Below are positions 1 to 64,000 of a stretch of 64,000 nucleotides of DNA, one piece after another. Source of the DNA: Flexistipes sinusarabici DSM 4947 (GTDB taxonomy: Bacteria; Chrysiogenota; Deferribacteres; Deferribacterales; Flexistipitaceae); assembly GCF_000218625.1 (NCBI RefSeq), contig NC_015672.1, positions 2,021,451 to 2,085,450 on the forward strand, read 5' to 3'. The position numbers and the translations under genes are program-made. The first letter of the stretch is position 1, and every line of letters begins with the position of its first letter. The notes under the pieces are model-generated. The model had not been told where the DNA came from. It did not search any database and was given only the letters and a program-made list of their open reading frames with translations.

Positions 1-375
1 CAGGACTAAAGTCCTGCCTCCGAAACTTAACACTAATTCACCCAACACCCATCACCTGCCTCCCACCCTCACTCACTCACTCTCTCACTATTTCACTACC
101 TCACTTCAATTTCGTCATTGCGAGCATAGCGAAGCAATCTTTCTCACAAGACATGAGATCGCCGCGGGCTTTCGCCCTCGCGATGACGCTTGAGATTACC
201 ACGTCGCCACCGGCTCCTCATAATGATTTCAAAGGGATAAACTTCTGCCTTTGCTTTAGCTTTTGTTTTTTGTTTTTACCTCTACCTTTGCCTTTGCCTA
301 CCTCACCATCTCGCTATTTCACTATTTCACTACTTCCCTATCTCCCTCATCACGCGTCACGGTATCGCAGCATTT
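1..375. repeat. Repeat-rich intergenic island A
   Basis: No convincing gene lies here apart from the end of the NqrM-like frame. The stretch is built from short repeated words (runs like TTTCACTA/CTTCACTA, CCTTTGCCT) around one hairpin repeat (113-188). The first 20 bases form a small inverted repeat (CAGGACT/AGTCCTG). The same words recur at 10640-11060, 17049-17150 and 42290-42440, so this is a dispersed composite repeat and not random low complexity. Small reading frames inside it are composed of repeat words and are not called. Confidence 0.7.
113..188. repeat. MITE-like hairpin repeat, CGTCATTGCGAG family
   Basis: The unit begins CGTCATTGCGAG and ends CTCGCGATGACG, giving near-perfect terminal inverted repeats, with a conserved interior (GAAGCAATCT, CATGAGATCGCCGCGGGC). 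Sister copies lie at 14600-14682, 14693-14783, 14794-14850 (partial), 12331-12427 and 17213-17350. The terminal CGTCATTGCG is the site used by the IS110-family element at 11060-12331. Confidence 0.8.
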
Positions 376-513
376 CCCGTCTGCACAGGCGGTCTCAGGT
401 TTTTCAGCAGCGCATGTGCAGGTGTGTTTTTTATTCCGGCTTTTAAAAATCACAAGCTGAAAAATTCCAATAACAAAAACAGCAATTACAGAAAAGATAA
501 CAATCTTCATCAT
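322..513 (-). CDS. Small Cys-rich membrane protein, candidate NqrM (Nqr maturation factor)
   Basis: A 63-residue protein with one N-terminal membrane helix (residues about 3-23) followed by a cysteine-rich tail (CTC, then C and CC about 10-15 residues later). It starts on an ATGA overlap with the nqrF stop codon, so it is translationally coupled to the Nqr operon. NqrM (DUF539) is a small one-helix Cys protein that delivers or assembles the membrane Fe centre of Na+-NQR and is usually encoded just after nqrF; position, size and topology fit. The Cys spacing is not the standard NqrM pattern, so the name is tentative. The last ~14 residues are encoded by repeat-island sequence, suggesting the original C-terminus was replaced. 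Confidence 0.6.
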
Positions 514-1730
514 CCACCAAAATCATCAAATCTAATATTTTCTTCTTCAACCCCGAGATCATCAAGCATTTTCAAGGCCGATTTCAGCATCATAGGAGGA
601 CCGCACAGATAATACTCCACATCTTCAGGAGCCGGGTGATCTTTCAGATAGTTTTCATAAACCACAGTATGAATAAAACCGGTATAGCCTTCCCAGTTAT
701 CCTCATCCAAAGGATCTGAAAGGGCTATCTTCCAGGAAAAATTGTCATACTCTTCCTCAAGCTTATCGAAATCCTCTTCATAAAAAATTTCTCTTTTACT
801 CCTGGCTCCGTACCAAAAGCTGATTTTTCTGTCCGTCTTGACACGTAAAAGCTGATCAAAAATGATTGATCTTAAAGGAGCCATACCGGCACCGCCGCCT
901 ATAAAAATCATTTCGGCATCGGTATTCGAAGCCATAAAATCACCGAACGGCCCCAAAACTGTGACCTTGTCACCCGGTTTTAAGCCAAAAATATAAGAGG
1001 AAGCTTTCCCAGGCGGGATATTTTTTTCATTCAAAGGCGGGGTTGCAATTCTGACATTAAGTTTAAGGACACCTTCCTCAAGGGGATAGCTAGCCATAGA
1101 ATAAGCCCGCATAATTTCCTCGTCCACTTTAGACTCAATATCCCACAAACCGGCACTTGTCCAGTCTTCATGAAATTTTTCATCAATATCGAATTCGGAA
1201 AATTTCACATGATATGGAGGTACTTTCATCTGTGTGTATCCTCCTGCTTCAAAATCCATTTCTTCCGGCAGTTTTAAAATAAGCTCTTTAATAAAAGTCG
1301 CCACATTTTTGTTGGAAATTACTTCGCAGTGCCACTCTTTGGCTTTAAAAATCTCCGGGGGCAGCTCTAATTTTAGATCATTTTTTACAGAAAGTTGACA
1401 CGAAAGCCGATACCCCTCTTTCGCCTCACGTATATTAATATGGGATTTTTCCGTAGGCAAAATCTCTCCGCCGCCTTCCATCACCTTTACCTTGCACTGA
1501 CCACACGTTCCGCCCCCGCCGCAGGCTGAAGGAACATAAATATCGTTGTCAGCCAGAGCAAACAACAGCTTTTCATTGGCGGAAACCTTCAGAGGCTCAT
1601 CATCTTCGTCGTTAATAACGACATCAAAAACACCCGAAGGAACAAGGCGTCTTTTTGCCTGTATAATCATACCCACAAGAAGCAGAATAATCGCAACAAA
1701 AAAAACAATTCCAAGTATAATTTCAGTCAA
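510..1730 (-). CDS. nqrF: Na+-translocating NADH:quinone reductase subunit F
   Basis: NADH-oxidising subunit: electrons pass from NADH to FAD to a 2Fe-2S cluster and on to the membrane subunits. The 406 residues show an N-terminal membrane helix (about 3-24), a plant-ferredoxin-like domain with the [10 protein letters not shown] cluster motif and a later Cys (RLSCQ), a ferredoxin-reductase-type FAD site (RAYSMASYP) and an NAD-binding [11 protein letters not shown] segment. Length is typical of the family. It is the last canonical gene of nqrABCDEF and lies 12 bases after nqrE. Confidence 0.97.
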
Positions 1731-1742
1731 CCCGAAACCCCT

Positions 1743-2354
1743 TTACAGTTTGATACCGGAAAAAAGCATAAATGCAATGGACATTATTCCGGCTACTATA
1801 AATGTTATGCCAATACCTTCAAGACCTTTGGGCACATCACTGTATTTCATCTTTTCCCTTATCCCTGCCAAAGCGATAATTGCCAGAGCCCAGCCGGTTC
1901 CTGAGCCGAAGCCGAATACCACGCTTTCTGCGAAATTATAATCCCTTTGAACCATAAAAAGTGAGCCTCCCAGAATAGCACAGTTCACCGTTATAAGCGG
2001 CAGAAAGATTCCAAGGGATACATAAAGTTTTGGGAAAAATCTGTCTATAGCCATTTCCAGAACCTGTACAATCCCCGCCACCACTACAATGTATGTAACC
2101 AAACCAATAAAGGTAAGATCCACATTGGGAAAACCCAGCCATGAAAGGGCGCCTTTTCTAAGCAGAAACTGATAAATAATATTGTTTGCCGGAACGGTAA
2201 CTGTCTGCACAAGGATAACAGCCAATCCCAGTCCTTTTGCCGTTTCCACCTGTTTTGAAACAGCCAAAAATGTGCACATACCGAGGAAAAAAGCCAGAGC
2301 TATATTCTCAACAAAAATCGACTTAACAAGCAAACTGAGCAGATGTTCTGCCAT
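1743..2354 (-). CDS. nqrE: Na+-translocating NADH:quinone reductase subunit E
   Basis: A 203-residue integral membrane protein with about six helices, homologous to NqrD and to RnfA. It starts [20 protein letters not shown] and carries the conserved early Cys ([11 protein letters not shown]) and central Cys (VNCAILGG) that, with NqrD, hold the intramembrane iron centre between the two half-proteins. It lies 5 bases after nqrD. No anomalies. Confidence 0.97.
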
Positions 2355-2359
2355 TTTGG

Positions 2360-2974
2360 TTACTCCTCAAAATTTTTCGTGGCTATTTTTATCCCCCATA
2401 TCATCAGCCCTATTATAAAAAAGGCGCTGGGAGCCAATACAAAAAGGCCGTTGGGAGTGTACCAGCCGCCTGAAGATGCCAGCTGAAAAATCTGGACTCC
2501 GAACAAACTTCCGGAGCCTATAAGCTCTCTGAAGAATCCCACAACCAGTAAAATCACACTGTATCCCAATGCATTGCCGAATCCGTCCACTAAACTTTGA
2601 AAAGGAGGATTCTTCATGGCAAATCCTTCAGCTCTTCCCAGTATGATACAATTGGTAATAATCAGTCCGACAAAAACGGATAATTTCTGGCTGATCTCAA
2701 AAAAATAGGCTTTTATAAACTGATCGGCAATAATCACAAGTGTAGCAATTATAGTCATCTCCACAATAATTCTGATACTCGAAGGGATTGAGTTCCTCAT
2801 TATACTTACAAAGAAATTGGACAAACTGACCACAAATATTACTGCCAGGCACATTACAACTGTGGTATTCATATTGGAAGTAACAGCTAAGGCAGAGCAT
2901 ATCCCCAGAACCTGAATAGCTATCGGATTATTCTTAAAAATAGGATCAATCAGCATGCCGAGAGTCTTACTCAC
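2360..2974 (-). CDS. nqrD: Na+-translocating NADH:quinone reductase subunit D
   Basis: A 204-residue multi-helix membrane subunit related to RnfE. It has the paired Cys positions expected for the NqrD/NqrE iron site (LGICSALAV and ITNCIILGR). Its start overlaps the nqrC stop by 4 bases, consistent with coupled translation in the operon. Confidence 0.97.
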
Positions 2975-3756
2975 TTACTTCCCCCCGATTCAGACAGGCT
3001 TTTTAAAAATGTACCGTAAGCGAAATCGCTGACCCAAAATTTTATCAGATTGTCCACACCGTTTGTCGTCATAGTGGCACCGCTTAAACCGTCCACTTTA
3101 TATTTTGCATTTTCAGCTGTAGCATCCACATTTCCTTTTATCACACTTATACGTACATTCCCTGATTTTCCGTACAGTTTTTTGCCATTCCACTGTTGTT
3201 TCCATTCTTTATTGTCAACCTTTCCTCCCAGTCCCGGAGTCTCCCCGTGCTGATAAAACGTCAGTCCCTGTACCGTTCTGCCGTCCGATTTTACTGAAAG
3301 GAAACCGTAAAGCGTTGACCACAATCCTTTGCCGTATACCATTATCACCACTTTAGAAATTTGTCCGTTTTCATCCTGAAGGATATAAGCGGGCATATGC
3401 TTTGGTACCGTAGGATAGCCAATAGAGGGCAGATCATCCGGTACATTTACTGAAGTTTTCGGAGAAGTGCTTATCTGCTGAAAATTTCTGTAAAAATCTG
3501 ACAAATCATCCGATTCAACAAATTCAGCAGTTCCCAGCTTAACAAAACCTGCCCGTATATTTTTAAAAGCTTCTTTTATGGAAACTTTGGGATTGTATTC
3601 ACCGCATGCTATCAGAACATTTCTGTTTCTGTTAATAGTTGCATTTTTTGCCTGAATAGGCTGAAGCATAACTGCAGTGACAGAGACCACAACAGAACAG
3701 ACAACTGCCAGTGAAAGCGCCACAACAAAAATTCTCAGATCACTTTCACGCTTCAT
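2971..3756 (-). CDS. nqrC: Na+-translocating NADH:quinone reductase subunit C
   Basis: A 261-residue periplasm-facing subunit with one N-terminal membrane anchor (about 9-31) and an FMN-binding domain. The covalent flavinylation motif is visible as [12 protein letters not shown]; the Thr of SGAT carries FMN through a phosphoester made by ApbE. No apbE is present in the window, so flavin transfer must come from elsewhere in the genome. The start overlaps the nqrB stop by 11 bases. Confidence 0.97.
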
Positions 3757-4945
3757 TTCGGCGCATTCTCCTTTTTATATTGGCATTGATAACAAAGTCA
3801 TCAATTATCGGTGCAAAAATATTTCCAAAGATAATGGCAAGCATGACTCCCTCGGGAAAAGCCGGGTTCACCACTCTGATAAGGGCAGTCAATCCTCCGA
3901 TTAAAAATCCGTAGATATACTTGCCGGTTTGGGTTATTGCTGCTGAAACAGGATCGGTAGCCATAAAAACGAGCCCGAAAGCAAAACCTCCTGAAACGAG
4001 ATGCCAGACAGGCGAAACACCAAACATCGGATTTGTATCGCTGCCAATAATATAAAACAAACCGGTGAAACACAGCATACCGATTAGCATGCTGAGCATA
4101 ATCTGCCATGAGCCTATACCGGTAACAATAAGTATAAATGCCCCTATAAGACATGCAAGTGCAGACGTTTCCCCCATAGAACCGGGAACAAATCCTATAA
4201 AAGCATCCCAGAGACTGTATTGCATTCCCGACATACCGGAATGTGAAGCATAAGTTAACGGTGTAGCCTTGGTGACTCCGTCCACAGCAACCCATACCTT
4301 GTCACCGGACATTGTAGCCGGATATGAGAAAAACAGCATCGCTCTTGAAATAAGTGCGGGGTTTACAACATTCCTTCCCGTTCCCCCGAAAATCTCTTTT
4401 CCCAGAACAATACCGAGAGACAATGCAACAGCCGCCTGCCACAAAGGGACACCCGGCGGAAGTATCAAAGGATACAAAAGACTGGTCACAAGGAATGCTT
4501 CCTCAATCTTACGTTTTCTTACCACGGCAAAAAGCACTTCCCAAAACCCGCCGACAATCAGTGTCATTATATATAAAGGAAGAAAGTAAAGGGCACCTAA
4601 AACAATATTTGATAAAAAACTGCTGCTGTTAGGGGAAAGCCCCAGCATCTGTAATACATCAAACCGCCAGCTTTCAACACTATTAGCCAAATTCCCGGCG
4701 GCAAGATTTGCTTGAAATCCCGTATTCAACAGTGCCATAAAAACAGATGGAATCAGGGCAATCACAACAATACTCATAATTCGTTTTAAATCGATTCTAT
4801 CCCTAATGTGAACACTTCCTTTATTAACCTCGGAAGGCGTATAAAGAAAAGTATCCACCATTTCAAAAATTGGATAAAAGAGTGAATATCTTCCATCTTT
4901 TCCAAAATTTTCAGACTGTTTTTCAAGAAACGTTTTCAATCCCAT
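3746..4945 (-). CDS. nqrB: Na+-translocating NADH:quinone reductase subunit B
   Basis: A 399-residue polytopic membrane subunit that carries covalent FMN and is central to Na+ translocation and quinone reduction. The flavinylation site is recognisable as VDGVTKATPL, a variant of the usual S-G-A-T with the acceptor Thr retained. Numerous hydrophobic segments follow the standard NqrB/RnfD topology. It starts directly at the nqrA stop. Confidence 0.97.
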   Translation of the reverse strand: MGLKTFLEKQSENFGKDGRYSLFYPIFEMVDTFLYTPSEVNKGSVHIRDRIDLKRIMSIVVIALIPSVFMALLNTGFQANLAAGNLANSVESWRFDVLQMLGLSPNSSSFLSNIVLGALYFLPLYIMTLIVGGFWEVLFAVVRKRKIEEAFLVTSLLYPLILPPGVPLWQAAVALSLGIVLGKEIFGGTGRNVVNPALISRAMLFFSYPATMSGDKVWVAVDGVTKATPLTYASHSGMSGMQYSLWDAFIGFVPGSMGETSALACLIGAFILIVTGIGSWQIMLSMLIGMLCFTGLFYIIGSDTNPMFGVSPVWHLVSGGFAFGLVFMATDPVSAAITQTGKYIYGFLIGGLTALIRVVNPAFPEGVMLAIIFGNIFAPIIDDFVINANIKRRMRRNEA

Positions 4946-6298
4946 CTATGTTTCCTTTTCAATAGTGGTCAGGACATCCCGTAAATTCCTGCAGTGGTCG
5001 ATTTTTCCTGGGCAGACAAAAGTGCATAAAGAGAGATCCTCTTCAAGAAGCTCCATGCACCCCAGCTTCTCAGCCATTTCAATATCACCTATTTCCAGAT
5101 ATCTCAAAAGATAAGTGGGTATTATATCAAGAGGCATTACCTTTTCATAACTTCCTATAGGCACAATAGCCCTTTTGCTGCCACCCACCGAAGTATCTAT
5201 ACTGAATTTTTTCTTAAACAGACTTCCTGTAAATGCATTTTTAACAGAAAACTTATTCTTACCCGGAATCAGCCAGCCGAAAAGTTCCCTGTCTCCGCCT
5301 TCGGGTATAACCGAAACCTGATAATCAAATTTGCCGAGAAAATTAACAGGCTCATCACATGTTTTGCCGTAAAGAGGAGAACCGGAGATTACACGGTATT
5401 TATTATCATTGACAAGTTTCGACTTTAAAATGTCAAATATATCGGCACCGATATCTGTTCGGATTAATGACGGTTCACGCACCCCTTCACCTGCGATGGA
5501 AATAACTCTTTTTGTATAAATCTCACCAGTTCTGAAAAGTTTTCCAGCAGCAATTACATCCTGATAACCGATCTGCCAGACACTCTTTTCCCGGCTTGCA
5601 GGGGATAAAAAATGTATATGGGTACCCGCCAGCCCTGCGGGATGGGGCCCGTCAAACCTGACAATTTCCACATTATCAGGCAGATCGGAGGGAATATAAA
5701 AATTTTCATCATCTATGCACACAAAAACTTTGGATTTTGTCAGAGAACTGATGACATCCACTCCATCATAGAAACTGTCGTAATTATCGCCTATAACATT
5801 TACGACTCGGGGAGCAAGAGGTCTTGTATCGGCTGCTGTAATAAAAATATCAGGAGATTCAGCTTCAGGATCGGCAATTTTGCCGTATGGTCGGGATACA
5901 AAGGATGTCCACAAGCCCGATTCAAGGAGCTGATTCCTTACATCTTCCGCCGGAATATTGTTTAAATTTGAGTATTTATTAAAAGTAACGGAATCGTCAC
6001 CGCTTTTTCTAATCACAATGGACAAAAATTTGCGTTTTTCGCCCCTGTTTATACGTTTTACTTCCCCTGCCACAGGTGACGTAAATTTAATACGCTCATT
6101 CTTTTTGTGAAGAAACAGTGCATCCCCTTTCTTAACAAAATCACCCTCAGATACCAGAAAACGGGGTTTTAATCCGATAAAATCATCTCCGAGAACAGCA
6201 TATTCAGAAGCTGCGGCTTCATCACGGATTTCCTGAACCGGCACACCTTTCAGAGGAATGTCACAGCCTTTTTTTATATGAATTGTTTTCATAACCAC
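4946..6298 (-). CDS. nqrA: Na+-translocating NADH:quinone reductase subunit A
   Basis: A 450-residue soluble-domain subunit that binds ubiquinone/menaquinone at the membrane surface and heads the operon. It begins IHIKKGCDIPLKGVP, the usual NqrA N-terminus related to RnfC, and ends in a Cys-containing segment (LSLCTFVCPGKIDH). Two starts are possible: GTG at 6298, with AAAAGGG six bases upstream, or ATG at 6292. The ribosome-site spacing favours the GTG. Confidence 0.95.
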   Translation of the reverse strand: MVMKTIHIKKGCDIPLKGVPVQEIRDEAAASEYAVLGDDFIGLKPRFLVSEGDFVKKGDALFLHKKNERIKFTSPVAGEVKRINRGEKRKFLSIVIRKSGDDSVTFNKYSNLNNIPAEDVRNQLLESGLWTSFVSRPYGKIADPEAESPDIFITAADTRPLAPRVVNVIGDNYDSFYDGVDVISSLTKSKVFVCIDDENFYIPSDLPDNVEIVRFDGPHPAGLAGTHIHFLSPASREKSVWQIGYQDVIAAGKLFRTGEIYTKRVISIAGEGVREPSLIRTDIGADIFDILKSKLVNDNKYRVISGSPLYGKTCDEPVNFLGKFDYQVSVIPEGGDRELFGWLIPGKNKFSVKNAFTGSLFKKKFSIDTSVGGSKRAIVPIGSYEKVMPLDIIPTYLLRYLEIGDIEMAEKLGCMELLEEDLSLCTFVCPGKIDHCRNLRDVLTTIEKET

Positions 6299-6315
6299 AT
6301 AAAACCCTTTTGTTA

Positions 6316-6343
6316 ATTATAGCATAATTTAGATTAAACCAAA
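6316..6343 (-). promoter_or_regulatory. Predicted sigma-70 promoter for the nqr operon
   Basis: Reading the minus strand there is an extended -10 (TGC then TATAAT, 6316-6324) and a weak -35 (TTTGGT, 6338-6343) with a 16-base spacer. It lies just upstream of nqrA and would give a very short leader. The IS composite inserted at 6364 lies only 20 bases beyond the -35, so the core promoter survives but any upstream activator sites have been separated from it. Confidence 0.4.
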
Positions 6344-6372
6344 TTCATTTTAATAGTCAACTGAATATTACT

Positions 6373-6667
6373 TTGGCACCCTCCCATTTTTTTCACAGTA
6401 TCATACCAAGTGAACGTTTATTTAACAATTCATCAATTGTAGGAGCTAAATTAGGCGGCTTGGGTTTTCGAAATCTAAATATTTCCTTAGCCATAATAAA
6501 TGCTCTGCTAATACCATCTAAAAGGCTATAATATATAAATTTTGGTCGATCTTTCTTTTTGGATTTCTCCCTCTTAGAATTTGCAATGACCTGCTCTTTT
6601 AATATTTCATCCTCCTGTACCATCAGCAATACGCTCCAGGCTAACATGGATGCTCCAAGCAGTGATT
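6373..6667 (-). pseudogene. IS4-family transposase remnant (C-terminal 84 codons)
   Basis: The sequence is the same as the first 295 bases of the intact IS4 element at 9168, including the terminal repeat TTGGCACCCTCCC and the last 84 transposase codons. Identity stops at 6667, just before the IS21 element begins. It is non-functional. Confidence 0.95.
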
Positions 6668-6824
6668 ATTTGTTGCATACTAAAAATGGACAAAGTTGCA
6701 AGAGGAATTCCCGAAAGTTGCAAACAGGAATTCCCGAAATTTGCAAGAAATAATTGCAACAATTTTCACAACTGCTAAACCCTGTAAGTTGTTATAAAAA
6801 ACTTACAGGAGGCAAAAAGAGAGG

Positions 6825-8348
6825 ATGTTAAGTATGTTACAAATTGAAGATATCAGAAATATGTACTTTAACAAAGGCAAGAATGTGTCGGAAATATGCA
6901 GAGAAACCGGCTTTGATCGCAAGACAGTAAACAAGTATCTTGAGAAAGAGAACTGGACAGAAGTAAAGCTGCCGTTACCGGAAGTCAGGGGATCGAAGCT
7001 TGATGCGTATAAGCCTGAGATAGACAGATGGTTAGAAGATGACAGAAGAATAAGGCGCAAACAAAGGCATACAGCCAAAAGGGTATTTGACAGATTGAGG
7101 GAAAAATATCCTGATTTTGAGTGCAGCTACCGGACAGTAGCGAGTTATGTATCAGAGAAGAAGCAGGAGATTTACAACCCTAAGCAGTCGTACTTACCTT
7201 TAGAGCATAAAGCGGGTGAAGCCCAGATAGACTTCGGTAAGGCTGACTTTGTAGAAAAAGGTGTACCGTTTTTTGGCTCTTATCTGAGCGTATCATTCCC
7301 CAACAGCAATGGCGGTTATCTGCAGCTTTTTAAGGGGGAGAACTTTGAATGCCTTGCCCAGGGATTGAGAAATATTTTTGAACATATGGGCGGTGTCCCC
7401 CATAGGCATTGGTATGACAATTTATCCCCTGTAGTTAAAGATATCTTAAAAGGCAAAGACCGTAATTTGACAGAATCATTTATAAGATTCAGGGAACATT
7501 ACGGATTCGAGTCAGCATTCTGCAATCCGGCTTCCGGTCATGAGAAGGGAAATGTAGAGAATAAAGTTGGTTATTTAAGGCGTAATCTTCTTGTTCCCGT
7601 TCCGGAGTTTTCAGATTTGGAAGAGTACAACCGTGAGCTGCTGGTAAGGTGTGACAAAGATATGAAGCGTGAGCATTACCGTAAAGGGGAATTTATCTCC
7701 AGTCTTTTTGAAGAGGATTTGAAAGCACTCAATCCGCTGCCTACCAGAGTTTTTGAGGCGGAGAGTTATGAGCATGTAAGAGTTGATGCTTACGGCAAAT
7801 TTACATTGAATGACGGTAAACACACCTATTCAGCCTCTCCACGCCTTGCAGGTGGTAGAGCTGTAGTAGTAAAGAGCCATAACAATATCAAAGTGCTTGA
7901 TAAAAATATGAAGGAGGTGGTTGTTCACAATAGGCTTTATGGAGAAGAGAGACAGGAATCTATGGATTGGTTACCATATCTCAGTCAGCTCTCAAAGAAG
8001 CCTGGTGCCCTGAAATATACGGGTATTTATAAAATGCTCCCCTGTTCTATCAGGAGTTGGCTTGATAAAGTATCACCGGGGGAAAAATCTTCAGCACTAA
8101 AAATGCTTGCAAGTATGACTAAGGAGTCGGGGTTTGATGTGGCAGTAAAATCCCTGGAAAATGCATTGTCATGCAATGCCAGTGATTTTGAGAGTATATC
8201 CTCTGTTTACAGGAGTATAATCAGCAGGATGCCTGAGCTTAAGCCGGTAAGTCTGTCACCTGATGTTCCTGAATTGAGAAAGGTTGATTCTGATTTCAGT
8301 AAATATGACCGATTATTTAATAGCGAGGTTGGTCATGTCAGTAATTGA
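6825..8348 (+). CDS. istA: IS21-family transposase IstA (type A)
   Basis: A 507-residue DDE transposase. It has an N-terminal helix-turn-helix (about 10-45, VSEICRETGFDRKTVNKYL), then the rve integrase core with the Asp of AQIDFGKADF, the Asp of WYDNLSP and the Glu of KGNVENKVGY. The ATG at 6825 is preceded by CAGGAGGC 11 bases upstream. The 3' end overlaps the istB start (ATG at 8335), as is usual for IS21. Confidence 0.95.
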   Translation: MLSMLQIEDIRNMYFNKGKNVSEICRETGFDRKTVNKYLEKENWTEVKLPLPEVRGSKLDAYKPEIDRWLEDDRRIRRKQRHTAKRVFDRLREKYPDFECSYRTVASYVSEKKQEIYNPKQSYLPLEHKAGEAQIDFGKADFVEKGVPFFGSYLSVSFPNSNGGYLQLFKGENFECLAQGLRNIFEHMGGVPHRHWYDNLSPVVKDILKGKDRNLTESFIRFREHYGFESAFCNPASGHEKGNVENKVGYLRRNLLVPVPEFSDLEEYNRELLVRCDKDMKREHYRKGEFISSLFEEDLKALNPLPTRVFEAESYEHVRVDAYGKFTLNDGKHTYSASPRLAGGRAVVVKSHNNIKVLDKNMKEVVVHNRLYGEERQESMDWLPYLSQLSKKPGALKYTGIYKMLPCSIRSWLDKVSPGEKSSALKMLASMTKESGFDVAVKSLENALSCNASDFESISSVYRSIISRMPELKPVSLSPDVPELRKVDSDFSKYDRLFNSEVGHVSN

Positions 8349-9021
8349 GTCTGTGGCAGAAGCCTGCAAGGAGCTGAAGCTGAGCAGGAATATAGTGGAT
8401 AATATGCAGAAGATACAGGAAGAAGACAGGTATAAGTTTTTACTGCAATTGTTCCAGCTGGAGATACAACATAGGGCTGATAACCGCAGGCAGAGGAATA
8501 TAAAGAGTGCCGGTTTTTACAACATGAAGAGTTTTTCTGATTATGTGTATGACGATTTAGAGCTTCCGTCCGGCTTAAGTATATCAGATATAGAATCTGC
8601 AGAATTTGTCAGGCGTAAGGAGAATCTAATTTTATACGGGAATTCCGGGACGGGCAAGTCCCACCTTGCTACAGCCATTGGTATTAAGGCTTGCATGGAA
8701 GATATGCGTGTGGGTTTTTACAGAACAGCCGGATTGGTGAACAAGCTTCTTGAAGCCAGACAGCAGGGGGCATTGGACAAGTTGTTCAGGAAGCTGTCTA
8801 AGCTGGATTTGATAATATGTGATGAGTGGGGATATGTGCCGTTGGATATGGTCGGTGGACAACTGCTATTTCAGGTGATTTCTGAGTGTTATGAAACCAA
8901 GAGCCTGATTATCACCACTAATCTGGAATTCAGCAAATGGGTGAATATTTTTTACAATCAGGAGATGACCGCAGCTATGATTGACAGGCTGGTTCATCTA
9001 GCACCAGCCAGAGGCTGGTAA
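8335..9021 (+). pseudogene. istB: IS21 helper ATPase IstB (type A), truncated by a hairpin insertion
   Basis: An AAA+ ATPase that loads IstA on target DNA. Walker A (GNSGTGKSH) and Walker B (LIICDEWGY) are intact, but the frame stops inside a 39-base insertion after MIDRLVH. Removing 8999-9037 restores the family's C-terminus in frame (VHHSHLLVFQGESW and onward to the stop at 9120). The stop codon belongs to the inserted two-hairpin element. The translation start at 8335 is chosen from the istA overlap; upstream codons in the same frame are not family-like. Confidence 0.9.
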
Positions 9022-9037
9022 ATATGTGGTACACATT
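8999..9037. repeat. Two-hairpin mobile palindrome inserted in istB
   Basis: Contains ACCAGCC-AGA-GGCTGGT followed by AATATGT-GG-TACACATT, i.e. two adjacent hairpins. A close copy lies in reverse orientation at about 36553-36594, downstream of the STT3 gene fragment. No target duplication is evident. The insertion is 39 bases, a multiple of three, but brings a TAA stop. Confidence 0.8.
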
Positions 9038-9167
9038 ACAGTCATTTGCTGGTATTTCAGGGGGAAAGTTGGCGAGTGAAAAATTCGCTTGTTAACAAAA
9101 AAAATTCCTCACCGAGGTAGGGAAAAAATTTTTGCAAAAATAGGGAATTTCTACTTGCAAAAAACAA

Positions 9168-10602
9168 TTGGCACCCTCCCATTTTTTTCACAGTATCATA
9201 CCAAGTGAACGTTTATTTAACAATTCATCAATTGTAGGAGCTAAATTAGGCGGCTTGGGTTTTCGAAATCTAAATATTTCCTTAGCCATAATAAATGCTC
9301 TGCTAATACCATCTAAAAGGCTATAATATATAAATTTTGGTCGATCTTTCTTTTTGGATTTCTCCCTCTTAGAATTTGCAATGACCTGCTCTTTTAATAT
9401 TTCATCCTCCTGTACCATCAGCAATACGCTCCAGGCTAACATGGATGCTCCAAGCAGTGATTTTATCGCATTAAAGTTAGGGGTTAAACTCTTCTCTATT
9501 CCAAAGCCCTGCTTCTCAAATCTGTAACATTCTTCCACGCCCCAGCGGTGGTAATATCCTGTCACGCGTCTCTTAATCTCTCTGGATTTCTTTATGTGAC
9601 CATTTGTAAGTAAAATATGAGGCTCTTTATTCTCCTCCCCCTTATTAACCATTACAGTCACAGGGTAAAGCTTACCTTCAAGATTTATATAACACTTCTT
9701 ATAGCCAAACCTAAAAGATTTCCCAATTTTGTAACGTCTGTTTATTTTCTTCACTAAATCAGGAATACTTACCGGTTTACCTCCTAAAACAAGGTGGCGC
9801 TTTTTTGTTAATCTGGTTACAAAATCAAGATCCTTGTTTAAAAAATAATTCAGCATAATACCGCCGTCATAACCACGGTCTAATACCCACAAACCTTTGG
9901 GTCCAGCTGCTGATACAAAATTCTCTACCGCTTTCATACTTTCCGTGTTCATACTCTTAAAGCTCTGTTCTTCGCTGCTGTACATATCAAGATACATTGG
10001 AAATGTTATTCTCTCAGAAGGATTGTAACAACTTATTTGATTTAGATAATAACCGTTGCCGGTACTGCCTTTGCTCCCATCTCTTAAACGACAATGATTT
10101 TCAAAGTTATTGCCAAAATGATGACAAATGTCTCCCGCATCCAAAGCTATTATTGTTTCTTCCCTTACTTTGTCTTTCCACTTGTTCATATTGTAATAAT
10201 TCGACAATTCAAGAATCTCTGGGTGATCATGGACATTACGGCGTATCCTTTTTAAAGTGTCTTTTATGGCTATATCTTCCTTCAGGCTTCTTGCTATTTC
10301 TGTTAAGTTGCAGCTCTTTGAGGCTAATACTCCGGTTACTATTTCCAAAATATGTTTATGAAGGGGCTTTTTTACACTTACATTATCCTCTGAAATTGAT
10401 GATGCTACACTCACAATTTTTCTCTTCACATTTTTCCTAATTTCACCTATCATAAACTGCCTCCTTTTTCTTTTTTGTTAGTGCTTTATGGTAAATTCAC
10501 TATACAGGAAAAAGGAGGCTTATTCAATCACTTATCTTCATCTTTTACCTTTCTTTACAAATACTTATCAAATATCTTTTTGAGAAAATGGGAGGGTGCC
10601 AA
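9168..10602 (-). mobile_element. Complete IS4-family element
   Basis: A 1435-bp element with terminal inverted repeats TTGGCACCCTCCCATTTT at both ends and one intact transposase gene. The 9-bp duplication AATATTACT follows its right end (10603-10611) and matches the far left flank of the composite. A solitary copy of the same end occurs at 42562-42579. Confidence 0.95.
9188..10453 (-). CDS. IS4-family transposase
   Basis: A 421-residue DDE transposase. Asp residues lie in IIALDAGDICHHF and in WVLDRGYDGG, and the IS4 signature Y-x2-R-x3-E-x6-K is present as YHRWGVEECYRFEKQG. The gene fills the element between the inverted repeats and appears intact, so it is probably the active source copy for the remnant at 6373 and the solo end at 42562. 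Confidence 0.95.
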   Translation of the reverse strand: MIGEIRKNVKRKIVSVASSISEDNVSVKKPLHKHILEIVTGVLASKSCNLTEIARSLKEDIAIKDTLKRIRRNVHDHPEILELSNYYNMNKWKDKVREETIIALDAGDICHHFGNNFENHCRLRDGSKGSTGNGYYLNQISCYNPSERITFPMYLDMYSSEEQSFKSMNTESMKAVENFVSAAGPKGLWVLDRGYDGGIMLNYFLNKDLDFVTRLTKKRHLVLGGKPVSIPDLVKKINRRYKIGKSFRFGYKKCYINLEGKLYPVTVMVNKGEENKEPHILLTNGHIKKSREIKRRVTGYYHRWGVEECYRFEKQGFGIEKSLTPNFNAIKSLLGASMLAWSVLLMVQEDEILKEQVIANSKREKSKKKDRPKFIYYSLLDGISRAFIMAKEIFRFRKPKPPNLAPTIDELLNKRSLGMIL

Positions 10603-10639
10603 AATATTACTGACAACCTCCCAAAATTTACAAATTTAA

Positions 10640-11060
10640 ATACGTAAAAGCCGTAATGCTTGAAGTAGAAGTAGTATGGGTTATTGGTTCAGTGTTCAGT
10701 GTTCAAGGTTCAAGGTTCAGAATACAGTGAAAGTGGAAGTGACAGTGACAGTAAAACGTAAGACGTGAGACGTGAGACGTGAGACGTAAAACATAAGACG
10801 TAGTACATAACACCAACACCCAACACCTATAACCCGTCTCAACTTTTACCCTGTGAGCTTGGAATAATCCAGGAAGCGGAGGTTCAGCATTAAACATTAA
10901 ATACCACTTCAACCTTTACCTTTGTCTCTACTTCACTACTTCACTACTTCACTATTTCACCACGCAACAACTTTGCCTTTGCCTCTGCTTTTAACTTAGC
11001 ACTTAAAACTTAACACTTAACACTAATTAACCATTTTACTACCTCACTTCAATTTCGTCA
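10640..11060. repeat. Repeat-rich intergenic island B
   Basis: No gene is supported. It consists of slippage-type words: GTTCAGTGTTCA/AAGGTTC, a run of ACGTGAG octamers (10755-10800), CTTCACTACTTCACTATTTC, CCTTTGCCTCTGC and AACTTAACACTTAACAC. It ends in the sequence CTCACTTCAATTTCGTCAT, which also precedes the hairpin repeat in island A; here the repeat is interrupted by the IS110 element. Confidence 0.7.
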
Positions 11061-11127
11061 TCGTATATTAAGAAAGTAGGAAAAATTGTTTAACAGGCTA
11101 TTAAAAAGTTGTATAAGGTTCTAGAGC

Positions 11128-11268
11128 ACTGAAGGTGATAAAGGACATGATTGTCATTGGTTCAACGAAACCGTTCGCAATGTTGTCCCCACCTTCAGCT
11201 TTCCGAAACCTGAACGGAACATTAGGCATAAAGCCTGCATGTGTTACGATGATAGCGTATAGGAAAGC
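11128..11268 (+). ncRNA. Predicted IS110 bridge RNA with target- and donor-binding loops
   Basis: The non-coding left end folds into two large stem-loops. The first is closed by CTGAAGGTG/CACCTTCAG (11129-11137 with 11190-11198) and holds GTCATTG (11153-11159), identical to the target top strand, and CGCAATG (11176-11182), complementary to the target CATTGCG. The second is closed by GCTTTCC/GGAAAGC (11198-11204 with 11262-11268) and holds CGGAACAT (11215-11222), identical to the element's right end (12324-12331), and TACGATG (11245-11251), complementary to the left junction CATCGTA (11059-11065). This is the arrangement of left/right target and donor guides described for IS110 bridge RNAs. 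Transcription is inferred. Confidence 0.8.
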
Positions 11269-11300
11269 AAAGCTCAAGTAAAAAAATGAGGAGCTTTACG

Positions 11301-12314
11301 ATGAAGAGCTATGAAAAAGTAGTGGGAATTGATGTATCCAAGGAAACGTTGTCAATCAGCTTATATGATGGCAAGAGTCACATAAGCTATGAGACAAGAA
11401 ACACGGTAAAATCATTTTTTAATGATTTTGTTAAGAAGGAGAAGGGAATAGATTTTTCCAAAGTTCTTTTTATGCTGGAAAATACGGGAGTATACCATTT
11501 AAGATTAGCAACCCATTTGAGCAAGGAATGTGGTTATATTGTAAGTGTAGCGAATCCTCTTGTAATAAAGAGGTACTCACAGATGAATTTAAAACGTGCA
11601 AAGACAGACAAAGCCGATGCCCGTTTGATAGCGGAGTATGGTTATATTAACGGAGATGATTGGCTATTTTCTCCCCGGGATATAGACTATTATAAGATAG
11701 ATATGAAACTTAAAGCGGTGGAAGATTTTCATAAGCAGATAAATATGTTGAGTAACCAGATTGAAGCGATTGAATATTTACCTTTCAAAGACAATAGCAC
11801 ACTAAATGCTTATAAAAAACTTATAGAGAATTTTAAGAAAGAGATAAAAAAGATAGAAAAAGAATTAGACATATTGCTGCGGGAGAAGTATGTCGAAGAG
11901 TATAAATTGCTTTCGAGTATTCCTGGAGTTGGGTTAAAGCTGACAGGAGTGATTTTGGGCAAATTAAACGGTTTTGCAAATTTTGATAGAGGTAAGGATG
12001 TAACGAGTTTTGTGGGTATATGTCCCAGTATTTACCAGTCAGGGACATCGGTCAATGGCAGAGGTAAAATATCGAAGAAGGGCAACGGCTATATGCGGAC
12101 GATACTGTATTTATGCTCACTTTCAGCTTGCAAGTATAATAAATCATGCGCAGAATTATATGAGAGACTTGTAGCTAAAGGTAAGCCTAAAAAGGTTGCC
12201 TTAATAGCAGTAGCGAACAAGTTGATAAGGCAGGCATTTGGTGTATTGAAAAGTGGCAAACCGTATGATCCGGATCATGCAAAAAATTTAACTTTGGTTG
12301 CAAAAAATGCTTGA
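11301..12314 (+). CDS. IS110-family DEDD recombinase
   Basis: A 337-residue RuvC-like transposase/recombinase. The N-terminal DEDD domain shows VVGIDVSKETL, LENTGVYH and KTDKADARLIA. The C-terminal Tnp_20 domain shows SIPGVGLKLTGVILG and GRGKISKKGNGYMRTILY, and is expected to supply the Ser nucleophile. The start at 11301 is preferred because GAGGAG lies 8 bases upstream; an in-frame ATG at 11286 has no such site. It acts with the upstream bridge RNA. Intact. Confidence 0.93.
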   Translation: MKSYEKVVGIDVSKETLSISLYDGKSHISYETRNTVKSFFNDFVKKEKGIDFSKVLFMLENTGVYHLRLATHLSKECGYIVSVANPLVIKRYSQMNLKRAKTDKADARLIAEYGYINGDDWLFSPRDIDYYKIDMKLKAVEDFHKQINMLSNQIEAIEYLPFKDNSTLNAYKKLIENFKKEIKKIEKELDILLREKYVEEYKLLSSIPGVGLKLTGVILGKLNGFANFDRGKDVTSFVGICPSIYQSGTSVNGRGKISKKGNGYMRTILYLCSLSACKYNKSCAELYERLVAKGKPKKVALIAVANKLIRQAFGVLKSGKPYDPDHAKNLTLVAKNA

Positions 12315-12330
12315 CTTTTAACACGGAACA

Positions 12331-12427
12331 TTGCGAGGAGTGGAAACGACGAAGCAATCTCACATATGAGGCATGAGATCGCCGCCCGAGCACTTAAAGC
12401 GTTAAGTGCTCGGTTAGGATGGGGTAT
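12331..12427. repeat. Hairpin repeat half with perfect 12-bp stem
   Basis: Right flank of the IS110 element: the CGTCATTGCGAGG-family repeat continues to GAGATCGCCGC and then a perfect hairpin CCGAGCACTTAA/TTAAGTGCTCGG (12386-12413, loop AGCG). The arrangement occurs inverted at 17213-17345, so the pair bounds an inverted-repeat interval of about 5 kb. Confidence 0.75.
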
Positions 12428-12439
12428 GAAAACAAAATT

Positions 12440-13775
12440 GAGACTTTTGAATCATCCTAATATTTTTAAATTTCATTAATTTTGCAGCTAAATTTGTTAA
12501 CTACCACTTTTTTAAACAACATTATCAGCAAAAACAAAGGTATTTGTTTGTTTAAATTGCCTCAAATTGTCCAAAATAGGTAATTTTGGACACACCTGTA
12601 TGGTTAAATCTTGTCAAATCATTCTTAAAGCACCCTTTCTCAGATTATATGCCATACAATGTATAGACAATTCCAGCCTAACCTTATCAATACCTATAAA
12701 TCGGCTACGAGTATAACCAAAATGAAGCTTAATCAATCCAATTGCCTGCTCAACGACATAACGAACCTTGCTTACTGCCTTGTTATGAAATTTCTGAAAT
12801 CCTGTAAGTGGCTTATTCCGCGCTGCCTTATACATTATCATATCTGCATAGGTTCCTGATATGTCTTTGCGGTTAGATTCACTGCTGTAGCCTTTATCTG
12901 CATATATTGCCGTTCCCTTAGGCAAATTAAGCTTTTGTAATAAAGGTGCCAAATTCCGCACCTCACTCTCTCTGGCACTCTTTACCATTTCTCCCAATAT
13001 ATAACCGTCCGAATTTACACAGAAAAATTGTTTGTAGCCATAATACGCTCTATTACCCTTCTTTAACCAACTCGCATCAGTGTCCTTCGAATAACTTATG
13101 TTGCTTTCATTATTCCCTCCGGAACCACCACAGGAACTATCATTGTCATCATCTCCTTCATGCCGATCTTCTGCAATATCATTTACTACTTTACGGGGAC
13201 GGCACGAGGACTCTACCAATGTCGCATCTATTATCGCTTCCTTCCTGCTTTTCACTATTAAATTTGATTCCGATAACTGCCTGTTTATCTCTGAAAATAA
13301 TTCGTCAAATATCTCCAATTCAAGTAATCTGCTCCGAAACCTGCTGATGGTACTGTGATCCGGAACTTCTCCGGATACACTTACTCCTACAAATCTTATT
13401 ACTGACAACCGATCCTTTAAGGCAAATTCAGCCTGAGGGTCACTCAGCTTTTCCCACGACTGTACTAAAAGTATTTTAAACAAAAGTAACGGGGAATAAG
13501 CTCTGCTGCCAGATGTGTTCTTAGTCCATCTGTATTTCTTATCAAGGATTGATTTTACTTTCTTCCAGTCTATAAGTGAATTTATCTTATCAAGATAAGT
13601 CGAATCATTAGCTTTAAAGTCTAACATTGAATCTAATACTGTGGGTTCTATGTACTTTTCCATAACAACTCCTTTTGTCTTTAATAAATAATACATATTA
13701 TCACATAATATCATAATAGTAAAGATAAAATATATTAACTTCAAATGTTTTCATTTTTTCTTGTGCAAAGGTTTC
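12440..13775 (-). mobile_element. IS5-family element, copy 1
   Basis: A 1336-bp element with imperfect ends GAGACTTTTG and GAAACCTTTG flanked by 5-bp AAATT duplications (12435-12439 and 13776-13780). It is nearly identical to copy 2 at 18250-19585 and lies in the same orientation. Confidence 0.92.
12614..13663 (-). CDS. IS5-family transposase, copy 1
   Basis: A DDE transposase of about 349 residues counted from the ATG at 13663, which has AAAGGAG 6 bases upstream; codons further upstream to 13744 are in frame but lack a ribosome site. Motifs: the Asp of IIDATLVESS, the Asp of IYADKGYSSES and the Glu of YVVEQAIGLIKLHFG. An N-terminal DUF772-like segment (PDHSTISRFRSRL) is typical of IS5. Intact. 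Confidence 0.93.
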   Translation of the reverse strand: MEKYIEPTVLDSMLDFKANDSTYLDKINSLIDWKKVKSILDKKYRWTKNTSGSRAYSPLLLFKILLVQSWEKLSDPQAEFALKDRLSVIRFVGVSVSGEVPDHSTISRFRSRLLELEIFDELFSEINRQLSESNLIVKSRKEAIIDATLVESSCRPRKVVNDIAEDRHEGDDDNDSSCGGSGGNNESNISYSKDTDASWLKKGNRAYYGYKQFFCVNSDGYILGEMVKSARESEVRNLAPLLQKLNLPKGTAIYADKGYSSESNRKDISGTYADMIMYKAARNKPLTGFQKFHNKAVSKVRYVVEQAIGLIKLHFGYTRSRFIGIDKVRLELSIHCMAYNLRKGALRMI

Positions 13776-13914
13776 AAATTGTTTGACAAGAGACCTCTCC
13801 ACTTCGGTCGAGGTGACAAAAGCTTAAATGCCATTAAAAATCAAATCTTGATTAATCACAACTATTTCCATATATTTAGATAATACAAAATTTAGTGATT
13901 TAGCGAGGTTTGCC

Positions 13915-14328
13915 ATGCAACTAACGGATGAAATGCTTTACAAAACATTAAAAGAAGCTGAAAATATTGCAATAGTGGGTGCTTCCAATAATCCGGAACG
14001 GGCAAGCAACGGAATAATGAAATTTCTGATGAAAAACAACTATAACTGTTTCCCTGTCAATCCCAATGAAAATGAGGTATTAGGTGTAAAAGCATACAAA
14101 ACTCTCTCAGAAGTACCGGAAAAAATCGATATCGTTGATGTTTTTAGAAGAAGCGAAGCAGCTGCAGATATTGTAAGGGAAGCTGCGGCACTTAATCCCG
14201 GATTTATCTGGCTTCAGGAAAATGTGTACTCAGAAGAAGCTGAAAGTATAGCATCCGGAAAAAATATCCCCATCATCATGGATAAATGTATTTTCAAGGA
14301 ACTCCTAAGACTTAAAGTTTTAGACTAA
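13915..14328 (+). CDS. CoA-binding domain protein (YccU-like)
   Basis: A 137-residue single-domain Rossmann-type protein of the CoA_binding_2 family. The nucleotide-binding loop is IAIVGASNNPERAS (residues about 18-31), followed by FPVNPNENEVLGVKAYKTLSEVPEKIDIVDVFR and WLQENVYSEE. The biochemical role of the family is not established. It is preceded by GCGAGG 7-8 bases upstream of ATG and stands alone between an IS5 copy and a block of hairpin repeats. Confidence 0.9.
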   Translation: MQLTDEMLYKTLKEAENIAIVGASNNPERASNGIMKFLMKNNYNCFPVNPNENEVLGVKAYKTLSEVPEKIDIVDVFRRSEAAADIVREAAALNPGFIWLQENVYSEEAESIASGKNIPIIMDKCIFKELLRLKVLD

Positions 14329-14920
14329 AAATTCTTGCATTATGCACATTAATATTACATAATTCTAAAAATTTTGATAGTATCGTTGTGCTGGTAGATA
14401 GGTGTTTTTAATATTAGCACAATCGCATATATGTTAGTATATTGCATGGCTACAAAGAGATCTCTCGACTACGCTCGAGATGACAACTAATTAAATATGT
14501 CATCTCGACCGGAGCGAAGCGGAGCGGAGAGATCTCAGACGTTATTTGAGTTAGAGATTACCGCGTCGCCTACGGCTCCTCCTAATGACTTCCAAAAAAC
14601 GTCATTGCGAGGAGTGGAAATGACGAAGCAATCTCACATATAAGGCATGAGATCGCCGCGGGCTGACGCCCTCGCGATGACGCCATTTGTCCCGTCATTG
14701 CGACTGAGCACTTAAAGCTTTGAGTGCCCGGGAAGAAATCTCATAATTGAGATTACTTCGGGACTTCGTCCCTCGTAATGACGTCGTTTGTCCCGTCATT
14801 GCGAGGAGTGGAAACGACGAAGCAATCTCCCCTACGGCTCCTGAGATTTTTAGTCGCCTTCGCCCGGCGAGAAATGATGGAACTAAGTGCGAAACTAAAG
14901 ACAAATATTAACTATAAATT
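14329..14920. repeat. Cluster of dispersed hairpin repeats between genes
   Basis: No gene. Contains an inverted pair of GAGATCTCTCG...CTCGAGATGAC / GTCATCTCGACCGG...GAGAGATCTC (about 14459-14538), full CGTCATTGCGAG-family units at 14600-14682 and 14693-14783 and a partial unit from 14794. The interior differs between units (a GCGGGCTGACGCCC module in one, a GAGCACTTAAAGC module in the next) while the ends are kept. It lies directly upstream of carA. Confidence 0.8.
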
Positions 14921-14932
14921 TTGGAGTATTTT

Positions 14933-16063
14933 ATGCAATCTGCTTACCTGGTTCTTGAAGACGGTACGGTTTTTGAAGGTGAAAGTTTTGGTGCAAAAGG
15001 TGAAGTTGTCGGAGAAGTTGTTTTTAACACTTCCATGTCAGGTTATCAGGAAATAATCACCGATCCCTCTTATTACGGTCAAATGGTGGCAATGACTTAC
15101 CCTTTAATCGGCAACTACGGTATAAACGAGCAGGATTTTGAGTCATTAAAGCCGCACGTTTCCGCCTTCATTGTAAAAGAATACTCAAAAGCATATTCAA
15201 ATTACCGGGCAAACATCAGTCTGGGAGAATTCCTGGAAAAACACGGTATTATTGGAATTACGGGCATTGACACAAGAAAACTTGTCAGGCACATCCGTCT
15301 GCGGGGGTCGATGAATGGTATAATCTCAACACAGACAGATAATATTGATGAGCTGCAAAAAAAGGTAGCAGAATCTGACGGCATTGAGGGTAGAGACCTT
15401 GTGCAGTACGTATCCTGTTCTCAGCCATATCAGTGGAGACAGGGCAGCTGGAATATAGATAAAAATGATTTTAACTACGCCGGTAAAGACGACTATCATA
15501 TTGTAGCTGTGGATTACGGAATAAAGCAGAATATCCTGAGATATTTCGTCGACTGCGGGGCAAAAGTCACAGTTGTTCCAGCCAAAACAACTTTTGATGA
15601 AATTGTAAAACTGAATCCCGACGGTGTGTTTTTGTCAAACGGTCCCGGAGATCCGGAACCACTGCATTATGCTCATGAGCTGGCAAAAAACCTTGTTGAC
15701 AATAATTATCCTGTTTTTGGTATCTGTCTTGGCAATCAGATTCTCTCAATAGCACTTGGAGGCAAAACATACAAACTGAAATTTGGTCACCACGGCGGCA
15801 ACCAGCCTGTCAAGGATATGACAACGGGTAAAGTGGAAATAACAGCTCAAAATCATTGCTTTGCAGTTGATGTTGAATCGCTGAAGGACAAAGTGGAAAT
15901 CACCCATGTAAATCTCAATGACAAAACGGTTGAGGGCATAAAACTAAAAAACAATCCTGTTTTCGCAGTGCAATACCATCCGGAAAACGGCCCTGGTCCT
16001 CATGATGCCAAATATCTTTTTACCCGATTTCTGGATATGGTTCAATCAGCCAGGCATGTTTAA
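14933..16063 (+). CDS. carA: Carbamoyl-phosphate synthase small (glutaminase) subunit
   Basis: Supplies ammonia from glutamine to CarB for carbamoyl phosphate in arginine and pyrimidine synthesis. The N-terminal CarA-specific domain (MQSAYLVLEDGTVFEGESFG) is followed by a class I glutamine amidotransferase domain with the Cys nucleophile in FGICLGNQILSIALGG, an SNGPGDPE loop and His/Glu of VQYHPENGPGPHDA. The start at 14933 has GGAG 7 bases upstream. carB is not adjacent; mltG follows with an 8-base overlap. The gene is intact although IS copies lie on either side. Confidence 0.97.
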   Translation: MQSAYLVLEDGTVFEGESFGAKGEVVGEVVFNTSMSGYQEIITDPSYYGQMVAMTYPLIGNYGINEQDFESLKPHVSAFIVKEYSKAYSNYRANISLGEFLEKHGIIGITGIDTRKLVRHIRLRGSMNGIISTQTDNIDELQKKVAESDGIEGRDLVQYVSCSQPYQWRQGSWNIDKNDFNYAGKDDYHIVAVDYGIKQNILRYFVDCGAKVTVVPAKTTFDEIVKLNPDGVFLSNGPGDPEPLHYAHELAKNLVDNNYPVFGICLGNQILSIALGGKTYKLKFGHHGGNQPVKDMTTGKVEITAQNHCFAVDVESLKDKVEITHVNLNDKTVEGIKLKNNPVFAVQYHPENGPGPHDAKYLFTRFLDMVQSARHV

Positions 16064-17048
16064 AAACCTTTTTATTCTAACAATAATTGTTGCTTTTGCA
16101 GTAACCTTTGCCATCGGTTACTGGATTAACACCTGTGAAACATATCTAAAAAATAATTATGTCACTCTCGAACTGCATATTGAAAAGGGCGAATCCTTTA
16201 GCGAAACTTACAATAAAATTTTCAAACACATGGATACTCCTCCTTTTTTTAAAAACTATCTGAAATATGTTTATCATTTTGCAGGTAAACGCAAATTCGG
16301 CTATTACAAAACGGATAATTTGCCGTTGAATCAGCTTATAGAAAATATCAATAACGGAAAGCAATATAATATCAAAGTAACGTTTCCCGAAGGGTACAAT
16401 ATCTATGACATTGCAAAACAACTTGATAAAGCAGGCATTATTAAATATTCGGCATTTATCGACAATGTAACAAATGAAGATTTTGTTAAAAATATTACCG
16501 GCAAACAGTACCCTTCTTTGGAAGGTTTCTTATATCCTGATACATACTATTTTCCTAAAAGCGCAGACCCTGCTGATGTGGCAAAATTGATGTATCAAAA
16601 CTTCCTTCAAATGCTGCCTGAAAATTTTGAGAGCAAAGTAAATAAATACGGGCTGGATATGTATGAAGGGGTGATTTTAGCCTCGATTGTGCAAAAAGAA
16701 ACATACAGCAAAAGTGAATATCCGATTGTGGCTTCCGTATTTTACAACAGACTTAGGAAAGGCATGAGACTCCAATCAGATCCCACAATTATTTATGGAG
16801 TCTATCCAATATTTGACGGAAATCTTCAGGATAAACATCTTGAAAATGCCGGAAACCCTTACAATACTTACCAACACTCAGGACTGCCCCCAACTCCCAT
16901 CTGCTCACCCTCAAAAGGAGCTTTAAAAGGGGTAGCAAATCCAGCTGATACCGATTATCTTTACTTTGTTGCCGGAGAAAACGGCAGCCACCTTTTCAGC
17001 GAAACTTACCGAGAGCACGTTAACAAAGTAAACCGCCACCAGAAATAA
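16056..17048 (+). CDS. mltG: Endolytic peptidoglycan transglycosylase MltG (YceG-like)
   Basis: Cleaves nascent glycan strands at the inner membrane and so terminates peptidoglycan chain growth. It has one N-terminal membrane helix (about residues 3-22), a LysM-like region (VTFPEGYNIYDIAKQLDKAG) and the catalytic domain with GVILASIVQKET, VASVFYNRLRKGMRLQSDPTIIYG and YNTYQHSGLPPTPI. The conserved Glu of QKET is present. The ATG at 16056 overlaps the carA stop and has an AGG just upstream. Confidence 0.93.
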   Translation: MFKNLFILTIIVAFAVTFAIGYWINTCETYLKNNYVTLELHIEKGESFSETYNKIFKHMDTPPFFKNYLKYVYHFAGKRKFGYYKTDNLPLNQLIENINNGKQYNIKVTFPEGYNIYDIAKQLDKAGIIKYSAFIDNVTNEDFVKNITGKQYPSLEGFLYPDTYYFPKSADPADVAKLMYQNFLQMLPENFESKVNKYGLDMYEGVILASIVQKETYSKSEYPIVASVFYNRLRKGMRLQSDPTIIYGVYPIFDGNLQDKHLENAGNPYNTYQHSGLPPTPICSPSKGALKGVANPADTDYLYFVAGENGSHLFSETYREHVNKVNRHQK

Positions 17049-17345
17049 GAATGCCGTGATGCGTGGTACCGTAATGCGTGATGAGTAATGCGTGGAGATA
17101 GTGAGTTAGTGAAGTAGTGAAATGGTGAGATAGGGAGATATATGTGAGGAACAAAAATTGTCACCTCGACCGCAGATGAGGGATCTCGTTGCCAAACAGC
17201 CTTGTTTTTATACCCCATCCTAACCGAGCACTTAACGCTTTAAGTGCTCGATTGCAATGACGGGACAAGTGGCGTCATCGCGAGGGCTCAGCCCGCGGCG
17301 ATCTCATGCCTCATATGTGAGATTGCTTCGTCGTTTCCACTCCTC
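17049..17345. repeat. Repeat-rich intergenic island C with hairpins
   Basis: Begins with slippage words (CCGTGATGCGTGGTACC, GTAATGCGTGATGAGTAATG, AGTGAAGTAGTGAAATGG), followed by CACCTCGACCGCAGATGAGG, a strong hairpin CGAGCACTTAA/TTAAGTGCTCG (17225-17250) and a full CGTCATCGCGAGG...CCTCGCAATG unit. The unit is interrupted at its end by the IS110 remnant, giving the same junction as at 12331. Confidence 0.75.
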
Positions 17346-17462
17346 GCAATGTTCCGTGTTAAAAGTCAAGCATTTTTTGCAACCAAAGTTAAATTATTTG
17401 CATGATCCGGATCATACGGTTTGCCACTTTTCAATACACCAAGTGCCTGCCTTATCAACTTG
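17346..17462 (-). pseudogene. IS110-family element remnant (3' end only)
   Basis: The last ~100 bases of an IS110 transposase gene plus the right end (ATGTTCCGTGTT), inverted relative to the complete copy at 11060-12331. At least two base differences from that copy show it is an older or independent insertion. It is cut off at 17462 by the left end of an IS21 element. Confidence 0.9.
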
Positions 17463-18249
17463 TGTCAACACCGAAATAGAATTCCCCGAAATCACCGGCT
17501 GAAAATTCCCCAGTGCATTTAAATTTTTTTAAAATGACACATTGTCATTTGGTGATACCCTCTGTCAGAGAATCGTTTTTTCTGTTCTCATCTGAGTTAG
17601 TCTGTCTTTCAAAGAATCCAGCCTTTTTCTTTTCTTTAATACGATAACTCTCTCCCTTGATGTTTATAGTGTTGGAGTGGTGCAGCAAACGATCAAGAAT
17701 TGCAGTTGCAAGTACCGTATCACCGAATATTTCTCCCCAAGCACCATACGACTTGTTGGAGGTCAGAATAACAGCTCCTTTTTCATATCTTTCCGATATT
17801 ATCTGAAAGAAAAAATGTGCGGCTTCATCCTCCATGCGCCGATATCCAATTTCGTCAATCACCAAGACATCAGGCTTCGTATATTTCTTCATTTTTCGCT
17901 TTATTGTGTTATTATAATAAGCAGCCTGAAGGGTTTCCACGAGCTCATGGGCTGTAGTGAAATATACAGAATAACGCTTTGCAATTGCCTCAAGCGCCAA
18001 CGCAACAGCAAGGTGGGTCTTACCAACGCCAGGAGGTCCCATAAATATTAAATTTTCCCGATGTTCAATAAATTGTAGTGTTGCCAAATCGTTGATACGC
18101 CTTTTGTCAATAGATGGCTGGAAATCAAAGTCAAACTGATCCAGTGTCTTGTAAAAGGGGAGGTTTGATAACCGCTTCTTCATCTTTATAAACCTCGAAT
18201 GCTTTGCTGCCAGCTCATCCTGTAAAAGCTTGTCTAAAAATTCCAAATA

Positions 18250-19585
18250 GAGACTTTTGAATCATCCTAATATTTTTAAATTTCATTAATTTTGCAGCTA
18301 AATTTGTTAACTACCACTTTTTTAAACAACATTATCAGCAAAAACAAAGGTATTTGTTTGTTTAAATTGCCTCAAATTGTCCAAAATAGGTAATTTTGGA
18401 CACACCTGTATGGTTAAATCTTGTCAAATCATTCTTAAAGCACCCTTTCTCAGATTATATGCCATACAATGTATAGACAATTCCAGCCTAACCTTATCAA
18501 TACCTATAAATCGGCTACGAGTATAACCAAAATGAAGCTTAATCAATCCAATTGCCTGCTCAACGACATAACGAACCTTGCTTACTGCCTTGTTATGAAA
18601 TTTCTGAAATCCTGTAAGTGGCTTATTCCGCGCTGCCTTATACATTATCATATCTGCATAGGTTCCTGATATGTCTTTGCGGTTAGATTCACTGCTGTAG
18701 CCTTTATCTGCATATATTGCCGTTCCCTTAGGCAAATTAAGCTTTTGTAATAAAGGTGCCAAATTCCGCACCTCACTCTCTCTGGCACTCTTTACCATTT
18801 CTCCCAATATATAACCGTCCGAATTTACACAGAAAAATTGTTTGTAGCCATAATACGCTCTATTACCCTTCTTTAACCAACTCGCATCAGTGTCCTTCGA
18901 ATAACTTATGTTGCTTTCATTATTCCCTCCGGAACCACCACAGGAACTATCATTGTCATCATCTCCTTCATGCCGATCTTCTGCAATATCATTTACTACT
19001 TTACGGGGACGGCACGAGGACTCTACCAATGTCGCATCTATTATCGCTTCCTTCCTGCTTTTCACTATTAAATTTGATTCCGATAACTGCCTGTTTATCT
19101 CTGAAAATAATTCGTCAAATATCTCCAATTCAAGTAATCTGCTCCGAAACCTGCTGATGGTACTGTGATCCGGAACTTCTCCGGATACACTTACTCCTAC
19201 AAATCTTATTACTGACAACCGATCCTTTAAGGCAAATTCAGCCTGAGGGTCACTCAGCTTTTCCCACGACTGTACTAAAAGTATTTTAAACAAAAGTAAC
19301 GGGGAATAAGCTCTGCTGCCAGATGTGTTCTTAGTCCATCTGTATTTCTTATCAAGGATTGATTTTACTTTCTTCCAGTCTATAAGTGAATTTATCTTAT
19401 CAAGATAAGTCGAATCATTAGCTTTAAAGTCTAACATTGAATCTAATACTGTGGATTCTATGTACTTTTCCATAACAACTCCTTTTGTCTTTAATAAATA
19501 ATACATATTATCACATAATATCATAATAGTAAAGATAAAATATATTAACTTCAAATGTTTTCATTTTTTCTTGTGCAAAGGTTTC
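18250..19585 (-). mobile_element. IS5-family element, copy 2, inserted in istB
   Basis: 1336 bp, ends GAGACTTTTG and GAAACCTTTG, flanked by AAATA at 18245-18249 and 19586-19590. It is nearly identical to copy 1, with one noticed base difference giving a Pro-to-Ser change near the transposase start. Confidence 0.95.
18424..19473 (-). CDS. IS5-family transposase, copy 2
   Basis: Same protein as the copy at 12614-13663, with Ser for Pro at residue 6 from the preferred ATG (EKYIESTVLD). All catalytic motifs are intact. Near identity between the copies implies recent transposition or gene conversion. Confidence 0.93.
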   Translation of the reverse strand: MEKYIESTVLDSMLDFKANDSTYLDKINSLIDWKKVKSILDKKYRWTKNTSGSRAYSPLLLFKILLVQSWEKLSDPQAEFALKDRLSVIRFVGVSVSGEVPDHSTISRFRSRLLELEIFDELFSEINRQLSESNLIVKSRKEAIIDATLVESSCRPRKVVNDIAEDRHEGDDDNDSSCGGSGGNNESNISYSKDTDASWLKKGNRAYYGYKQFFCVNSDGYILGEMVKSARESEVRNLAPLLQKLNLPKGTAIYADKGYSSESNRKDISGTYADMIMYKAARNKPLTGFQKFHNKAVSKVRYVVEQAIGLIKLHFGYTRSRFIGIDKVRLELSIHCMAYNLRKGALRMI

Positions 19586-19694
19586 AAATATGATATGTCT
19601 TCTTTAGAAGCCGCTTCCGAATGATTGTGGAGAATCTCGGGGATTTGAGTAAGCCCCAGCTGATGGAAGGCTTCATTGAGTCGTTCGTGAATAA

Positions 19695-20939
19695 TCATTG
19701 GTTTACCTCCAAAGCGAATTGCTCATATACTGAAAGGTCTCTTTGAGTCACTTCGGGGGCTGAATGTTCATCCAGGCGTGGTAAAGGTTGGCTGACCTTG
19801 TTTTTGCCTGAACTGAAAATGCCCCTGAAGTGCTCTTTTTCCCTTTTTACCTGATATTTTACAGTTGCTTTTTTATGCTCTGCAATTTTTTCATTCCCGC
19901 TGTATATACAGATTAACCCTTTTTTGTCATCCTGTACGTGAACTATGCTGCCCACATATTGAAAAGGTACTGAGTACATACTTGCACAATAAGATACTAA
20001 ACAGTCGTTAGTCACTTTTCTTGGATAATAATCCACCAGCTCAAATGGTATTTGGTTGAAAGGTCTCAGTTTTTCTTTTTCTGTGTACCACCGCTCTATA
20101 GGTCTTTCTTTGGTTGTATTATGTATGCGAGCGTTAGCATGTGTATTTACCCAATCCAAAGCTTTAGCATTTAAATCGTCAAGATCATTGAATGTCCGAA
20201 CTCTTTGCCAAAAGTTTTTCTTTACATAACCGATCCCATTTTCTACCTTGCCTTTTGTTCTGGGGCGATAAAACCTACAGCGTTTTAGTGTAAATCCGTG
20301 GTGTTCGGCGAAACGGGCAAAACGCTTATTCCAAATAACTCCGCCTTTCTCATCCACATCGCTGACTACTGTCTTCATGTTATCATACAGACAAGTTTCC
20401 ACCACTCCCTCGAAAAAATTAAACGCCCTTGTATGACAGCCTATCAACGTATCAAGTTTTTCATCTTCCATAAATTCCACATAAATCATACGGCTGTAGG
20501 AAAGAAGCATTACAAATATATGCAACTTCTTACTGGTGCCATTCCAGTTTACTGTCACTTCTCCCCAGTCCACCTGAGCCTGCCTGCCAGCGGGTGTTTC
20601 AAAGCGAACTGTAGCTTTCTCACGAAGTTGGGGGCGGAGTGGCTGCATAAAATCCCTAAGAATCGTCATCTTACCTGTGTAGCCCATATCTCTTATTTCA
20701 TCGTAAAGCACTACACTGTTAAAACAGCCTTCTTCCTCCATTCGGTGGATTATGTAATCTTTGAACGGATCAAGCTTGCCCGCTTTGATTACTTGTCGGC
20801 TATAACCTTCCGGAACTCCTTCTCTTAGCCATTTGCGGACTGTCTTACGGTCTCTGTTTAAATGTTCAGAGATAGCCGTAATTGTCATTCCTTTCTCTTT
20901 CATTTCTTTGATCATAAAATACTCTCCGTTTTTTACCAT
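19695..20939 (-). CDS. istA: IS21-family transposase IstA (type B), intact copy
   Basis: A 414-residue DDE transposase with an N-terminal helix-turn-helix (MTITAISEHLNRDRKTVRKWL) and an rve core: Asp in QVDWGEVTVNW, Asp in LYDNMKTVV, Glu in KGKVENGIGYVKKNF. AAGGGAGAG lies just upstream of the ATG. It overlaps istB by 4 bases. A second copy (27992-31150) is broken, so this is the only functional IstA of this type in the window. Confidence 0.95.
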   Translation of the reverse strand: MVKNGEYFMIKEMKEKGMTITAISEHLNRDRKTVRKWLREGVPEGYSRQVIKAGKLDPFKDYIIHRMEEEGCFNSVVLYDEIRDMGYTGKMTILRDFMQPLRPQLREKATVRFETPAGRQAQVDWGEVTVNWNGTSKKLHIFVMLLSYSRMIYVEFMEDEKLDTLIGCHTRAFNFFEGVVETCLYDNMKTVVSDVDEKGGVIWNKRFARFAEHHGFTLKRCRFYRPRTKGKVENGIGYVKKNFWQRVRTFNDLDDLNAKALDWVNTHANARIHNTTKERPIERWYTEKEKLRPFNQIPFELVDYYPRKVTNDCLVSYCASMYSVPFQYVGSIVHVQDDKKGLICIYSGNEKIAEHKKATVKYQVKREKEHFRGIFSSGKNKVSQPLPRLDEHSAPEVTQRDLSVYEQFALEVNQ

Positions 20940-21031
20940 TTTCTCTCCCTTATATTTTTGAGGAAGAGATTTTCAGTTTAGTGGGGAATTTTCAACCGTT
21001 TATTTTGGGGAGTTTAGCACCGTTTATGACA

Positions 21032-21179
21032 GTCTCATTGATATTGAATCAAATTTTTCCAGGTTTCCGTCATTTTTAAGAAAATCCTCACCAGAATCTA
21101 TGCCAGAAAATCTTTTTTCAATCAGATCGATGCTTTTCAATATAAAGTCAATCGTAAAGTTTATGTCGATTTTACCCAT
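21032..21179 (-). pseudogene. HepT-like HEPN toxin, truncated by IS21
   Basis: About 49 codons remain, starting MGKIDINFTIDFILKSIDLI and continuing IEKRFSG, GEDFLKND and DSISMRL before the IS21 end. This matches the start of HEPN/HepT proteins, in which ISMRL precedes the lost RNase region (RX4-6H). The ATG lies inside the mntA stop region (overlap), the usual hepT-mntA arrangement. The toxin catalytic part is gone. Confidence 0.75.
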
Positions 21180-21483
21180 ACATGACTTCTTTTTCGATAT
21201 TCTCTTTTAATGGTTTATTTAAGTCTTTATGGTCATACACCAAATCAACTTTGTGATCTAAAATTTTTTCTATATAAACCCATGCTCCAGCAACATTCCT
21301 GAAGTTGGTATTGCTGAATTTTACATAAATATCAATGTCACTGCCCGTATCATAAGTATCATTTACATAGCTGCCGAACAGACCAATTTTTATTACGCTG
21401 AATTTGTTACGCAATACGTCTTTATGTCGGTTTAAACATTCCAAGATATGTCCTTTTGTGAGTTCTGTTTGATTTGCAGGCAT
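21172..21483 (-). CDS. MntA-like minimal nucleotidyltransferase antitoxin
   Basis: A protein of about 103 residues with the minimal nucleotidyltransferase motif GLFGSYVNDTYDTGSDIDIYV (GS-x10-DxD) and a downstream acidic position (KVDLVYD). MntA proteins AMPylate the partner HepT RNase to neutralise it. The start at 21483 has GGAG about 10 bases upstream; an alternative ATG at 21498 has no ribosome site. With hepT truncated next to it, the antitoxin is orphaned. Confidence 0.85.
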   Translation of the reverse strand: MPANQTELTKGHILECLNRHKDVLRNKFSVIKIGLFGSYVNDTYDTGSDIDIYVKFSNTNFRNVAGAWVYIEKILDHKVDLVYDHKDLNKPLKENIEKEVMYG

Positions 21484-21591
21484 TTTTAAATGCTCCATTT
21501 TTACGATTTATAAGATTATTATAGTAATTTCTTAAATATTTTGCAATGAGTTCCAGTGAGATGGACTAATGTGGATGATTTGAGTACCCTC

Positions 21592-21614
21592 CCTCACACT
21601 TCGTAAGTGTGAGG
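21592..21614. repeat. Hairpin 1 of the RAYT locus
   Basis: CCTCACACTT-CGT-AAGTGTGAGG, a perfect 10-bp stem with a three-base loop. Shares the ACACTT/AAGTGT core with hairpins at 21697 and 22398 around the RAYT gene. Confidence 0.85.
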
Positions 21615-21696
21615 ATAATATTTGACAAATATACAAAGTTTTCATAATATAACTAATTGTTACTAAATATATTTTATATCTATTGGCTAAGATCAC

Positions 21697-21727
21697 CCAA
21701 TCTCACACTTGCGAAGTGTGAGATTGG
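21697..21727. repeat. Hairpin 2 of the RAYT locus
   Basis: CCAATCTCACACTT-GCG-AAGTGTGAGATTGG, a perfect 14-bp stem with a three-base loop. It ends a few bases before the ribosome site of the RAYT gene, so it may also affect its translation. Confidence 0.88.
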
Positions 21728-21741
21728 TGCTGGAGCATTTT

Positions 21742-22389
21742 ATGAGAAAACAGCCGCTTGTTACAGATCATGTTTATCATGTGTTCACAAAAAGCATAGC
21801 CGGATACGAAATATTCAGGGGCGTTGCTGATTTTCACAGAATGATAGAAATGATGAAGTTTTATGGTTATGAAAAGAGACCTGCCAGATTTTCTGAATAC
21901 GTACGTATTAAAAACAAAGATGAGTATCTCAAAAAGTATATTCACTCTGAAGATACTATAGTGGATTTAGTCGCTTACTGTCTCATGCCCACTCATATTC
22001 ATTTTCTGCTTGTTCAAAAGAAAGATAAAGGGATATCTGCTTATATGAAAAATATCCTGGACAGCTATACCAGATATTTTAATAACAAAAATTATAGAAA
22101 GGGACCTTTATGGCAGGGGAGATTTAAAAGTGTACATGTGGAAACGGATGAACAGTTACTGCATTTAACAAGATATATCCATCTTAATCCGACTTCTTCA
22201 AAATTAGTCCCAACTCCTGAAGACTGGCCGTATTCTTCATATAGAGAATACTTGCATGAATCAGAGCGTAATGTATGCAATTTTGCCGATTATATTGATA
22301 TTAATCCTGAACAATACAGGGATTTTGTAACTTCCAGAAAAAATTACCAAGCAAAACTTAATGAAATAAAACACCTGCTCCTCGAATAA
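21742..22389 (+). CDS. REP-associated tyrosine transposase (RAYT, Y1_Tnp)
   Basis: A 215-residue HUH single-strand transposase of the IS200-like/RAYT family. The metal-binding HUH motif is in CLMPTHIHFLLVQ; the candidate catalytic Tyr is in DSYTRYFNNK; the C-terminal block RKGPLWQGRFKS...RYIHLNP is typical of RAYTs. ATG at 21742 follows TGGAG. It stands alone without IS-type ends but is bracketed by three hairpins with a common core, as in REPtrons, where the RAYT recognises the palindromes. Confidence 0.9.
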   Translation: MRKQPLVTDHVYHVFTKSIAGYEIFRGVADFHRMIEMMKFYGYEKRPARFSEYVRIKNKDEYLKKYIHSEDTIVDLVAYCLMPTHIHFLLVQKKDKGISAYMKNILDSYTRYFNNKNYRKGPLWQGRFKSVHVETDEQLLHLTRYIHLNPTSSKLVPTPEDWPYSSYREYLHESERNVCNFADYIDINPEQYRDFVTSRKNYQAKLNEIKHLLLE

Positions 22390-22397
22390 TCTACACA

Positions 22398-22414
22398 TAC
22401 ACTTCGTAAGTGTA
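22398..22414. repeat. Hairpin 3 of the RAYT locus
   Basis: TACACTT-CGT-AAGTGTA, 7-bp stem and the same CGT loop as hairpin 1, placed 9 bases after the RAYT stop codon. Confidence 0.8.
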
Positions 22415-22441
22415 AGCAGGAAATATTAAGAATTTATGTTT

Positions 22442-24060
22442 CTTTAAGATTGCATTAGGAGTTGCAAGCCACCTTTAAGATGTTGTAGATTAAGGTTTTA
22501 AGAAAACAAAAACCACAACCAAAAAGGTGACTTACAATGAGCAAACTAAACTACAAATTAGAAAGAAGCAATGATAAAATTACCCCATTTGGTGGAATAT
22601 CTTTGTTAATCCCACTGTTAGATAAGATGGGCATCCGAGATTTCCTTGATAAAGAACTTGATCATCCAGGCTCTAACAGAGGCAAACCGCCATCTTCTAA
22701 AATAATTCCTGTTATTCTATCGATGATATGCGGTGGCAGGAGTTTCAGTGATATCGACAAACTTTCTTTTGATAAGGTTTTAAGCTATATCAGCGGTATT
22801 GAAGATATCCCGGATAGTTCCAGCATCAGTAGGTATTTTTCAAAAACAGAAAGCATGTTGGATGAAGTAGCAGTTAATAAAACAATCAGCAAACTGGGCA
22901 GTCTCAACTATAAAATAGTGAAAGATGCTTTAAAAAGAGAAAATTTATTTTCAGTTACTCTGGATCAGGACGCCACTTATGCAAAGGTGTATAAAAGGGA
23001 TGCCAAGTATTGTTATAAGAAATTTAAAGCATACAGTTCTATGACGTGTTTTATAGGAGAGAGCGGTTATTGTATAGACGAGGAATTTCGGGAAGGCAAT
23101 GTAAGTGCCCAGGTTGGCATACTTGAACAGCTTCAGAGAGTCCATAAATATCTTGAATCTTGTGGTATAGAAGTATCCAATGTTCGTAATGATTCTGCCG
23201 GTTACCAATCTAAAGTATTGAATTACTGTTTTGATAACGATTTAACGTTTTTTATAGGAGGTGACCTTGATAGTTCAGTTCGTAAAGGAATAAATCATAT
23301 ACCATCTGATTCATGGAAAAGATATAGAAATAGGTATGGAGATGAAAGCGATAATGAGGAAATAGCAGAGTTTATTCACTGTATGGAAAACACTAAGGAG
23401 AGTTTCCGTATAATAGTTGTTCGTAAGAAAATTGAGTCAGACAACCCCACAGTTCCGGAGCTTCTTGGTGATAAATATGAATATCGTGTTATTGCAACTA
23501 ATTCAAAACTGGATGCAGAAAAGGTGGTACATTTTTATAATTTGCGCGGTGTTTGTGAATACAATATAAAAGAAGCAAAGTATGGTTTTAATTTAAAAAG
23601 CTTTCCTTCGGGTAATCTTGCGGGTAACGGCTTATGGTTTAAGACAGGAATACTGGCATATAATCTGATTATGTACCTCAAACGAATCATAATGGGAGGT
23701 GTCTATAAAAATAAAGAGATGGGTAGTATACGTTATCAGGTCATATCTATAGCGGGGAAACTTGTGTCCCACGGCGGTAATAAACTGAAGTTGTGCTGCA
23801 GTGTGGATATGTTCAAAAAAATGGAACAGTGGAGGACAGAATGTTTAACGTTGTGACCTTTTTTCTTTACTTATGTTAACTTTGTGGACAATTCAGGCAA
23901 TAGGCAGTATTGCTGTGTCTAAAAACGGTGTAAATGGAGAAAATTTATGCTTTAGTAAAGTATGAATGAAGTAATATTTGGAAAATCTTTTCTTGTATTT
24001 TAAAAACAACAGGAAAAATATCAAAATCGGAGTTTGTTATTTTCTAATGCAAAATTAAAG
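22442..24060 (+). mobile_element. IS1380-family element, copy A (complete)
   Basis: A 1619-bp element with ends CTTTAAGATTGCATTAG and (complement) CTTTAATTTTGCATTAG, flanked by GTTT at 22438-22441 and 24061-24064. Encodes one intact transposase. An inverted copy B spans 32028-35569. Its right end lies 37 bases before the glycosyltransferase start at 24098. Confidence 0.95.
22537..23856 (+). CDS. IS1380-family transposase, copy A
   Basis: A 439-residue DDE transposase: Asp in VTLDQDATYAKVYK, Asp in VRNDSAGYQSK, Glu in GVCEYNIKEAKYGF. The N-terminal region ITPFGGISLLIPLLDKMG is characteristic of IS1380. AAAAAGGTGA lies just upstream of the ATG. The protein is the same as copy B at 34155-35474. 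Confidence 0.95.
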   Translation: MSKLNYKLERSNDKITPFGGISLLIPLLDKMGIRDFLDKELDHPGSNRGKPPSSKIIPVILSMICGGRSFSDIDKLSFDKVLSYISGIEDIPDSSSISRYFSKTESMLDEVAVNKTISKLGSLNYKIVKDALKRENLFSVTLDQDATYAKVYKRDAKYCYKKFKAYSSMTCFIGESGYCIDEEFREGNVSAQVGILEQLQRVHKYLESCGIEVSNVRNDSAGYQSKVLNYCFDNDLTFFIGGDLDSSVRKGINHIPSDSWKRYRNRYGDESDNEEIAEFIHCMENTKESFRIIVVRKKIESDNPTVPELLGDKYEYRVIATNSKLDAEKVVHFYNLRGVCEYNIKEAKYGFNLKSFPSGNLAGNGLWFKTGILAYNLIMYLKRIIMGGVYKNKEMGSIRYQVISIAGKLVSHGGNKLKLCCSVDMFKKMEQWRTECLTL

Positions 24061-24097
24061 GTTTACATTAAACTGTAAAATATAATATAAATAAAGC

Positions 24098-25165
24098 ATG
24101 ATAAGAAGTTTATTATTTGCATTCATGCTTTCCTTTTTTTTGAACTTTGCATTTATATACCTCTTTAAAAGCAGAAAATTTAAGGATACTTTTGATGGCC
24201 CACAAAAATTTCATATTACGCCCACTCCGAGAATCGGAGGGTTAGCAATAATCCTCAGTGTGTTTGCAGCTGCTCTTTTTTATCATTTTACGATAAGCAA
24301 GACGGACATCTTTTATATACTTGTCTCCTCTATACCTATAAGTGCTGCAGGTTTGGCAGAAGACGTTTTTAAAAAAGTAACCCCAAGAATCAGATTATTA
24401 GCAGCAATTGTTTCTGTTCTTACGGGTTCATTGTTACTTGATATGATTCTCAGAAGCATTGATATCCCTTTTCTCGACTTTTTATTCCAGGTCAATTTGT
24501 TTGCTTATTTATTTACAATTTTAGCAGTTGCCGGTGTGGCAAACTCCATTAATATTATTGACGGTTATAACGGGCTTTCATCCGTAGTTTCTATACTTAT
24601 TCTTTTCGCTTTAAGTTATGTTTCATTTGAACTTAATGATGAATTGATTATGATTATGAGCTTTGTAACGATCGGGGCGGTAGGCGGTTTTTTTATTTGG
24701 AATTACCCATTTGGAAAAATTTTCTTAGGTGATGGAGGCGCATACTTTATAGGGTTTATTATAGCTCTTTTATCCATCCTGCTTGTGAACAGACACAGTG
24801 AAGTTTCTGCATGGTTTCCTTTATTGCTGGTAATCTATCCAGTATTTGAGACTGTTTTTTCTATGTACAGAAGAAAGATTTTAAAAAAATCAAAAGTTGA
24901 ACATCCGGACAGCTATCATTTGCATCAATTAATCTATAAAAGAGTCATCCCGTTTATCTTTGATGTTGACAGAAACAACAAGCTTTTGAGAAATTCAGCT
25001 ACCTCTCCTTTCTTATGGCTTATTTGTAGCTTCGGTGTAATACCTGCCGTTATATTCTGGGAATATACCTATGTACTCATGTTTTTTGTATTATTGTTCT
25101 GTATTCTATATATTTGGCTTTATAAAAGTATTGTTAAGTTTCAGATTGGAAAATATCTAAAGTAA
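24098..25165 (+). CDS. WecA/MraY-like polyprenyl-phosphate glycosyl-1-phosphate transferase
   Basis: A 355-residue membrane protein with about ten helices. Family motifs: DGPQKFHITPTPRIGG at the N-terminus, GLAEDVFKK, NSINIIDGYNGLSS (NxxNxxDGxxGL), FLGDGGAYFIGF and HPDSYHLHQL. These enzymes move a sugar-1-phosphate from a UDP-sugar to undecaprenyl phosphate, the first step of a lipid-linked glycan. The STT3 gene follows 239 bases downstream, so a role in building its lipid-linked donor is plausible. The IS1380 element ends 37 bases upstream, removing the native promoter region; TTTACA at the junction and nearby TATAAT-like bases could form a weak replacement. Confidence 0.88.
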   Translation: MIRSLLFAFMLSFFLNFAFIYLFKSRKFKDTFDGPQKFHITPTPRIGGLAIILSVFAAALFYHFTISKTDIFYILVSSIPISAAGLAEDVFKKVTPRIRLLAAIVSVLTGSLLLDMILRSIDIPFLDFLFQVNLFAYLFTILAVAGVANSINIIDGYNGLSSVVSILILFALSYVSFELNDELIMIMSFVTIGAVGGFFIWNYPFGKIFLGDGGAYFIGFIIALLSILLVNRHSEVSAWFPLLLVIYPVFETVFSMYRRKILKKSKVEHPDSYHLHQLIYKRVIPFIFDVDRNNKLLRNSATSPFLWLICSFGVIPAVIFWEYTYVLMFFVLLFCILYIWLYKSIVKFQIGKYLK

Positions 25166-25404
25166 ACACTTTAAGTCTCGTACTTAGATCGGTCATTGCA
25201 AAACGAAGCACTTAAGAATATAAGTGGCCGGTTGTGGCAATCTCTAAACAATAAAAAAAGAGATTACTTCGTCTCCGCCCTTGGACGGATCCTCGCAAAG
25301 ACTTACAATAAGTGCAAATGCGAAACTTGAATAAACATTTAGAAAAATATTGATTTTATAGGAAAATTTAGTGTAGTAAATTGTAGTATAAGTTCGAGGG
25401 AATT
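25166..25404. repeat. Intergenic hairpin repeat remnant
   Basis: Holds a degenerate CGTCATTGCGAG-family unit: GGTCATTGCAAAACGAAGCA, a GCACTTAAGAATATAAGTGG inner hairpin and CCTCGCAAAGACTTAC at the end (about 25187-25305). No gene is seen. Confidence 0.6.
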
Positions 25405-26100
25405 ATGAAATCTAATGTCTATAAATTTTATCCGTTTTTTTTATAATAATCGTTTGTTACGGTCTGACACTGTATAAACGGAATGAGCAGCTGAGTTTCT
25501 GGTTTCAGAATAAACCTGTTTATTTTACAGAAAATTACCCTGCTATGACAACATTGGATGCATATCACTGGCTTAGATATGCTGATTTATACGGGGAAGT
25601 TCCTTTTGATAATAATACTCAAATACCGCTTAGGATGTATCCTGACGGGGAAAGTATGCCGGATAAAGTGCCGATGTTAAGCTATATGATAGACAAGACC
25701 AAAGGTTTGTTTGATTCAGAAGGTTATAATGAAATCTATATTGCAGGGATAAAGCTGACAAATATTCTGGGCGGTTTACTGGTTATCCCCTTCATACTTT
25801 ATTTTTTCAGCATAGGTTTTCCCGCTGCAGGAATACTCGGAGGCTTAATAGGTAACTTCAGCTACGCTTATTATGTTCGGGCTTCCACAGGCAGGGTAGA
25901 TACGGACACTTTAAATATGTTTTTCCCTTTTTTTGCCGCGTACCTGATATATCTCATGGACAAATGCAAAACAAATAAAGGTATTTATTTTTACTCGGTA
26001 ATCTTAGGGCTGATCATGTATCTTTTTACATGGTGGTATGAACACCCCGGTTTTATCATTGTCTACTTTGCAATTTTTATTTTCTTTTTGCTTATTAAAA
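25405..26100 (+). pseudogene. STT3/PglB-type oligosaccharyltransferase, 5' part (frameshifted, IS-interrupted)
   Basis: ATG at 25405 follows GAGGG. The frame breaks at codon 13 in a run of eight T (25435-25442); one extra T restores a reading frame through to 26100. The restored protein shows an N-terminal helix, the first catalytic Asp region (TTLDAYHWLRYAD) and the second DxD in TGRVDTDTLNMF, both metal-binding sites of STT3/PglB, then membrane helices to HPGFIIVYF...LLIK, where an IS1634-family end begins. About 230 codons. The 3' part lies at 35589-36465; the central part with the SVSE/TIxE loop is missing. Confidence 0.9.
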
Positions 26101-26447
26101 CTTGACTTTATCAGCAGTGATATAAAAAGATACCGCATATAAGCATTTTAGCTTAACTTGCTTAAAAAATTATTTACTACAAATGTCCCAATTTAGGTTT
26201 TGGACACCCCACAGCTCTGAATAATTTTTCCTGCTGCTTACTAATCTCATTAATAGCATGACCATAAATACCAGACTTTGTCCTGTAATCTATAACTTTA
26301 ATTTTTCGCATTTCATACAAGCACTTCTCCCAACTCATATCAATCCCGGAATCTTTTAGCCTCTTCTCTATTACACTCGTTGCTACCATACCTATGAAAC
26401 AAAGAAATACATGCGCCCTGATGCGCCTTTCTGTCCAATGATACATA
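26101..26447 (-). pseudogene. IS1634-family element remnant (right end and last 89 codons)
   Basis: The right end CTTGACTTTATCAG abuts the STT3 sequence directly. The coding part matches the last 89 residues of the complete element at 32090-34006, with one Tyr/His difference (CLYEMRK here). It is cut at 26447 by the IS1182-like element. Confidence 0.93.
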
Positions 26448-27991
26448 GTTAACCCTGAAAAAGGTATATTTTCTTAAAATTTGCCAATATTTTTGTTTAT
26501 TAAATGTAAACTATACATATATTTTGGCATACTTTTTATCCAGAAACACTTCGTTTGCAAAATTTGCTAATTTTTTTGCAATATTATCCATAAATTTTTT
26601 GAGAAAAAATAAAAGAAAGGCCAGTATCAGCCTTAAATTATGTCCACTTGCTGCCAAAATCGCATTAGCTTTATCTCCCTCTTTGCCTTTCAGATAATTT
26701 CTGTCCATCCGGTTATCTCGCTTAGTATGACCTATCGTCGCCTCAACACAACTTCGTCTTTTCAATAACCTCTTAAAATTAACTTTGAATTTCTTCATAC
26801 TGCGTGGAACTACATGGACTTTTGCATCCCCTCTATAATTGTGCTTCCTGTAACCCAAATCTACCAATATCGTATCTATTGTACCGTTACTACCCAAAAG
26901 GGTTTTTGCTTCACATAAATTCTCTTCTAATGTATGACCGTCATAAGGATTGCCGTGAAATGATTTGCAACTCAGTATAAAATTCTTCTTCAATGTACCA
27001 ACAAAACCTACTTTGTTACCAAACTCATACCTCTTATGGCTCTTGCCCTTGCTAATGCACTCAACCTCTGGACTGTGAAGACTGTAAAGTTTGTTCTTGC
27101 TCTTTTTACTCCGATTCCACAAACTCTCGTAAAATAACTTTAGCTGTTGAAACTCATCCGAATTCCTCAATTCCTCAGGTAAAACCCTTTCTATAGAACG
27201 ATATAATTTGCCCATCTTTGTCTTCATCTTTTTTACTGCCTTACCCGCTCTCTTGTACTGTTTCGCATGAACATAGCCACTATATTTCATCAATAGCTTC
27301 TTGCCGGAATATTCATGTGTCTCCTTTAACCTTATCTCATGCTTCTTTGAAAATTTCACAAGATATTTGATCATTGTATAAAAAAGTTTTATGTCCGTTG
27401 GAAACGTTATGTTCTTTTCCTGCACCGTCGTATCTGCAGCTACTTTCTTTACGTCATTCTTATTAAGATAACCACTACGAAAAGCAGTGTTAATTGTCTC
27501 CTCTAAAAACTTCAACAAATCTTCTTCTTTTAAACGATTCCGAAATCTTGTCATGCTGGTTGGATTTATCGGCACCTTTGTCTGGAATACCTTTTCTCCA
27601 GTGAAGTACTGCCAGTAAGGGTTTTCTTTCCAGCCATGCACCACGTCTTCATCACTCAAATTGTACGTGTATTTCAAATAATGAAACCCAACCATCATAC
27701 GCATTGGAATTCCTGGGCGACCATCGTTACGGTGATAAAGACTGCCAAATTCTTTCTCAAAATATTCCCAGTCTATTTTATCTGCTAATTGTATTAATGG
27801 ATGTTTCATATCTATAATGTTAACAAGCAGTGGTTCTAAAAGCTCTTGTGTCGTCGAATCTTGCTTCTTAGGACGCATATAATCCCCCGGGTTTTTTGCT
27901 TATTCCTTTACTTTTCTGTGGGATTACTTTAGCATATTTCCTTGGTTAACTCAAGTATTATCAAATAGTTATCTAGTTTCTCAGGGCTAAC
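26448..27991 (-). mobile_element. IS5/IS1182-like element
   Basis: A 1544-bp element with ends GTTAACCCTGAAAAA and (complement) GTTAGCCCTGAGAAA. Both flanks read TACATA (26442-26447 and 27992-27997), but the left flank is IS1634 sequence and the right flank is IS21 istA sequence, and the unbroken versions of both contain TACATA at these points. The element therefore sits at a deletion junction. Confidence 0.9.
26511..27878 (-). CDS. IS5/IS1182-like DDE transposase
   Basis: A 455-residue transposase. The N-terminal half has GSLYHRNDGRPGIPMRMMVG and PINPTSMTRFRNRL; the catalytic Asp is in VAADTTVQEKNI, the second Asp in ILVDLGYRKHN and Glu in RRSCVEATIGHTKRD. Intact. Only one copy is seen in the window. 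Confidence 0.9.
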   Translation of the reverse strand: MRPKKQDSTTQELLEPLLVNIIDMKHPLIQLADKIDWEYFEKEFGSLYHRNDGRPGIPMRMMVGFHYLKYTYNLSDEDVVHGWKENPYWQYFTGEKVFQTKVPINPTSMTRFRNRLKEEDLLKFLEETINTAFRSGYLNKNDVKKVAADTTVQEKNITFPTDIKLFYTMIKYLVKFSKKHEIRLKETHEYSGKKLLMKYSGYVHAKQYKRAGKAVKKMKTKMGKLYRSIERVLPEELRNSDEFQQLKLFYESLWNRSKKSKNKLYSLHSPEVECISKGKSHKRYEFGNKVGFVGTLKKNFILSCKSFHGNPYDGHTLEENLCEAKTLLGSNGTIDTILVDLGYRKHNYRGDAKVHVVPRSMKKFKVNFKRLLKRRSCVEATIGHTKRDNRMDRNYLKGKEGDKANAILAASGHNLRLILAFLLFFLKKFMDNIAKKLANFANEVFLDKKYAKIYV

Positions 27992-28092
27992 TACATAATC
28001 CACCGAATGGAGGAAGAAGGCTGTTTTAACAGTGTAGTGCTTTACGATGAAATAAGAGATATGGGCTACACAGGTAAGATGACGATTCTTAG

Positions 28093-30185
28093 CCCAACTT
28101 TGCCAAAAAAATGCATAAAGTGCTGGTGTGTAAAGAAGCGGATTTAAAATTATTCACTACAGACTTTTTTATTTCGTAAAATTTTGCTTGAATACCCCAA
28201 GGCCTTATAAATTGACTTTTGGTGTTCTTCAGTCTTAGAAGTCACCCTCTGCATTATCCTTGCATTTTCCTCCGTATTCATCGAAACCGTCATCCGCATA
28301 TGATTAGAAAGTTTTTTACGAACTGTACGCCAACTGTAATGTATACCCTCTGATTTCAACTTCCTCCTAAGATTATGAACCAAATGATACGCCAAAACAC
28401 TTATAAAAAGATGACCCTCCACAGCTGATTCCTTGCTGTGATATACAGGCCTTAAACCCAATTCACTCTTCAATGTCCTGAATGTGGATTCCACATCATT
28501 AAGCATTACATATATATCCCATATCTCCTGCTCACTTAAGTCAGTGAAATTTGTCCGGATTACATAGTGGCCGTCAAGTGTACCGGAAAGTTTCTCCTCA
28601 TCAACTCTCCAGCGTATATCTGCTGCATTGCCAGAATCTTCTTTTTTCACAACGTCTATATCATAATATCCCGATACCTTGCTGCATTTACTCTTAAGTC
28701 TGCCAATACGCTCAAGAACCTTCTCATAACGCTTAACACCATTCTTCTTGAATAATGAAGACCGTATATTCTCAAGACCTTCTTCAAATCTCTGCCTAAA
28801 CCTGTCTTTAATACCACCCTCTTTAATCTCCCGCATCTCACTGCTTACACATAAAAAACTCTCACCATCTACAATATTCAATTTGCCTTTCACACTATAA
28901 GAATCATTCTTTATCCTGATATCCTCTCCGTCTGAATAATCAAGGGCTGTATCCTTCTTCCTGGAGACTGCAATATAATTATACCCGGAATCCTTTATAT
29001 ACCCTAAATTCTCCTCCGAAGCTATTCCGGCATCTATTACTACTGTAGGCTTTACCTGTAAATTAACCTGTGATGATAAATCCGTTACTATATCAATTAA
29101 CGTCTTCGTTTCTGATTGATTGCCCTCATATATCTTGCTGCATATCGGAAAACCTTCCTCATTCAACACTACTCCCAGTGTCACAAGGGGGCAATCTGAA
29201 CGCTTCTGCTTTGATTTACCACGCTTAGCCTTTTTGTTATTTTTCTGGATACCTTCAAAATGTGTGTTCGTAAGATCATAAAGCAAAATCTTATTTTCAA
29301 AGTTAAACAACTGCTGTTCATACTCAAAAAGTTTTTTCTCTATCTCTTCTGAATACTTAAAAAGCTTTTCCGATACACGGTAAAACTGCCTCAGCGATTT
29401 CCTGTGATAATTTATTCCAAGTAATTCAAATAAACCCGACTTCTCCTTTAACCATTCATACGTATTAAGTTCACTGCCCGGATTAAGCATCCGACCTATT
29501 ATTAAAGCCCTGGATATATCTATCTCGGATTCCGTGAAACCAAGAGATTTCAGCATATCTCCTATACCAAGCTCTTTAAATGATTCATTGCATATATACT
29601 CTCCGCCTATGCTCCGGGGCTCTGATACTTCTATACTGGATACATCCACTTGCTCGTATTCCGGCTCATAAGAATTCTCCTTTGATTCAGGTTGCTTTGA
29701 AGACGCTGTGATCATATTCAATTTTGCTTTCTTTGCATAAGTATGGGCAAGCTCTTCCGTCTCCTCATCAGGCTTGAATACAGGTTCCTCATAACCGTCA
29801 AGCAATTGCTCTATACGGTTTGCAAGTTCTTTTAACTGCATGGGAGGAATATGAGACAGATCTCCCATGTCCATAACAATACGTTGTCTGGGACCCTTGG
29901 GAGTACGGTATGATTCCACCAGCTTATAGGCAGTATACTTTTTTCCGGTCTTTTTATTATTGGTTATGTATGATCTTATAAACATGGACGCATTATAGCA
30001 GAAGTAGAGGCGGTGTCAATACTAAATATTATCTTAGGTCACTACAATCGTATAGCTAGCCTCTTCCTTACATATTTACTTAACCCGTGAACGAACTATC
30101 AGTATTTTACGGAGGTTGTGTTTAATAATGATTAACCAAAATCAATAAAATAATTATTTTAGAACATCGTGTTGGCAAATTTGGG
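28093..30185 (-). mobile_element. IS1634-family element, long type, nested in istA
   Basis: A 2093-bp element with ends CCCAACTTTGCC and (complement) CCCAAATTTGCC, flanked by TTAG at 28089-28092 and 30186-30189. Joining the flanks restores the istA sequence CGATTCTTAGGGATT. Confidence 0.92.
28150..29985 (-). CDS. IS1634-family transposase (611 aa)
   Basis: Begins MFIRSYITNNKKTGKKYTAY with the family's N-terminal strand-rich region. The catalytic Asp is in LLYDLTNTHFEG, the second in VVIDAGIASEEN and Glu in VESTFRTLKSELGLRPVYH. About 50 residues longer than the second IS1634-type transposase in the window (32254-33930) and clearly a different element. Intact. Confidence 0.92.
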   Translation of the reverse strand: MFIRSYITNNKKTGKKYTAYKLVESYRTPKGPRQRIVMDMGDLSHIPPMQLKELANRIEQLLDGYEEPVFKPDEETEELAHTYAKKAKLNMITASSKQPESKENSYEPEYEQVDVSSIEVSEPRSIGGEYICNESFKELGIGDMLKSLGFTESEIDISRALIIGRMLNPGSELNTYEWLKEKSGLFELLGINYHRKSLRQFYRVSEKLFKYSEEIEKKLFEYEQQLFNFENKILLYDLTNTHFEGIQKNNKKAKRGKSKQKRSDCPLVTLGVVLNEEGFPICSKIYEGNQSETKTLIDIVTDLSSQVNLQVKPTVVIDAGIASEENLGYIKDSGYNYIAVSRKKDTALDYSDGEDIRIKNDSYSVKGKLNIVDGESFLCVSSEMREIKEGGIKDRFRQRFEEGLENIRSSLFKKNGVKRYEKVLERIGRLKSKCSKVSGYYDIDVVKKEDSGNAADIRWRVDEEKLSGTLDGHYVIRTNFTDLSEQEIWDIYVMLNDVESTFRTLKSELGLRPVYHSKESAVEGHLFISVLAYHLVHNLRRKLKSEGIHYSWRTVRKKLSNHMRMTVSMNTEENARIMQRVTSKTEEHQKSIYKALGYSSKILRNKKVCSE

Positions 30186-31146
30186 TTAGGGATTTTATGT
30201 AGCCACTCCGCCCCCAACTTCGTGAGAAAGCTACAGTTCGCTTTGAAACACCCGCTGGCAGGCAGGCTCAGGTGGACTGGGGAGAAGTGACAGTAAACTG
30301 GAATGGCACCAGTAAGAAGTTGCATATATTTGTAATGCTTCTTTCCTACAGCCGTATGATTTATGTGGAATTTATGGAAGATGAAAAACTTGATACGTTG
30401 ATAGGCTGTCATACAAGGGCGTTTAATTTTTTCGAGGGAGTGGTGGAAACTTGTCTGTATGATAACATGAAGACAGTAGTCAGCGATGTGGATGAGAAAG
30501 GCGGAGTTATTTGGAATAAGCGTTTTGCCCGTTTCGCCGAACACCACGGATTTACACTAAAACGCTGTAGGTTTTATCGCCCCAGAACAAAAGGCAAGGT
30601 AGAAAATGGGATCGGTTATGTAAAGAAAAACTTTTGGCAAAGAGTTCGGACATTCAATGATCTTGACGATTTAAATGCTAAAGCTTTGGATTGGGTAAAT
30701 ACACATGCTAACGCTCGCATACATAATACAACCAAAGAAAGACCTATAGAGCGGTGGTACACAGAAAAAGAAAAACTGAGACCTTTCAACCAAATACCAT
30801 TTGAGCTGGTGGATTATTATCCAAGAAAAGTGACTAACGACTGTTTAGTATCTTATTGTGCAAGTATGTACTCAGTACCTTTTCAATATGTGGGCAGCAT
30901 AGTTCACGTACAGGATGACAAAAAAGGGTTAATCTGTATATACAGCGGGAATGAAAAAATTGCAGAGCATAAAAAAGCAACTGTAAAATATCAGGTAAAA
31001 AGGGAAAAAGAGCACTTCAGGGGCATTTTCAGTTCAGGCAAAAACAAGGTCAGCCAACCTTTACCACGCCTGGATGAACATTCAGCCCCCGAAGTGACTC
31101 AAAGAGACCTTTCAGTATATGAGCAATTCGCTTTGGAGGTAAACCA

Positions 31147-31959
31147 ATGATTATTCACGAACGACTCAATGAAGCCTTCCATCAGCTGGGGCTTACTCAA
31201 ATCCCCGAGATTCTCCACAATCATTCGGAAGCGGCTTCTAAAGAAGACATATCATATTTGGAATTTTTAGACAAGCTTTTACAGGATGAGCTGGCAGCAA
31301 AGCATTCGAGGTTTATAAAGATGAAGAAGCGGTTATCAAACCTCCCCTTTTACAAGACACTGGATCAGTTTGACTTTGATTTCCAGCCATCTATTGACAA
31401 AAGGCGTATCAACGATTTGGCAACACTACAATTTATTGAACATCGGGAAAATTTAATATTTATGGGACCTCCTGGCGTTGGTAAGACCCACCTTGCTGTT
31501 GCGTTGGCGCTTGAGGCAATTGCAAAGCGTTATTCTGTATATTTCACTACAGCCCATGAGCTCGTGGAAACCCTTCAGGCTGCTTATTATAATAACACAA
31601 TAAAGCGAAAAATGAAGAAATATACGAAGCCTGATGTCTTGGTGATTGACGAAATTGGATATCGGCGCATGGAGGATGAAGCCGCACATTTTTTCTTTCA
31701 GATAATATCGGAAAGATATGAAAAAGGAGCTGTTATTCTGACCTCCAACAAGTCGTATGGTGCTTGGGGAGAAATATTCGGTGATACGGTACTTGCAACT
31801 GCAATTCTTGATCGTTTGCTGCACCACTCCAACACTATAAACATCAAGGGAGAGAGTTATCGTATTAAAGAAAAGAAAAAGGCTGGATTCTTTGAAAGAC
31901 AGACTAACTCAGATGAGAACAGAAAAAACGATTCTCTGACAGAGGGTATCACCAAATGA
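31147..31959 (+). CDS. istB: IS21 helper ATPase IstB (type B), intact copy
   Basis: A 270-residue AAA+ ATPase: Walker A GPPGVGKTHLAVAL, Walker B VLVIDEIGYRRMEDE, sensor ILTSNKSYGAWGE and LLDRLLHHSNTINIKGESY. It overlaps the istA end by 4 bases. Its partner istA is broken here, whereas the other copy of this IS21 (17463-21031) has intact istA and broken istB. Confidence 0.95.
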   Translation: MIIHERLNEAFHQLGLTQIPEILHNHSEAASKEDISYLEFLDKLLQDELAAKHSRFIKMKKRLSNLPFYKTLDQFDFDFQPSIDKRRINDLATLQFIEHRENLIFMGPPGVGKTHLAVALALEAIAKRYSVYFTTAHELVETLQAAYYNNTIKRKMKKYTKPDVLVIDEIGYRRMEDEAAHFFFQIISERYEKGAVILTSNKSYGAWGEIFGDTVLATAILDRLLHHSNTINIKGESYRIKEKKKAGFFERQTNSDENRKNDSLTEGITK

Positions 31960-32089
31960 CAATGTGTCATTTTAAAAAAATTTAAATGCACTGGGGAATT
32001 TTCAGCCGGTGATTTCGGGGAATTCTACTTTAATTTTGCATTAGAAAATAACAAACTCCGATTTTGATATTTTTCCTGTTGTTTTTAAA

Positions 32090-34006
32090 CAGGAGTTTAT
32101 CAGTTATAATCAAAAATGTAGTCCTAAACTGACTTAGTTTTTTGAAGAATGGCGTCAAATCGGGATTTAATTTTTTCCATGCGGGCTGATTTGTAGTACG
32201 TGTATATATGCATTTATTGTTGACATATATGTTATTGTGGTTTATACATAAGTATGTTTTTGAGAAAAGTAGAGTCCAAAAGAAAATCAGGGTATACGCA
32301 TACAACCGTGCAGCTGGTGGAATCATACAGAAATGAAGAGGGTAAGAGCAGAACAAGAATTCTTTATCATTTCGGTCCATTGGATAAATTTCTTCAGGCT
32401 GATGCTGACAAGCTTGTAGACAGTGTATTGAAGATGAAGGGCGAGGTATTTCTTGATCATTTGGAAAAATTTGGTTCAGCTAAAAACTTTGGAGATTTGT
32501 TTACTATATTCCGTATATTAAAGGAGCTAAAGTTTTTCCAGGAAATAGAAAAGATTAAGGAGAGTGAAACCCGTATAGAGTTTGATCTGGTAGGCCATAT
32601 TAACGCATTGATCTCAAATAGAATTAATGACCCTTCGAGTAAACTAAAGTTATTAAGCTGGCTTGAGTTAGTATATTTGCCGGAATTAAAATCAAGCGGA
32701 ATCAACTATAATAACCTATTAAGATCGATGGATTTTTTAATAAAGCATAAGAAACGTCTTGAAGATCGTCTTGCAGAGAGCGTGCTGAGTATTTTTGATT
32801 TAAGCCTGCGCATGTGTTTTTATGACATGACTTCGAGTTATTTTGAGACGAACAATTTAAGTGATTCAGATATACGTTGTTATGGTTATTCAAGGGACAA
32901 CCGTTCAGACAGGGTACAGGTGACTATAGGTGTAGTAATGACAGAGGAAGGTATTCCGATAGCTCATTATGTGTTCCCGGGCAACACAGCAGATGTGAGT
33001 ACCTTGCAGGAAGTGGTAAAAGATATAAAGGATAGATTTGGAGACTTTCGTGAAGTTTCGATAGTAACGGACAAGGGGATGACAAGTGACAAGAATATAG
33101 ATTATTTACTATCCGGTGATCATTCATTTATAGTTGGAGAATCCAAGACTAAGAAGATGTCCAGAGAGATATTATCAGAAGCTAATACTGAGCAGGAGGA
33201 CAAAGAGAGCGGTTTTACATATGAAAAAGTTGTACCGTATAAATATGAAGTTGACGGTATTAAAAGACTTTGCAATTTACGTTATGTTTGCAGTTTTAAT
33301 CCTGAGACGTATCGCTTGAATGCTGAAAAATTCAAGGTAAAGCTTGCTGATTATGAAGAAAAGCTTTCGGAGATAAATGTTAAGGATATAGATTCAGCAG
33401 ATAAGTATAGTCAACTTAAATCCTGGCTAAAATCACACGGTATGGTTAAGTGGTTTGATTTGTCTATCCAGGGTGACGTTGTTATTTCTAAATCCAAGGA
33501 TTCGGTTCTGTCTTCAGTTCAAGCCGGTTTTGGCTGGTTTTTAATAAAGTCCAACTTATCCTGGGAGTGGAACAAAGAAGAGCTTGTATCAGGTTATAAG
33601 ACATTATGGAAAGTGGAGCATGGTTTTCGTGAGTTAAAGCATTCATTTGATATCCGTCCTATGTATCATTGGACAGAAAGGCGCATTAGGGCGCATGTAT
33701 TTCTTTGTTTCATAGGTATGGTAGCAACGAGTGTAATAGAGAAGAGGCTAAAAGATTCCGGGATTGATATGAGTTGGGAGAAATGCTTGCATGAAATGCG
33801 AAAAATTAAAGTTATAGATTACAGGACAAAGTCAGGTATTTATGGTCATGCTATTAATGAGATTAGTAAGCAGCAGGAAAAATTATTCAGAGCTGTGGGG
33901 TGTCCAAAACCTAAATTGGGACATTTGTAGTAAATAATTTTTTAAGCAAGTTAAGCTAAAATGCTTATATGCGGTATCTTTTTATATCACTGCTGATAAA
34001 GTCAAG
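32090..34006 (+). mobile_element. IS1634-family element, short type, nested in IS1380 copy B
   Basis: A 1917-bp element with ends CAGGAGTTTATCAG and (complement) CTTGACTTTATCAG, flanked by TTTAAA at 32084-32089 and 34007-34012. Joining the flanks gives the uninterrupted IS1380 copy A sequence. A right-end remnant of the same element lies at 26101-26447. Confidence 0.93.
32254..33930 (+). CDS. IS1634-family transposase (558 aa)
   Basis: Begins MFLRKVESKRKSGYTHTTVQ. The catalytic Asp is in CFYDMTSSYFET, the second in VTDKGMTSDKN and Glu in WKVEHGFRELKHSFDIRPMY. The gene is intact and is the best candidate for an active member of this type in the window. Confidence 0.93.
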   Translation: MFLRKVESKRKSGYTHTTVQLVESYRNEEGKSRTRILYHFGPLDKFLQADADKLVDSVLKMKGEVFLDHLEKFGSAKNFGDLFTIFRILKELKFFQEIEKIKESETRIEFDLVGHINALISNRINDPSSKLKLLSWLELVYLPELKSSGINYNNLLRSMDFLIKHKKRLEDRLAESVLSIFDLSLRMCFYDMTSSYFETNNLSDSDIRCYGYSRDNRSDRVQVTIGVVMTEEGIPIAHYVFPGNTADVSTLQEVVKDIKDRFGDFREVSIVTDKGMTSDKNIDYLLSGDHSFIVGESKTKKMSREILSEANTEQEDKESGFTYEKVVPYKYEVDGIKRLCNLRYVCSFNPETYRLNAEKFKVKLADYEEKLSEINVKDIDSADKYSQLKSWLKSHGMVKWFDLSIQGDVVISKSKDSVLSSVQAGFGWFLIKSNLSWEWNKEELVSGYKTLWKVEHGFRELKHSFDIRPMYHWTERRIRAHVFLCFIGMVATSVIEKRLKDSGIDMSWEKCLHEMRKIKVIDYRTKSGIYGHAINEISKQQEKLFRAVGCPKPKLGHL

Positions 34007-34154
34007 TTTAAAATACAAGAAAAGATTTTCCAAATATTACTTCATTCATACTTTACTAAAGCATAAATTTTCTCTATTTACACCGTTTTTAGACACAGCA
34101 ATACTGCCTATTGCCTGAATTGTCCACAAAGTTAACATAAGTAAAGAAAAAAGG

Positions 34155-35474
34155 TCACAACGTTAAACATTCTGTCCTCCACTGTTCCATTTTTTTGAAC
34201 ATATCCACACTGCAGCACAACTTCAGTTTATTACCGCCGTGGGACACAAGTTTCCCCGCTATAGATATGACCTGATAACGTATACTACCCATCTCTTTAT
34301 TTTTATAGACACCTCCCATTATGATTCGTTTGAGGTACATAATCAGATTATATGCCAGTATTCCTGTCTTAAACCATAAGCCGTTACCCGCAAGATTACC
34401 CGAAGGAAAGCTTTTTAAATTAAAACCATACTTTGCTTCTTTTATATTGTATTCACAAACACCGCGCAAATTATAAAAATGTACCACCTTTTCTGCATCC
34501 AGTTTTGAATTAGTTGCAATAACACGATATTCATATTTATCACCAAGAAGCTCCGGAACTGTGGGGTTGTCTGACTCAATTTTCTTACGAACAACTATTA
34601 TACGGAAACTCTCCTTAGTGTTTTCCATACAGTGAATAAACTCTGCTATTTCCTCATTATCGCTTTCATCTCCATACCTATTTCTATATCTTTTCCATGA
34701 ATCAGATGGTATATGATTTATTCCTTTACGAACTGAACTATCAAGGTCACCTCCTATAAAAAACGTTAAATCGTTATCAAAACAGTAATTCAATACTTTA
34801 GATTGGTAACCGGCAGAATCATTACGAACATTGGATACTTCTATACCACAAGATTCAAGATATTTATGGACTCTCTGAAGCTGTTCAAGTATGCCAACCT
34901 GGGCACTTACATTGCCTTCCCGAAATTCCTCGTCTATACAATAACCGCTCTCTCCTATAAAACACGTCATAGAACTGTATGCTTTAAATTTCTTATAACA
35001 ATACTTGGCATCCCTTTTATACACCTTTGCATAAGTGGCGTCCTGATCCAGAGTAACTGAAAATAAATTTTCTCTTTTTAAAGCATCTTTCACTATTTTA
35101 TAGTTGAGACTGCCCAGTTTGCTGATTGTTTTATTAACTGCTACTTCATCCAACATGCTTTCTGTTTTTGAAAAATACCTACTGATGCTGGAACTATCCG
35201 GGATATCTTCAATACCGCTGATATAGCTTAAAACCTTATCAAAAGAAAGTTTGTCGATATCACTGAAACTCCTGCCACCGCATATCATCGATAGAATAAC
35301 AGGAATTATTTTAGAAGATGGCGGTTTGCCTCTGTTAGAGCCTGGATGATCAAGTTCTTTATCAAGGAAATCTCGGATGCCCATCTTATCTAACAGTGGG
35401 ATTAACAAAGATATTCCACCAAATGGGGTAATTTTATCATTGCTTCTTTCTAATTTGTAGTTTAGTTTGCTCAT
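34155..35474 (-). CDS. IS1380-family transposase, copy B
   Basis: A 439-residue protein the same as the copy at 22537-23856. The gene itself is intact because the IS1634 insertion (32090-34006) falls in the non-coding right end of the element; the element could still supply transposase in trans. Confidence 0.95.
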   Translation of the reverse strand: MSKLNYKLERSNDKITPFGGISLLIPLLDKMGIRDFLDKELDHPGSNRGKPPSSKIIPVILSMICGGRSFSDIDKLSFDKVLSYISGIEDIPDSSSISRYFSKTESMLDEVAVNKTISKLGSLNYKIVKDALKRENLFSVTLDQDATYAKVYKRDAKYCYKKFKAYSSMTCFIGESGYCIDEEFREGNVSAQVGILEQLQRVHKYLESCGIEVSNVRNDSAGYQSKVLNYCFDNDLTFFIGGDLDSSVRKGINHIPSDSWKRYRNRYGDESDNEEIAEFIHCMENTKESFRIIVVRKKIESDNPTVPELLGDKYEYRVIATNSKLDAEKVVHFYNLRGVCEYNIKEAKYGFNLKSFPSGNLAGNGLWFKTGILAYNLIMYLKRIIMGGVYKNKEMGSIRYQVISIAGKLVSHGGNKLKLCCSVDMFKKMEQWRTECLTL

Positions 35475-35588
35475 TGTAAGTCACCTTTTTGGTTGTGGTT
35501 TTTGTTTTCTTAAAACCTTAATCTACAACATCTTAAAGGTGGCTTGCAACTCCTAATGCAATCTTAAAGTTCTATTTCGGTGTTGACA

Positions 35589-36465
35589 CAAGCTGAATTA
35601 TCAGGTAATATCTGCACCGGTTGCGTTTATCATATTTTTTGCCACAGCCGGTTTTACAGCTTATGATTATATCCCGCGTCCTTCTATTTCCCGACCTATA
35701 ACCCAAACTTTTCTTGATTTAAAAAGACAGTTGCCTAAGCATTCTGCAGTATTTACCTGGTGGGACTACGGATATGCAATTATGGATATCGCAGAGCTTG
35801 CAACATACCACGACGGCGGGGCTCACGGCGGAGCGAGAACGTATTTTGTGGCAAAGGGTTTCACATCTGACAATCAGAGTGTAATGCACAATATAATCAC
35901 ATATATTGATAATAAAGGATTTGACTCAATCAGTGATATAATAAAAGATAACAAATCGCCTGATTATATGCTGAATCAGGTTTTAAATTACAACGGCGAC
36001 CTGACAAATAAGAATACCTATGTTTATTATACAAACGATATGATTGGTAAATACGGAGCTATAAGCTTTTTCGGCAACTGGGATTTTAGTGAAAGAAAGA
36101 GTGATTCGGGTGGCTATCAGGCTGTAAACTGCTCTTCCATGAAAAATAATGTGCTGCAATGCAGGGGTATGAATATCGACCTTAACCAGGGAGTACTGCA
36201 GATGCAGAACAGGAACATTCCTCTGAAACGTGTCGTTTTTGTGGATGGAGGTTACGTCAAAGATATCCAAAGATTTGGTTTCGAAAGTAATCTGAATGTT
36301 ATAGTAATGACAAACGGCAGATACATCAGCGGTATTTATATAGTGCGGAATGAAGTATATAACTCAAATTTTAATCAGCAATATATTTTGGGGAAATATG
36401 ACAAAGACAAATTTGAAGAAGTGTACAATAATTTCCCTATAGCCAGGGCTTTCAGAGTTAAATAA
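35589..36465 (+). pseudogene. STT3/PglB-type oligosaccharyltransferase, 3' part
   Basis: An open frame resumes immediately after the IS21 end (35588) with a membrane helix (SAPVAFIIFFATAGFTAYDY) and the STT3 signature WWDYG in FTWWDYGYAIMDIAEL, the acceptor-sequon-binding motif, followed by a periplasmic C-terminal domain to the stop at 36465, about 292 codons. With the 5' part (25405-26100) about 520 codons are accounted for; family members are usually about 650-750, so roughly 150-200 central codons are lost. The locus encoded a bacterial N-glycan transferase and is now inactive. Confidence 0.92.
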
Positions 36466-36704
36466 TAAGACCTTTGAATAACTCAGGAAGCGCGGCTTTA
36501 GCCGGGCAAGCGTTCTTTTGAAATTCAGTATTCACAGGCCTGCGGGACTAAAGTAATGTATCCTACATATTTACCAGCCTCCGGCTGGTGCTACCCACTT
36601 CCTAAAACATGGAAAAACAAATTATTCAAAGGTCTTATAATTATCAGATGAATATAAAAAATACTTTTTTATCCCTATGTTAAAATTTCTCAAATCAAAA
36701 AGAA
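36466..36704. repeat. Intergenic palindromic repeats after STT3 gene
   Basis: No gene. Contains CGCGGCTTTAGCCGGG and CAGGCCTGCGGGACTAAAGT words and, at about 36553-36594, the reverse-orientation copy of the two-hairpin element found inserted in istB (ATGTATCCTACAT, ACCAGCCTCCGGCTGGT). Confidence 0.75.
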
Positions 36705-36732
36705 GATCTGTTTCCGTTTAAGGAAACAGATC
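36705..36732. terminator. Strong terminator hairpin after the ectoine operon
   Basis: GATCTGTTTCC and GGAAACAGATC form a perfect 11-bp stem with a six-base loop, located just past the last gene of the minus-strand operon (stop 36752). On the minus strand it is followed by TTCTTTTTG. It may act in both directions. Confidence 0.85.
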
Positions 36733-36751
36733 AGAAAATTTATAGTTTTTA

Positions 36752-38137
36752 TCAGCTTTTTTTAGGTCCTATCCATACCTGCTGAGTGTTAACAAACATT
36801 TTGATTCCGTGGGGGCCTAATTCTCTGCCGAAGCCCGACCTTTTGACACCGCCGCTGGGCAGTCTCGGATCTGTCTTTACAATGCCGTTTACAGCAACCT
36901 GACCGCTCTCGATTTCAGATGCCATCTCTGCACCTCTGGATGCATCTGTCCATATACTGGCAGCCAGTCCGTATTGTGTGGCATTGGCCAATTTTAAAGC
37001 TTCATCAGCATCTTTCGCTTTCATAACGGCTGCAATTGGGCCGAATGTCTCCTCACAGCTTGCCGTCATTTCAGGCTTAACATCGGCCAGCATTGTAACA
37101 GGATAATAGAAGCCTTTACCTTCAGGAATTTCTCCTCCCAAAACAAGTCTGGCACCTTCTTTTACAGAAGCCTGTACCTGACTGTGCAGATCACCCCTTA
37201 AATCTTTTCTGGCGATTGGTCCGACATCTGTAGATTCATCTTTGGGGTCACCAAGCTTGTACTTCTCAAAACGCTCTTTCATAAGATCGATCATTTTGTC
37301 GTAAACAGGCTCTTCCACGATAATCCTCTTTGCAGCAATACATGACTGGCCTGCATTAATCAGCCTCATTAAACATATAGTATCGGCTGCCTCTTCAAGG
37401 TTGGCATCACTTAATACAACACTTGGGTCAGAACCTCCCAGCTCCATAACGGAAGGCTTAATTTCTGAGCCGGCGATAGATGCAATTTTGGAACCTGCAA
37501 AATCAGAGCCGGTAACGGAAACTGCACGTACAGCATCATGACGTATCACCCACTCTATACTTGCTGAAGTTATAACCAGATTCTGAAAAACCCCTTCAGG
37601 AACTCCGGCATCAACAAATGCCTTTGTTATATATTCAGCACATTTTGGAACATGGGAGTCATGCTTCATCAGGCAGGTATTTCCAGCCATAAGTGCCGGC
37701 GCATAAAACCTTGCCGCCAGCCAGAAAGGTGCATTCCAGGGCAGAACCCCCAGCACGGGCCCCAATGGAAGATACTGCACATAACTCTTGGTGGCGTCGG
37801 ATTCAATATATTCTTTCTTTAAATATTCTTCCGCATGATCTGCATAGTGCTCCGCACACCACGCTGATTTCTGTACCTCACCTCTCGCCTCTTTTATAGG
37901 TTTGCCCATTTCTTCCACCATAGGCATGGCGTAGTCATCAAGATTATCCCTCATAACTTTCGCAACTTTTCTCAGATACCCCGCTCTTTCTTCAAAACTG
38001 GTTTTTTTCCAGAAATCATAATACGTTTTTTCTGACAGCTCCAGTTTAGCTTCGATATCTTCCTGGGAATCCAGAGGCTTTTCATAAACAACCTCTTCAG
38101 TGGCCGGATTAGTTGCAACCAGTTTTGTCTTCGCCAT
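36752..38137 (-). CDS. NAD(P)-dependent semialdehyde dehydrogenase, probable DoeC
   Basis: A 461-residue aldehyde dehydrogenase of the succinate-semialdehyde type. The catalytic Cys is in NAGQSCIAAKRI, the general-base Glu in SVMELGGSDPSVV, and the substrate-face segment PWNAPFWLAARF is present. Position as the last gene after DoeA and a diaminobutyrate transaminase suggests the substrate is aspartate 4-semialdehyde, giving aspartate (the DoeC step of ectoine breakdown). Sequence alone would equally allow succinate semialdehyde. Confidence 0.85.
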   Translation of the reverse strand: MAKTKLVATNPATEEVVYEKPLDSQEDIEAKLELSEKTYYDFWKKTSFEERAGYLRKVAKVMRDNLDDYAMPMVEEMGKPIKEARGEVQKSAWCAEHYADHAEEYLKKEYIESDATKSYVQYLPLGPVLGVLPWNAPFWLAARFYAPALMAGNTCLMKHDSHVPKCAEYITKAFVDAGVPEGVFQNLVITSASIEWVIRHDAVRAVSVTGSDFAGSKIASIAGSEIKPSVMELGGSDPSVVLSDANLEEAADTICLMRLINAGQSCIAAKRIIVEEPVYDKMIDLMKERFEKYKLGDPKDESTDVGPIARKDLRGDLHSQVQASVKEGARLVLGGEIPEGKGFYYPVTMLADVKPEMTASCEETFGPIAAVMKAKDADEALKLANATQYGLAASIWTDASRGAEMASEIESGQVAVNGIVKTDPRLPSGGVKRSGFGRELGPHGIKMFVNTQQVWIGPKKS

Positions 38138-38156
38138 AAATACCTCCTGATTAAAT

Positions 38157-39452
38157 CTATTTACTTTTTGCTTTTGTACTTTTGCCGGCTGCAGTTTTTT
38201 CAGCAGTTTTCTTCAATTTTTTATCTTCTTCCACAGATGATGCAATTTCGATTCTCTGGTCAGCACCTTCTATTTTCTTTTTACCTTCTTCTTCCTTTAT
38301 TATAAATTCTTCCTCAAGATTAAAAAAGGATTCACAACCGTTTGCCGTCACTCTTATCGTATCTGAGATACCGCAGGTTTTATTACCGTCAACTCCCCAT
38401 ACCCAAGGGATAATATGGAATGTCATACCCTCTTTAAGTACCGTTGAGTTACCGTGAGCAAGACTAAGAATATAGCCTTCATCCCAACTTGGCGGAAAAG
38501 CTACTCCAATAGAATATCCTGAACGTGTTATCAGAACGCCGTATTCATCGTTCACAGTAATTATATTCCTTATAAGGTTATCCACATCGGAAACCGTAAC
38601 TCCCGGTCTGATCAAATCTTTTGCACTGTTTAATGCCAGCTTCATTCTCTCCTGAGCATATCTCATATTATCACTCAAATCACCCAGAATGACCGTCCGC
38701 ATCATTGCAGTGTGATACTGTCGGAAGCAGCCGCCGACTTCCATAAACACATGCTCACCCGGCTGAACCACACGTCCTTCCCACGTGGCATGCCCGATCA
38801 TTGTTCTCGGGCCTGAAGTCACATACGGCATAACTGCCGGAGGCTCTCCGCCTGCCTTGAACATAGCAGCAGAAATTTCGGCACCGATTTCATTTTCAGT
38901 AACCCCGGCTTTGGCTGCTTCTATACCGGCTCTCATTCCACATTCAGTCGCCTTGGCTGCTTTCCTCATCACGTCAATTTCATAATTCGATTTCGTAATC
39001 CTTCCCTGCTCAACTATTCCAAAACAGTCATTTAGACGTCCGTCCGTCAAAGTGTGCTGCAGGGAGTCCTGCTGATATGCAGGGAAAAAGTAGCTGTTTC
39101 TTTCATACCCAATTGTTTTCTTGGAAAGCCCCATCTCTTTCAAACTGCTCACAAGCATCTGGATGGCATCCTCAGTATCCGAATAGGGTCTGGTTATTTC
39201 CACCCATGTACGAGCTATTACATTGGATTCTTCCAACTTCCTTGTAACCATGAAAGGTTCGGTTTCCAATGGCACAACGAGCGCCTGAAAAAAAGAGTAG
39301 CCGGTGGTTTTATAATCAGTAAGATAAAGCAAATTTTCAGGATCAGTAATAATAACAGCATCAAGGAGCCTTTCCGCCATTCTTGACCTTAACTCATCAA
39401 TCCTTCTTTTATATTCCTCAAATGGAAATGTCATGTCATCTCTTTCAATCAT
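38157..39452 (-). CDS. doeA: Ectoine hydrolase (M24/creatinase-like), DoeA/EutD type
   Basis: Opens the ectoine ring to N-acetyl-L-2,4-diaminobutyrate. The 431 residues show a creatinase N-terminal domain (about 10-150) and a pita-bread M24 domain with SGPRTMIGHATWEGR and FMEVGGCFRQYHTAMMRT. The metal-binding Asp residues of true aminopeptidases are replaced by Glu and His in this segment, as in metal-free creatinase-like hydrolases, which argues against a Pro-dipeptidase. The last ~40 residues form a Lys/Ala/Glu-rich tail (KKTAEKTAAGKSTKAKSK) that looks unusual for the family. 8 bases follow doeD's stop. Confidence 0.85.
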   Translation of the reverse strand: MIERDDMTFPFEEYKRRIDELRSRMAERLLDAVIITDPENLLYLTDYKTTGYSFFQALVVPLETEPFMVTRKLEESNVIARTWVEITRPYSDTEDAIQMLVSSLKEMGLSKKTIGYERNSYFFPAYQQDSLQHTLTDGRLNDCFGIVEQGRITKSNYEIDVMRKAAKATECGMRAGIEAAKAGVTENEIGAEISAAMFKAGGEPPAVMPYVTSGPRTMIGHATWEGRVVQPGEHVFMEVGGCFRQYHTAMMRTVILGDLSDNMRYAQERMKLALNSAKDLIRPGVTVSDVDNLIRNIITVNDEYGVLITRSGYSIGVAFPPSWDEGYILSLAHGNSTVLKEGMTFHIIPWVWGVDGNKTCGISDTIRVTANGCESFFNLEEEFIIKEEEGKKKIEGADQRIEIASSVEEDKKLKKTAEKTAAGKSTKAKSK

Positions 39453-39460
39453 GGCTTACC

Positions 39461-40714
39461 TCACCCAATTACTTTTTTGTATGCATCAGAAAAGATCTCC
39501 AGGCCTTTTTTCAGGTCCTCTTCCGGAATAGTCAAAGGAGGGATAAATTTAAGAACCTCCCCTCTGCTTCCGCAGACACCGATAAGCATCCCGTTTTCAA
39601 AGCATTCTCGTGCAATTGCTTTTGCTTTATCACCATCAGTAACATCAAATCCGACAATCATACCTCTTCCGCGTACTTCAACATCATCATTTCCCTCTGC
39701 GAGGTCTTTCAGGAAAAACGACATGTATTCACCATGTTTTTTCGTTTTATTCATCAGTTCATCATTATCAAAATAATCCAGCGCTTTTGTCCCGGCCACA
39801 AACGAAAGTCCCTGACCTCTGAATGTACCCGTATGCTCTCCAGGACTCCATTTCTCATCATATTCAGGCTTATTAAGCGTCATGGCAAGGGGTGTTCCGT
39901 AGCCGCCTATGCCTTTGGCCAGAACAATTATATCAGGATCAAGATCTGTACCGTCAAAACTGAAATATGAGCCTGTTCGTCCGCATCCCACCTGGATATC
40001 ATCAATGATAAAAAGTGCTCCAAGATCTCTGGCAAGCTGCTGTATACCTTCAAGCCATTCAAGACTGCCCACTCTTACACCACCCTCAGCCTGTATTGTC
40101 TCAACCAAAAATGCTGCAGGAGCATTTACACCGGAAGATGGGTCGTTAAACATAGCCTTTAGATCCTCAAGCGATTCCATATAATTTTTTCCAGTACCAA
40201 AGGGCCATCTGATAACATTATCAAGTGAAACCCCGGCAGCGTTCCTGAAATAATGGTTTGCAGTGCAGGCAAGCGAGCCCAGTGTCATACCGTGAAAACC
40301 GTGGGTAAAAGCAACAACATCATCTCGCCCGGTAACTTTTCTGGCCAGTTTTAAAGCCGCCTCAACAGCATTTGTCCCCGTAGGGCCGGTGAACTGCATC
40401 TTATACTTCATATTTCTCGGCTTTAAAATAGTTTCCACAAACTTCTCAATGAAACTTCTTTTTGCACTCGTGTACATATCCAGACTGTGCGCCACTCCGT
40501 CTTCTTTTAAAAACTCTATCATGGCTTCTTTCATCTTTGGATTATTGTGTCCGAAATTCAGGACGCCGGCCCCGGCAAAAAAATCCACATATTCTTTGCC
40601 GTTCTCATCAACCTGCTTCGCATTGGAAGCTGATTTAAAGACCGAAGGGGCTGCTCTGCAGTAAGCCCTGATTTCTGATTCCCACTGCTCAAAAATTTCC
40701 ATACTGTTAGCCAT
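39461..40714 (-). CDS. doeD: Diaminobutyrate-2-oxoglutarate transaminase, EctB/DoeD type
   Basis: A 417-residue class III PLP aminotransferase. It has the EctB-type features DFFAGAGVLNFGHNNP, GPTGTNAVEAALKLAR, the PLP aspartate in FIIDDIQVGCGRTG and the Schiff-base Lys in IVLAKGIGGYGTPLA. EctB and DoeD catalyse the same interconversion of diaminobutyrate and aspartate semialdehyde. No ectA or ectC is near, while doeA and a semialdehyde dehydrogenase are, so the catabolic direction is inferred. Confidence 0.88.
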   Translation of the reverse strand: MANSMEIFEQWESEIRAYCRAAPSVFKSASNAKQVDENGKEYVDFFAGAGVLNFGHNNPKMKEAMIEFLKEDGVAHSLDMYTSAKRSFIEKFVETILKPRNMKYKMQFTGPTGTNAVEAALKLARKVTGRDDVVAFTHGFHGMTLGSLACTANHYFRNAAGVSLDNVIRWPFGTGKNYMESLEDLKAMFNDPSSGVNAPAAFLVETIQAEGGVRVGSLEWLEGIQQLARDLGALFIIDDIQVGCGRTGSYFSFDGTDLDPDIIVLAKGIGGYGTPLAMTLNKPEYDEKWSPGEHTGTFRGQGLSFVAGTKALDYFDNDELMNKTKKHGEYMSFFLKDLAEGNDDVEVRGRGMIVGFDVTDGDKAKAIARECFENGMLIGVCGSRGEVLKFIPPLTIPEEDLKKGLEIFSDAYKKVIG

Positions 40715-40724
40715 ATTCCACCTC

Positions 40725-41879
40725 TTATTTATTGTCTATGCCGGCAAGCTTTACCAATAATTCAGCCGCCGGTTCTATAAGTCTGTCGTTAAAATCATAA
40801 GCTGCATTGTGACAGGCAATATTATGTCCTCTCCCATCATCACTGCCTATAAGAGCATAAGCCCCCGGAATCTTTTCCAAATAATAACTGAAATCCTCCG
40901 AAGCCATAACAGGCATTTTTATATCACTCTTCCAGTTCTCCCCCAGCGTGTTTTTCAGACATTCTCTCATAAATGATGCAGAATCAGCATCATTTACTGT
41001 GGCACCGTAACGCTTTCTCAATTCCACTTCAGCTCTGACCCCATAAGCATCGGCAGTTTTCTCTGCAATATTCTTAATCATCTCGCCAACTCTGTCTCTC
41101 ATCAGGGTATCTGAAATGCGTATACTTCCTTCAATTCTTGAATGCTCCGGAATAGTGGTTAAGCCGCTTGGAGCTTCAAAAGATGTTACCGAAACAACTG
41201 CAGAGTCCTGCGGGGCAACCCGTCTGCTGACTATCTGCTGCAACGCTGTTACCACTGCTGATGCTGCCAGCACCGGATCTCTACAGATTTCAGGCTGACT
41301 TGAATGTCCGCCTTTACCGAAAAAATCGATATGAAAAGTACCGTTTGCAGCCATGACCACACCGTCCGGGCAAACTGCCTCACCAAATTTTATACCCGGC
41401 CAGTTATGCCAGCCGAAAATACAATCCACATCTTTCAGACATCCTTCTTCCAATATTCTCTTTGCTCCATGACCGCCTTCCTCACCCGGCTGAAATACCA
41501 AAGTTACCGGTCCGTCCAGCTTTTCCTCATTTTCTTTCAATATAAGAGCGGCAGCTATAAGGGCAGATGTATGTCCATCATGACCGCAGGCATGCATAAC
41601 TCCGGCAACTTTTGATTTATAAGGGACTGCAGTTTTTTCATCAATAGCAAGCGCATCAATGTCCGTACGCAATGCCACATGTCTGCCTTTAGCTTCGGGT
41701 GCAAGCACAGCGATAGTTCCTGTTTCAGCACACTTTTTCCATCGTATCCTATTATCTGTTAAGATTTCTCTTATATACGCAGATGTATTATACTCTTTCC
41801 ATGCAGTTTCAGGCTGTGAATGAAGCTTGTGCCTCAACTCAACTGCAAATTTTAGTATTTCAGCCCGCTCTAATGACAT
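40725..41879 (-). CDS. M20-family amidohydrolase, probable N-acetyl-diaminobutyrate deacetylase
   Basis: A metal-dependent hydrolase (about 384 residues from ATG 41879, with GGGTGG just upstream; the frame is open to 41945). Dinuclear-metal ligands are visible in LRTDIDALAI, HACGHDGHTS, FQPGEEGGHGAKRILEEG and near the end SEDFSYYL. M20 relatives remove acyl groups from amino acids (hippurate, N-acetyl-diaminopimelate). As first gene of the ectoine cluster it most likely removes acetate from N-acetyl-diaminobutyrate, the step done by the unrelated DoeB in Halomonas. Substrate is inferred from context only. Confidence 0.8.
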   Translation of the reverse strand: MSLERAEILKFAVELRHKLHSQPETAWKEYNTSAYIREILTDNRIRWKKCAETGTIAVLAPEAKGRHVALRTDIDALAIDEKTAVPYKSKVAGVMHACGHDGHTSALIAAALILKENEEKLDGPVTLVFQPGEEGGHGAKRILEEGCLKDVDCIFGWHNWPGIKFGEAVCPDGVVMAANGTFHIDFFGKGGHSSQPEICRDPVLAASAVVTALQQIVSRRVAPQDSAVVSVTSFEAPSGLTTIPEHSRIEGSIRISDTLMRDRVGEMIKNIAEKTADAYGVRAEVELRKRYGATVNDADSASFMRECLKNTLGENWKSDIKMPVMASEDFSYYLEKIPGAYALIGSDDGRGHNIACHNAAYDFNDRLIEPAAELLVKLAGIDNK

Positions 41880-42171
41880 TATACCACCCATCGGGAATAT
41901 ATTTTCAAAAGTACAACAACAAGCACTGTAAATAATTAAGGCCAACGTTGTTTGAAAGCTGTCTGAATTACTGCCGACAGCTATTGATATACTTAATTTT
42001 GGTGCCTATTGATAAAACATAGCTTAACCCGTGTAACTTTCAATAGAAAAAACTCTTAATTGAAAAAACAAGTTAAATTTTAGTTTACATTGACATATTT
42101 TAAATATGAAAGATTTCAAACACAGTTATACTGTTTTATTTCATGTGTAAAATTATATTTTAATTGAATTA

Positions 42172-42205
42172 AGAGAGTGTTATCAAGCTTGCTCTCTATA
42201 TTTTT
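42172..42205 (+). terminator. Terminator-like hairpin
   Basis: AGAGAG (42172-42177) pairs with CTCTCT (42192-42197) and is followed by ATATTTTTTTC. No plus-strand gene precedes it, so it may terminate spurious or antisense transcription, or be a remnant. Confidence 0.4.
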
Positions 42206-42289
42206 TTCTATATAATTTTATAACTAAAGTCAATAACAAAACGCAAGATATAATTCTTTTTTAAGTACCTCTTCAAACTTTAAGGTGTA

Positions 42290-42440
42290 TACCATACCGT
42301 AATGCGTGATACCGTGATGAGTAATGGGTGATGGGTGATGGGCAAGAAAGAGGAAATTGGAGGCAATTGAGGTAGTTGAGGTGTTTGAGGTAATAAAGGT
42401 CTTAGGAGTAGTATAGGTTGTAGAAGTATTAAATAAGTTA
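42290..42440. repeat. Repeat-rich intergenic island D
   Basis: Words GTAATGCGTGATACCGTGATG, GTGATGGGTGATGGGC and TTGAGGTAGTTGAGGTGTTTG in loose tandem. They correspond to words in islands A and C. No coding potential. Confidence 0.6.
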
Positions 42441-42561
42441 AATGGTAATCATGCAAACAACTATATCAACCACCTAAATACCTGCCTCATCTGGACATTT
42501 CTCCCTGCTCCCGGGCACTGTAAAATTAATGCTTAGCCACAACAAAATGCCATAGCTCCTA

Positions 42562-42579
42562 AAAAATGGGAGGGTGCCA
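42562..42579. mobile_element. Solitary IS4-family terminal repeat
   Basis: AAAATGGGAGGGTGCCAA matches the right terminus of the complete IS4 element at 9168-10602, but the inner element sequence does not follow. It is a footprint of a lost or deleted copy 80 bases upstream of metH. Confidence 0.8.
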
Positions 42580-42658
42580 ATAAAATACAACTTGAAAAAA
42601 TCTGTTTATATTTTTATTGTACATTACCTGTTTAAGAATATTAAAAGTTTATAGAGAG

Positions 42659-45600
42659 ATGGAAATGTTTAGAAAATTTGCGGAAAAGAATATAGTCGTT
42701 TTCGACGGCGGAATGGGCACCACTATTCAGAATGAATCAATCCCCGAAGCATTGTGGGGGGATTTTTATGGGTGTAATGAATACCTTAATATCAGTGCTC
42801 CGGAAATCATGAAAAATATTCACAGAAAGTATTTTCAGGCTGGAGCTGACGTTGCTGAGACAAACACTTTCGGTGCCACAAGACTGATTTTAAGTGAGTA
42901 CGGCCTAGAAGATCAAGTATACGAAATAAATGTTGCCGGGGCAAAATTAGCCCGCGGGGCTGCCGATGAATTCTCTGATAAATTTGTTTTCGGATCGATG
43001 GGCCCCGGAACAAAACTGCCCAGCCTTTCCCAGATATCATTTGATGATTTGTACGAAATGTATAAAGAGCAGTCAAAAGGTCTGATGGATGGGGGCGTCG
43101 ATGGATTAATCGTGGAAACTTCACAGGATTTATTGCAGATAAAGTCCGCTTTGAAAGCGATTTTCGATAACCTTGAAGAATTAAAAATCGATTTACCGGT
43201 ATGTGTTTCGATAACTGTTGAAAGCACCGGCACAATGCTTGTGGGCTCTGACATTTCAGCCGCCGCTGCACTCATCGGCTCCTATCCGGTATTTTCTTTG
43301 GGGCTGAATTGCGGCTTGGGACCGGATATGATGCATAAACCACTCAGCGAACTTACCAAATACTGGAACAGAAGTGTATCATGCATACCTAATGCAGGTC
43401 TTCCTGAAAATGTTAACGGAAAAACCGTTTACACGATGACTCCCGGGAAGATGGCTGAAATATTCAAAGGCTTGCTGGATGAATTGCCGCTGAATATCAT
43501 CGGTGGGTGTTGCGGTACCGGTTACGAACATATAAAACAACTGAAAAATATAGCAAAATCTATTAATCCTTCAAAACCTTCCGGGACAGCTGCAGCTCTG
43601 TCATCAAGCCTATACTCATCCACTTCACTGACACAGACACCGCCTCCTGCTATAATAGGTGAGCGGGCAAATGCCAACGGCAGTAAAGCTTTCAGAGAAT
43701 TATTGTTAAACAACGATTATGAGGGAATGTTAAATGTCGCCAAAGAGCAGGAAGACGCCGGAGCCCATTTTATCGATGTTTGTGTTGCGTATGCAGGGCG
43801 AGATGAAATGTTTGATATGCAGCATTTTGTCAGCTTATTAAATAAAACCCTTTCCGCTCCCATTGTAATTGACTCAACGGAGCCTCCGGTGATAGAAACT
43901 GCTCTTAAAAATTATTCGGGAAAACCCATTATCAATTCAATAAACCTTGAAGACGGCGGTGGCAAGCTACACAAAATACTTAAGCTTGTTCACGACTACC
44001 CTGCCAACGTTATCGCTCTTACTATTGATGAAAACGGCATGGCAATGACAGCAGATGAGAAATTTAAAATTGCTGAAAAGATTTATAATATCTGGACTAA
44101 GCAATACAATCTTGCTCCTGAAGGGCTGATATTCGACCCGCTGACTTTCTCCATCGGGAGCGGAGATACTTCCCTTAAATTTGCAGCTGTGGAAACATTA
44201 AACGCCATAAAAATGATAAAAGACAGATTGAAAGGCGCAAAAACGGTATTGGGAGTCAGCAATGTTTCATTCGGACTGTCCAAAGAAAGCAGGATTTTTC
44301 TAAACGCCGTTTTTCTGGAAGAAGCAGTGGAAAACGGTCTGGATATGGCGATTGTCCATGCATCGAAACTTATTAATCTATCCTCTATGGATAAACATGA
44401 AATAAATTTGTGCAAAAACCTTATTTACGGCCGGGAAAACGCTCTTAACGAATTTATCAGTCATTTTTCCGGCAAAAGCCTGCAAAGAGAAGAAGAAGTT
44501 GAAGAAGATATAACCGAAGAGGAAGCTCTGGTTAAAAAACTTAAAAAAGGTGATAAAAAGGACCTGGAGAAAATAATAGACACTCTTCTGCAAAAATACA
44601 AACCTTTTGAAATAATTAATGACATTCTGATGCCCGGAATGAAAGAGATCGGCGAACTCTTCGGTAGCGGCAAAATGCTTCTGCCTTTTGTACTTCAGTC
44701 TGCTGAAGTCATGAAGAAATCTGTCACCTATCTGAAAAAATTTATTAACAAAGAAGACACGGAAACAAAAGGTAAAGTCATCTTGGCCACTGTAAAAGGT
44801 GATGTGCATGACATAGGTAAAAACCTTGTGGAAATTATTTTATCCAATAACGGTTACGAAGTGTATAATTTGGGAATAAAGGTTTCTGTTGATGAAATGA
44901 TTGAAAGGGCGAAAGAGGTAAAAGCGGATGCAATAGGTATGAGCGGGCTACTTGTCAAATCCACCGGCATAATGAAGGAAAATATAGCTGAGATAGCTCA
45001 AAGGCAACTGGACACAACTGTTCTGCTGGGCGGTGCTGCCCTTACTGAAGGGTTTGTAAAAAACGAATGTGAGCCGCTTCTTAAGGGAAAAGTACACTAC
45101 TGTGCAGATGCTTTTTCTGCTCTGAAATATCTGAAAACAAAACCATCCCAAAGAAGAAAAATTTCAGGAAAACCACAGATTAATCAAGTAAAATCAGATA
45201 CAACAGGTGACGAGCAAATAAGAAACGATCTGAGTACGGACGATATACCTATCCCGCCTTTCTGGGGCAGCAAAATTGAAGAGAATATTGATATTAACGA
45301 TGCGTTGAAATTTATGAACAGGCAGACCCTTTATAAAACACGATGGGGCTATAAAAAGAGCAGTGTAAGTACCGAAGCAGAATATATAGAATTATTAAAA
45401 AACGAAGCTGACAGTGAGTACAACGAGATACTGCTAAAACTTAACAATGAAATTAAAATTAATCCTAAAGTAAGTTATGGATATTTCAAGTGCCAAAGCA
45501 GTGATGAAACATTAAATATTTATGATGCAGATGAGAAACTGCTCGCTGATGTTGTTTTCCCGAGAAGTTCCAAACCACCGTTTCTCAGTATTCCTGACTA

Positions 45601-46036
45601 TTTCAAGGATATTCAGTCAGCAACATTTGATGTTTTACCACTGCAAATCGTAACCCTCGGAAGTGAACCGGCGGAGTACACAAAACAATTAAAAGAAAAC
45701 AACCGCTACAAGAAATATTTTCTTCTTCACGGCTTCTTTACAGAACTAACTGAAGCTTTGGCGGAATTCTGGCATAAAAGGATAAGAGAAGAACTTAAAA
45801 TAGATAATAAGGACGCCGATTCCATTGACGGAATACTTAACGGCAAGTACCGAGGCTTGCGCTACAGTTTCGGTTATCCATCATGTCCGGATCTGTATGG
45901 AAATAAAATTATTGGTGATCTGCTTTCGATGGAGAAAATAAATATCAACCTGACTGAGACTTATCAGATGGTGCCAGAGTTTAGTACAAGTGCACTCATC
46001 GCTCACAATTCAAAGGCTGAATATTTTACGCTGTAA
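42659..46036 (+). CDS. metH: Cobalamin-dependent methionine synthase
   Basis: Transfers methyl from methyl-tetrahydrofolate to homocysteine through cob(I)alamin. All four modules are present in about 1125 residues: homocysteine domain with zinc Cys residues (LGLNCGLGP and IIGGCCGTG), pterin-binding domain (IIGERANANGSKAF onward), B12 module with the axial-His motif DVHDIGKN and a C-terminal reactivation domain with the AdoMet motif RYSFGYPSCPD and a conserved end (MVPEFSTSALIAHN). ATG 42659 (GAGAG upstream) is chosen; ATG 42665 is an alternative. It lies between the ectoine breakdown and uptake genes on the opposite strand. Confidence 0.96.
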   Translation: MEMFRKFAEKNIVVFDGGMGTTIQNESIPEALWGDFYGCNEYLNISAPEIMKNIHRKYFQAGADVAETNTFGATRLILSEYGLEDQVYEINVAGAKLARGAADEFSDKFVFGSMGPGTKLPSLSQISFDDLYEMYKEQSKGLMDGGVDGLIVETSQDLLQIKSALKAIFDNLEELKIDLPVCVSITVESTGTMLVGSDISAAAALIGSYPVFSLGLNCGLGPDMMHKPLSELTKYWNRSVSCIPNAGLPENVNGKTVYTMTPGKMAEIFKGLLDELPLNIIGGCCGTGYEHIKQLKNIAKSINPSKPSGTAAALSSSLYSSTSLTQTPPPAIIGERANANGSKAFRELLLNNDYEGMLNVAKEQEDAGAHFIDVCVAYAGRDEMFDMQHFVSLLNKTLSAPIVIDSTEPPVIETALKNYSGKPIINSINLEDGGGKLHKILKLVHDYPANVIALTIDENGMAMTADEKFKIAEKIYNIWTKQYNLAPEGLIFDPLTFSIGSGDTSLKFAAVETLNAIKMIKDRLKGAKTVLGVSNVSFGLSKESRIFLNAVFLEEAVENGLDMAIVHASKLINLSSMDKHEINLCKNLIYGRENALNEFISHFSGKSLQREEEVEEDITEEEALVKKLKKGDKKDLEKIIDTLLQKYKPFEIINDILMPGMKEIGELFGSGKMLLPFVLQSAEVMKKSVTYLKKFINKEDTETKGKVILATVKGDVHDIGKNLVEIILSNNGYEVYNLGIKVSVDEMIERAKEVKADAIGMSGLLVKSTGIMKENIAEIAQRQLDTTVLLGGAALTEGFVKNECEPLLKGKVHYCADAFSALKYLKTKPSQRRKISGKPQINQVKSDTTGDEQIRNDLSTDDIPIPPFWGSKIEENIDINDALKFMNRQTLYKTRWGYKKSSVSTEAEYIELLKNEADSEYNEILLKLNNEIKINPKVSYGYFKCQSSDETLNIYDADEKLLADVVFPRSSKPPFLSIPDYFKDIQSATFDVLPLQIVTLGSEPAEYTKQLKENNRYKKYFLLHGFFTELTEALAEFWHKRIREELKIDNKDADSIDGILNGKYRGLRYSFGYPSCPDLYGNKIIGDLLSMEKININLTETYQMVPEFSTSALIAHNSKAEYFTL

Positions 46037-46183
46037 ATTCAAAGTATTTGAGGTAGTTACTGCTGAGAAGTTACCGGCTGAGTTTACTAATATAGAGCTT
46101 TGTATAAGTACCCCACCCAACCTCACCTAATTTAGGGGAGGAGCTTTATCTCCCTTCCTATACCAATACACCGCACAACAAAT
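46037..46183. terminator. Palindromic region between convergent metH and ehuA
   Basis: Contains CCTCACCTAA-T-TTAGGGGAGG (46121-46141), a near-perfect palindrome with one mismatch, which could serve both convergent genes. There is no clear U-run after it, so the terminator call is tentative. Confidence 0.4.
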
Positions 46184-46963
46184 TTATTCATCCGGATGCA
46201 GTACAGCGTGCAGAAACTCTTTAGTCCTCTCTTTTTTCGGCTCCGTCAATATGTCAGTCGGCGGCCCTTGCTCCACAATCGCTCCGCCATCGATAAAACA
46301 TACCCTGTCGGACACCTGCCGGGCAAACGGAATCTCGTGCGTAACAAGAAGCATAGTAAATTCGTGCTGCTCAGCCAGCTGCCGTATTACCTGCAAAACT
46401 TCGCCCACCAGTTCCGGATCAAGTGCCGAAGTGGGCTCATCAAAAAGCAGAATTTTAGGTCTCATGGCAAGCGCCCTGGCTATACCAACACGCTGCTGCT
46501 GTCCGCCGGAAAGCTGAGCGGGAAATTTATCGGCCTGATCCGCCAGGCCCACCATATCAAGCAGCTCATCAGCTCTTTCGACAGCTTCCTTTTTTGAAAG
46601 CCCCAGCACCCTTATCGGTGCTTCCGTCAGATTGCGGCGAACCGTCATATGCGGAAACAGGTTAAACTGCTGAAAAACCATTCCGAGCTTTGAGCGCATT
46701 TTTCTCAAATGTTGTTGGCTTGCAGGGACCAGTTTGCCGTTACTCTCTTCATGCCATAATGGTTCCCCGTCCACATAAACAACCCCTTCATTAATAGGCT
46801 CCAGCGTCATTAAAATTCTTAGTATTGTGGATTTGCCGGAACCGGATGGCCCGATAATCGTTACCATCTCATTGGGCTGGACTTCAAACTCAAGTTCTTT
46901 AAGCACAACATGGTCGCCGAATTTTTTTGTAACTTTATCAAATTTAATAATGGGTTCGCTCAT
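46184..46963 (-). CDS. ehuA: Ectoine/hydroxyectoine ABC transporter ATPase
   Basis: A 259-residue polar-amino-acid-type ABC ATPase: Walker [11 protein letters not shown]-loop [13 protein letters not shown], signature [15 protein letters not shown], Walker [15 protein letters not shown] and switch His in LLVTHEI. It lies 11 bases after ehuD. Substrate assignment rests on the EhuB-like binding protein in the same operon. Confidence 0.9.
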
Positions 46964-46974
46964 TTTTACCTCGC

Positions 46975-47673
46975 TTATTTAAGTGGTATTCCGCTCTTGG
47001 GAAGTTTCATGTCTATAAAACGCACTAAGAATGATGACAACAGTGTTAAAATAAGATACAGCCCCCCTACCATCGACAGAGGAACAAGATAATTATAGGT
47101 TCTGTCACCGATAATTCTGGCTATAGTCATCATTTCCAGAACAGTGACAACACTTAAGATAGGAACGTCTTTCATAATGGAAACAAGATAATTACCCAGT
47201 GCCGGTATAATACGCGGTACAGCCTGAGGCAGAATAATATGAAAAAAACCATAAGCAGAAGGCAAATTCAATGCCTTGAGAGCTTCGTGCTGCCCCCAAG
47301 GTACAGCTTCCAGACCTCCTCTGTAGACTTCGGCACAATATGCACTGTACTGCAAGCCAAGCGCAACAGCGCCGGCAACAAATGCCGGAATAGTAATACC
47401 AGTAAGCTCTGGGAGAACGTAAAAAACAAAAAACAACTGTATAAGCAGCGGGGTATCCCGCAAAAACTCAATAACAAAAGCAGCCGGATAGCTGATTATC
47501 TTCAGCGGTGCCCCTTTTAAGGCTGCCAGTATCAAACCGATAACCATTGCCAAAATAAAACCCACAACTGTAGCTTTTAATGTTGTAATAAGCCCTATTA
47601 GTAAAATAGGAAGAATAGATGCTGCAAAAGCAAGATTTGTAGCTGTATCCCATTCAATCCCGAATAACATCAC
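46975..47673 (-). CDS. ehuD: Ectoine/hydroxyectoine ABC transporter permease EhuD
   Basis: A 232-residue His/Glu/Gln-type permease with about five membrane helices and the EAA-loop region ([23 protein letters not shown]) that contacts the ATPase. [20 protein letters not shown] is typical of the family. It overlaps ehuC by 4 bases. Confidence 0.9.
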
Positions 47674-48347
47674 TTACCTCCCGCTGCACGGCGCCATGTT
47701 CCCACATATTGGCTTAGCATTTTGAGCATTCCCGCCAATACCAACGCCATACCGAAGTACATAAAAAGAGCCAGTGTATAGACCACTGCACTTTCCTGTG
47801 TTAGATTTCTGAGCCTTTCCGAGACAAAGGCCAGATCCGATATTGTAATAAGAGAAACCAAAGCAGTATCCTTCAAATTTTGAATGGCAAGATTGCCAAA
47901 AACCGGCATCATTTCAGGTATTGCCTGAGGCAGAGCGATACGCCATAACGTTTGTTTGGGAGTAAAATTAAGAGCAGTAGCTGCTTCGTATTGTTTTTTA
48001 GATACTGCCTGTATAGCGCCCCGCACAACCTCAGCGCCGTATGCACCTATATTTGCAGATAATGCCAGAATTCCCGCAATAACAGGCGGGATACGAGTAT
48101 CAACTCCCATAAGCTGGCCTACCAGAGGTAAAGCATAAAACAGCCAAAACATCTGCACTAGCAAAGAAGTGCCCCTGAATACTTCAATATATGCAACGGA
48201 GGGGACTTTAAAATACCAGTGGCGGGAAAGCTTTCCGAGTCCAAACATAAAAGAAAAGATGGCTCCGAGAATAGTGGAATATAACGTTAGCTTAACAGTA
48301 ACCCAAGCCCCATCCATCATTGGTCCCAAATAATCTATCCAGTTCAT
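47670..48347 (-). CDS. ehuC: Ectoine/hydroxyectoine ABC transporter permease EhuC
   Basis: A 225-residue permease paralogous to EhuD: VFRGTSLLVQMFWLFYALPL, EVVRGAIQAVSKKQYEAATALNF (EAA loop) and LPQAIPEMMPVFGNL. The two permeases would form the heterodimeric channel. A terminator-like hairpin separates it from ehuB. Confidence 0.9.
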   Translation of the reverse strand: MNWIDYLGPMMDGAWVTVKLTLYSTILGAIFSFMFGLGKLSRHWYFKVPSVAYIEVFRGTSLLVQMFWLFYALPLVGQLMGVDTRIPPVIAGILALSANIGAYGAEVVRGAIQAVSKKQYEAATALNFTPKQTLWRIALPQAIPEMMPVFGNLAIQNLKDTALVSLITISDLAFVSERLRNLTQESAVVYTLALFMYFGMALVLAGMLKMLSQYVGTWRRAAGGK

Positions 48348-48388
48348 TCATCCCTCCGCTACCCTGTATGCAGGGATATAATAAGAAA

Positions 48389-48413
48389 GCGCCCGGCTTT
48401 TAAAACCGGGCGC
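48389..48413 (-). terminator. Hairpin between ehuB and ehuC
   Basis: GCGCCCGG and CCGGGCGC form an 8-bp GC stem (with further A/T pairing inside), followed on the minus strand by TTTCTTATT. Placed after the binding-protein gene, it would lower permease expression relative to the binding protein, as is common in ABC uptake operons. Confidence 0.8.
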
Positions 48414-48432
48414 CTATGTGATACAGTTTTTC

Positions 48433-49314
48433 TTAAATACCTTCTCCGGAGCAAAGCTCTTTAGCAGTATGTTTAAAAGAGCCCTTTATATCTGCAGGTG
48501 TAAATCCGTTTTTCTCAAGAATATTTCTCCACTCATCAGTCTTTTTAAATTCTTTCAGCTCTTTACTGAACGCTAAGCGAAAATCATCGGATCCTTCATT
48601 AAATGTAAAACTGCCCCAGCTACGAACCTCTTCACCGTCTATAACCGGATCTTTAAAAGGTTCTGCCAGTTCAACCTTATCACTTTTTTTAGCCAAGTTA
48701 GCTGCAGTAAGCCCTGTTGCAGCATATGCATCTGCTCTTCCTGTGGCAACAGTTGAAATAGCGTCAGCATTGTTTTGAATCATAACCATTTGAGACTGCG
48801 GTACGCCGAGCTCCTGAAGCATTTCAAGCTGATCAGCACCTGCCATAATGGCCACTTTCAAATCCTCGCGTTTGGCAAAGTCGCTATAAGCATGAATATC
48901 TTTGGGATTTCCAGCCTTAACCAACAGTCCTTCACCATAGGAAGAATTGGGTACTGTAGCATAATCCACCTGCTCGCAACGCTGAGGCAGGATAGCCTGC
49001 TCTGCAGCCGCCATATCAAAACGATTTGCTTTTAAGCCGGGGATCAGAGAGCTGAAACTTGTTACAACCCACTGAATATCTTCAATACCCATTCTTTTTA
49101 ATACCGCTCTGGCAACTTCCGGCCCGGCTCCCATTGCCTTACCGCTTGCATCAACATATCCATATGGAATTTCATTTGCAGTAGCAACACGCACATATCC
49201 TCTTTCTTTAATTTCCTGTAGTGTAACCTGAGCTGAAGCTACACTTGCAGTTAACAGTGCGAACACTCCTACTGCCAAGAAGCTGATTCCTAACTTTCTG
49301 AATTTGTTAAACAT
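48433..49314 (-). CDS. ehuB: Ectoine/hydroxyectoine-binding protein EhuB
   Basis: A 293-residue periplasmic family-3 binding protein with a signal peptide cleaved after about residue 28 (LTASVASAQ). Closely EhuB-like segments: ATANEIPYGYVDASGKAMG, FSSLIPGLKANRFDMAAAE, PNSSYGEGLLVKAGNP, ATGRADAYAATGLT and DPVIDGEEVRSWGSF. In characterised EhuB an aromatic/charged pocket binds ectoine. AGGAGG lies about 8 bases before ATG. Confidence 0.92.
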   Translation of the reverse strand: MFNKFRKLGISFLAVGVFALLTASVASAQVTLQEIKERGYVRVATANEIPYGYVDASGKAMGAGPEVARAVLKRMGIEDIQWVVTSFSSLIPGLKANRFDMAAAEQAILPQRCEQVDYATVPNSSYGEGLLVKAGNPKDIHAYSDFAKREDLKVAIMAGADQLEMLQELGVPQSQMVMIQNNADAISTVATGRADAYAATGLTAANLAKKSDKVELAEPFKDPVIDGEEVRSWGSFTFNEGSDDFRLAFSKELKEFKKTDEWRNILEKNGFTPADIKGSFKHTAKELCSGEGI

Positions 49315-49690
49315 AACTACATACCTCCTTTACTCGCTTTTTTAAAGGCGGCTCTTTTAAACCGTCTTATCCATACCATGTATATTAAAGCCTTTGCAAC
49401 TATCCGCAAAGACTTTATATTCATCAGTTAGTCAGTTAAAGTATAACATCTATTTTCATGATAGCATAATATAATTGTTTTATATAAAAAAAAAAACAGG
49501 GTTTGTCAAATTGTTTGAACCGTCTTTATTCCAAAAACTATTGATATGTTTAAGAAAATATAAAGTGAATTTTATAACCATTCAAAATTAAACAAATATA
49601 AAAAATATTTTATATCCCGCAGGAAACCGGGGTTTTAATCAATTATAATTCAATTTTGACAGATGGGGTATCAGGAACAGACACCCCAAA
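49315..49690. other. Intergenic region upstream of ehuB
   Basis: AT-rich, no gene. It holds the predicted ehuB promoter (49481-49509) and, at 49665-49687, a hairpin GGGGTATCA/TGTCTG.ACACCCC-type structure after the DUF1015 gene that may act as its terminator, although no U-run follows. The transcript leader of ehuB would be about 160 bases. Confidence 0.55.
49481..49509 (-). promoter_or_regulatory. Predicted sigma-70 promoter for ehuBCDA
   Basis: On the minus strand TTGACA (49504-49509) is followed after exactly 17 bases by TATATA (49481-49486). The spacer contains an 11-base T tract. It is the best promoter match in the window and points at ehuB. Confidence 0.6.
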
Positions 49691-50938
49691 TCAAATATCA
49701 TTAAAAACAAGACCTGTCTGTAATTTCGGATAAAAATAAGTGGATTTTTGCGGCATCACATATCCGTTTTCAGAAATTTCTCTAACAACATCAATAGGCA
49801 CCCCGTTCAGGATGAATCCCACAGCTTTGTTTTTTTCAGCTGCTTCACGCACTTTTTCCTCACTCTGCATAAAAGAAATACCTTCTTTATTAAGCAGTTT
49901 ATCTTCGGAAAAGCCCATGACATCTTTTAAAATCAACTCCTGAAGAATATAAGTGTCCACTCTTCGGTAAACAGGATGAAGTTTTTCATAATCATCGTCT
50001 TTAATAGACAGACCATAATATTTGCTCCCGTAAACCATTACTATGTTGCAATTCTCTTTCTTATTCAGGAATTCCTCATAGCGGGTATCCTCAATCTCTT
50101 CCACAACAAAATAATTTTCAAGCTTCTCAAAAAATATTTTTTCGTCAAATTTATCATCTATATCAACCACTCTGTGAGTGGGAAAAATTTTCAATCCTTC
50201 ATCATAAAAATTAACAAACATCATCATTACAAAATCATAAGGCTTTAACTCACCTGCTGCATCTTTGTTCAATTTTCTGAAATAGTCCCTCAGATTGAGA
50301 GATGTCTCATACCTGTGATGTCCATCAGCAATATAAATCGATTTATTTGACATGAACCTGGATATTTTATTAACAATATCCTGATCCTGTATAAGCCATA
50401 AAGAATTCTTGACGCCGTCATCATCAACGGCTGAAGCTGCAGGCATCGTTTTTTTCGCACTGGCAAAAGCCTTTTCCAGCTCATTTTCCTTATCCAGATA
50501 AAGTCCGAAAATCTGGCTGAAGTTCGCTTTACAAGCCTTCATAAGCTCGTACCGGTCTTTTTTGGGTCCGGCCAATGTCTTTTCATGGGGGAAAACTTTT
50601 CCTTTACCAAATTCTTCCAGCTTCATCAAACCAACAAAACCGGTCCTGACATATTTTTTGCCTTCGTACCGGTACTCCTGTTCATAAACGTAAAATGACG
50701 GGACATCATCTTTTACCAGGACTTTTTCCGATTTCCATTGATTGTAGAGTTTACCGGCATTATCGTATTTGTTTTTGCCCTCGGGTAGAATAAGATGAAC
50801 AACGTTATACGGTGATTTTGTTTTAAAGCTCTCTCTTTCACTCTCGCTTATCACATCATAGGGGGGTGAAACAACATGTTTCAAAAGGGCTTTTTCCAGA
50901 TTGTATCTTACTCCTCTAAAAGGTCTAACGGTAACCAC
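49691..50938 (-). CDS. DUF1015 family protein
   Basis: A 415-residue protein beginning VTVRPFRGVRYN with the family's PPYDVIS and IADGHHRYETSL segments. The latter resembles a metal/phosphate site and some relatives are annotated as SerK-like kinases, but the function here is unknown. It lies 13 bases after tyrS and is likely cotranscribed with it. Confidence 0.9.
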   Translation of the reverse strand: MVTVRPFRGVRYNLEKALLKHVVSPPYDVISESERESFKTKSPYNVVHLILPEGKNKYDNAGKLYNQWKSEKVLVKDDVPSFYVYEQEYRYEGKKYVRTGFVGLMKLEEFGKGKVFPHEKTLAGPKKDRYELMKACKANFSQIFGLYLDKENELEKAFASAKKTMPAASAVDDDGVKNSLWLIQDQDIVNKISRFMSNKSIYIADGHHRYETSLNLRDYFRKLNKDAAGELKPYDFVMMMFVNFYDEGLKIFPTHRVVDIDDKFDEKIFFEKLENYFVVEEIEDTRYEEFLNKKENCNIVMVYGSKYYGLSIKDDDYEKLHPVYRRVDTYILQELILKDVMGFSEDKLLNKEGISFMQSEEKVREAAEKNKAVGFILNGVPIDVVREISENGYVMPQKSTYFYPKLQTGLVFNDI

Positions 50939-50951
50939 AATTAACCTCCCG

Positions 50952-52151
50952 TTATTTGCATATTATTCTGGCAAACTTACGTTTACCAACTTTTAAAGTA
51001 TATTCCCCGGCTGCCGGGCTCATCTCAATATCACTTATTTTCTCCCCGTTCACAGATACAGCCCCCTGCTTGGCAAGCCTTCTGGCATCACTGTTGCTTG
51101 AAGCAAAATTCAACTTTCTTATTATCTCCAGCATACTTTCACCGGAAACTTCCAAAACAGGCATATCCTCCGGATTTTCCCTTTTGGAGAACACCTTTTC
51201 AAAATCCGATTTGGCTTTTTCTGCTGCACTTTTATCGTGGAATTTTTCCACAATTTCACATGCAAAATCCTTTTTCACATCCATCGGATGCAGCCTGCCG
51301 TTTTTTATGTCCTTTTTTAAATCTTCTATGGATTTCATACTTCTGTCGCTCAGTAAAAGCATGTAGCGGAACATAAGTTCATCTGAAATAGACATAAGTT
51401 TACCAAACATATCAGATGGACTTTCGGTAATGCCCACGTAATTGTTCAAAGATTTACTCATCTTCTGCACGCCGTCAAGACCTTCAAGTATAGGCATAGT
51501 CAAAGCGATTTGGGATTCCTGCCCGTAGGCCTTCTGAATTTCTCTTCCCACAAGAAGGTTGAATTTCTGATCAGTCCCCCCTAACTCCACGTCTGCCCTT
51601 AAAGCAACAGAATCATAAGCCTGAACCAAAGGATATAGAAACTCATGAATACTAATTGACCTGTTGGATTTATACCGCTTGTTAAAATCATCCCTTTCCA
51701 GCATTCTTGCAACGGTGTGCTGTGAAGCCAGCTTAATCATGTCCGCAGCAGTCATCTTATTCATCCAGTGACTGTTGAAAGCAATCTCCGTTTTCTCCGG
51801 ATCCAGTATTTTAAAAACCTGCTCTTTATACGTTTCGGCATTTTTCACTATTTCTTCCCTCGTCAAAGCCTTTCTGGTTTCAGACTTGCCGGAAGGATCA
51901 CCTATCATACCGGTAAAATCACCTATTAGAAAAATTACCTGGTGTCCCAGTTCCTGAAAATGCTTTAACTTTTGTATCAGCACTGTGTGTCCAAGATGCA
52001 AATCGGGAGCTGTCGGATCGAAACCGGCTTTTACCCTGAGAGGCTTCTCTTCTTTTATAGATCTCTCTATCTTTCTAACCAGCTCTTCTTCAACGATAAT
52101 CTCTTCAGCCCCTCTTTTTATGTGCTGAAGCTGATCTTTTAAAGGCAACAA
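50952..52151 (-). CDS. tyrS: Tyrosyl-tRNA synthetase
   Basis: A 399-residue class I synthetase. The HIGH-type motif appears as HLGHTV, KMSKS as [12 protein letters not shown], and the C-terminal S4-like RNA-binding domain as [16 protein letters not shown]. This is the TyrRS subclass with an S4 tail at about 400 residues. No T-box leader is seen upstream. Confidence 0.96.
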
Positions 52152-52160
52152 ATTCTCCTC

Positions 52161-52943
52161 CTACAAATACATTTTATTCAGATAAATATCAATAATCCTG
52201 TTACCATAGAAAATATAAAAAATTGTTGCAAGAGAAATAAAGGGGCCGAATGGAATTGGGAAGTTCCGGCTTTTTTTCCAAACAATAAACGGCAGCCCCA
52301 CAATTACACCTGCGAGCGAGCTGAAAAATAATATGAAAAACAAAGGTTTAAAACCGAGAAAAGCACCGATCATAGCAAAAAGTTTCAAATCGCCGCCGCC
52401 CATGCCCTCTTTTTTTGTCAGAATGTAATAAACGAATGAAGGAACCCACAGAATCAAAAACCCTGCAGCAGCTCCGATGACAGAATTGATTATACCCGGA
52501 TTGAAAAAAAAGGATAGTATTAAACCGGCACCGATGCCGCCAATGGATATTTCATCCGGGATTATGCCGCACTCATATTTTTCATCGAATGCGGTAAACA
52601 GATCTGTAAAAGCTGCGGTAAGCAACAGAAAAACAAAAACAAGATATTTTATCAGGATAAGGCTGAAACCGATTTTAATATAAACAGATAAAAATAAAAA
52701 TGCTGTAACAAACTCCACCAGAGGGTACTTAAGTGAAATTTTTTCACCGCAATTCCGGCATTTACCCCTGAGTAAAATGAAACTGAGCAGTGGGATATTG
52801 TCGTAAAACCTAATTTTGGATGCACAGGCAGGACAGCTTGAAGACGGTGTTACTATTGAAACCCCGTCAGGTAAACGGGCAATAAGTACATTCATAAAAC
52901 TTCCGAAAATTAAGCCGAGTATAAAAACAAGGGTAGGAATCAT
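52161..52943 (-). CDS. pilD: Type IV prepilin peptidase (A24A)
   Basis: A 260-residue membrane protease/methylase that processes type IV pilins and pseudopilins. GSFMNVLIARLP, the zinc-binding CPAC...CRNC pairs of the N-methylase domain, and the aspartyl protease residues in FTDLFTAFDE and GMGGGDLKLFAM (GxGD) are all present, so both activities are expected. No pilus genes are adjacent. Confidence 0.94.
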   Translation of the reverse strand: MIPTLVFILGLIFGSFMNVLIARLPDGVSIVTPSSSCPACASKIRFYDNIPLLSFILLRGKCRNCGEKISLKYPLVEFVTAFLFLSVYIKIGFSLILIKYLVFVFLLLTAAFTDLFTAFDEKYECGIIPDEISIGGIGAGLILSFFFNPGIINSVIGAAAGFLILWVPSFVYYILTKKEGMGGGDLKLFAMIGAFLGFKPLFFILFFSSLAGVIVGLPFIVWKKSRNFPIPFGPFISLATIFYIFYGNRIIDIYLNKMYL

Positions 52944-53058
52944 CTGAAAATACTATCCGATCTTACTAAAATATAATTTTTTGTGTTTTGTTAAGTGACA
53001 ATGCCTAAAGATATAAAGACCAAGAATATTCAAAGGTAAAATAAAAACTTTGCTACTG

Positions 53059-53877
53059 CTAAACGTCATTATCCACCCCTTCTGCAGACAAAAAGATTAA
53101 ACCGTGCTTGTCGGCAAATTTCACACACTCTTCAAAATCCACAACAAAAGTTCTACCGGCCTCAACAGCCAATACAGAGCCGTTATTATCTGCGATTTTC
53201 TTCAATGTGTCAATACCGACTGTAGGTACGTCAAACCGTTCGTCCTGCCGGGGTTTGGCTGTTTTTACAACGACTGCTTTCCCGCGGGCTAATCTGCACC
53301 CGCGCTCTATTGCAGCATCTGTGCCTTCTATGGCTTCCACGGCCATAACAGCTTTATTTTTAACCACCACAGTCTGACCGATGTCAAGCCTTCCCAGCTC
53401 AATGGCAGAATCCAGGCCGAACCGGATATCCTCCAACTGTTTTTTATCCGGTTTCTTTTTGGTGAACACCCCTTTACCGGCAAGAAGACTTTTTAATATC
53501 TCCGTTTGTTTTAAAACCTTTATCCCTTCATTTTTCAAAAGGTCAACCACGGCAAGCATAATCGTGTCATCCTTCCTGTCCTTCAGGTTTAATAATGTTT
53601 TTACTGCGAGCATGTCAAATTTCAGATTACTGTAAATGAGCTCTTTGGTTATTTTTCCGGCAAAAAGGACGCTCTTAATATCCTCTTCCTTTAAAATTTT
53701 CAGAATTTTTTTTATTTGTGTAACACTCACAGTATAAATTTTTCTGCTGTAAGGGGAAAGATTTTCGGAAACAGACTCGGATAATGCTATAATAACAACA
53801 TCATGATCATTTGCCGACAATATTCTGGCAGCAATCAGAGATATTTTACCATAACCGGCGATCAGGCCTATTTTCAA
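53059..53877 (-). CDS. lpxI: UDP-2,3-diacylglucosamine pyrophosphatase LpxI
   Basis: A 272-residue DUF1009 protein that converts UDP-2,3-diacylglucosamine to lipid X, replacing LpxH. It begins KIGLIAGYGKISLIAAR and contains AVEAIEGTDAAIERG and DVPTVGIDTLKKI. The start overlaps the preceding oxidoreductase stop by 4 bases. It closes the lipid A cluster. Confidence 0.93.
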   Translation of the reverse strand: MKIGLIAGYGKISLIAARILSANDHDVVIIALSESVSENLSPYSRKIYTVSVTQIKKILKILKEEDIKSVLFAGKITKELIYSNLKFDMLAVKTLLNLKDRKDDTIMLAVVDLLKNEGIKVLKQTEILKSLLAGKGVFTKKKPDKKQLEDIRFGLDSAIELGRLDIGQTVVVKNKAVMAVEAIEGTDAAIERGCRLARGKAVVVKTAKPRQDERFDVPTVGIDTLKKIADNNGSVLAVEAGRTFVVDFEECVKFADKHGLIFLSAEGVDNDV

Positions 53878-54848
53878 ACAGATACCTCACATCGGCCTTC
53901 TTTTTTACTGATTATTTCATCAACTTTAAGAGCAAGTTTAAGAGATCTGAGCTCATGTTCAACAGGTATCATTCTTACGACATTTCCTTTGACACAATCC
54001 ACAAAATGCCTTATTTCAAGCATCAGCGGATTATCTTTGTAGACAAACAGCCTTTCGGTAATATACTCGTTTTTGTATCTGAGCTCCCTCTCACCGAATA
54101 TATGCTGAGATGAACCTTTACGATAAATATTTATATCCTGATTTGTGTAATCCAGAAATACAAAAGTGTCCTCCTGACTGATGCTGAGGGTCCTGTCCTT
54201 TTTCTGCGTTATACGGCTTACAATAATATTGGCAACTGCATTGTTTTCAAAAATAAGATTTACCGAGGCAAAATCAGGCAGATTGGAATAAACTTTGCTT
54301 CCTTTTGCCTCAACATCTATTACATCTTTACCGACAATGTTAAGTATAATATCAATGTCATGTATCATCAAATCCAATATGATACTGTCATTCTTCACCC
54401 TTTCATCATATGGTCCCACTCTCCTTGACTCTATGAGAAAAGGATTCCTGACGATTTTTTTCAGTTCCTGAACAGCACCGTTAAACCTTTCCACGTGACC
54501 GATATGCAGAGTGAGCCCCCGTTGTCTGGCTATTTCAAAAAGCTCCTGGGCTTCTTCAATGTTTGTCGTAATCGGTTTTTCCACAAGCACATGTTTATCG
54601 GCCAGAAGACAGTCCTTAACAATTTGATGGTGGTATTTAGTCGGGGCCGCCACCGTGACAGCATCCACCTTATCCAGAATTTCTCTGTAATCTGTGGATC
54701 CGGCAACATTGTGGTGTTCCAGTGTTTTATCAAGTACTTCTTTGTTAACATCGCTGAGGGCAGAAAGCTCAATATCTCTGATGGTTTCATACAGGTTCAG
54801 ATGATATTTCCCCATTCGTCCTAATCCGATTAAACCCATTTTCAACAT
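53874..54848 (-). CDS. Gfo/Idh/MocA-family oxidoreductase in the lipid A cluster
   Basis: A 324-residue NAD(P)-dependent sugar oxidoreductase with an N-terminal Rossmann fold (GLIGLGRMGKYHLNLY), the EKPITTN segment and a C-terminal dimer domain. It lies 2 bases after lpxA and overlaps lpxI. In Acidithiobacillus and Leptospira the related GnnA oxidises UDP-GlcNAc at C3 so that GnnB can form the 3-amino sugar used by LpxA. GnnA is a reasonable candidate, but no aminotransferase is in this cluster, so the role is left open. Confidence 0.85.
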   Translation of the reverse strand: MLKMGLIGLGRMGKYHLNLYETIRDIELSALSDVNKEVLDKTLEHHNVAGSTDYREILDKVDAVTVAAPTKYHHQIVKDCLLADKHVLVEKPITTNIEEAQELFEIARQRGLTLHIGHVERFNGAVQELKKIVRNPFLIESRRVGPYDERVKNDSIILDLMIHDIDIILNIVGKDVIDVEAKGSKVYSNLPDFASVNLIFENNAVANIIVSRITQKKDRTLSISQEDTFVFLDYTNQDINIYRKGSSQHIFGERELRYKNEYITERLFVYKDNPLMLEIRHFVDCVKGNVVRMIPVEHELRSLKLALKVDEIISKKEGRCEVSV

Positions 54849-54850
54849 AA

Positions 54851-55621
54851 CTATCTCCTTAATACCCCGCGTTTTGAATTCTTTAAAAATTCTGCAAATT
54901 CTTTCACTTCTGCAGAATCAGCCACTTTAACTATTTCGTTGACTGCATCGTCCAGCAGATATTCTTTATTTAAAAAGATTTTCATAACCTTTTTTAGATT
55001 GCTCAACTGCTCTTTTTTAAAACCGCTTCTCCTCAAGCCGACTGAATTTAACCCGTGTATCTTTGCAGGATTTCCTTCAGCCAGGCAGAAAGGGGGTACG
55101 TCCTTGGCAATTCTTGAAAATCCGCCTATCATAGCACCCTTGCCAATTCTGACAAACTGGTGTATCCCGGCCATTCCGCCGAATACAACATTATCCCCGA
55201 CAGAAACATGTCCGGACAATCCTACAAAAGACGTGATTATTACATTATTGCCCACTTTACAGTCATGCCCTATATGCGAAGTGGCCATAATATAACAGTT
55301 ATCACCTATCTCAGTGACCCAGTCCTCTTTTGTACTTGCCCTGTGAATAGTGGAAAACTCCCTGATGGTACAGTTTTTTCCGATAATTAATCTCGTGGCC
55401 TCATTTTTGAACCCGATATCCTGAGGAGCTCCACCTATATGAACATTAGGGGAAAGTAAAGTGTTATCACCGATTTCCGTATACGCTTCCACAATGCTGT
55501 TTCTGCCGATTCTAACATTTTCACCTATTATGCAACCCTCACCTATAAATGCCCCGGCTTCCACTTGAGCACTCTCAGCAACGACCGCGTCGGAGCTTAT
55601 CTGGGCACTCATATCTATCAT
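54851..55621 (-). CDS. lpxA: UDP-N-acetylglucosamine acyltransferase LpxA
   Basis: A 256-residue hexapeptide-repeat (left-handed beta-helix) acyltransferase, the first lipid A step using 3-hydroxyacyl-ACP. The catalytic His is in SHIGHDCKVG, the ligand-binding loop in GGAPQDIGFKN and the C-terminal helical part in LNSVGLRRSGF. The start overlaps fabZ by 4 bases. Confidence 0.96.
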   Translation of the reverse strand: MIDMSAQISSDAVVAESAQVEAGAFIGEGCIIGENVRIGRNSIVEAYTEIGDNTLLSPNVHIGGAPQDIGFKNEATRLIIGKNCTIREFSTIHRASTKEDWVTEIGDNCYIMATSHIGHDCKVGNNVIITSFVGLSGHVSVGDNVVFGGMAGIHQFVRIGKGAMIGGFSRIAKDVPPFCLAEGNPAKIHGLNSVGLRRSGFKKEQLSNLKKVMKIFLNKEYLLDDAVNEIVKVADSAEVKEFAEFLKNSKRGVLRR

Positions 55622-56052
55622 TCTTTCTCCCTGATCATGGCCATAAACTCAGCTTCGCAAACAGTTTCTCCTTTTACAGAAGCAATCCCTTTCATACGCC
55701 ATATATTTCTTTTACGTTTAAGCAGCTCCGCATCCAATATCAAATTATCACCGGGAACAACAGGTTTTCTGAATTTTACATTTTCTATAGCCATAAAATA
55801 AACAAGATAATTGTTCACGTTATCTTCATCTATCCTGTTAAATGCCATAAGCCCACCCGTCTGGGCAAGTGCCTCAACAATAAGAACACCCGGCATCACG
55901 GGATTGTCCGGAAAATGACCCTGAAAAAACTGCTCATTAAATGTCACATTTTTCAAAGCCTTAATCTTATCTTCATCTGCTTCCAACACCCTGTCCACAA
56001 GCAGAAAAGGATACCTGTGAGGCAGTCTGGATAAAATATCTTTAATGTTCAT
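55618..56052 (-). CDS. fabZ: 3-hydroxyacyl-ACP dehydratase FabZ
   Basis: A 144-residue hot-dog-fold dehydratase with the active-site segment [23 protein letters not shown] (His and Glu). Placement between lpxD and lpxA is the classic arrangement that balances fatty-acid and lipid A use of hydroxyacyl-ACP. Confidence 0.97.
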
Positions 56053-57061
56053 TTTCCTCTTCCTCTTTTTTCTTCATATACCTGACAACTTTATATAAAT
56101 CTTTGAAAGCAGTTACATTTCTCCGCCAGAGTTTGTGGTCCACAACAGGGGCTCCGGAATAAATTCCCTTTTTGTCAATATCAGAAGATACCCCGGATTT
56201 AGAGCCTATCATAACGCCATCAGCTACATAAACATGATCAGAAATACCAACCTGGCCACCCAGGACAACAAAGTCTCCTATTTTTGAACTACCGCCGATA
56301 GCTGTTTGTGCAACAATTATACAATGCTTACCGATTTTTACATTATGTCCAACCTGGACAAGGTTGTCAATTTTTGTCCCCTCCCCGATAACAGTGGAAG
56401 ACAGTGTACCTTTATCCACTGAGCAGTTGGAACCTATTTCTACATTATCCTCTATAACAACACGCCCAATATGCTTGATTTTCAGATGTCCCTGTTTTGT
56501 ATTTACAAATCCGAAACCGTCTGAACCGACAACCGTCCCTGCATGGATAATCACATTGTTACCTATAATACAGTTGTCATATATTGTTACATTGGGGTAA
56601 ATTGTACAGTTATCACCAACAGAAACATTATTTCCAATTACTGCGCCGGACTTGATTTTGCAGCATCTGCCGATTTTACTGGAGGCACCAATACTGACAT
56701 TATTCCCAATACAAGCATCTCCCGCAATTACAGCATCTTTTTCCACATAAGCGGACTCTGAAATAAACCCGGCATGCTGCTCATCCGGATAAAAAATATC
56801 GATAATGCATTTTAAAGCATACTTATAATCATCCACAATAATTGCAGACTTATTAAGGAGATTACTATATTTATCAAACAGTTTTGCAGGCACCACAAAA
56901 GCGGAAACGTTTTCAGTGTCATACATTTCAAGCATTTGTATGTCAGTCAGGAGTGCAAGCGAATTATCAGCTGTCTCGTTAATATCAGAGATATCCCCAA
57001 CTTCTGCATCTTCACCTGAAAGCCTGGCACCGATTTTTTCGGCAATAAAGCTAAGCTTCAT
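56042..57061 (-). CDS. lpxD: UDP-3-O-acylglucosamine N-acyltransferase LpxD
   Basis: About 339 residues: an N-terminal uridine-binding domain followed by left-handed beta-helix repeats ([14 protein letters not shown] and onward), the catalytic His region [10 protein letters not shown] and a C-terminal helix. The start at 57061 ([11 protein letters not shown]) matches family N-termini; the frame is open 8 codons further but those overlap ompH coding sequence. It overlaps fabZ by 11 bases. Confidence 0.95.
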
Positions 57062-57063
57062 GA

Positions 57064-57588
57064 TTAATTGTTTTCCGCATTCCATTCCTTATTATATCTT
57101 TCAATCACAATAGGAGTAATATCCACCGTTTCCGAGTTATGAACAATACCTGCTTCCTGCTTTTCCATGATTATGTCATATTTTAGCTCCTTACCGAGTT
57201 CACTGACAACCTGTGTCAACTCTTTGGCAATTCTGTTAACATATGATCTTTCCTGCCTCTGCAACTCTGCATTTGAATCCTCTATCATTCTTTTTAAATC
57301 CTTCAGTTTATCCTGATACTCTGCCATTTTGTTTTGTTTTGCCTGCTCGGAAAGTACCCCGCTTTGACTGTTGAGTTCTGTCTGCATATTTTGCAGATCT
57401 TCTCTTTTTTTCTGAATTTTTTCCTGCATCTCTTTGTACTCTTGCTCTATTTTCTTAGATGCTGCCTTACCTGCATCACACTCATCCAGAGCTTTCTGCA
57501 TATCCACAACACCCACTTTGAGTTCAGCAAAAGCCATTGATGACAACACAAAAATAAACATGAAACTGATTACTGCTATTTTCCTCAC
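57064..57588 (-). CDS. OmpH/Skp-like periplasmic chaperone
   Basis: A 174-residue protein with a signal peptide (cleavage after about residue 21, SSMAFA) and a long coiled-coil rich in Lys/Glu/Gln (residues about 35-120). Skp-type chaperones hold unfolded outer-membrane proteins for BamA, encoded just upstream. Low sequence identity is normal for this family; the bamA-ompH-lpxD context supports the call. Confidence 0.92.
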
Positions 57589-57615
57589 AATTACCTCCTG
57601 ATTTATATTAATTTT

Positions 57616-59850
57616 TTAAAACGTCCCGCCTATTGAAAAATCCCACTGGGCTTGCTCTTCATCCTTTTTCTTATCCAATTTGTAGCCATACTCCAATCTG
57701 AGAGGGCCTATGGGGCTGAACCAGCGGAAACCAAATCCCACTGAACTTCTCATATCTTTTTCAAAATAATTTTCATCATTATCATATACCTGACCGGTAT
57801 CATAAAAAAGCACACCTTTCAGATTAGACGCTTCGGAAAGAGGAAAGATTAGCTCTGCATTGAAAAGCAGGAATTTGTTTCCGCCGTATTCATAGCCGTT
57901 TTCATCAACCGGGGAAATATCTCCGTAATCAAATCCTCTGACGCTGTGCATTCCACCTAATCTGTACCGCTCATCTATGGGAAGTTTCTTATCATCCAGT
58001 GACTCCATATATCCTGCCTCACCGTGCAGCATACCAACAAACTTCCACCAGAGGGGCACATACTGACTTGATTCGATACCGGCTTTGTAAAAATTACTGT
58101 CTCCGCCCAGAAACGTATCCGCATATTTTACAAACAAACTTGACTTGTTTCCTCGTGTGGGATCGACAGGATGGTTTAATGTATTCCATACAAGCTTCGG
58201 AGTAAAACTTACAGTGGTTGTTATGCCTTTTTGATCCCTGATATATTGTGAGGCGTCATCATCAATTGAAGTTATATCAACTTTTTCATAGGCAAACCGG
58301 TAATACATATTAAGTTTTCTTTTAATGATGGGATGCCCTATTCTTAATGCACCGCCTGTAGAATCTTTAGTATATTCGTAGTAACTCCGTCTGAATTTAT
58401 ACAAGTCAAACCCGAATGAGATAGGTCTGTCAAAAAGCCACTGATTAGTAAAACTTAATGTATAGTCTGTTCTTTTGGAAGAGAACTCGGATTTCAGACT
58501 CAAATCATAGCCATATCCCAGCAGATTTTTCTGTGAAACCTGTATCATTCCCACAGCACCGTCCAGACTTGAATATCCTGCACCTATGGTAAACATACCT
58601 GTGGGCTTTTCATTAACAGACAAATTTAAATTTATACTGTTGTTGTCCACTCTGTCTTCGACCAGCTTCACCTGCTCAAAATAGTTTAGATACTCTATTT
58701 GTTTTTTGGACTGTTGAATTTTCAAACTGTCATACTTGTCTTTTTCAACGATATCAAACTGCCTTCTGATAACCCTGTCACGGGTTTTTGTATTGCCGGT
58801 TATTTTTATTTTATTAATATAATACAGGTTATTTTCCGTAATTTTATAGGTTATATTAACCTTTCTGGTACTTTCATTAACAGAAGTTGACGGATTAACA
58901 TTAGCATAAGCGTATCCAATCTTGGTAAACGCCTTTGTTAAAGACTCGATATCTTTCTGAAACTTCTCACTTTTAAAAAGATCCCCCTCTTTAAGGGTAA
59001 TTACTTTTCTCAAATATTCATCTGTCCGATGCTCATTTCCTTTAAAGCGAATTTCACCTATATGATACTGTTTGCCTTCCTGGATTCGAAAAACAAGGGT
59101 AATTTCCGTTTTATCCTCATTATATATAACTTCAGGTTTTCCCACTTTAGCCTGAATATATCCGTTATTAAGATAAGTGGCTCTTATTCTCTCTCTGTCA
59201 ATTGCCAGTTCCTGAGATTTCAACTTACCACTACCAGTAAACCAAGAAAAAAAACCTTTTTCACTTGTTTGGATAACATCCTTCAGCTTGTCGTCGGATA
59301 TATTGTCACTCCCGTAAAACTTTATTTCTTCGACCTTAGCTTCTTTTCCTTCGTTGAGAGAAAAAATGACATCAACAGTATTGTCCGGTCTTTGTTCTAC
59401 AGAAAAATTTATTTTAACATTATAGTAATTTCTGTCCTGATATTCAGCTTTTATAGTCTTTACAGCATTTTCAATAGCAGATTTTTCAAAGGCTTCCCCT
59501 TCTGATATAGATAATTTTTCCAGCAGGGCTTTTCTGTCTATTTCCTCATTACCCTCAAAATAGATATCATTGATAAATGGTTTCTCATCTACAATGTATG
59601 TAACAATCACCTTATCGGTAACCTTCAAATCAACCTTAATGTTAATAAAAAGACCTGTTTTATACAAAAGTCCGATAGACTTGTCAATTTCCGCCAGCTC
59701 AAATTCTGCGCCTTCCTGAACAGCTTTTACAAGAATTTTTTTATCAGGTACCCTCTTGTTACCCTCGACTATCACCCGATCAACTGTGGCTGCGTTCACT
59801 GTAAAAGCTGCAGCCAAAACTATCATAATAACCTTCAAATAAAGTCTCAT
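57616..59850 (-). CDS. bamA: Outer membrane protein assembly factor BamA
   Basis: About 744 residues with a signal peptide (MRLYLKVIMIVLAAAFTVNA), five POTRA domains (about 25-345) and a C-terminal beta-barrel including GLGGMHSVRGFDYGD-like VRGF motif and a terminal Phe (FSIGGTF). It folds and inserts outer-membrane proteins. The start at 59850 is chosen for the signal peptide and GGATGAG spacing; the frame is open to 59871 into hisG. Confidence 0.96.
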   Translation of the reverse strand: MRLYLKVIMIVLAAAFTVNAATVDRVIVEGNKRVPDKKILVKAVQEGAEFELAEIDKSIGLLYKTGLFINIKVDLKVTDKVIVTYIVDEKPFINDIYFEGNEEIDRKALLEKLSISEGEAFEKSAIENAVKTIKAEYQDRNYYNVKINFSVEQRPDNTVDVIFSLNEGKEAKVEEIKFYGSDNISDDKLKDVIQTSEKGFFSWFTGSGKLKSQELAIDRERIRATYLNNGYIQAKVGKPEVIYNEDKTEITLVFRIQEGKQYHIGEIRFKGNEHRTDEYLRKVITLKEGDLFKSEKFQKDIESLTKAFTKIGYAYANVNPSTSVNESTRKVNITYKITENNLYYINKIKITGNTKTRDRVIRRQFDIVEKDKYDSLKIQQSKKQIEYLNYFEQVKLVEDRVDNNSINLNLSVNEKPTGMFTIGAGYSSLDGAVGMIQVSQKNLLGYGYDLSLKSEFSSKRTDYTLSFTNQWLFDRPISFGFDLYKFRRSYYEYTKDSTGGALRIGHPIIKRKLNMYYRFAYEKVDITSIDDDASQYIRDQKGITTTVSFTPKLVWNTLNHPVDPTRGNKSSLFVKYADTFLGGDSNFYKAGIESSQYVPLWWKFVGMLHGEAGYMESLDDKKLPIDERYRLGGMHSVRGFDYGDISPVDENGYEYGGNKFLLFNAELIFPLSEASNLKGVLFYDTGQVYDNDENYFEKDMRSSVGFGFRWFSPIGPLRLEYGYKLDKKKDEEQAQWDFSIGGTF

Positions 59851-59854
59851 AAAA

Positions 59855-60478
59855 TCACTCATCCAATACATTTATTATATTTTTTATCCTTTCAGATTTG
59901 CTCTTGGATAAATTCTTGTTTGCCACAAGACGCGCCGTTGATTCAAGAATTGTTTCAACTTCCTCGAGACCGTTTTTTTTAAGCGTTTCACCGGTGGAAA
60001 CAAGATCCACAATAAAATCCGACAAACCAAGCAGTGGAGCAATTTCAATCGATCCGTATAATTTCACTGTTTCCACAAGCACTCCCCTGGAAGCAAAAAA
60101 ATCTTTAGTAATATTTACAAATTTGGTCGCAACACGCATATCGTGAGCGTATGAATTGCTGCCGCCTCTTTTGGCAGCGACACACAGCCTGCAGTATCCA
60201 AAACCGAGATCCTTGAACTCGTATAGCTCAGGATTTAACTCCAGAAGGATATCCTTTCCCACAACACCCAAATCGCATGCGCCGTGCTCCACATAGGTGG
60301 GCACATCCATATTCCTTATCATCAGAAAACGAACTTTCCCTTTTGTGTCCTCAAAAATCAGTTTACGGGATTTGAAGTTTATACTTTCTTTGTTTATGAT
60401 ACGGTGGCTGTCCAAAAGGTTCACCGTCTCTTCAGCTAACCGCCCCTTAGGCAGTGCTATTGTTAAATAATCATTCAT
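59855..60478 (-). CDS. hisG: ATP phosphoribosyltransferase, short form (HisG)
   Basis: About 207 residues, the catalytic core only (ALPKGRLAEET, DLGVVGKD, DLVSTGETLKKNGL), lacking the C-terminal regulatory domain of long HisG. Short HisG needs the HisZ partner, not present in the window. The ATG at 60478 lies inside the end of murA, with GAGGGTGG upstream. An isolated histidine gene in an envelope operon. Confidence 0.95.
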   Translation of the reverse strand: MNDYLTIALPKGRLAEETVNLLDSHRIINKESINFKSRKLIFEDTKGKVRFLMIRNMDVPTYVEHGACDLGVVGKDILLELNPELYEFKDLGFGYCRLCVAAKRGGSNSYAHDMRVATKFVNITKDFFASRGVLVETVKLYGSIEIAPLLGLSDFIVDLVSTGETLKKNGLEEVETILESTARLVANKNLSKSKSERIKNIINVLDE

Positions 60479-61730
60479 CAGCCACCCTCTCCACACTGAT
60501 TCCGAGCTCTGCCATCTTTCTATCAAAACCATCATAACCCCGGTCCAAATGATAAACCCTGTGTATATGGCTTTCCCCTTCAGCAAGCATCGCAGCGATA
60601 AACAGACCGGCGCTTGCCCGCAGGTCAGATGCCATAACATGAGCACCTGTAAGCTTGTCAACACCTTTCACAACAGCAGATCTGTTTTTAAGTGTAATAT
60701 CTGCGCCCATGCGCTTCATCTCCGCAACATGCATAAACCGGTTTTCAAAAATATTCTCCGTAATAACCGATATACCCGATGCCACTGTCATACATGCCAT
60801 AAATTGTGCCTGCATATCAGTGGGAAATCCGGGGTAAGGCTGGGTACTCACATCTGCTGAAGAGGGTCTTTCATTTGCCGAAGCTCTTATGCAGTCCTCT
60901 TTTATATCGATATTGAGACCAATCTCTTTCAACTTATCCAGCATTACGCCCATATGTTTCACCGGCGCATTTTTCAAAGTCAATTCTCCGCCTACTGCTG
61001 CAAGAGCACAGAGAAAAGTACCGGCTTCTATCCTGTCGGTCATGACAGAATAACTGCAAGGCTTTAATACTTTAACACCTCTGACAGTGATTGTCGAAGA
61101 ACCTGCGCCTTTTATATCTGCACCCATTTTATTAAGGAAATTTATCAAATCAATGACTTCAGGTTCCCTGGCAGCATTTTTAATTACTGTAACCCCTTCA
61201 GCGAGAGCAGCTGCCATTATGATATTTTCAGTACCTGTTACAGTCACAATATCAAAATTGATATCGGCACCTTTAAGACCGTCACATTCCGCCTCAATAT
61301 AGCCGTGCTTAATCTCAACATCCGCACCCATCTGGGTCAGAGCTTTTATATGAAGATCAACCGGACGCTCCCCTATAGCACAACCGCCGGGAAGGGAAAT
61401 CCTGGCTTTTTTGCGTTTTGCCAGAAGCGGTCCAAGCATAAGCACTCCAGCCCGCATCAGTTTTACCAGCTCATAAGGAGCTGTATAAAAATCTCTGTTT
61501 TCAACATTAAGTACAGTGACATCATTCTGCACCTGACGAGAGGTTATCCCAAGCACATCAAGCATCCCGAGCATTGTACTTATATCCCTCAACTTGGGAA
61601 TATTGCTCAGATAATATTCCCCTTCGGCTAAAATTGTTGCACAAAGGATTGGAAGAGCAGCATTTTTAGCACCGCTGACCTTCACACTTCCGTTTATCTT
61701 ATTGCCACCTTTAACTATCAGTTTTTCCAC
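60471..61730 (-). CDS. murA: UDP-N-acetylglucosamine 1-carboxyvinyltransferase MurA
   Basis: A 419-residue EPT-fold enzyme for the first committed step of peptidoglycan synthesis. It has GGNKINGSVKVSGAKNAALP at the N-terminus and the fosfomycin-target Cys in LPGGCAIGERPVD. Overlaps prmC by 13 bases. Confidence 0.97.
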   Translation of the reverse strand: MEKLIVKGGNKINGSVKVSGAKNAALPILCATILAEGEYYLSNIPKLRDISTMLGMLDVLGITSRQVQNDVTVLNVENRDFYTAPYELVKLMRAGVLMLGPLLAKRKKARISLPGGCAIGERPVDLHIKALTQMGADVEIKHGYIEAECDGLKGADINFDIVTVTGTENIIMAAALAEGVTVIKNAAREPEVIDLINFLNKMGADIKGAGSSTITVRGVKVLKPCSYSVMTDRIEAGTFLCALAAVGGELTLKNAPVKHMGVMLDKLKEIGLNIDIKEDCIRASANERPSSADVSTQPYPGFPTDMQAQFMACMTVASGISVITENIFENRFMHVAEMKRMGADITLKNRSAVVKGVDKLTGAHVMASDLRASAGLFIAAMLAEGESHIHRVYHLDRGYDGFDRKMAELGISVERVADE

Positions 61731-62548
61731 ATCATTATCCTGTCACGCCCGGCCAGATCTTTAATAAATTCGACTTTTTCATTCTTGTATATTAATTCAA
61801 GATCCTTTTTATGAGTATTTCCTATTTCATAAAAAACAATTGCATCCTTTTTACATAATTTATTAAGCTTAGACAATAGCTTTTTATAAAAAAACAGACC
61901 GTTATCCGGAGCAAACAGAGCCTCTCTAGGTTCAAAAAGAATTGATTTTTCATATTTATCCGTTTCTGAAACATAGGGCGGATTGCAGATAATAATATCA
62001 AAACGTGTTTTATGAAACATATCGGAATCAAGCATATCGGCACAAACAAAAAATGATCTTTCATCCGGATCGTACTTTAAGGCGTTCTTTTTGGCAACAT
62101 TCAGGGCATGATAACTTTTGTCTACCCCGAGTCCTTTAAAATGTTTAAGCTCATTAAGCAGGGTAAGCAGTATGCACCCTGAGCCCGTCCCCAAATCAAG
62201 TATCAGACCATTTTCTTTTTTCACATATTTTAATACAGTATCCACCAAAATTTCCGTTTCAATGCGTGGAATTAAAACACTTTCATCGACATAAAATTCT
62301 CTGCCGTAAAACTCCCTGCGGTTTGTTATATAGGCTGGGGGAATTCCTTTCTCCAGTTTTCGGATAAAATCGTCAAAATCAGAAATCGGGGTAAATTTTG
62401 TATGGGAAAAAAGTGCTAATTTCTTGTAAGGAATACCTGTAACATAAGATACCAAATCACCGGCATCACTTTTGGATAGATTGTAGTATTTACATAGAGC
62501 ATAAATTATTTCGGAAATATTTTTTTCTTTCCAGGAGTTTGAAATCAT
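61718..62548 (-). CDS. prmC: Release factor glutamine methyltransferase PrmC (HemK)
   Basis: A 276-residue class I methyltransferase that methylates the Gln of the GGQ motif in release factors. AdoMet loop LDLGTGSGCILLTLL and active site IICNPPYVSETD are present, after an N-terminal helical domain. It lies directly downstream of its substrate gene prfA, 7 bases apart. Confidence 0.96.
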   Translation of the reverse strand: MISNSWKEKNISEIIYALCKYYNLSKSDAGDLVSYVTGIPYKKLALFSHTKFTPISDFDDFIRKLEKGIPPAYITNRREFYGREFYVDESVLIPRIETEILVDTVLKYVKKENGLILDLGTGSGCILLTLLNELKHFKGLGVDKSYHALNVAKKNALKYDPDERSFFVCADMLDSDMFHKTRFDIIICNPPYVSETDKYEKSILFEPREALFAPDNGLFFYKKLLSKLNKLCKKDAIVFYEIGNTHKKDLELIYKNEKVEFIKDLAGRDRIMMWKN

Positions 62549-62555
62549 AAAACAT

Positions 62556-63626
62556 TTATAAGCCGGCTTCTTTCAATCTTTCCGTTTCATCATATGTCCA
62601 GAGAGCTTCCAGCAGTTCGTCTATCTCCCCTTCCAGGAATTTATCCAAACTGTGGCTTGTGTAATTAATTCTGTGATCGGTTACGCGGTTCTGAGGGAAA
62701 TTGTATGTCCTGATTCTTTCGCTTCTGTCACCTGAGCCAACCTGAAGTTTCCTGCTTTCGGCAATTTCCTCTTCCTGCTTTCTAATCTCCATGTTGAGAA
62801 GTTTTGCTTTTAGAAGCTTCATTGCCTTGTCTTTGTTCTTTGTCTGGCTTCTTTCATCCTGGCAGGAAACCACAATACCGGTGGGCTCATGAGTTATCCT
62901 TACCGCCGAATCGGTGGTATTCACATGCTGTCCGCCTGCACCGCTCGCCCTGAAAACATCTATCCTCAAATCATTCTGGTCTATCTCCAGCTCCACATCT
63001 TCGGCTTCCGGAAGAACTGCAACAGTACACGCAGAAGTATGTATCCTTCCGCCGGATTCGGTTTCCGGAATTCGCTGCACTCTGTGTCCGCCGGCTTCAA
63101 ATTTCAAATGACTGTAAGCACCCCTGCCTTTAATCAGTAAGACAACTTCCTTGTATCCGCCTACTCCGGTCTCGTTAGCTTCTACAATCTCCGTTTTAAA
63201 ACCTTTTCTTTCGGCATACCTTGTATACATTCTCAACAAATCGGCCACAAAGAGCGTTGCTTCATCCCCGCCTGTCCCGGCTCGTATTTCAAGATAAATA
63301 TTCTTCTCATCAAAGGGATCTTTGGGCACCAGGAGTCTCTTTATATCGTGTTCGAGCTCACACAGTTTATCTTCATTCTCTTTCTTCTCTGCTTCCGCAA
63401 GTTCTTTCAGTTCGGAATCGCTGGATTTTGCCAATATTTCTTTGGCTTCGTCAACCCTTTCAAGAGCTGTTGTGTATTCATCATATTTTTCCACAATGGG
63501 TTTTAGTTCGGAAAGTTCCCTGGCGTATTTCTGGAAAAGATTCTGATCGGCTATGACATCCGGATCGGTCATTTTTTCTGTTAGCATGTCATATTTTTCT
63601 TTCACTTCAGCCAGCTTTTCATACAT
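62556..63626 (-). CDS. prfA: Peptide chain release factor 1
   Basis: A 356-residue protein with an N-terminal coiled region, the codon-recognition domain (RVQRIPETESGGRIHTSACTVAV-type segment) and the peptidyl-hydrolase loop GAGGQHVNTTDSAVRITH containing GGQ. The P-x-T form (PET) identifies RF1, not RF2. The start overlaps the DUF1385 stop. Confidence 0.97.
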   Translation of the reverse strand: MYEKLAEVKEKYDMLTEKMTDPDVIADQNLFQKYARELSELKPIVEKYDEYTTALERVDEAKEILAKSSDSELKELAEAEKKENEDKLCELEHDIKRLLVPKDPFDEKNIYLEIRAGTGGDEATLFVADLLRMYTRYAERKGFKTEIVEANETGVGGYKEVVLLIKGRGAYSHLKFEAGGHRVQRIPETESGGRIHTSACTVAVLPEAEDVELEIDQNDLRIDVFRASGAGGQHVNTTDSAVRITHEPTGIVVSCQDERSQTKNKDKAMKLLKAKLLNMEIRKQEEEIAESRKLQVGSGDRSERIRTYNFPQNRVTDHRINYTSHSLDKFLEGEIDELLEALWTYDETERLKEAGL

Positions 63627-64000
63627 AAACTACGCCTTCCTCTTCCACATTCTCTCCCAAAGCTTCCCGCAGTGACAACAAAGCAACTTCAAGCTGTTTG
63701 TCATCAGGCTCTTTGGTGGTAATCTTCTGCAGCCACAAACCGGGAACAATAAGCAGCTGAATAAGTTTACCCGATTGATTTCTGCTGCTGAATTTCAGTA
63801 TTTCATATGAAATCCCGGCTATAACAGGGATAAAAACAAGTCTGGATGCAAACTTAATTACAAAATGGGAATCTTTCGGAATGACGCTGAAAACAAAAAT
63901 ACTTACTATCATAACAATGAGCAGAAAACTTGTGCCGCATCTCGGATGAAACCTGCTCTTGGTTCGGGCATTTTCCACTGTCAGCTCTTCACCGGCTTCA
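63619..64000 (-). CDS. DUF1385 (YqhQ-like) membrane protein, C-terminal part
   Basis: The frame runs off the window end; the visible ~126 residues are the C-terminal part of a DUF1385 protein. It contains EAGEELTVENARTKSRFHPRCGTSF, two or three membrane helices and GLWLQKITTKEPDDKQLEVA. The family is often found upstream of prfA-prmC; its function is not established here. The true start lies beyond 64000. Confidence 0.93.
   Translation of the reverse strand, partial: EAGEELTVENARTKSRFHPRCGTSFLLIVMIVSIFVFSVIPKDSHFVIKFASRLVFIPVIAGISYEILKFSSRNQSGKLIQLLIVPGLWLQKITTKEPDDKQLEVALLSLREALGENVEEEGVVYV

Follow-up and report, generated by a model that had tools for sequence, protein, structure and literature searches.

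A gene of the Red Sea bacterium Flexistipes sinusarabici coding for a RAYT-type HUH/Y1 single-strand endonuclease very probably possesses its own family of extragenic palindromes. The locus is a REPtron-like system and represents a broad clade with its own palindrome type, and the enzyme is domesticated-looking. The anatomy of the locus, the genome-wide and lineage-specific recurrence of its palindromes, their extragenic position, the match between the palindromes flanking one gene and the clade specificity of this layout are demonstrated below. On a wider scale, and with about even probability, a large unclassified RAYT clade (THuH, Y[ILV]HLNP, ~215 aa, a dozen or so phyla) may recognise a new palindrome super-family by means of the CGN triloop and the CAC arm and not of a GT[AG]G guide; the palindromes at start and stop would be a conserved cassette, with a possible further effect on the expression of the enzyme itself.

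Palindromes flanking the RAYT gene

All positions refer to the window, i.e. the whole stretch of 64,000 nucleotides that was analysed (2021451-2085450 on C1, the single contig of the Flexistipes genome, G000). The sequence-only reading had described three hairpins with an ACACTT/AAGTGT core and CGT, GCG and CGT loops, two before and one after an intact HUH/Y1 transposase gene, the second with a 14-bp perfect stem just before the ribosome site. Each of these elements is present as described:

21592..21614, no strand assigned: palindrome HP1, CCTCACACTT-CGT-AAGTGTGAGG, 10-bp stem
21697..21727, no strand assigned: palindrome HP2, CCAATCTCACACTT-GCG-AAGTGTGAGATTGG, 14-bp perfect stem
21732..21735, plus strand: GGAG, ribosome-site-like, between HP2 and the ATG, as read from the sequence
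21742..22389, plus strand: RAYT/TnpA-REP-like HUH Y1 transposase, 215 aa, with PF01797, NF047646 and PDB 4er8 matches
22398..22414, no strand assigned: palindrome HP3, TACACTT-CGT-AAGTGTA, 7-bp stem

The three palindromes share the core ACACTT-NNN-AAGTGT with loops of 3 nt, and HP1 and HP2 form an inverted pair, as their loops, CGT versus GCG, indicate opposite orientations. HP2 is separated from the RAYT ATG by 14 nt, and HP3 from the stop by 8 nt. Single-strand folding yielded z-scores, relative to dinucleotide shuffles, of -5.6 for HP1, -5.1 for HP2 and -3.1 for HP3. The reading frame runs open from the ATG at 21742 through to the stop, the last base of which is 22389, and the choice of start is backed by orthologues. 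In another genome of the genus (G001), the RAYT protein is 93% identical and all three hairpins are found at the same places, the counterpart of HP3 being a 12-bp version in the same position.

The surroundings of the gene (18424-24060) are rich in insertion sequences of the IS5-type, IS21 and IS1380 kinds; the inverted ends of the IS1380 element lie near 22442 and 24060, and it is located ~28 bp after HP3. Upstream, 21031-21180 and 21172-21498 cover an MNT nucleotidyltransferase gene (MntA-like, candidate PDC-S09 in PADLOC), which is intact, and its HEPN partner gene, which the IS21 element has cut off; G001 has an intact copy (L025, 83-409). Of a sugar-nucleotide dehydrogenase gene, wecC-like, a short remnant (NVDDLST) is left at 21566-21592 and ends at HP1; in G001, two palindromes enclose a longer piece of this gene (C2:266395-266604, L086).

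The encoded enzyme

In the Pfam profile search the protein matched PF01797 (Y1_Tnp) with 38.9 bits (cut-off 23), and it matched NCBIfam NF047646 (REP_Tyr_transpos) with 68.2 bits, which is under the equivalog cut-off of 80. A PDB sequence search with the single protein returned 4er8, the E. coli TnpA-REP (REP-associated transposase), as its sole match. For the AlphaFold2 model (pLDDT 92.2, pTM 0.88), 4er8, a structure of the RAYT in complex with a REP hairpin, likewise ranked first in Foldseek (E 5.7e-08, probability 1.00), followed by the IS608 and ISDra2 transposases. Alignment to 4er8 located the HUH residues H85 and H87 and the catalytic-type tyrosine Tyr145 (YIHLNP), and these three residues and W124 are invariant across 34 relatives. 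With its HUH motif, its one Y...NP tyrosine, its fold and its low copy number, the protein has several of the characters by which RAYT/TnpA-REP proteins are recognised. The two other Y1 proteins of the Flexistipes genome are only 35-38% identical to it, and a tblastn search against plasmids gave distant matches only.

The palindromes close to both sides of the gene make it a compact unit, and together with the IS608 and ISDra2 folds this would suit an ordinary IS200/IS605-type insertion sequence that jumps as a unit, with the palindromes as its left and right ends and the dispersed ones as relics. We consider this improbable, as the gene is single in the genome and has no near-identical copies, the same-genus copy keeps its upstream neighbour, the MNT gene, with 96% DNA identity, two RAYTs of one genome are only 55-69% identical, the tyrosine motif is YIHLNP versus the Y---Q of IS200 (PMC6006769), and no tnpB-like ORF is present near the RAYT gene in the window.

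Recurrence of the palindrome in Flexistipes and its order

Absence of the hairpin core from the rest of the genome had been set beforehand as the result that would speak against the palindromes being a RAYT-associated family. This result was not obtained: the exact core, ACACTTNNNAAGTGT, has 10 occurrences in the 2,526,590-bp genome versus 0 of its reversed control, about 0.3 copies being expected by chance according to our own estimate from base composition alone. Seven of the 10 copies lie away from the RAYT gene, and all loops contain CG. When up to 3 mismatches over the 18 specified bases were allowed, 11 places were found in the genome and 2 in the control; a count limited to the window, with 2 mismatches, gave 5 versus 2.9 expected, which is not above chance. 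The anticipated intergenic distribution was borne out by every dispersed copy: all 32 distinct copies of the genus and all 31 of a relative, G005, lie outside any ORF of 100 aa or longer (63/63). The F. sinusarabici genome is 86% coding (PMC3236037).

Among 100 genomes searched, the three Flexistipes genomes contain 10, 14 and 8 ACACTT cores, the other genomes of the order at most 1 each, with arbitrary loops, and the highest other count was 4, versus 2 for the control, in an unrelated genome of 4.5 Mb. In one genus genome (G002), 8 palindromes were present and the RAYT gene was not found in an assembly that is 88% complete. G005 belongs to another family of the same order, and its RAYT is 53% identical to that of Flexistipes. 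The palindrome around it is TGACTT-CGC-AAGTCA (also written TGACTT-GCG-AAGTCA), and TGACTT-NNN-AAGTCA occurs in 31 copies in G005 and in 0 in the Flexistipes genus, and none of the other genomes searched has more than 1. In a third lineage, G012, the RAYT gene is preceded by AACTTCGGAAGTT palindromes. ACTT-CGN-AAGT is common to the palindromes of the three lineages.

Some of the G005 palindromes (contigs C12, C15 and C77; L100, L101 and L106) are organised in same-direction arrays, ~50-62 bp apart and with a conserved 3' tail, GATTTTCCGCATATTTACGCCATCACAGC, and in this they differ from inverted REPIN pairs. Two further palindromes (G000:C1:1006501 and 1008030, L099) lie near the gene of a second Y1 protein of 294 aa; over 1.8 kb at this place, identity to G001 reaches 99.5%, versus 95-97% at the other loci compared.

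Possible traces of mobility

The HP1-spacer-HP2 pair, window positions 21566-21738, is present once more in G001 (95%); in this extra copy close identity ends at the edge of HP2 and the last 11 bp are loosely similar. HP1-HP2 might be a REPIN-type doublet, in which two inverted palindromes move as a unit; what was observed is the opposite orientation of the two loops and the one extra pair in G001. Sequence breaks at palindrome edges were also seen between G000 (2420292) and G001 (C1:45891), at the first L009 palindrome and at HP3, and one palindrome site of G001 is also present in G000 with only its core decayed. No clean empty site was found among the compared G000 and G001 loci, the sequences beyond the edge breaks being different. 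These observations agree with strands being repeatedly broken or copied at palindromes, and the breaks at palindrome edges could also be ordinary rearrangements.

A cassette present in distant relatives

Relatives of the RAYT were picked by protein alone from named genomes (80 proteins, 45-65% identical) and, with those of the window, G001 and G005, they formed a set of 83 loci. The 80 relatives belong to Nitrospirota, WOR-3, Thermodesulfobacteriota, Campylobacterota (Desulfurellaceae, Hippea), Omnitrophota and Elusimicrobiota, as well as Planctomycetota (Scalindua), Auribacterota, Aminicenantes, Berkelbacteria and others. A hairpin is present within 120 bp before the start in 61/83 loci (7.0% in shuffles and 6.8% in random control windows), no start-proximal hairpin over the threshold being found in the other 22/83, and within 70 bp after the stop in 57/83 (2.5% in shuffles). 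The median upstream hairpin ends 26 bp before the start codon, and the median downstream one starts 9 bp after the stop. Such hairpins are rare around 15 out-of-clade Y1 genes, including E. coli rayT.

The two palindromes within a locus agree at 13.4 central bases, versus 9.6 in permuted pairs (maximum 10.2 of 500 permutations). The arms are of the CACCT (49), CACTT (19) and CACCC (14) types, the oriented loops of the clade are CGT, CGG or CGC, and the common design is CAC[CT]N-CGN-N[AG]GTG. The search for a conserved motif at the foot of the stem revealed a weak C enrichment only, 9-10 nt before the core. In 12 further genomes, the degenerate core CACYT-NNN-ARGTG was more frequent than its reversed control in 11 and not in the remaining one; the weaker excesses among the 11 were 4 vs 1, 19 vs 13 and 13 vs 6. 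At six loci (L148, L150, L160, L187, L193 and L201) the loops are of 5 nt, TACGC or GCGTA, with CACC/GGTG or AACC/GGTT arms, a variant of the CGN triloop design.

Co-variation of enzymes and palindromes

The 83 proteins make up one side of a tree branch with 99% SH-aLRT support. The arm types are clustered on the tree, with 14 changes versus a shuffled mean of 18.0, a number as low being reached in 1/200 shuffles. The Mantel correlation between proteins and palindromes over the whole clade is weak (r 0.16, as high in 11/2000 permutations) and comes mostly from protein pairs that are more than 60% identical. Two RAYTs of one genome often have different palindromes, as has also been described for known REPtrons (PMC6006769).

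One enzyme's family comprises a palindrome just before the start codon, another just after the stop and extra copies in dispersed intergenic places. What the enzyme most likely recognises is the CGN triloop and CAC[CT] arm of the palindrome folded as a single strand, and it would cut DNA at the palindrome foot and join it again. Palindromes, or pairs such as HP1-HP2, may occasionally be copied or moved, and palindrome and enzyme would evolve together. Binding, cleavage, copying, mobility and any self-regulation through the start-proximal hairpin are inferred.

Possible roles in expression

As a palindrome is found near the start throughout the clade, some role in expression is plausible, and feedback control by HP2, suggested by its place before the gene, is possible. 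A role in marking the cassette ends fits as well, since the stop-proximal palindrome is about equally conserved. Two more specific candidates were rejected: a terminator role, because no T-run follows HP1, HP2 or HP3 in the locus sequence, and a regulatory stem over the ribosome site, because the GGAG at 21732-21735 lies outside the HP2 stem and is left unpaired by it. The palindromes might also be double-stranded operators or RNA elements (terminators, 5'UTR hairpins) unrelated to the transposase, and HP2 would indeed be a stable hairpin in the transcript leader, in a conserved position. Such an origin is very improbable, given the missing T-runs, the palindrome sequence that shifts with the RAYT lineage and is not the same for two RAYTs within a genome, and the rarity of the layout around other Y1 genes.

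Comparison with known systems

The domestication of transposases has one of its models in RAYTs and REPs, which have been described mostly in Proteobacteria. Canonical REPs are defined by their GT[AG]G head, which RNAMotif searches required (PMC6006769). In the Flexistipes clade this head was found 0-2 nt from the stem foot at 1/202 feet near RAYTs (0.8% in shuffles) and at 0/122 feet of dispersed copies. The interpretation of the locus as REPtron-like therefore holds in that the core recurs, is extragenic and has matched counterparts in many phyla, and needs amendment in that the head is absent; because the palindromes lack it, the system is a REPtron-like variant rather than a standard REPtron. 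Like canonical REPs, the palindromes are extragenic and repeated in the genome. Classical REPs usually exceed 100 copies, and the counts here, 10 exact copies in Flexistipes and 31 in G005, stay below the >100 often seen in canonical REPs. The GTAG guide is thought to be central to recognition, and a matched system devoid of it is a natural test of the purpose of the guide. The clade also supplies many enzyme-palindrome pairs, some of them two per genome, which are suited to swap experiments, and its palindromes would be missed by searches requiring GT[AG]G.

The HUH motif reads THuH in 82/83 proteins, a figure to be taken with the caveat that the peptide pattern used in the search includes that T; NH or DH is given for all TnpAY1 subclasses in the published subclass table. 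The clade's tyrosine motif, Y[ILV]HLNP, is listed for subclass 2.1 (Bertels group 1; Quentin 2018), and the Y[IV]HLNP and W[EQ] of this subclass and of the TIRYTs match the clade, whereas subclass 2.1 is reported as REP-less with a C-terminal HTH, neither of which suits the clade. The Flexistipes locus might also be a TIRYT, a tyrosine transposase with long terminal inverted repeats and not REPs (Di Nocera 2013); TIRYTs are without GTAG repeats, and some TIRs are self-complementary and repeated (PMC3733652). We regard this as extremely improbable: the C-terminal HTH of subclass 2.1, which includes most TIRYTs, has no Pfam match in the RAYT protein, the clade stands apart from long Y1 proteins in the tree, and its CAC[CT]-CGN core is unlike GGGGWSAS, the motif found in TIRs.

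Transposase genes flanked by GTAG-less palindromes with copies elsewhere are likewise found in subclass 2.6 and class 3, which have atypical secondary structures. Subclass 2.6 is mainly from Bacteroidetes and has NH[LIV]H and YIH[QN]NP motifs, and class 3 has a CnGA foot and a Y----Q motif, all unlike the clade. CGTC-tagged REPs, compared by transposase link alone, carry a CGTC tag at one end and are unlinked to transposases. The REP surveys of 2010, 2013 and 2025 do not mention Flexistipes or Deferribacteres. The core words of the clade palindromes were not found in the REP/RAYT literature compared. The enzymes are a separate clade, and none of the subclasses published in that literature fits them in full.

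The Stenotrophomonas and Marinomonas REPtrons (subclass 2.5, group 3) share the perfect stem and the 3-nt loop, the S. maltophilia REP having an 8-bp stem and a 3-nt loop the bases of which matter (PMC8266576); they differ in their GT(A/G)G heads, their tens to hundreds of copies per genome, their phyla and their protein motifs. As to the E. coli system (rayT b0228, 4er8), its REPs have a GTAG foot and a stem bulge, whereas the palindromes of the Flexistipes clade lack both and have a fixed CGN triloop and a low copy number, and the E. coli enzyme is of 165 aa with EHMH, versus 215 aa with THuH here. The two systems have in common the HUH/Y1 fold, the YI..NP type of tyrosine motif, the low gene copy number and a gene flanked by its own extragenic palindromes.
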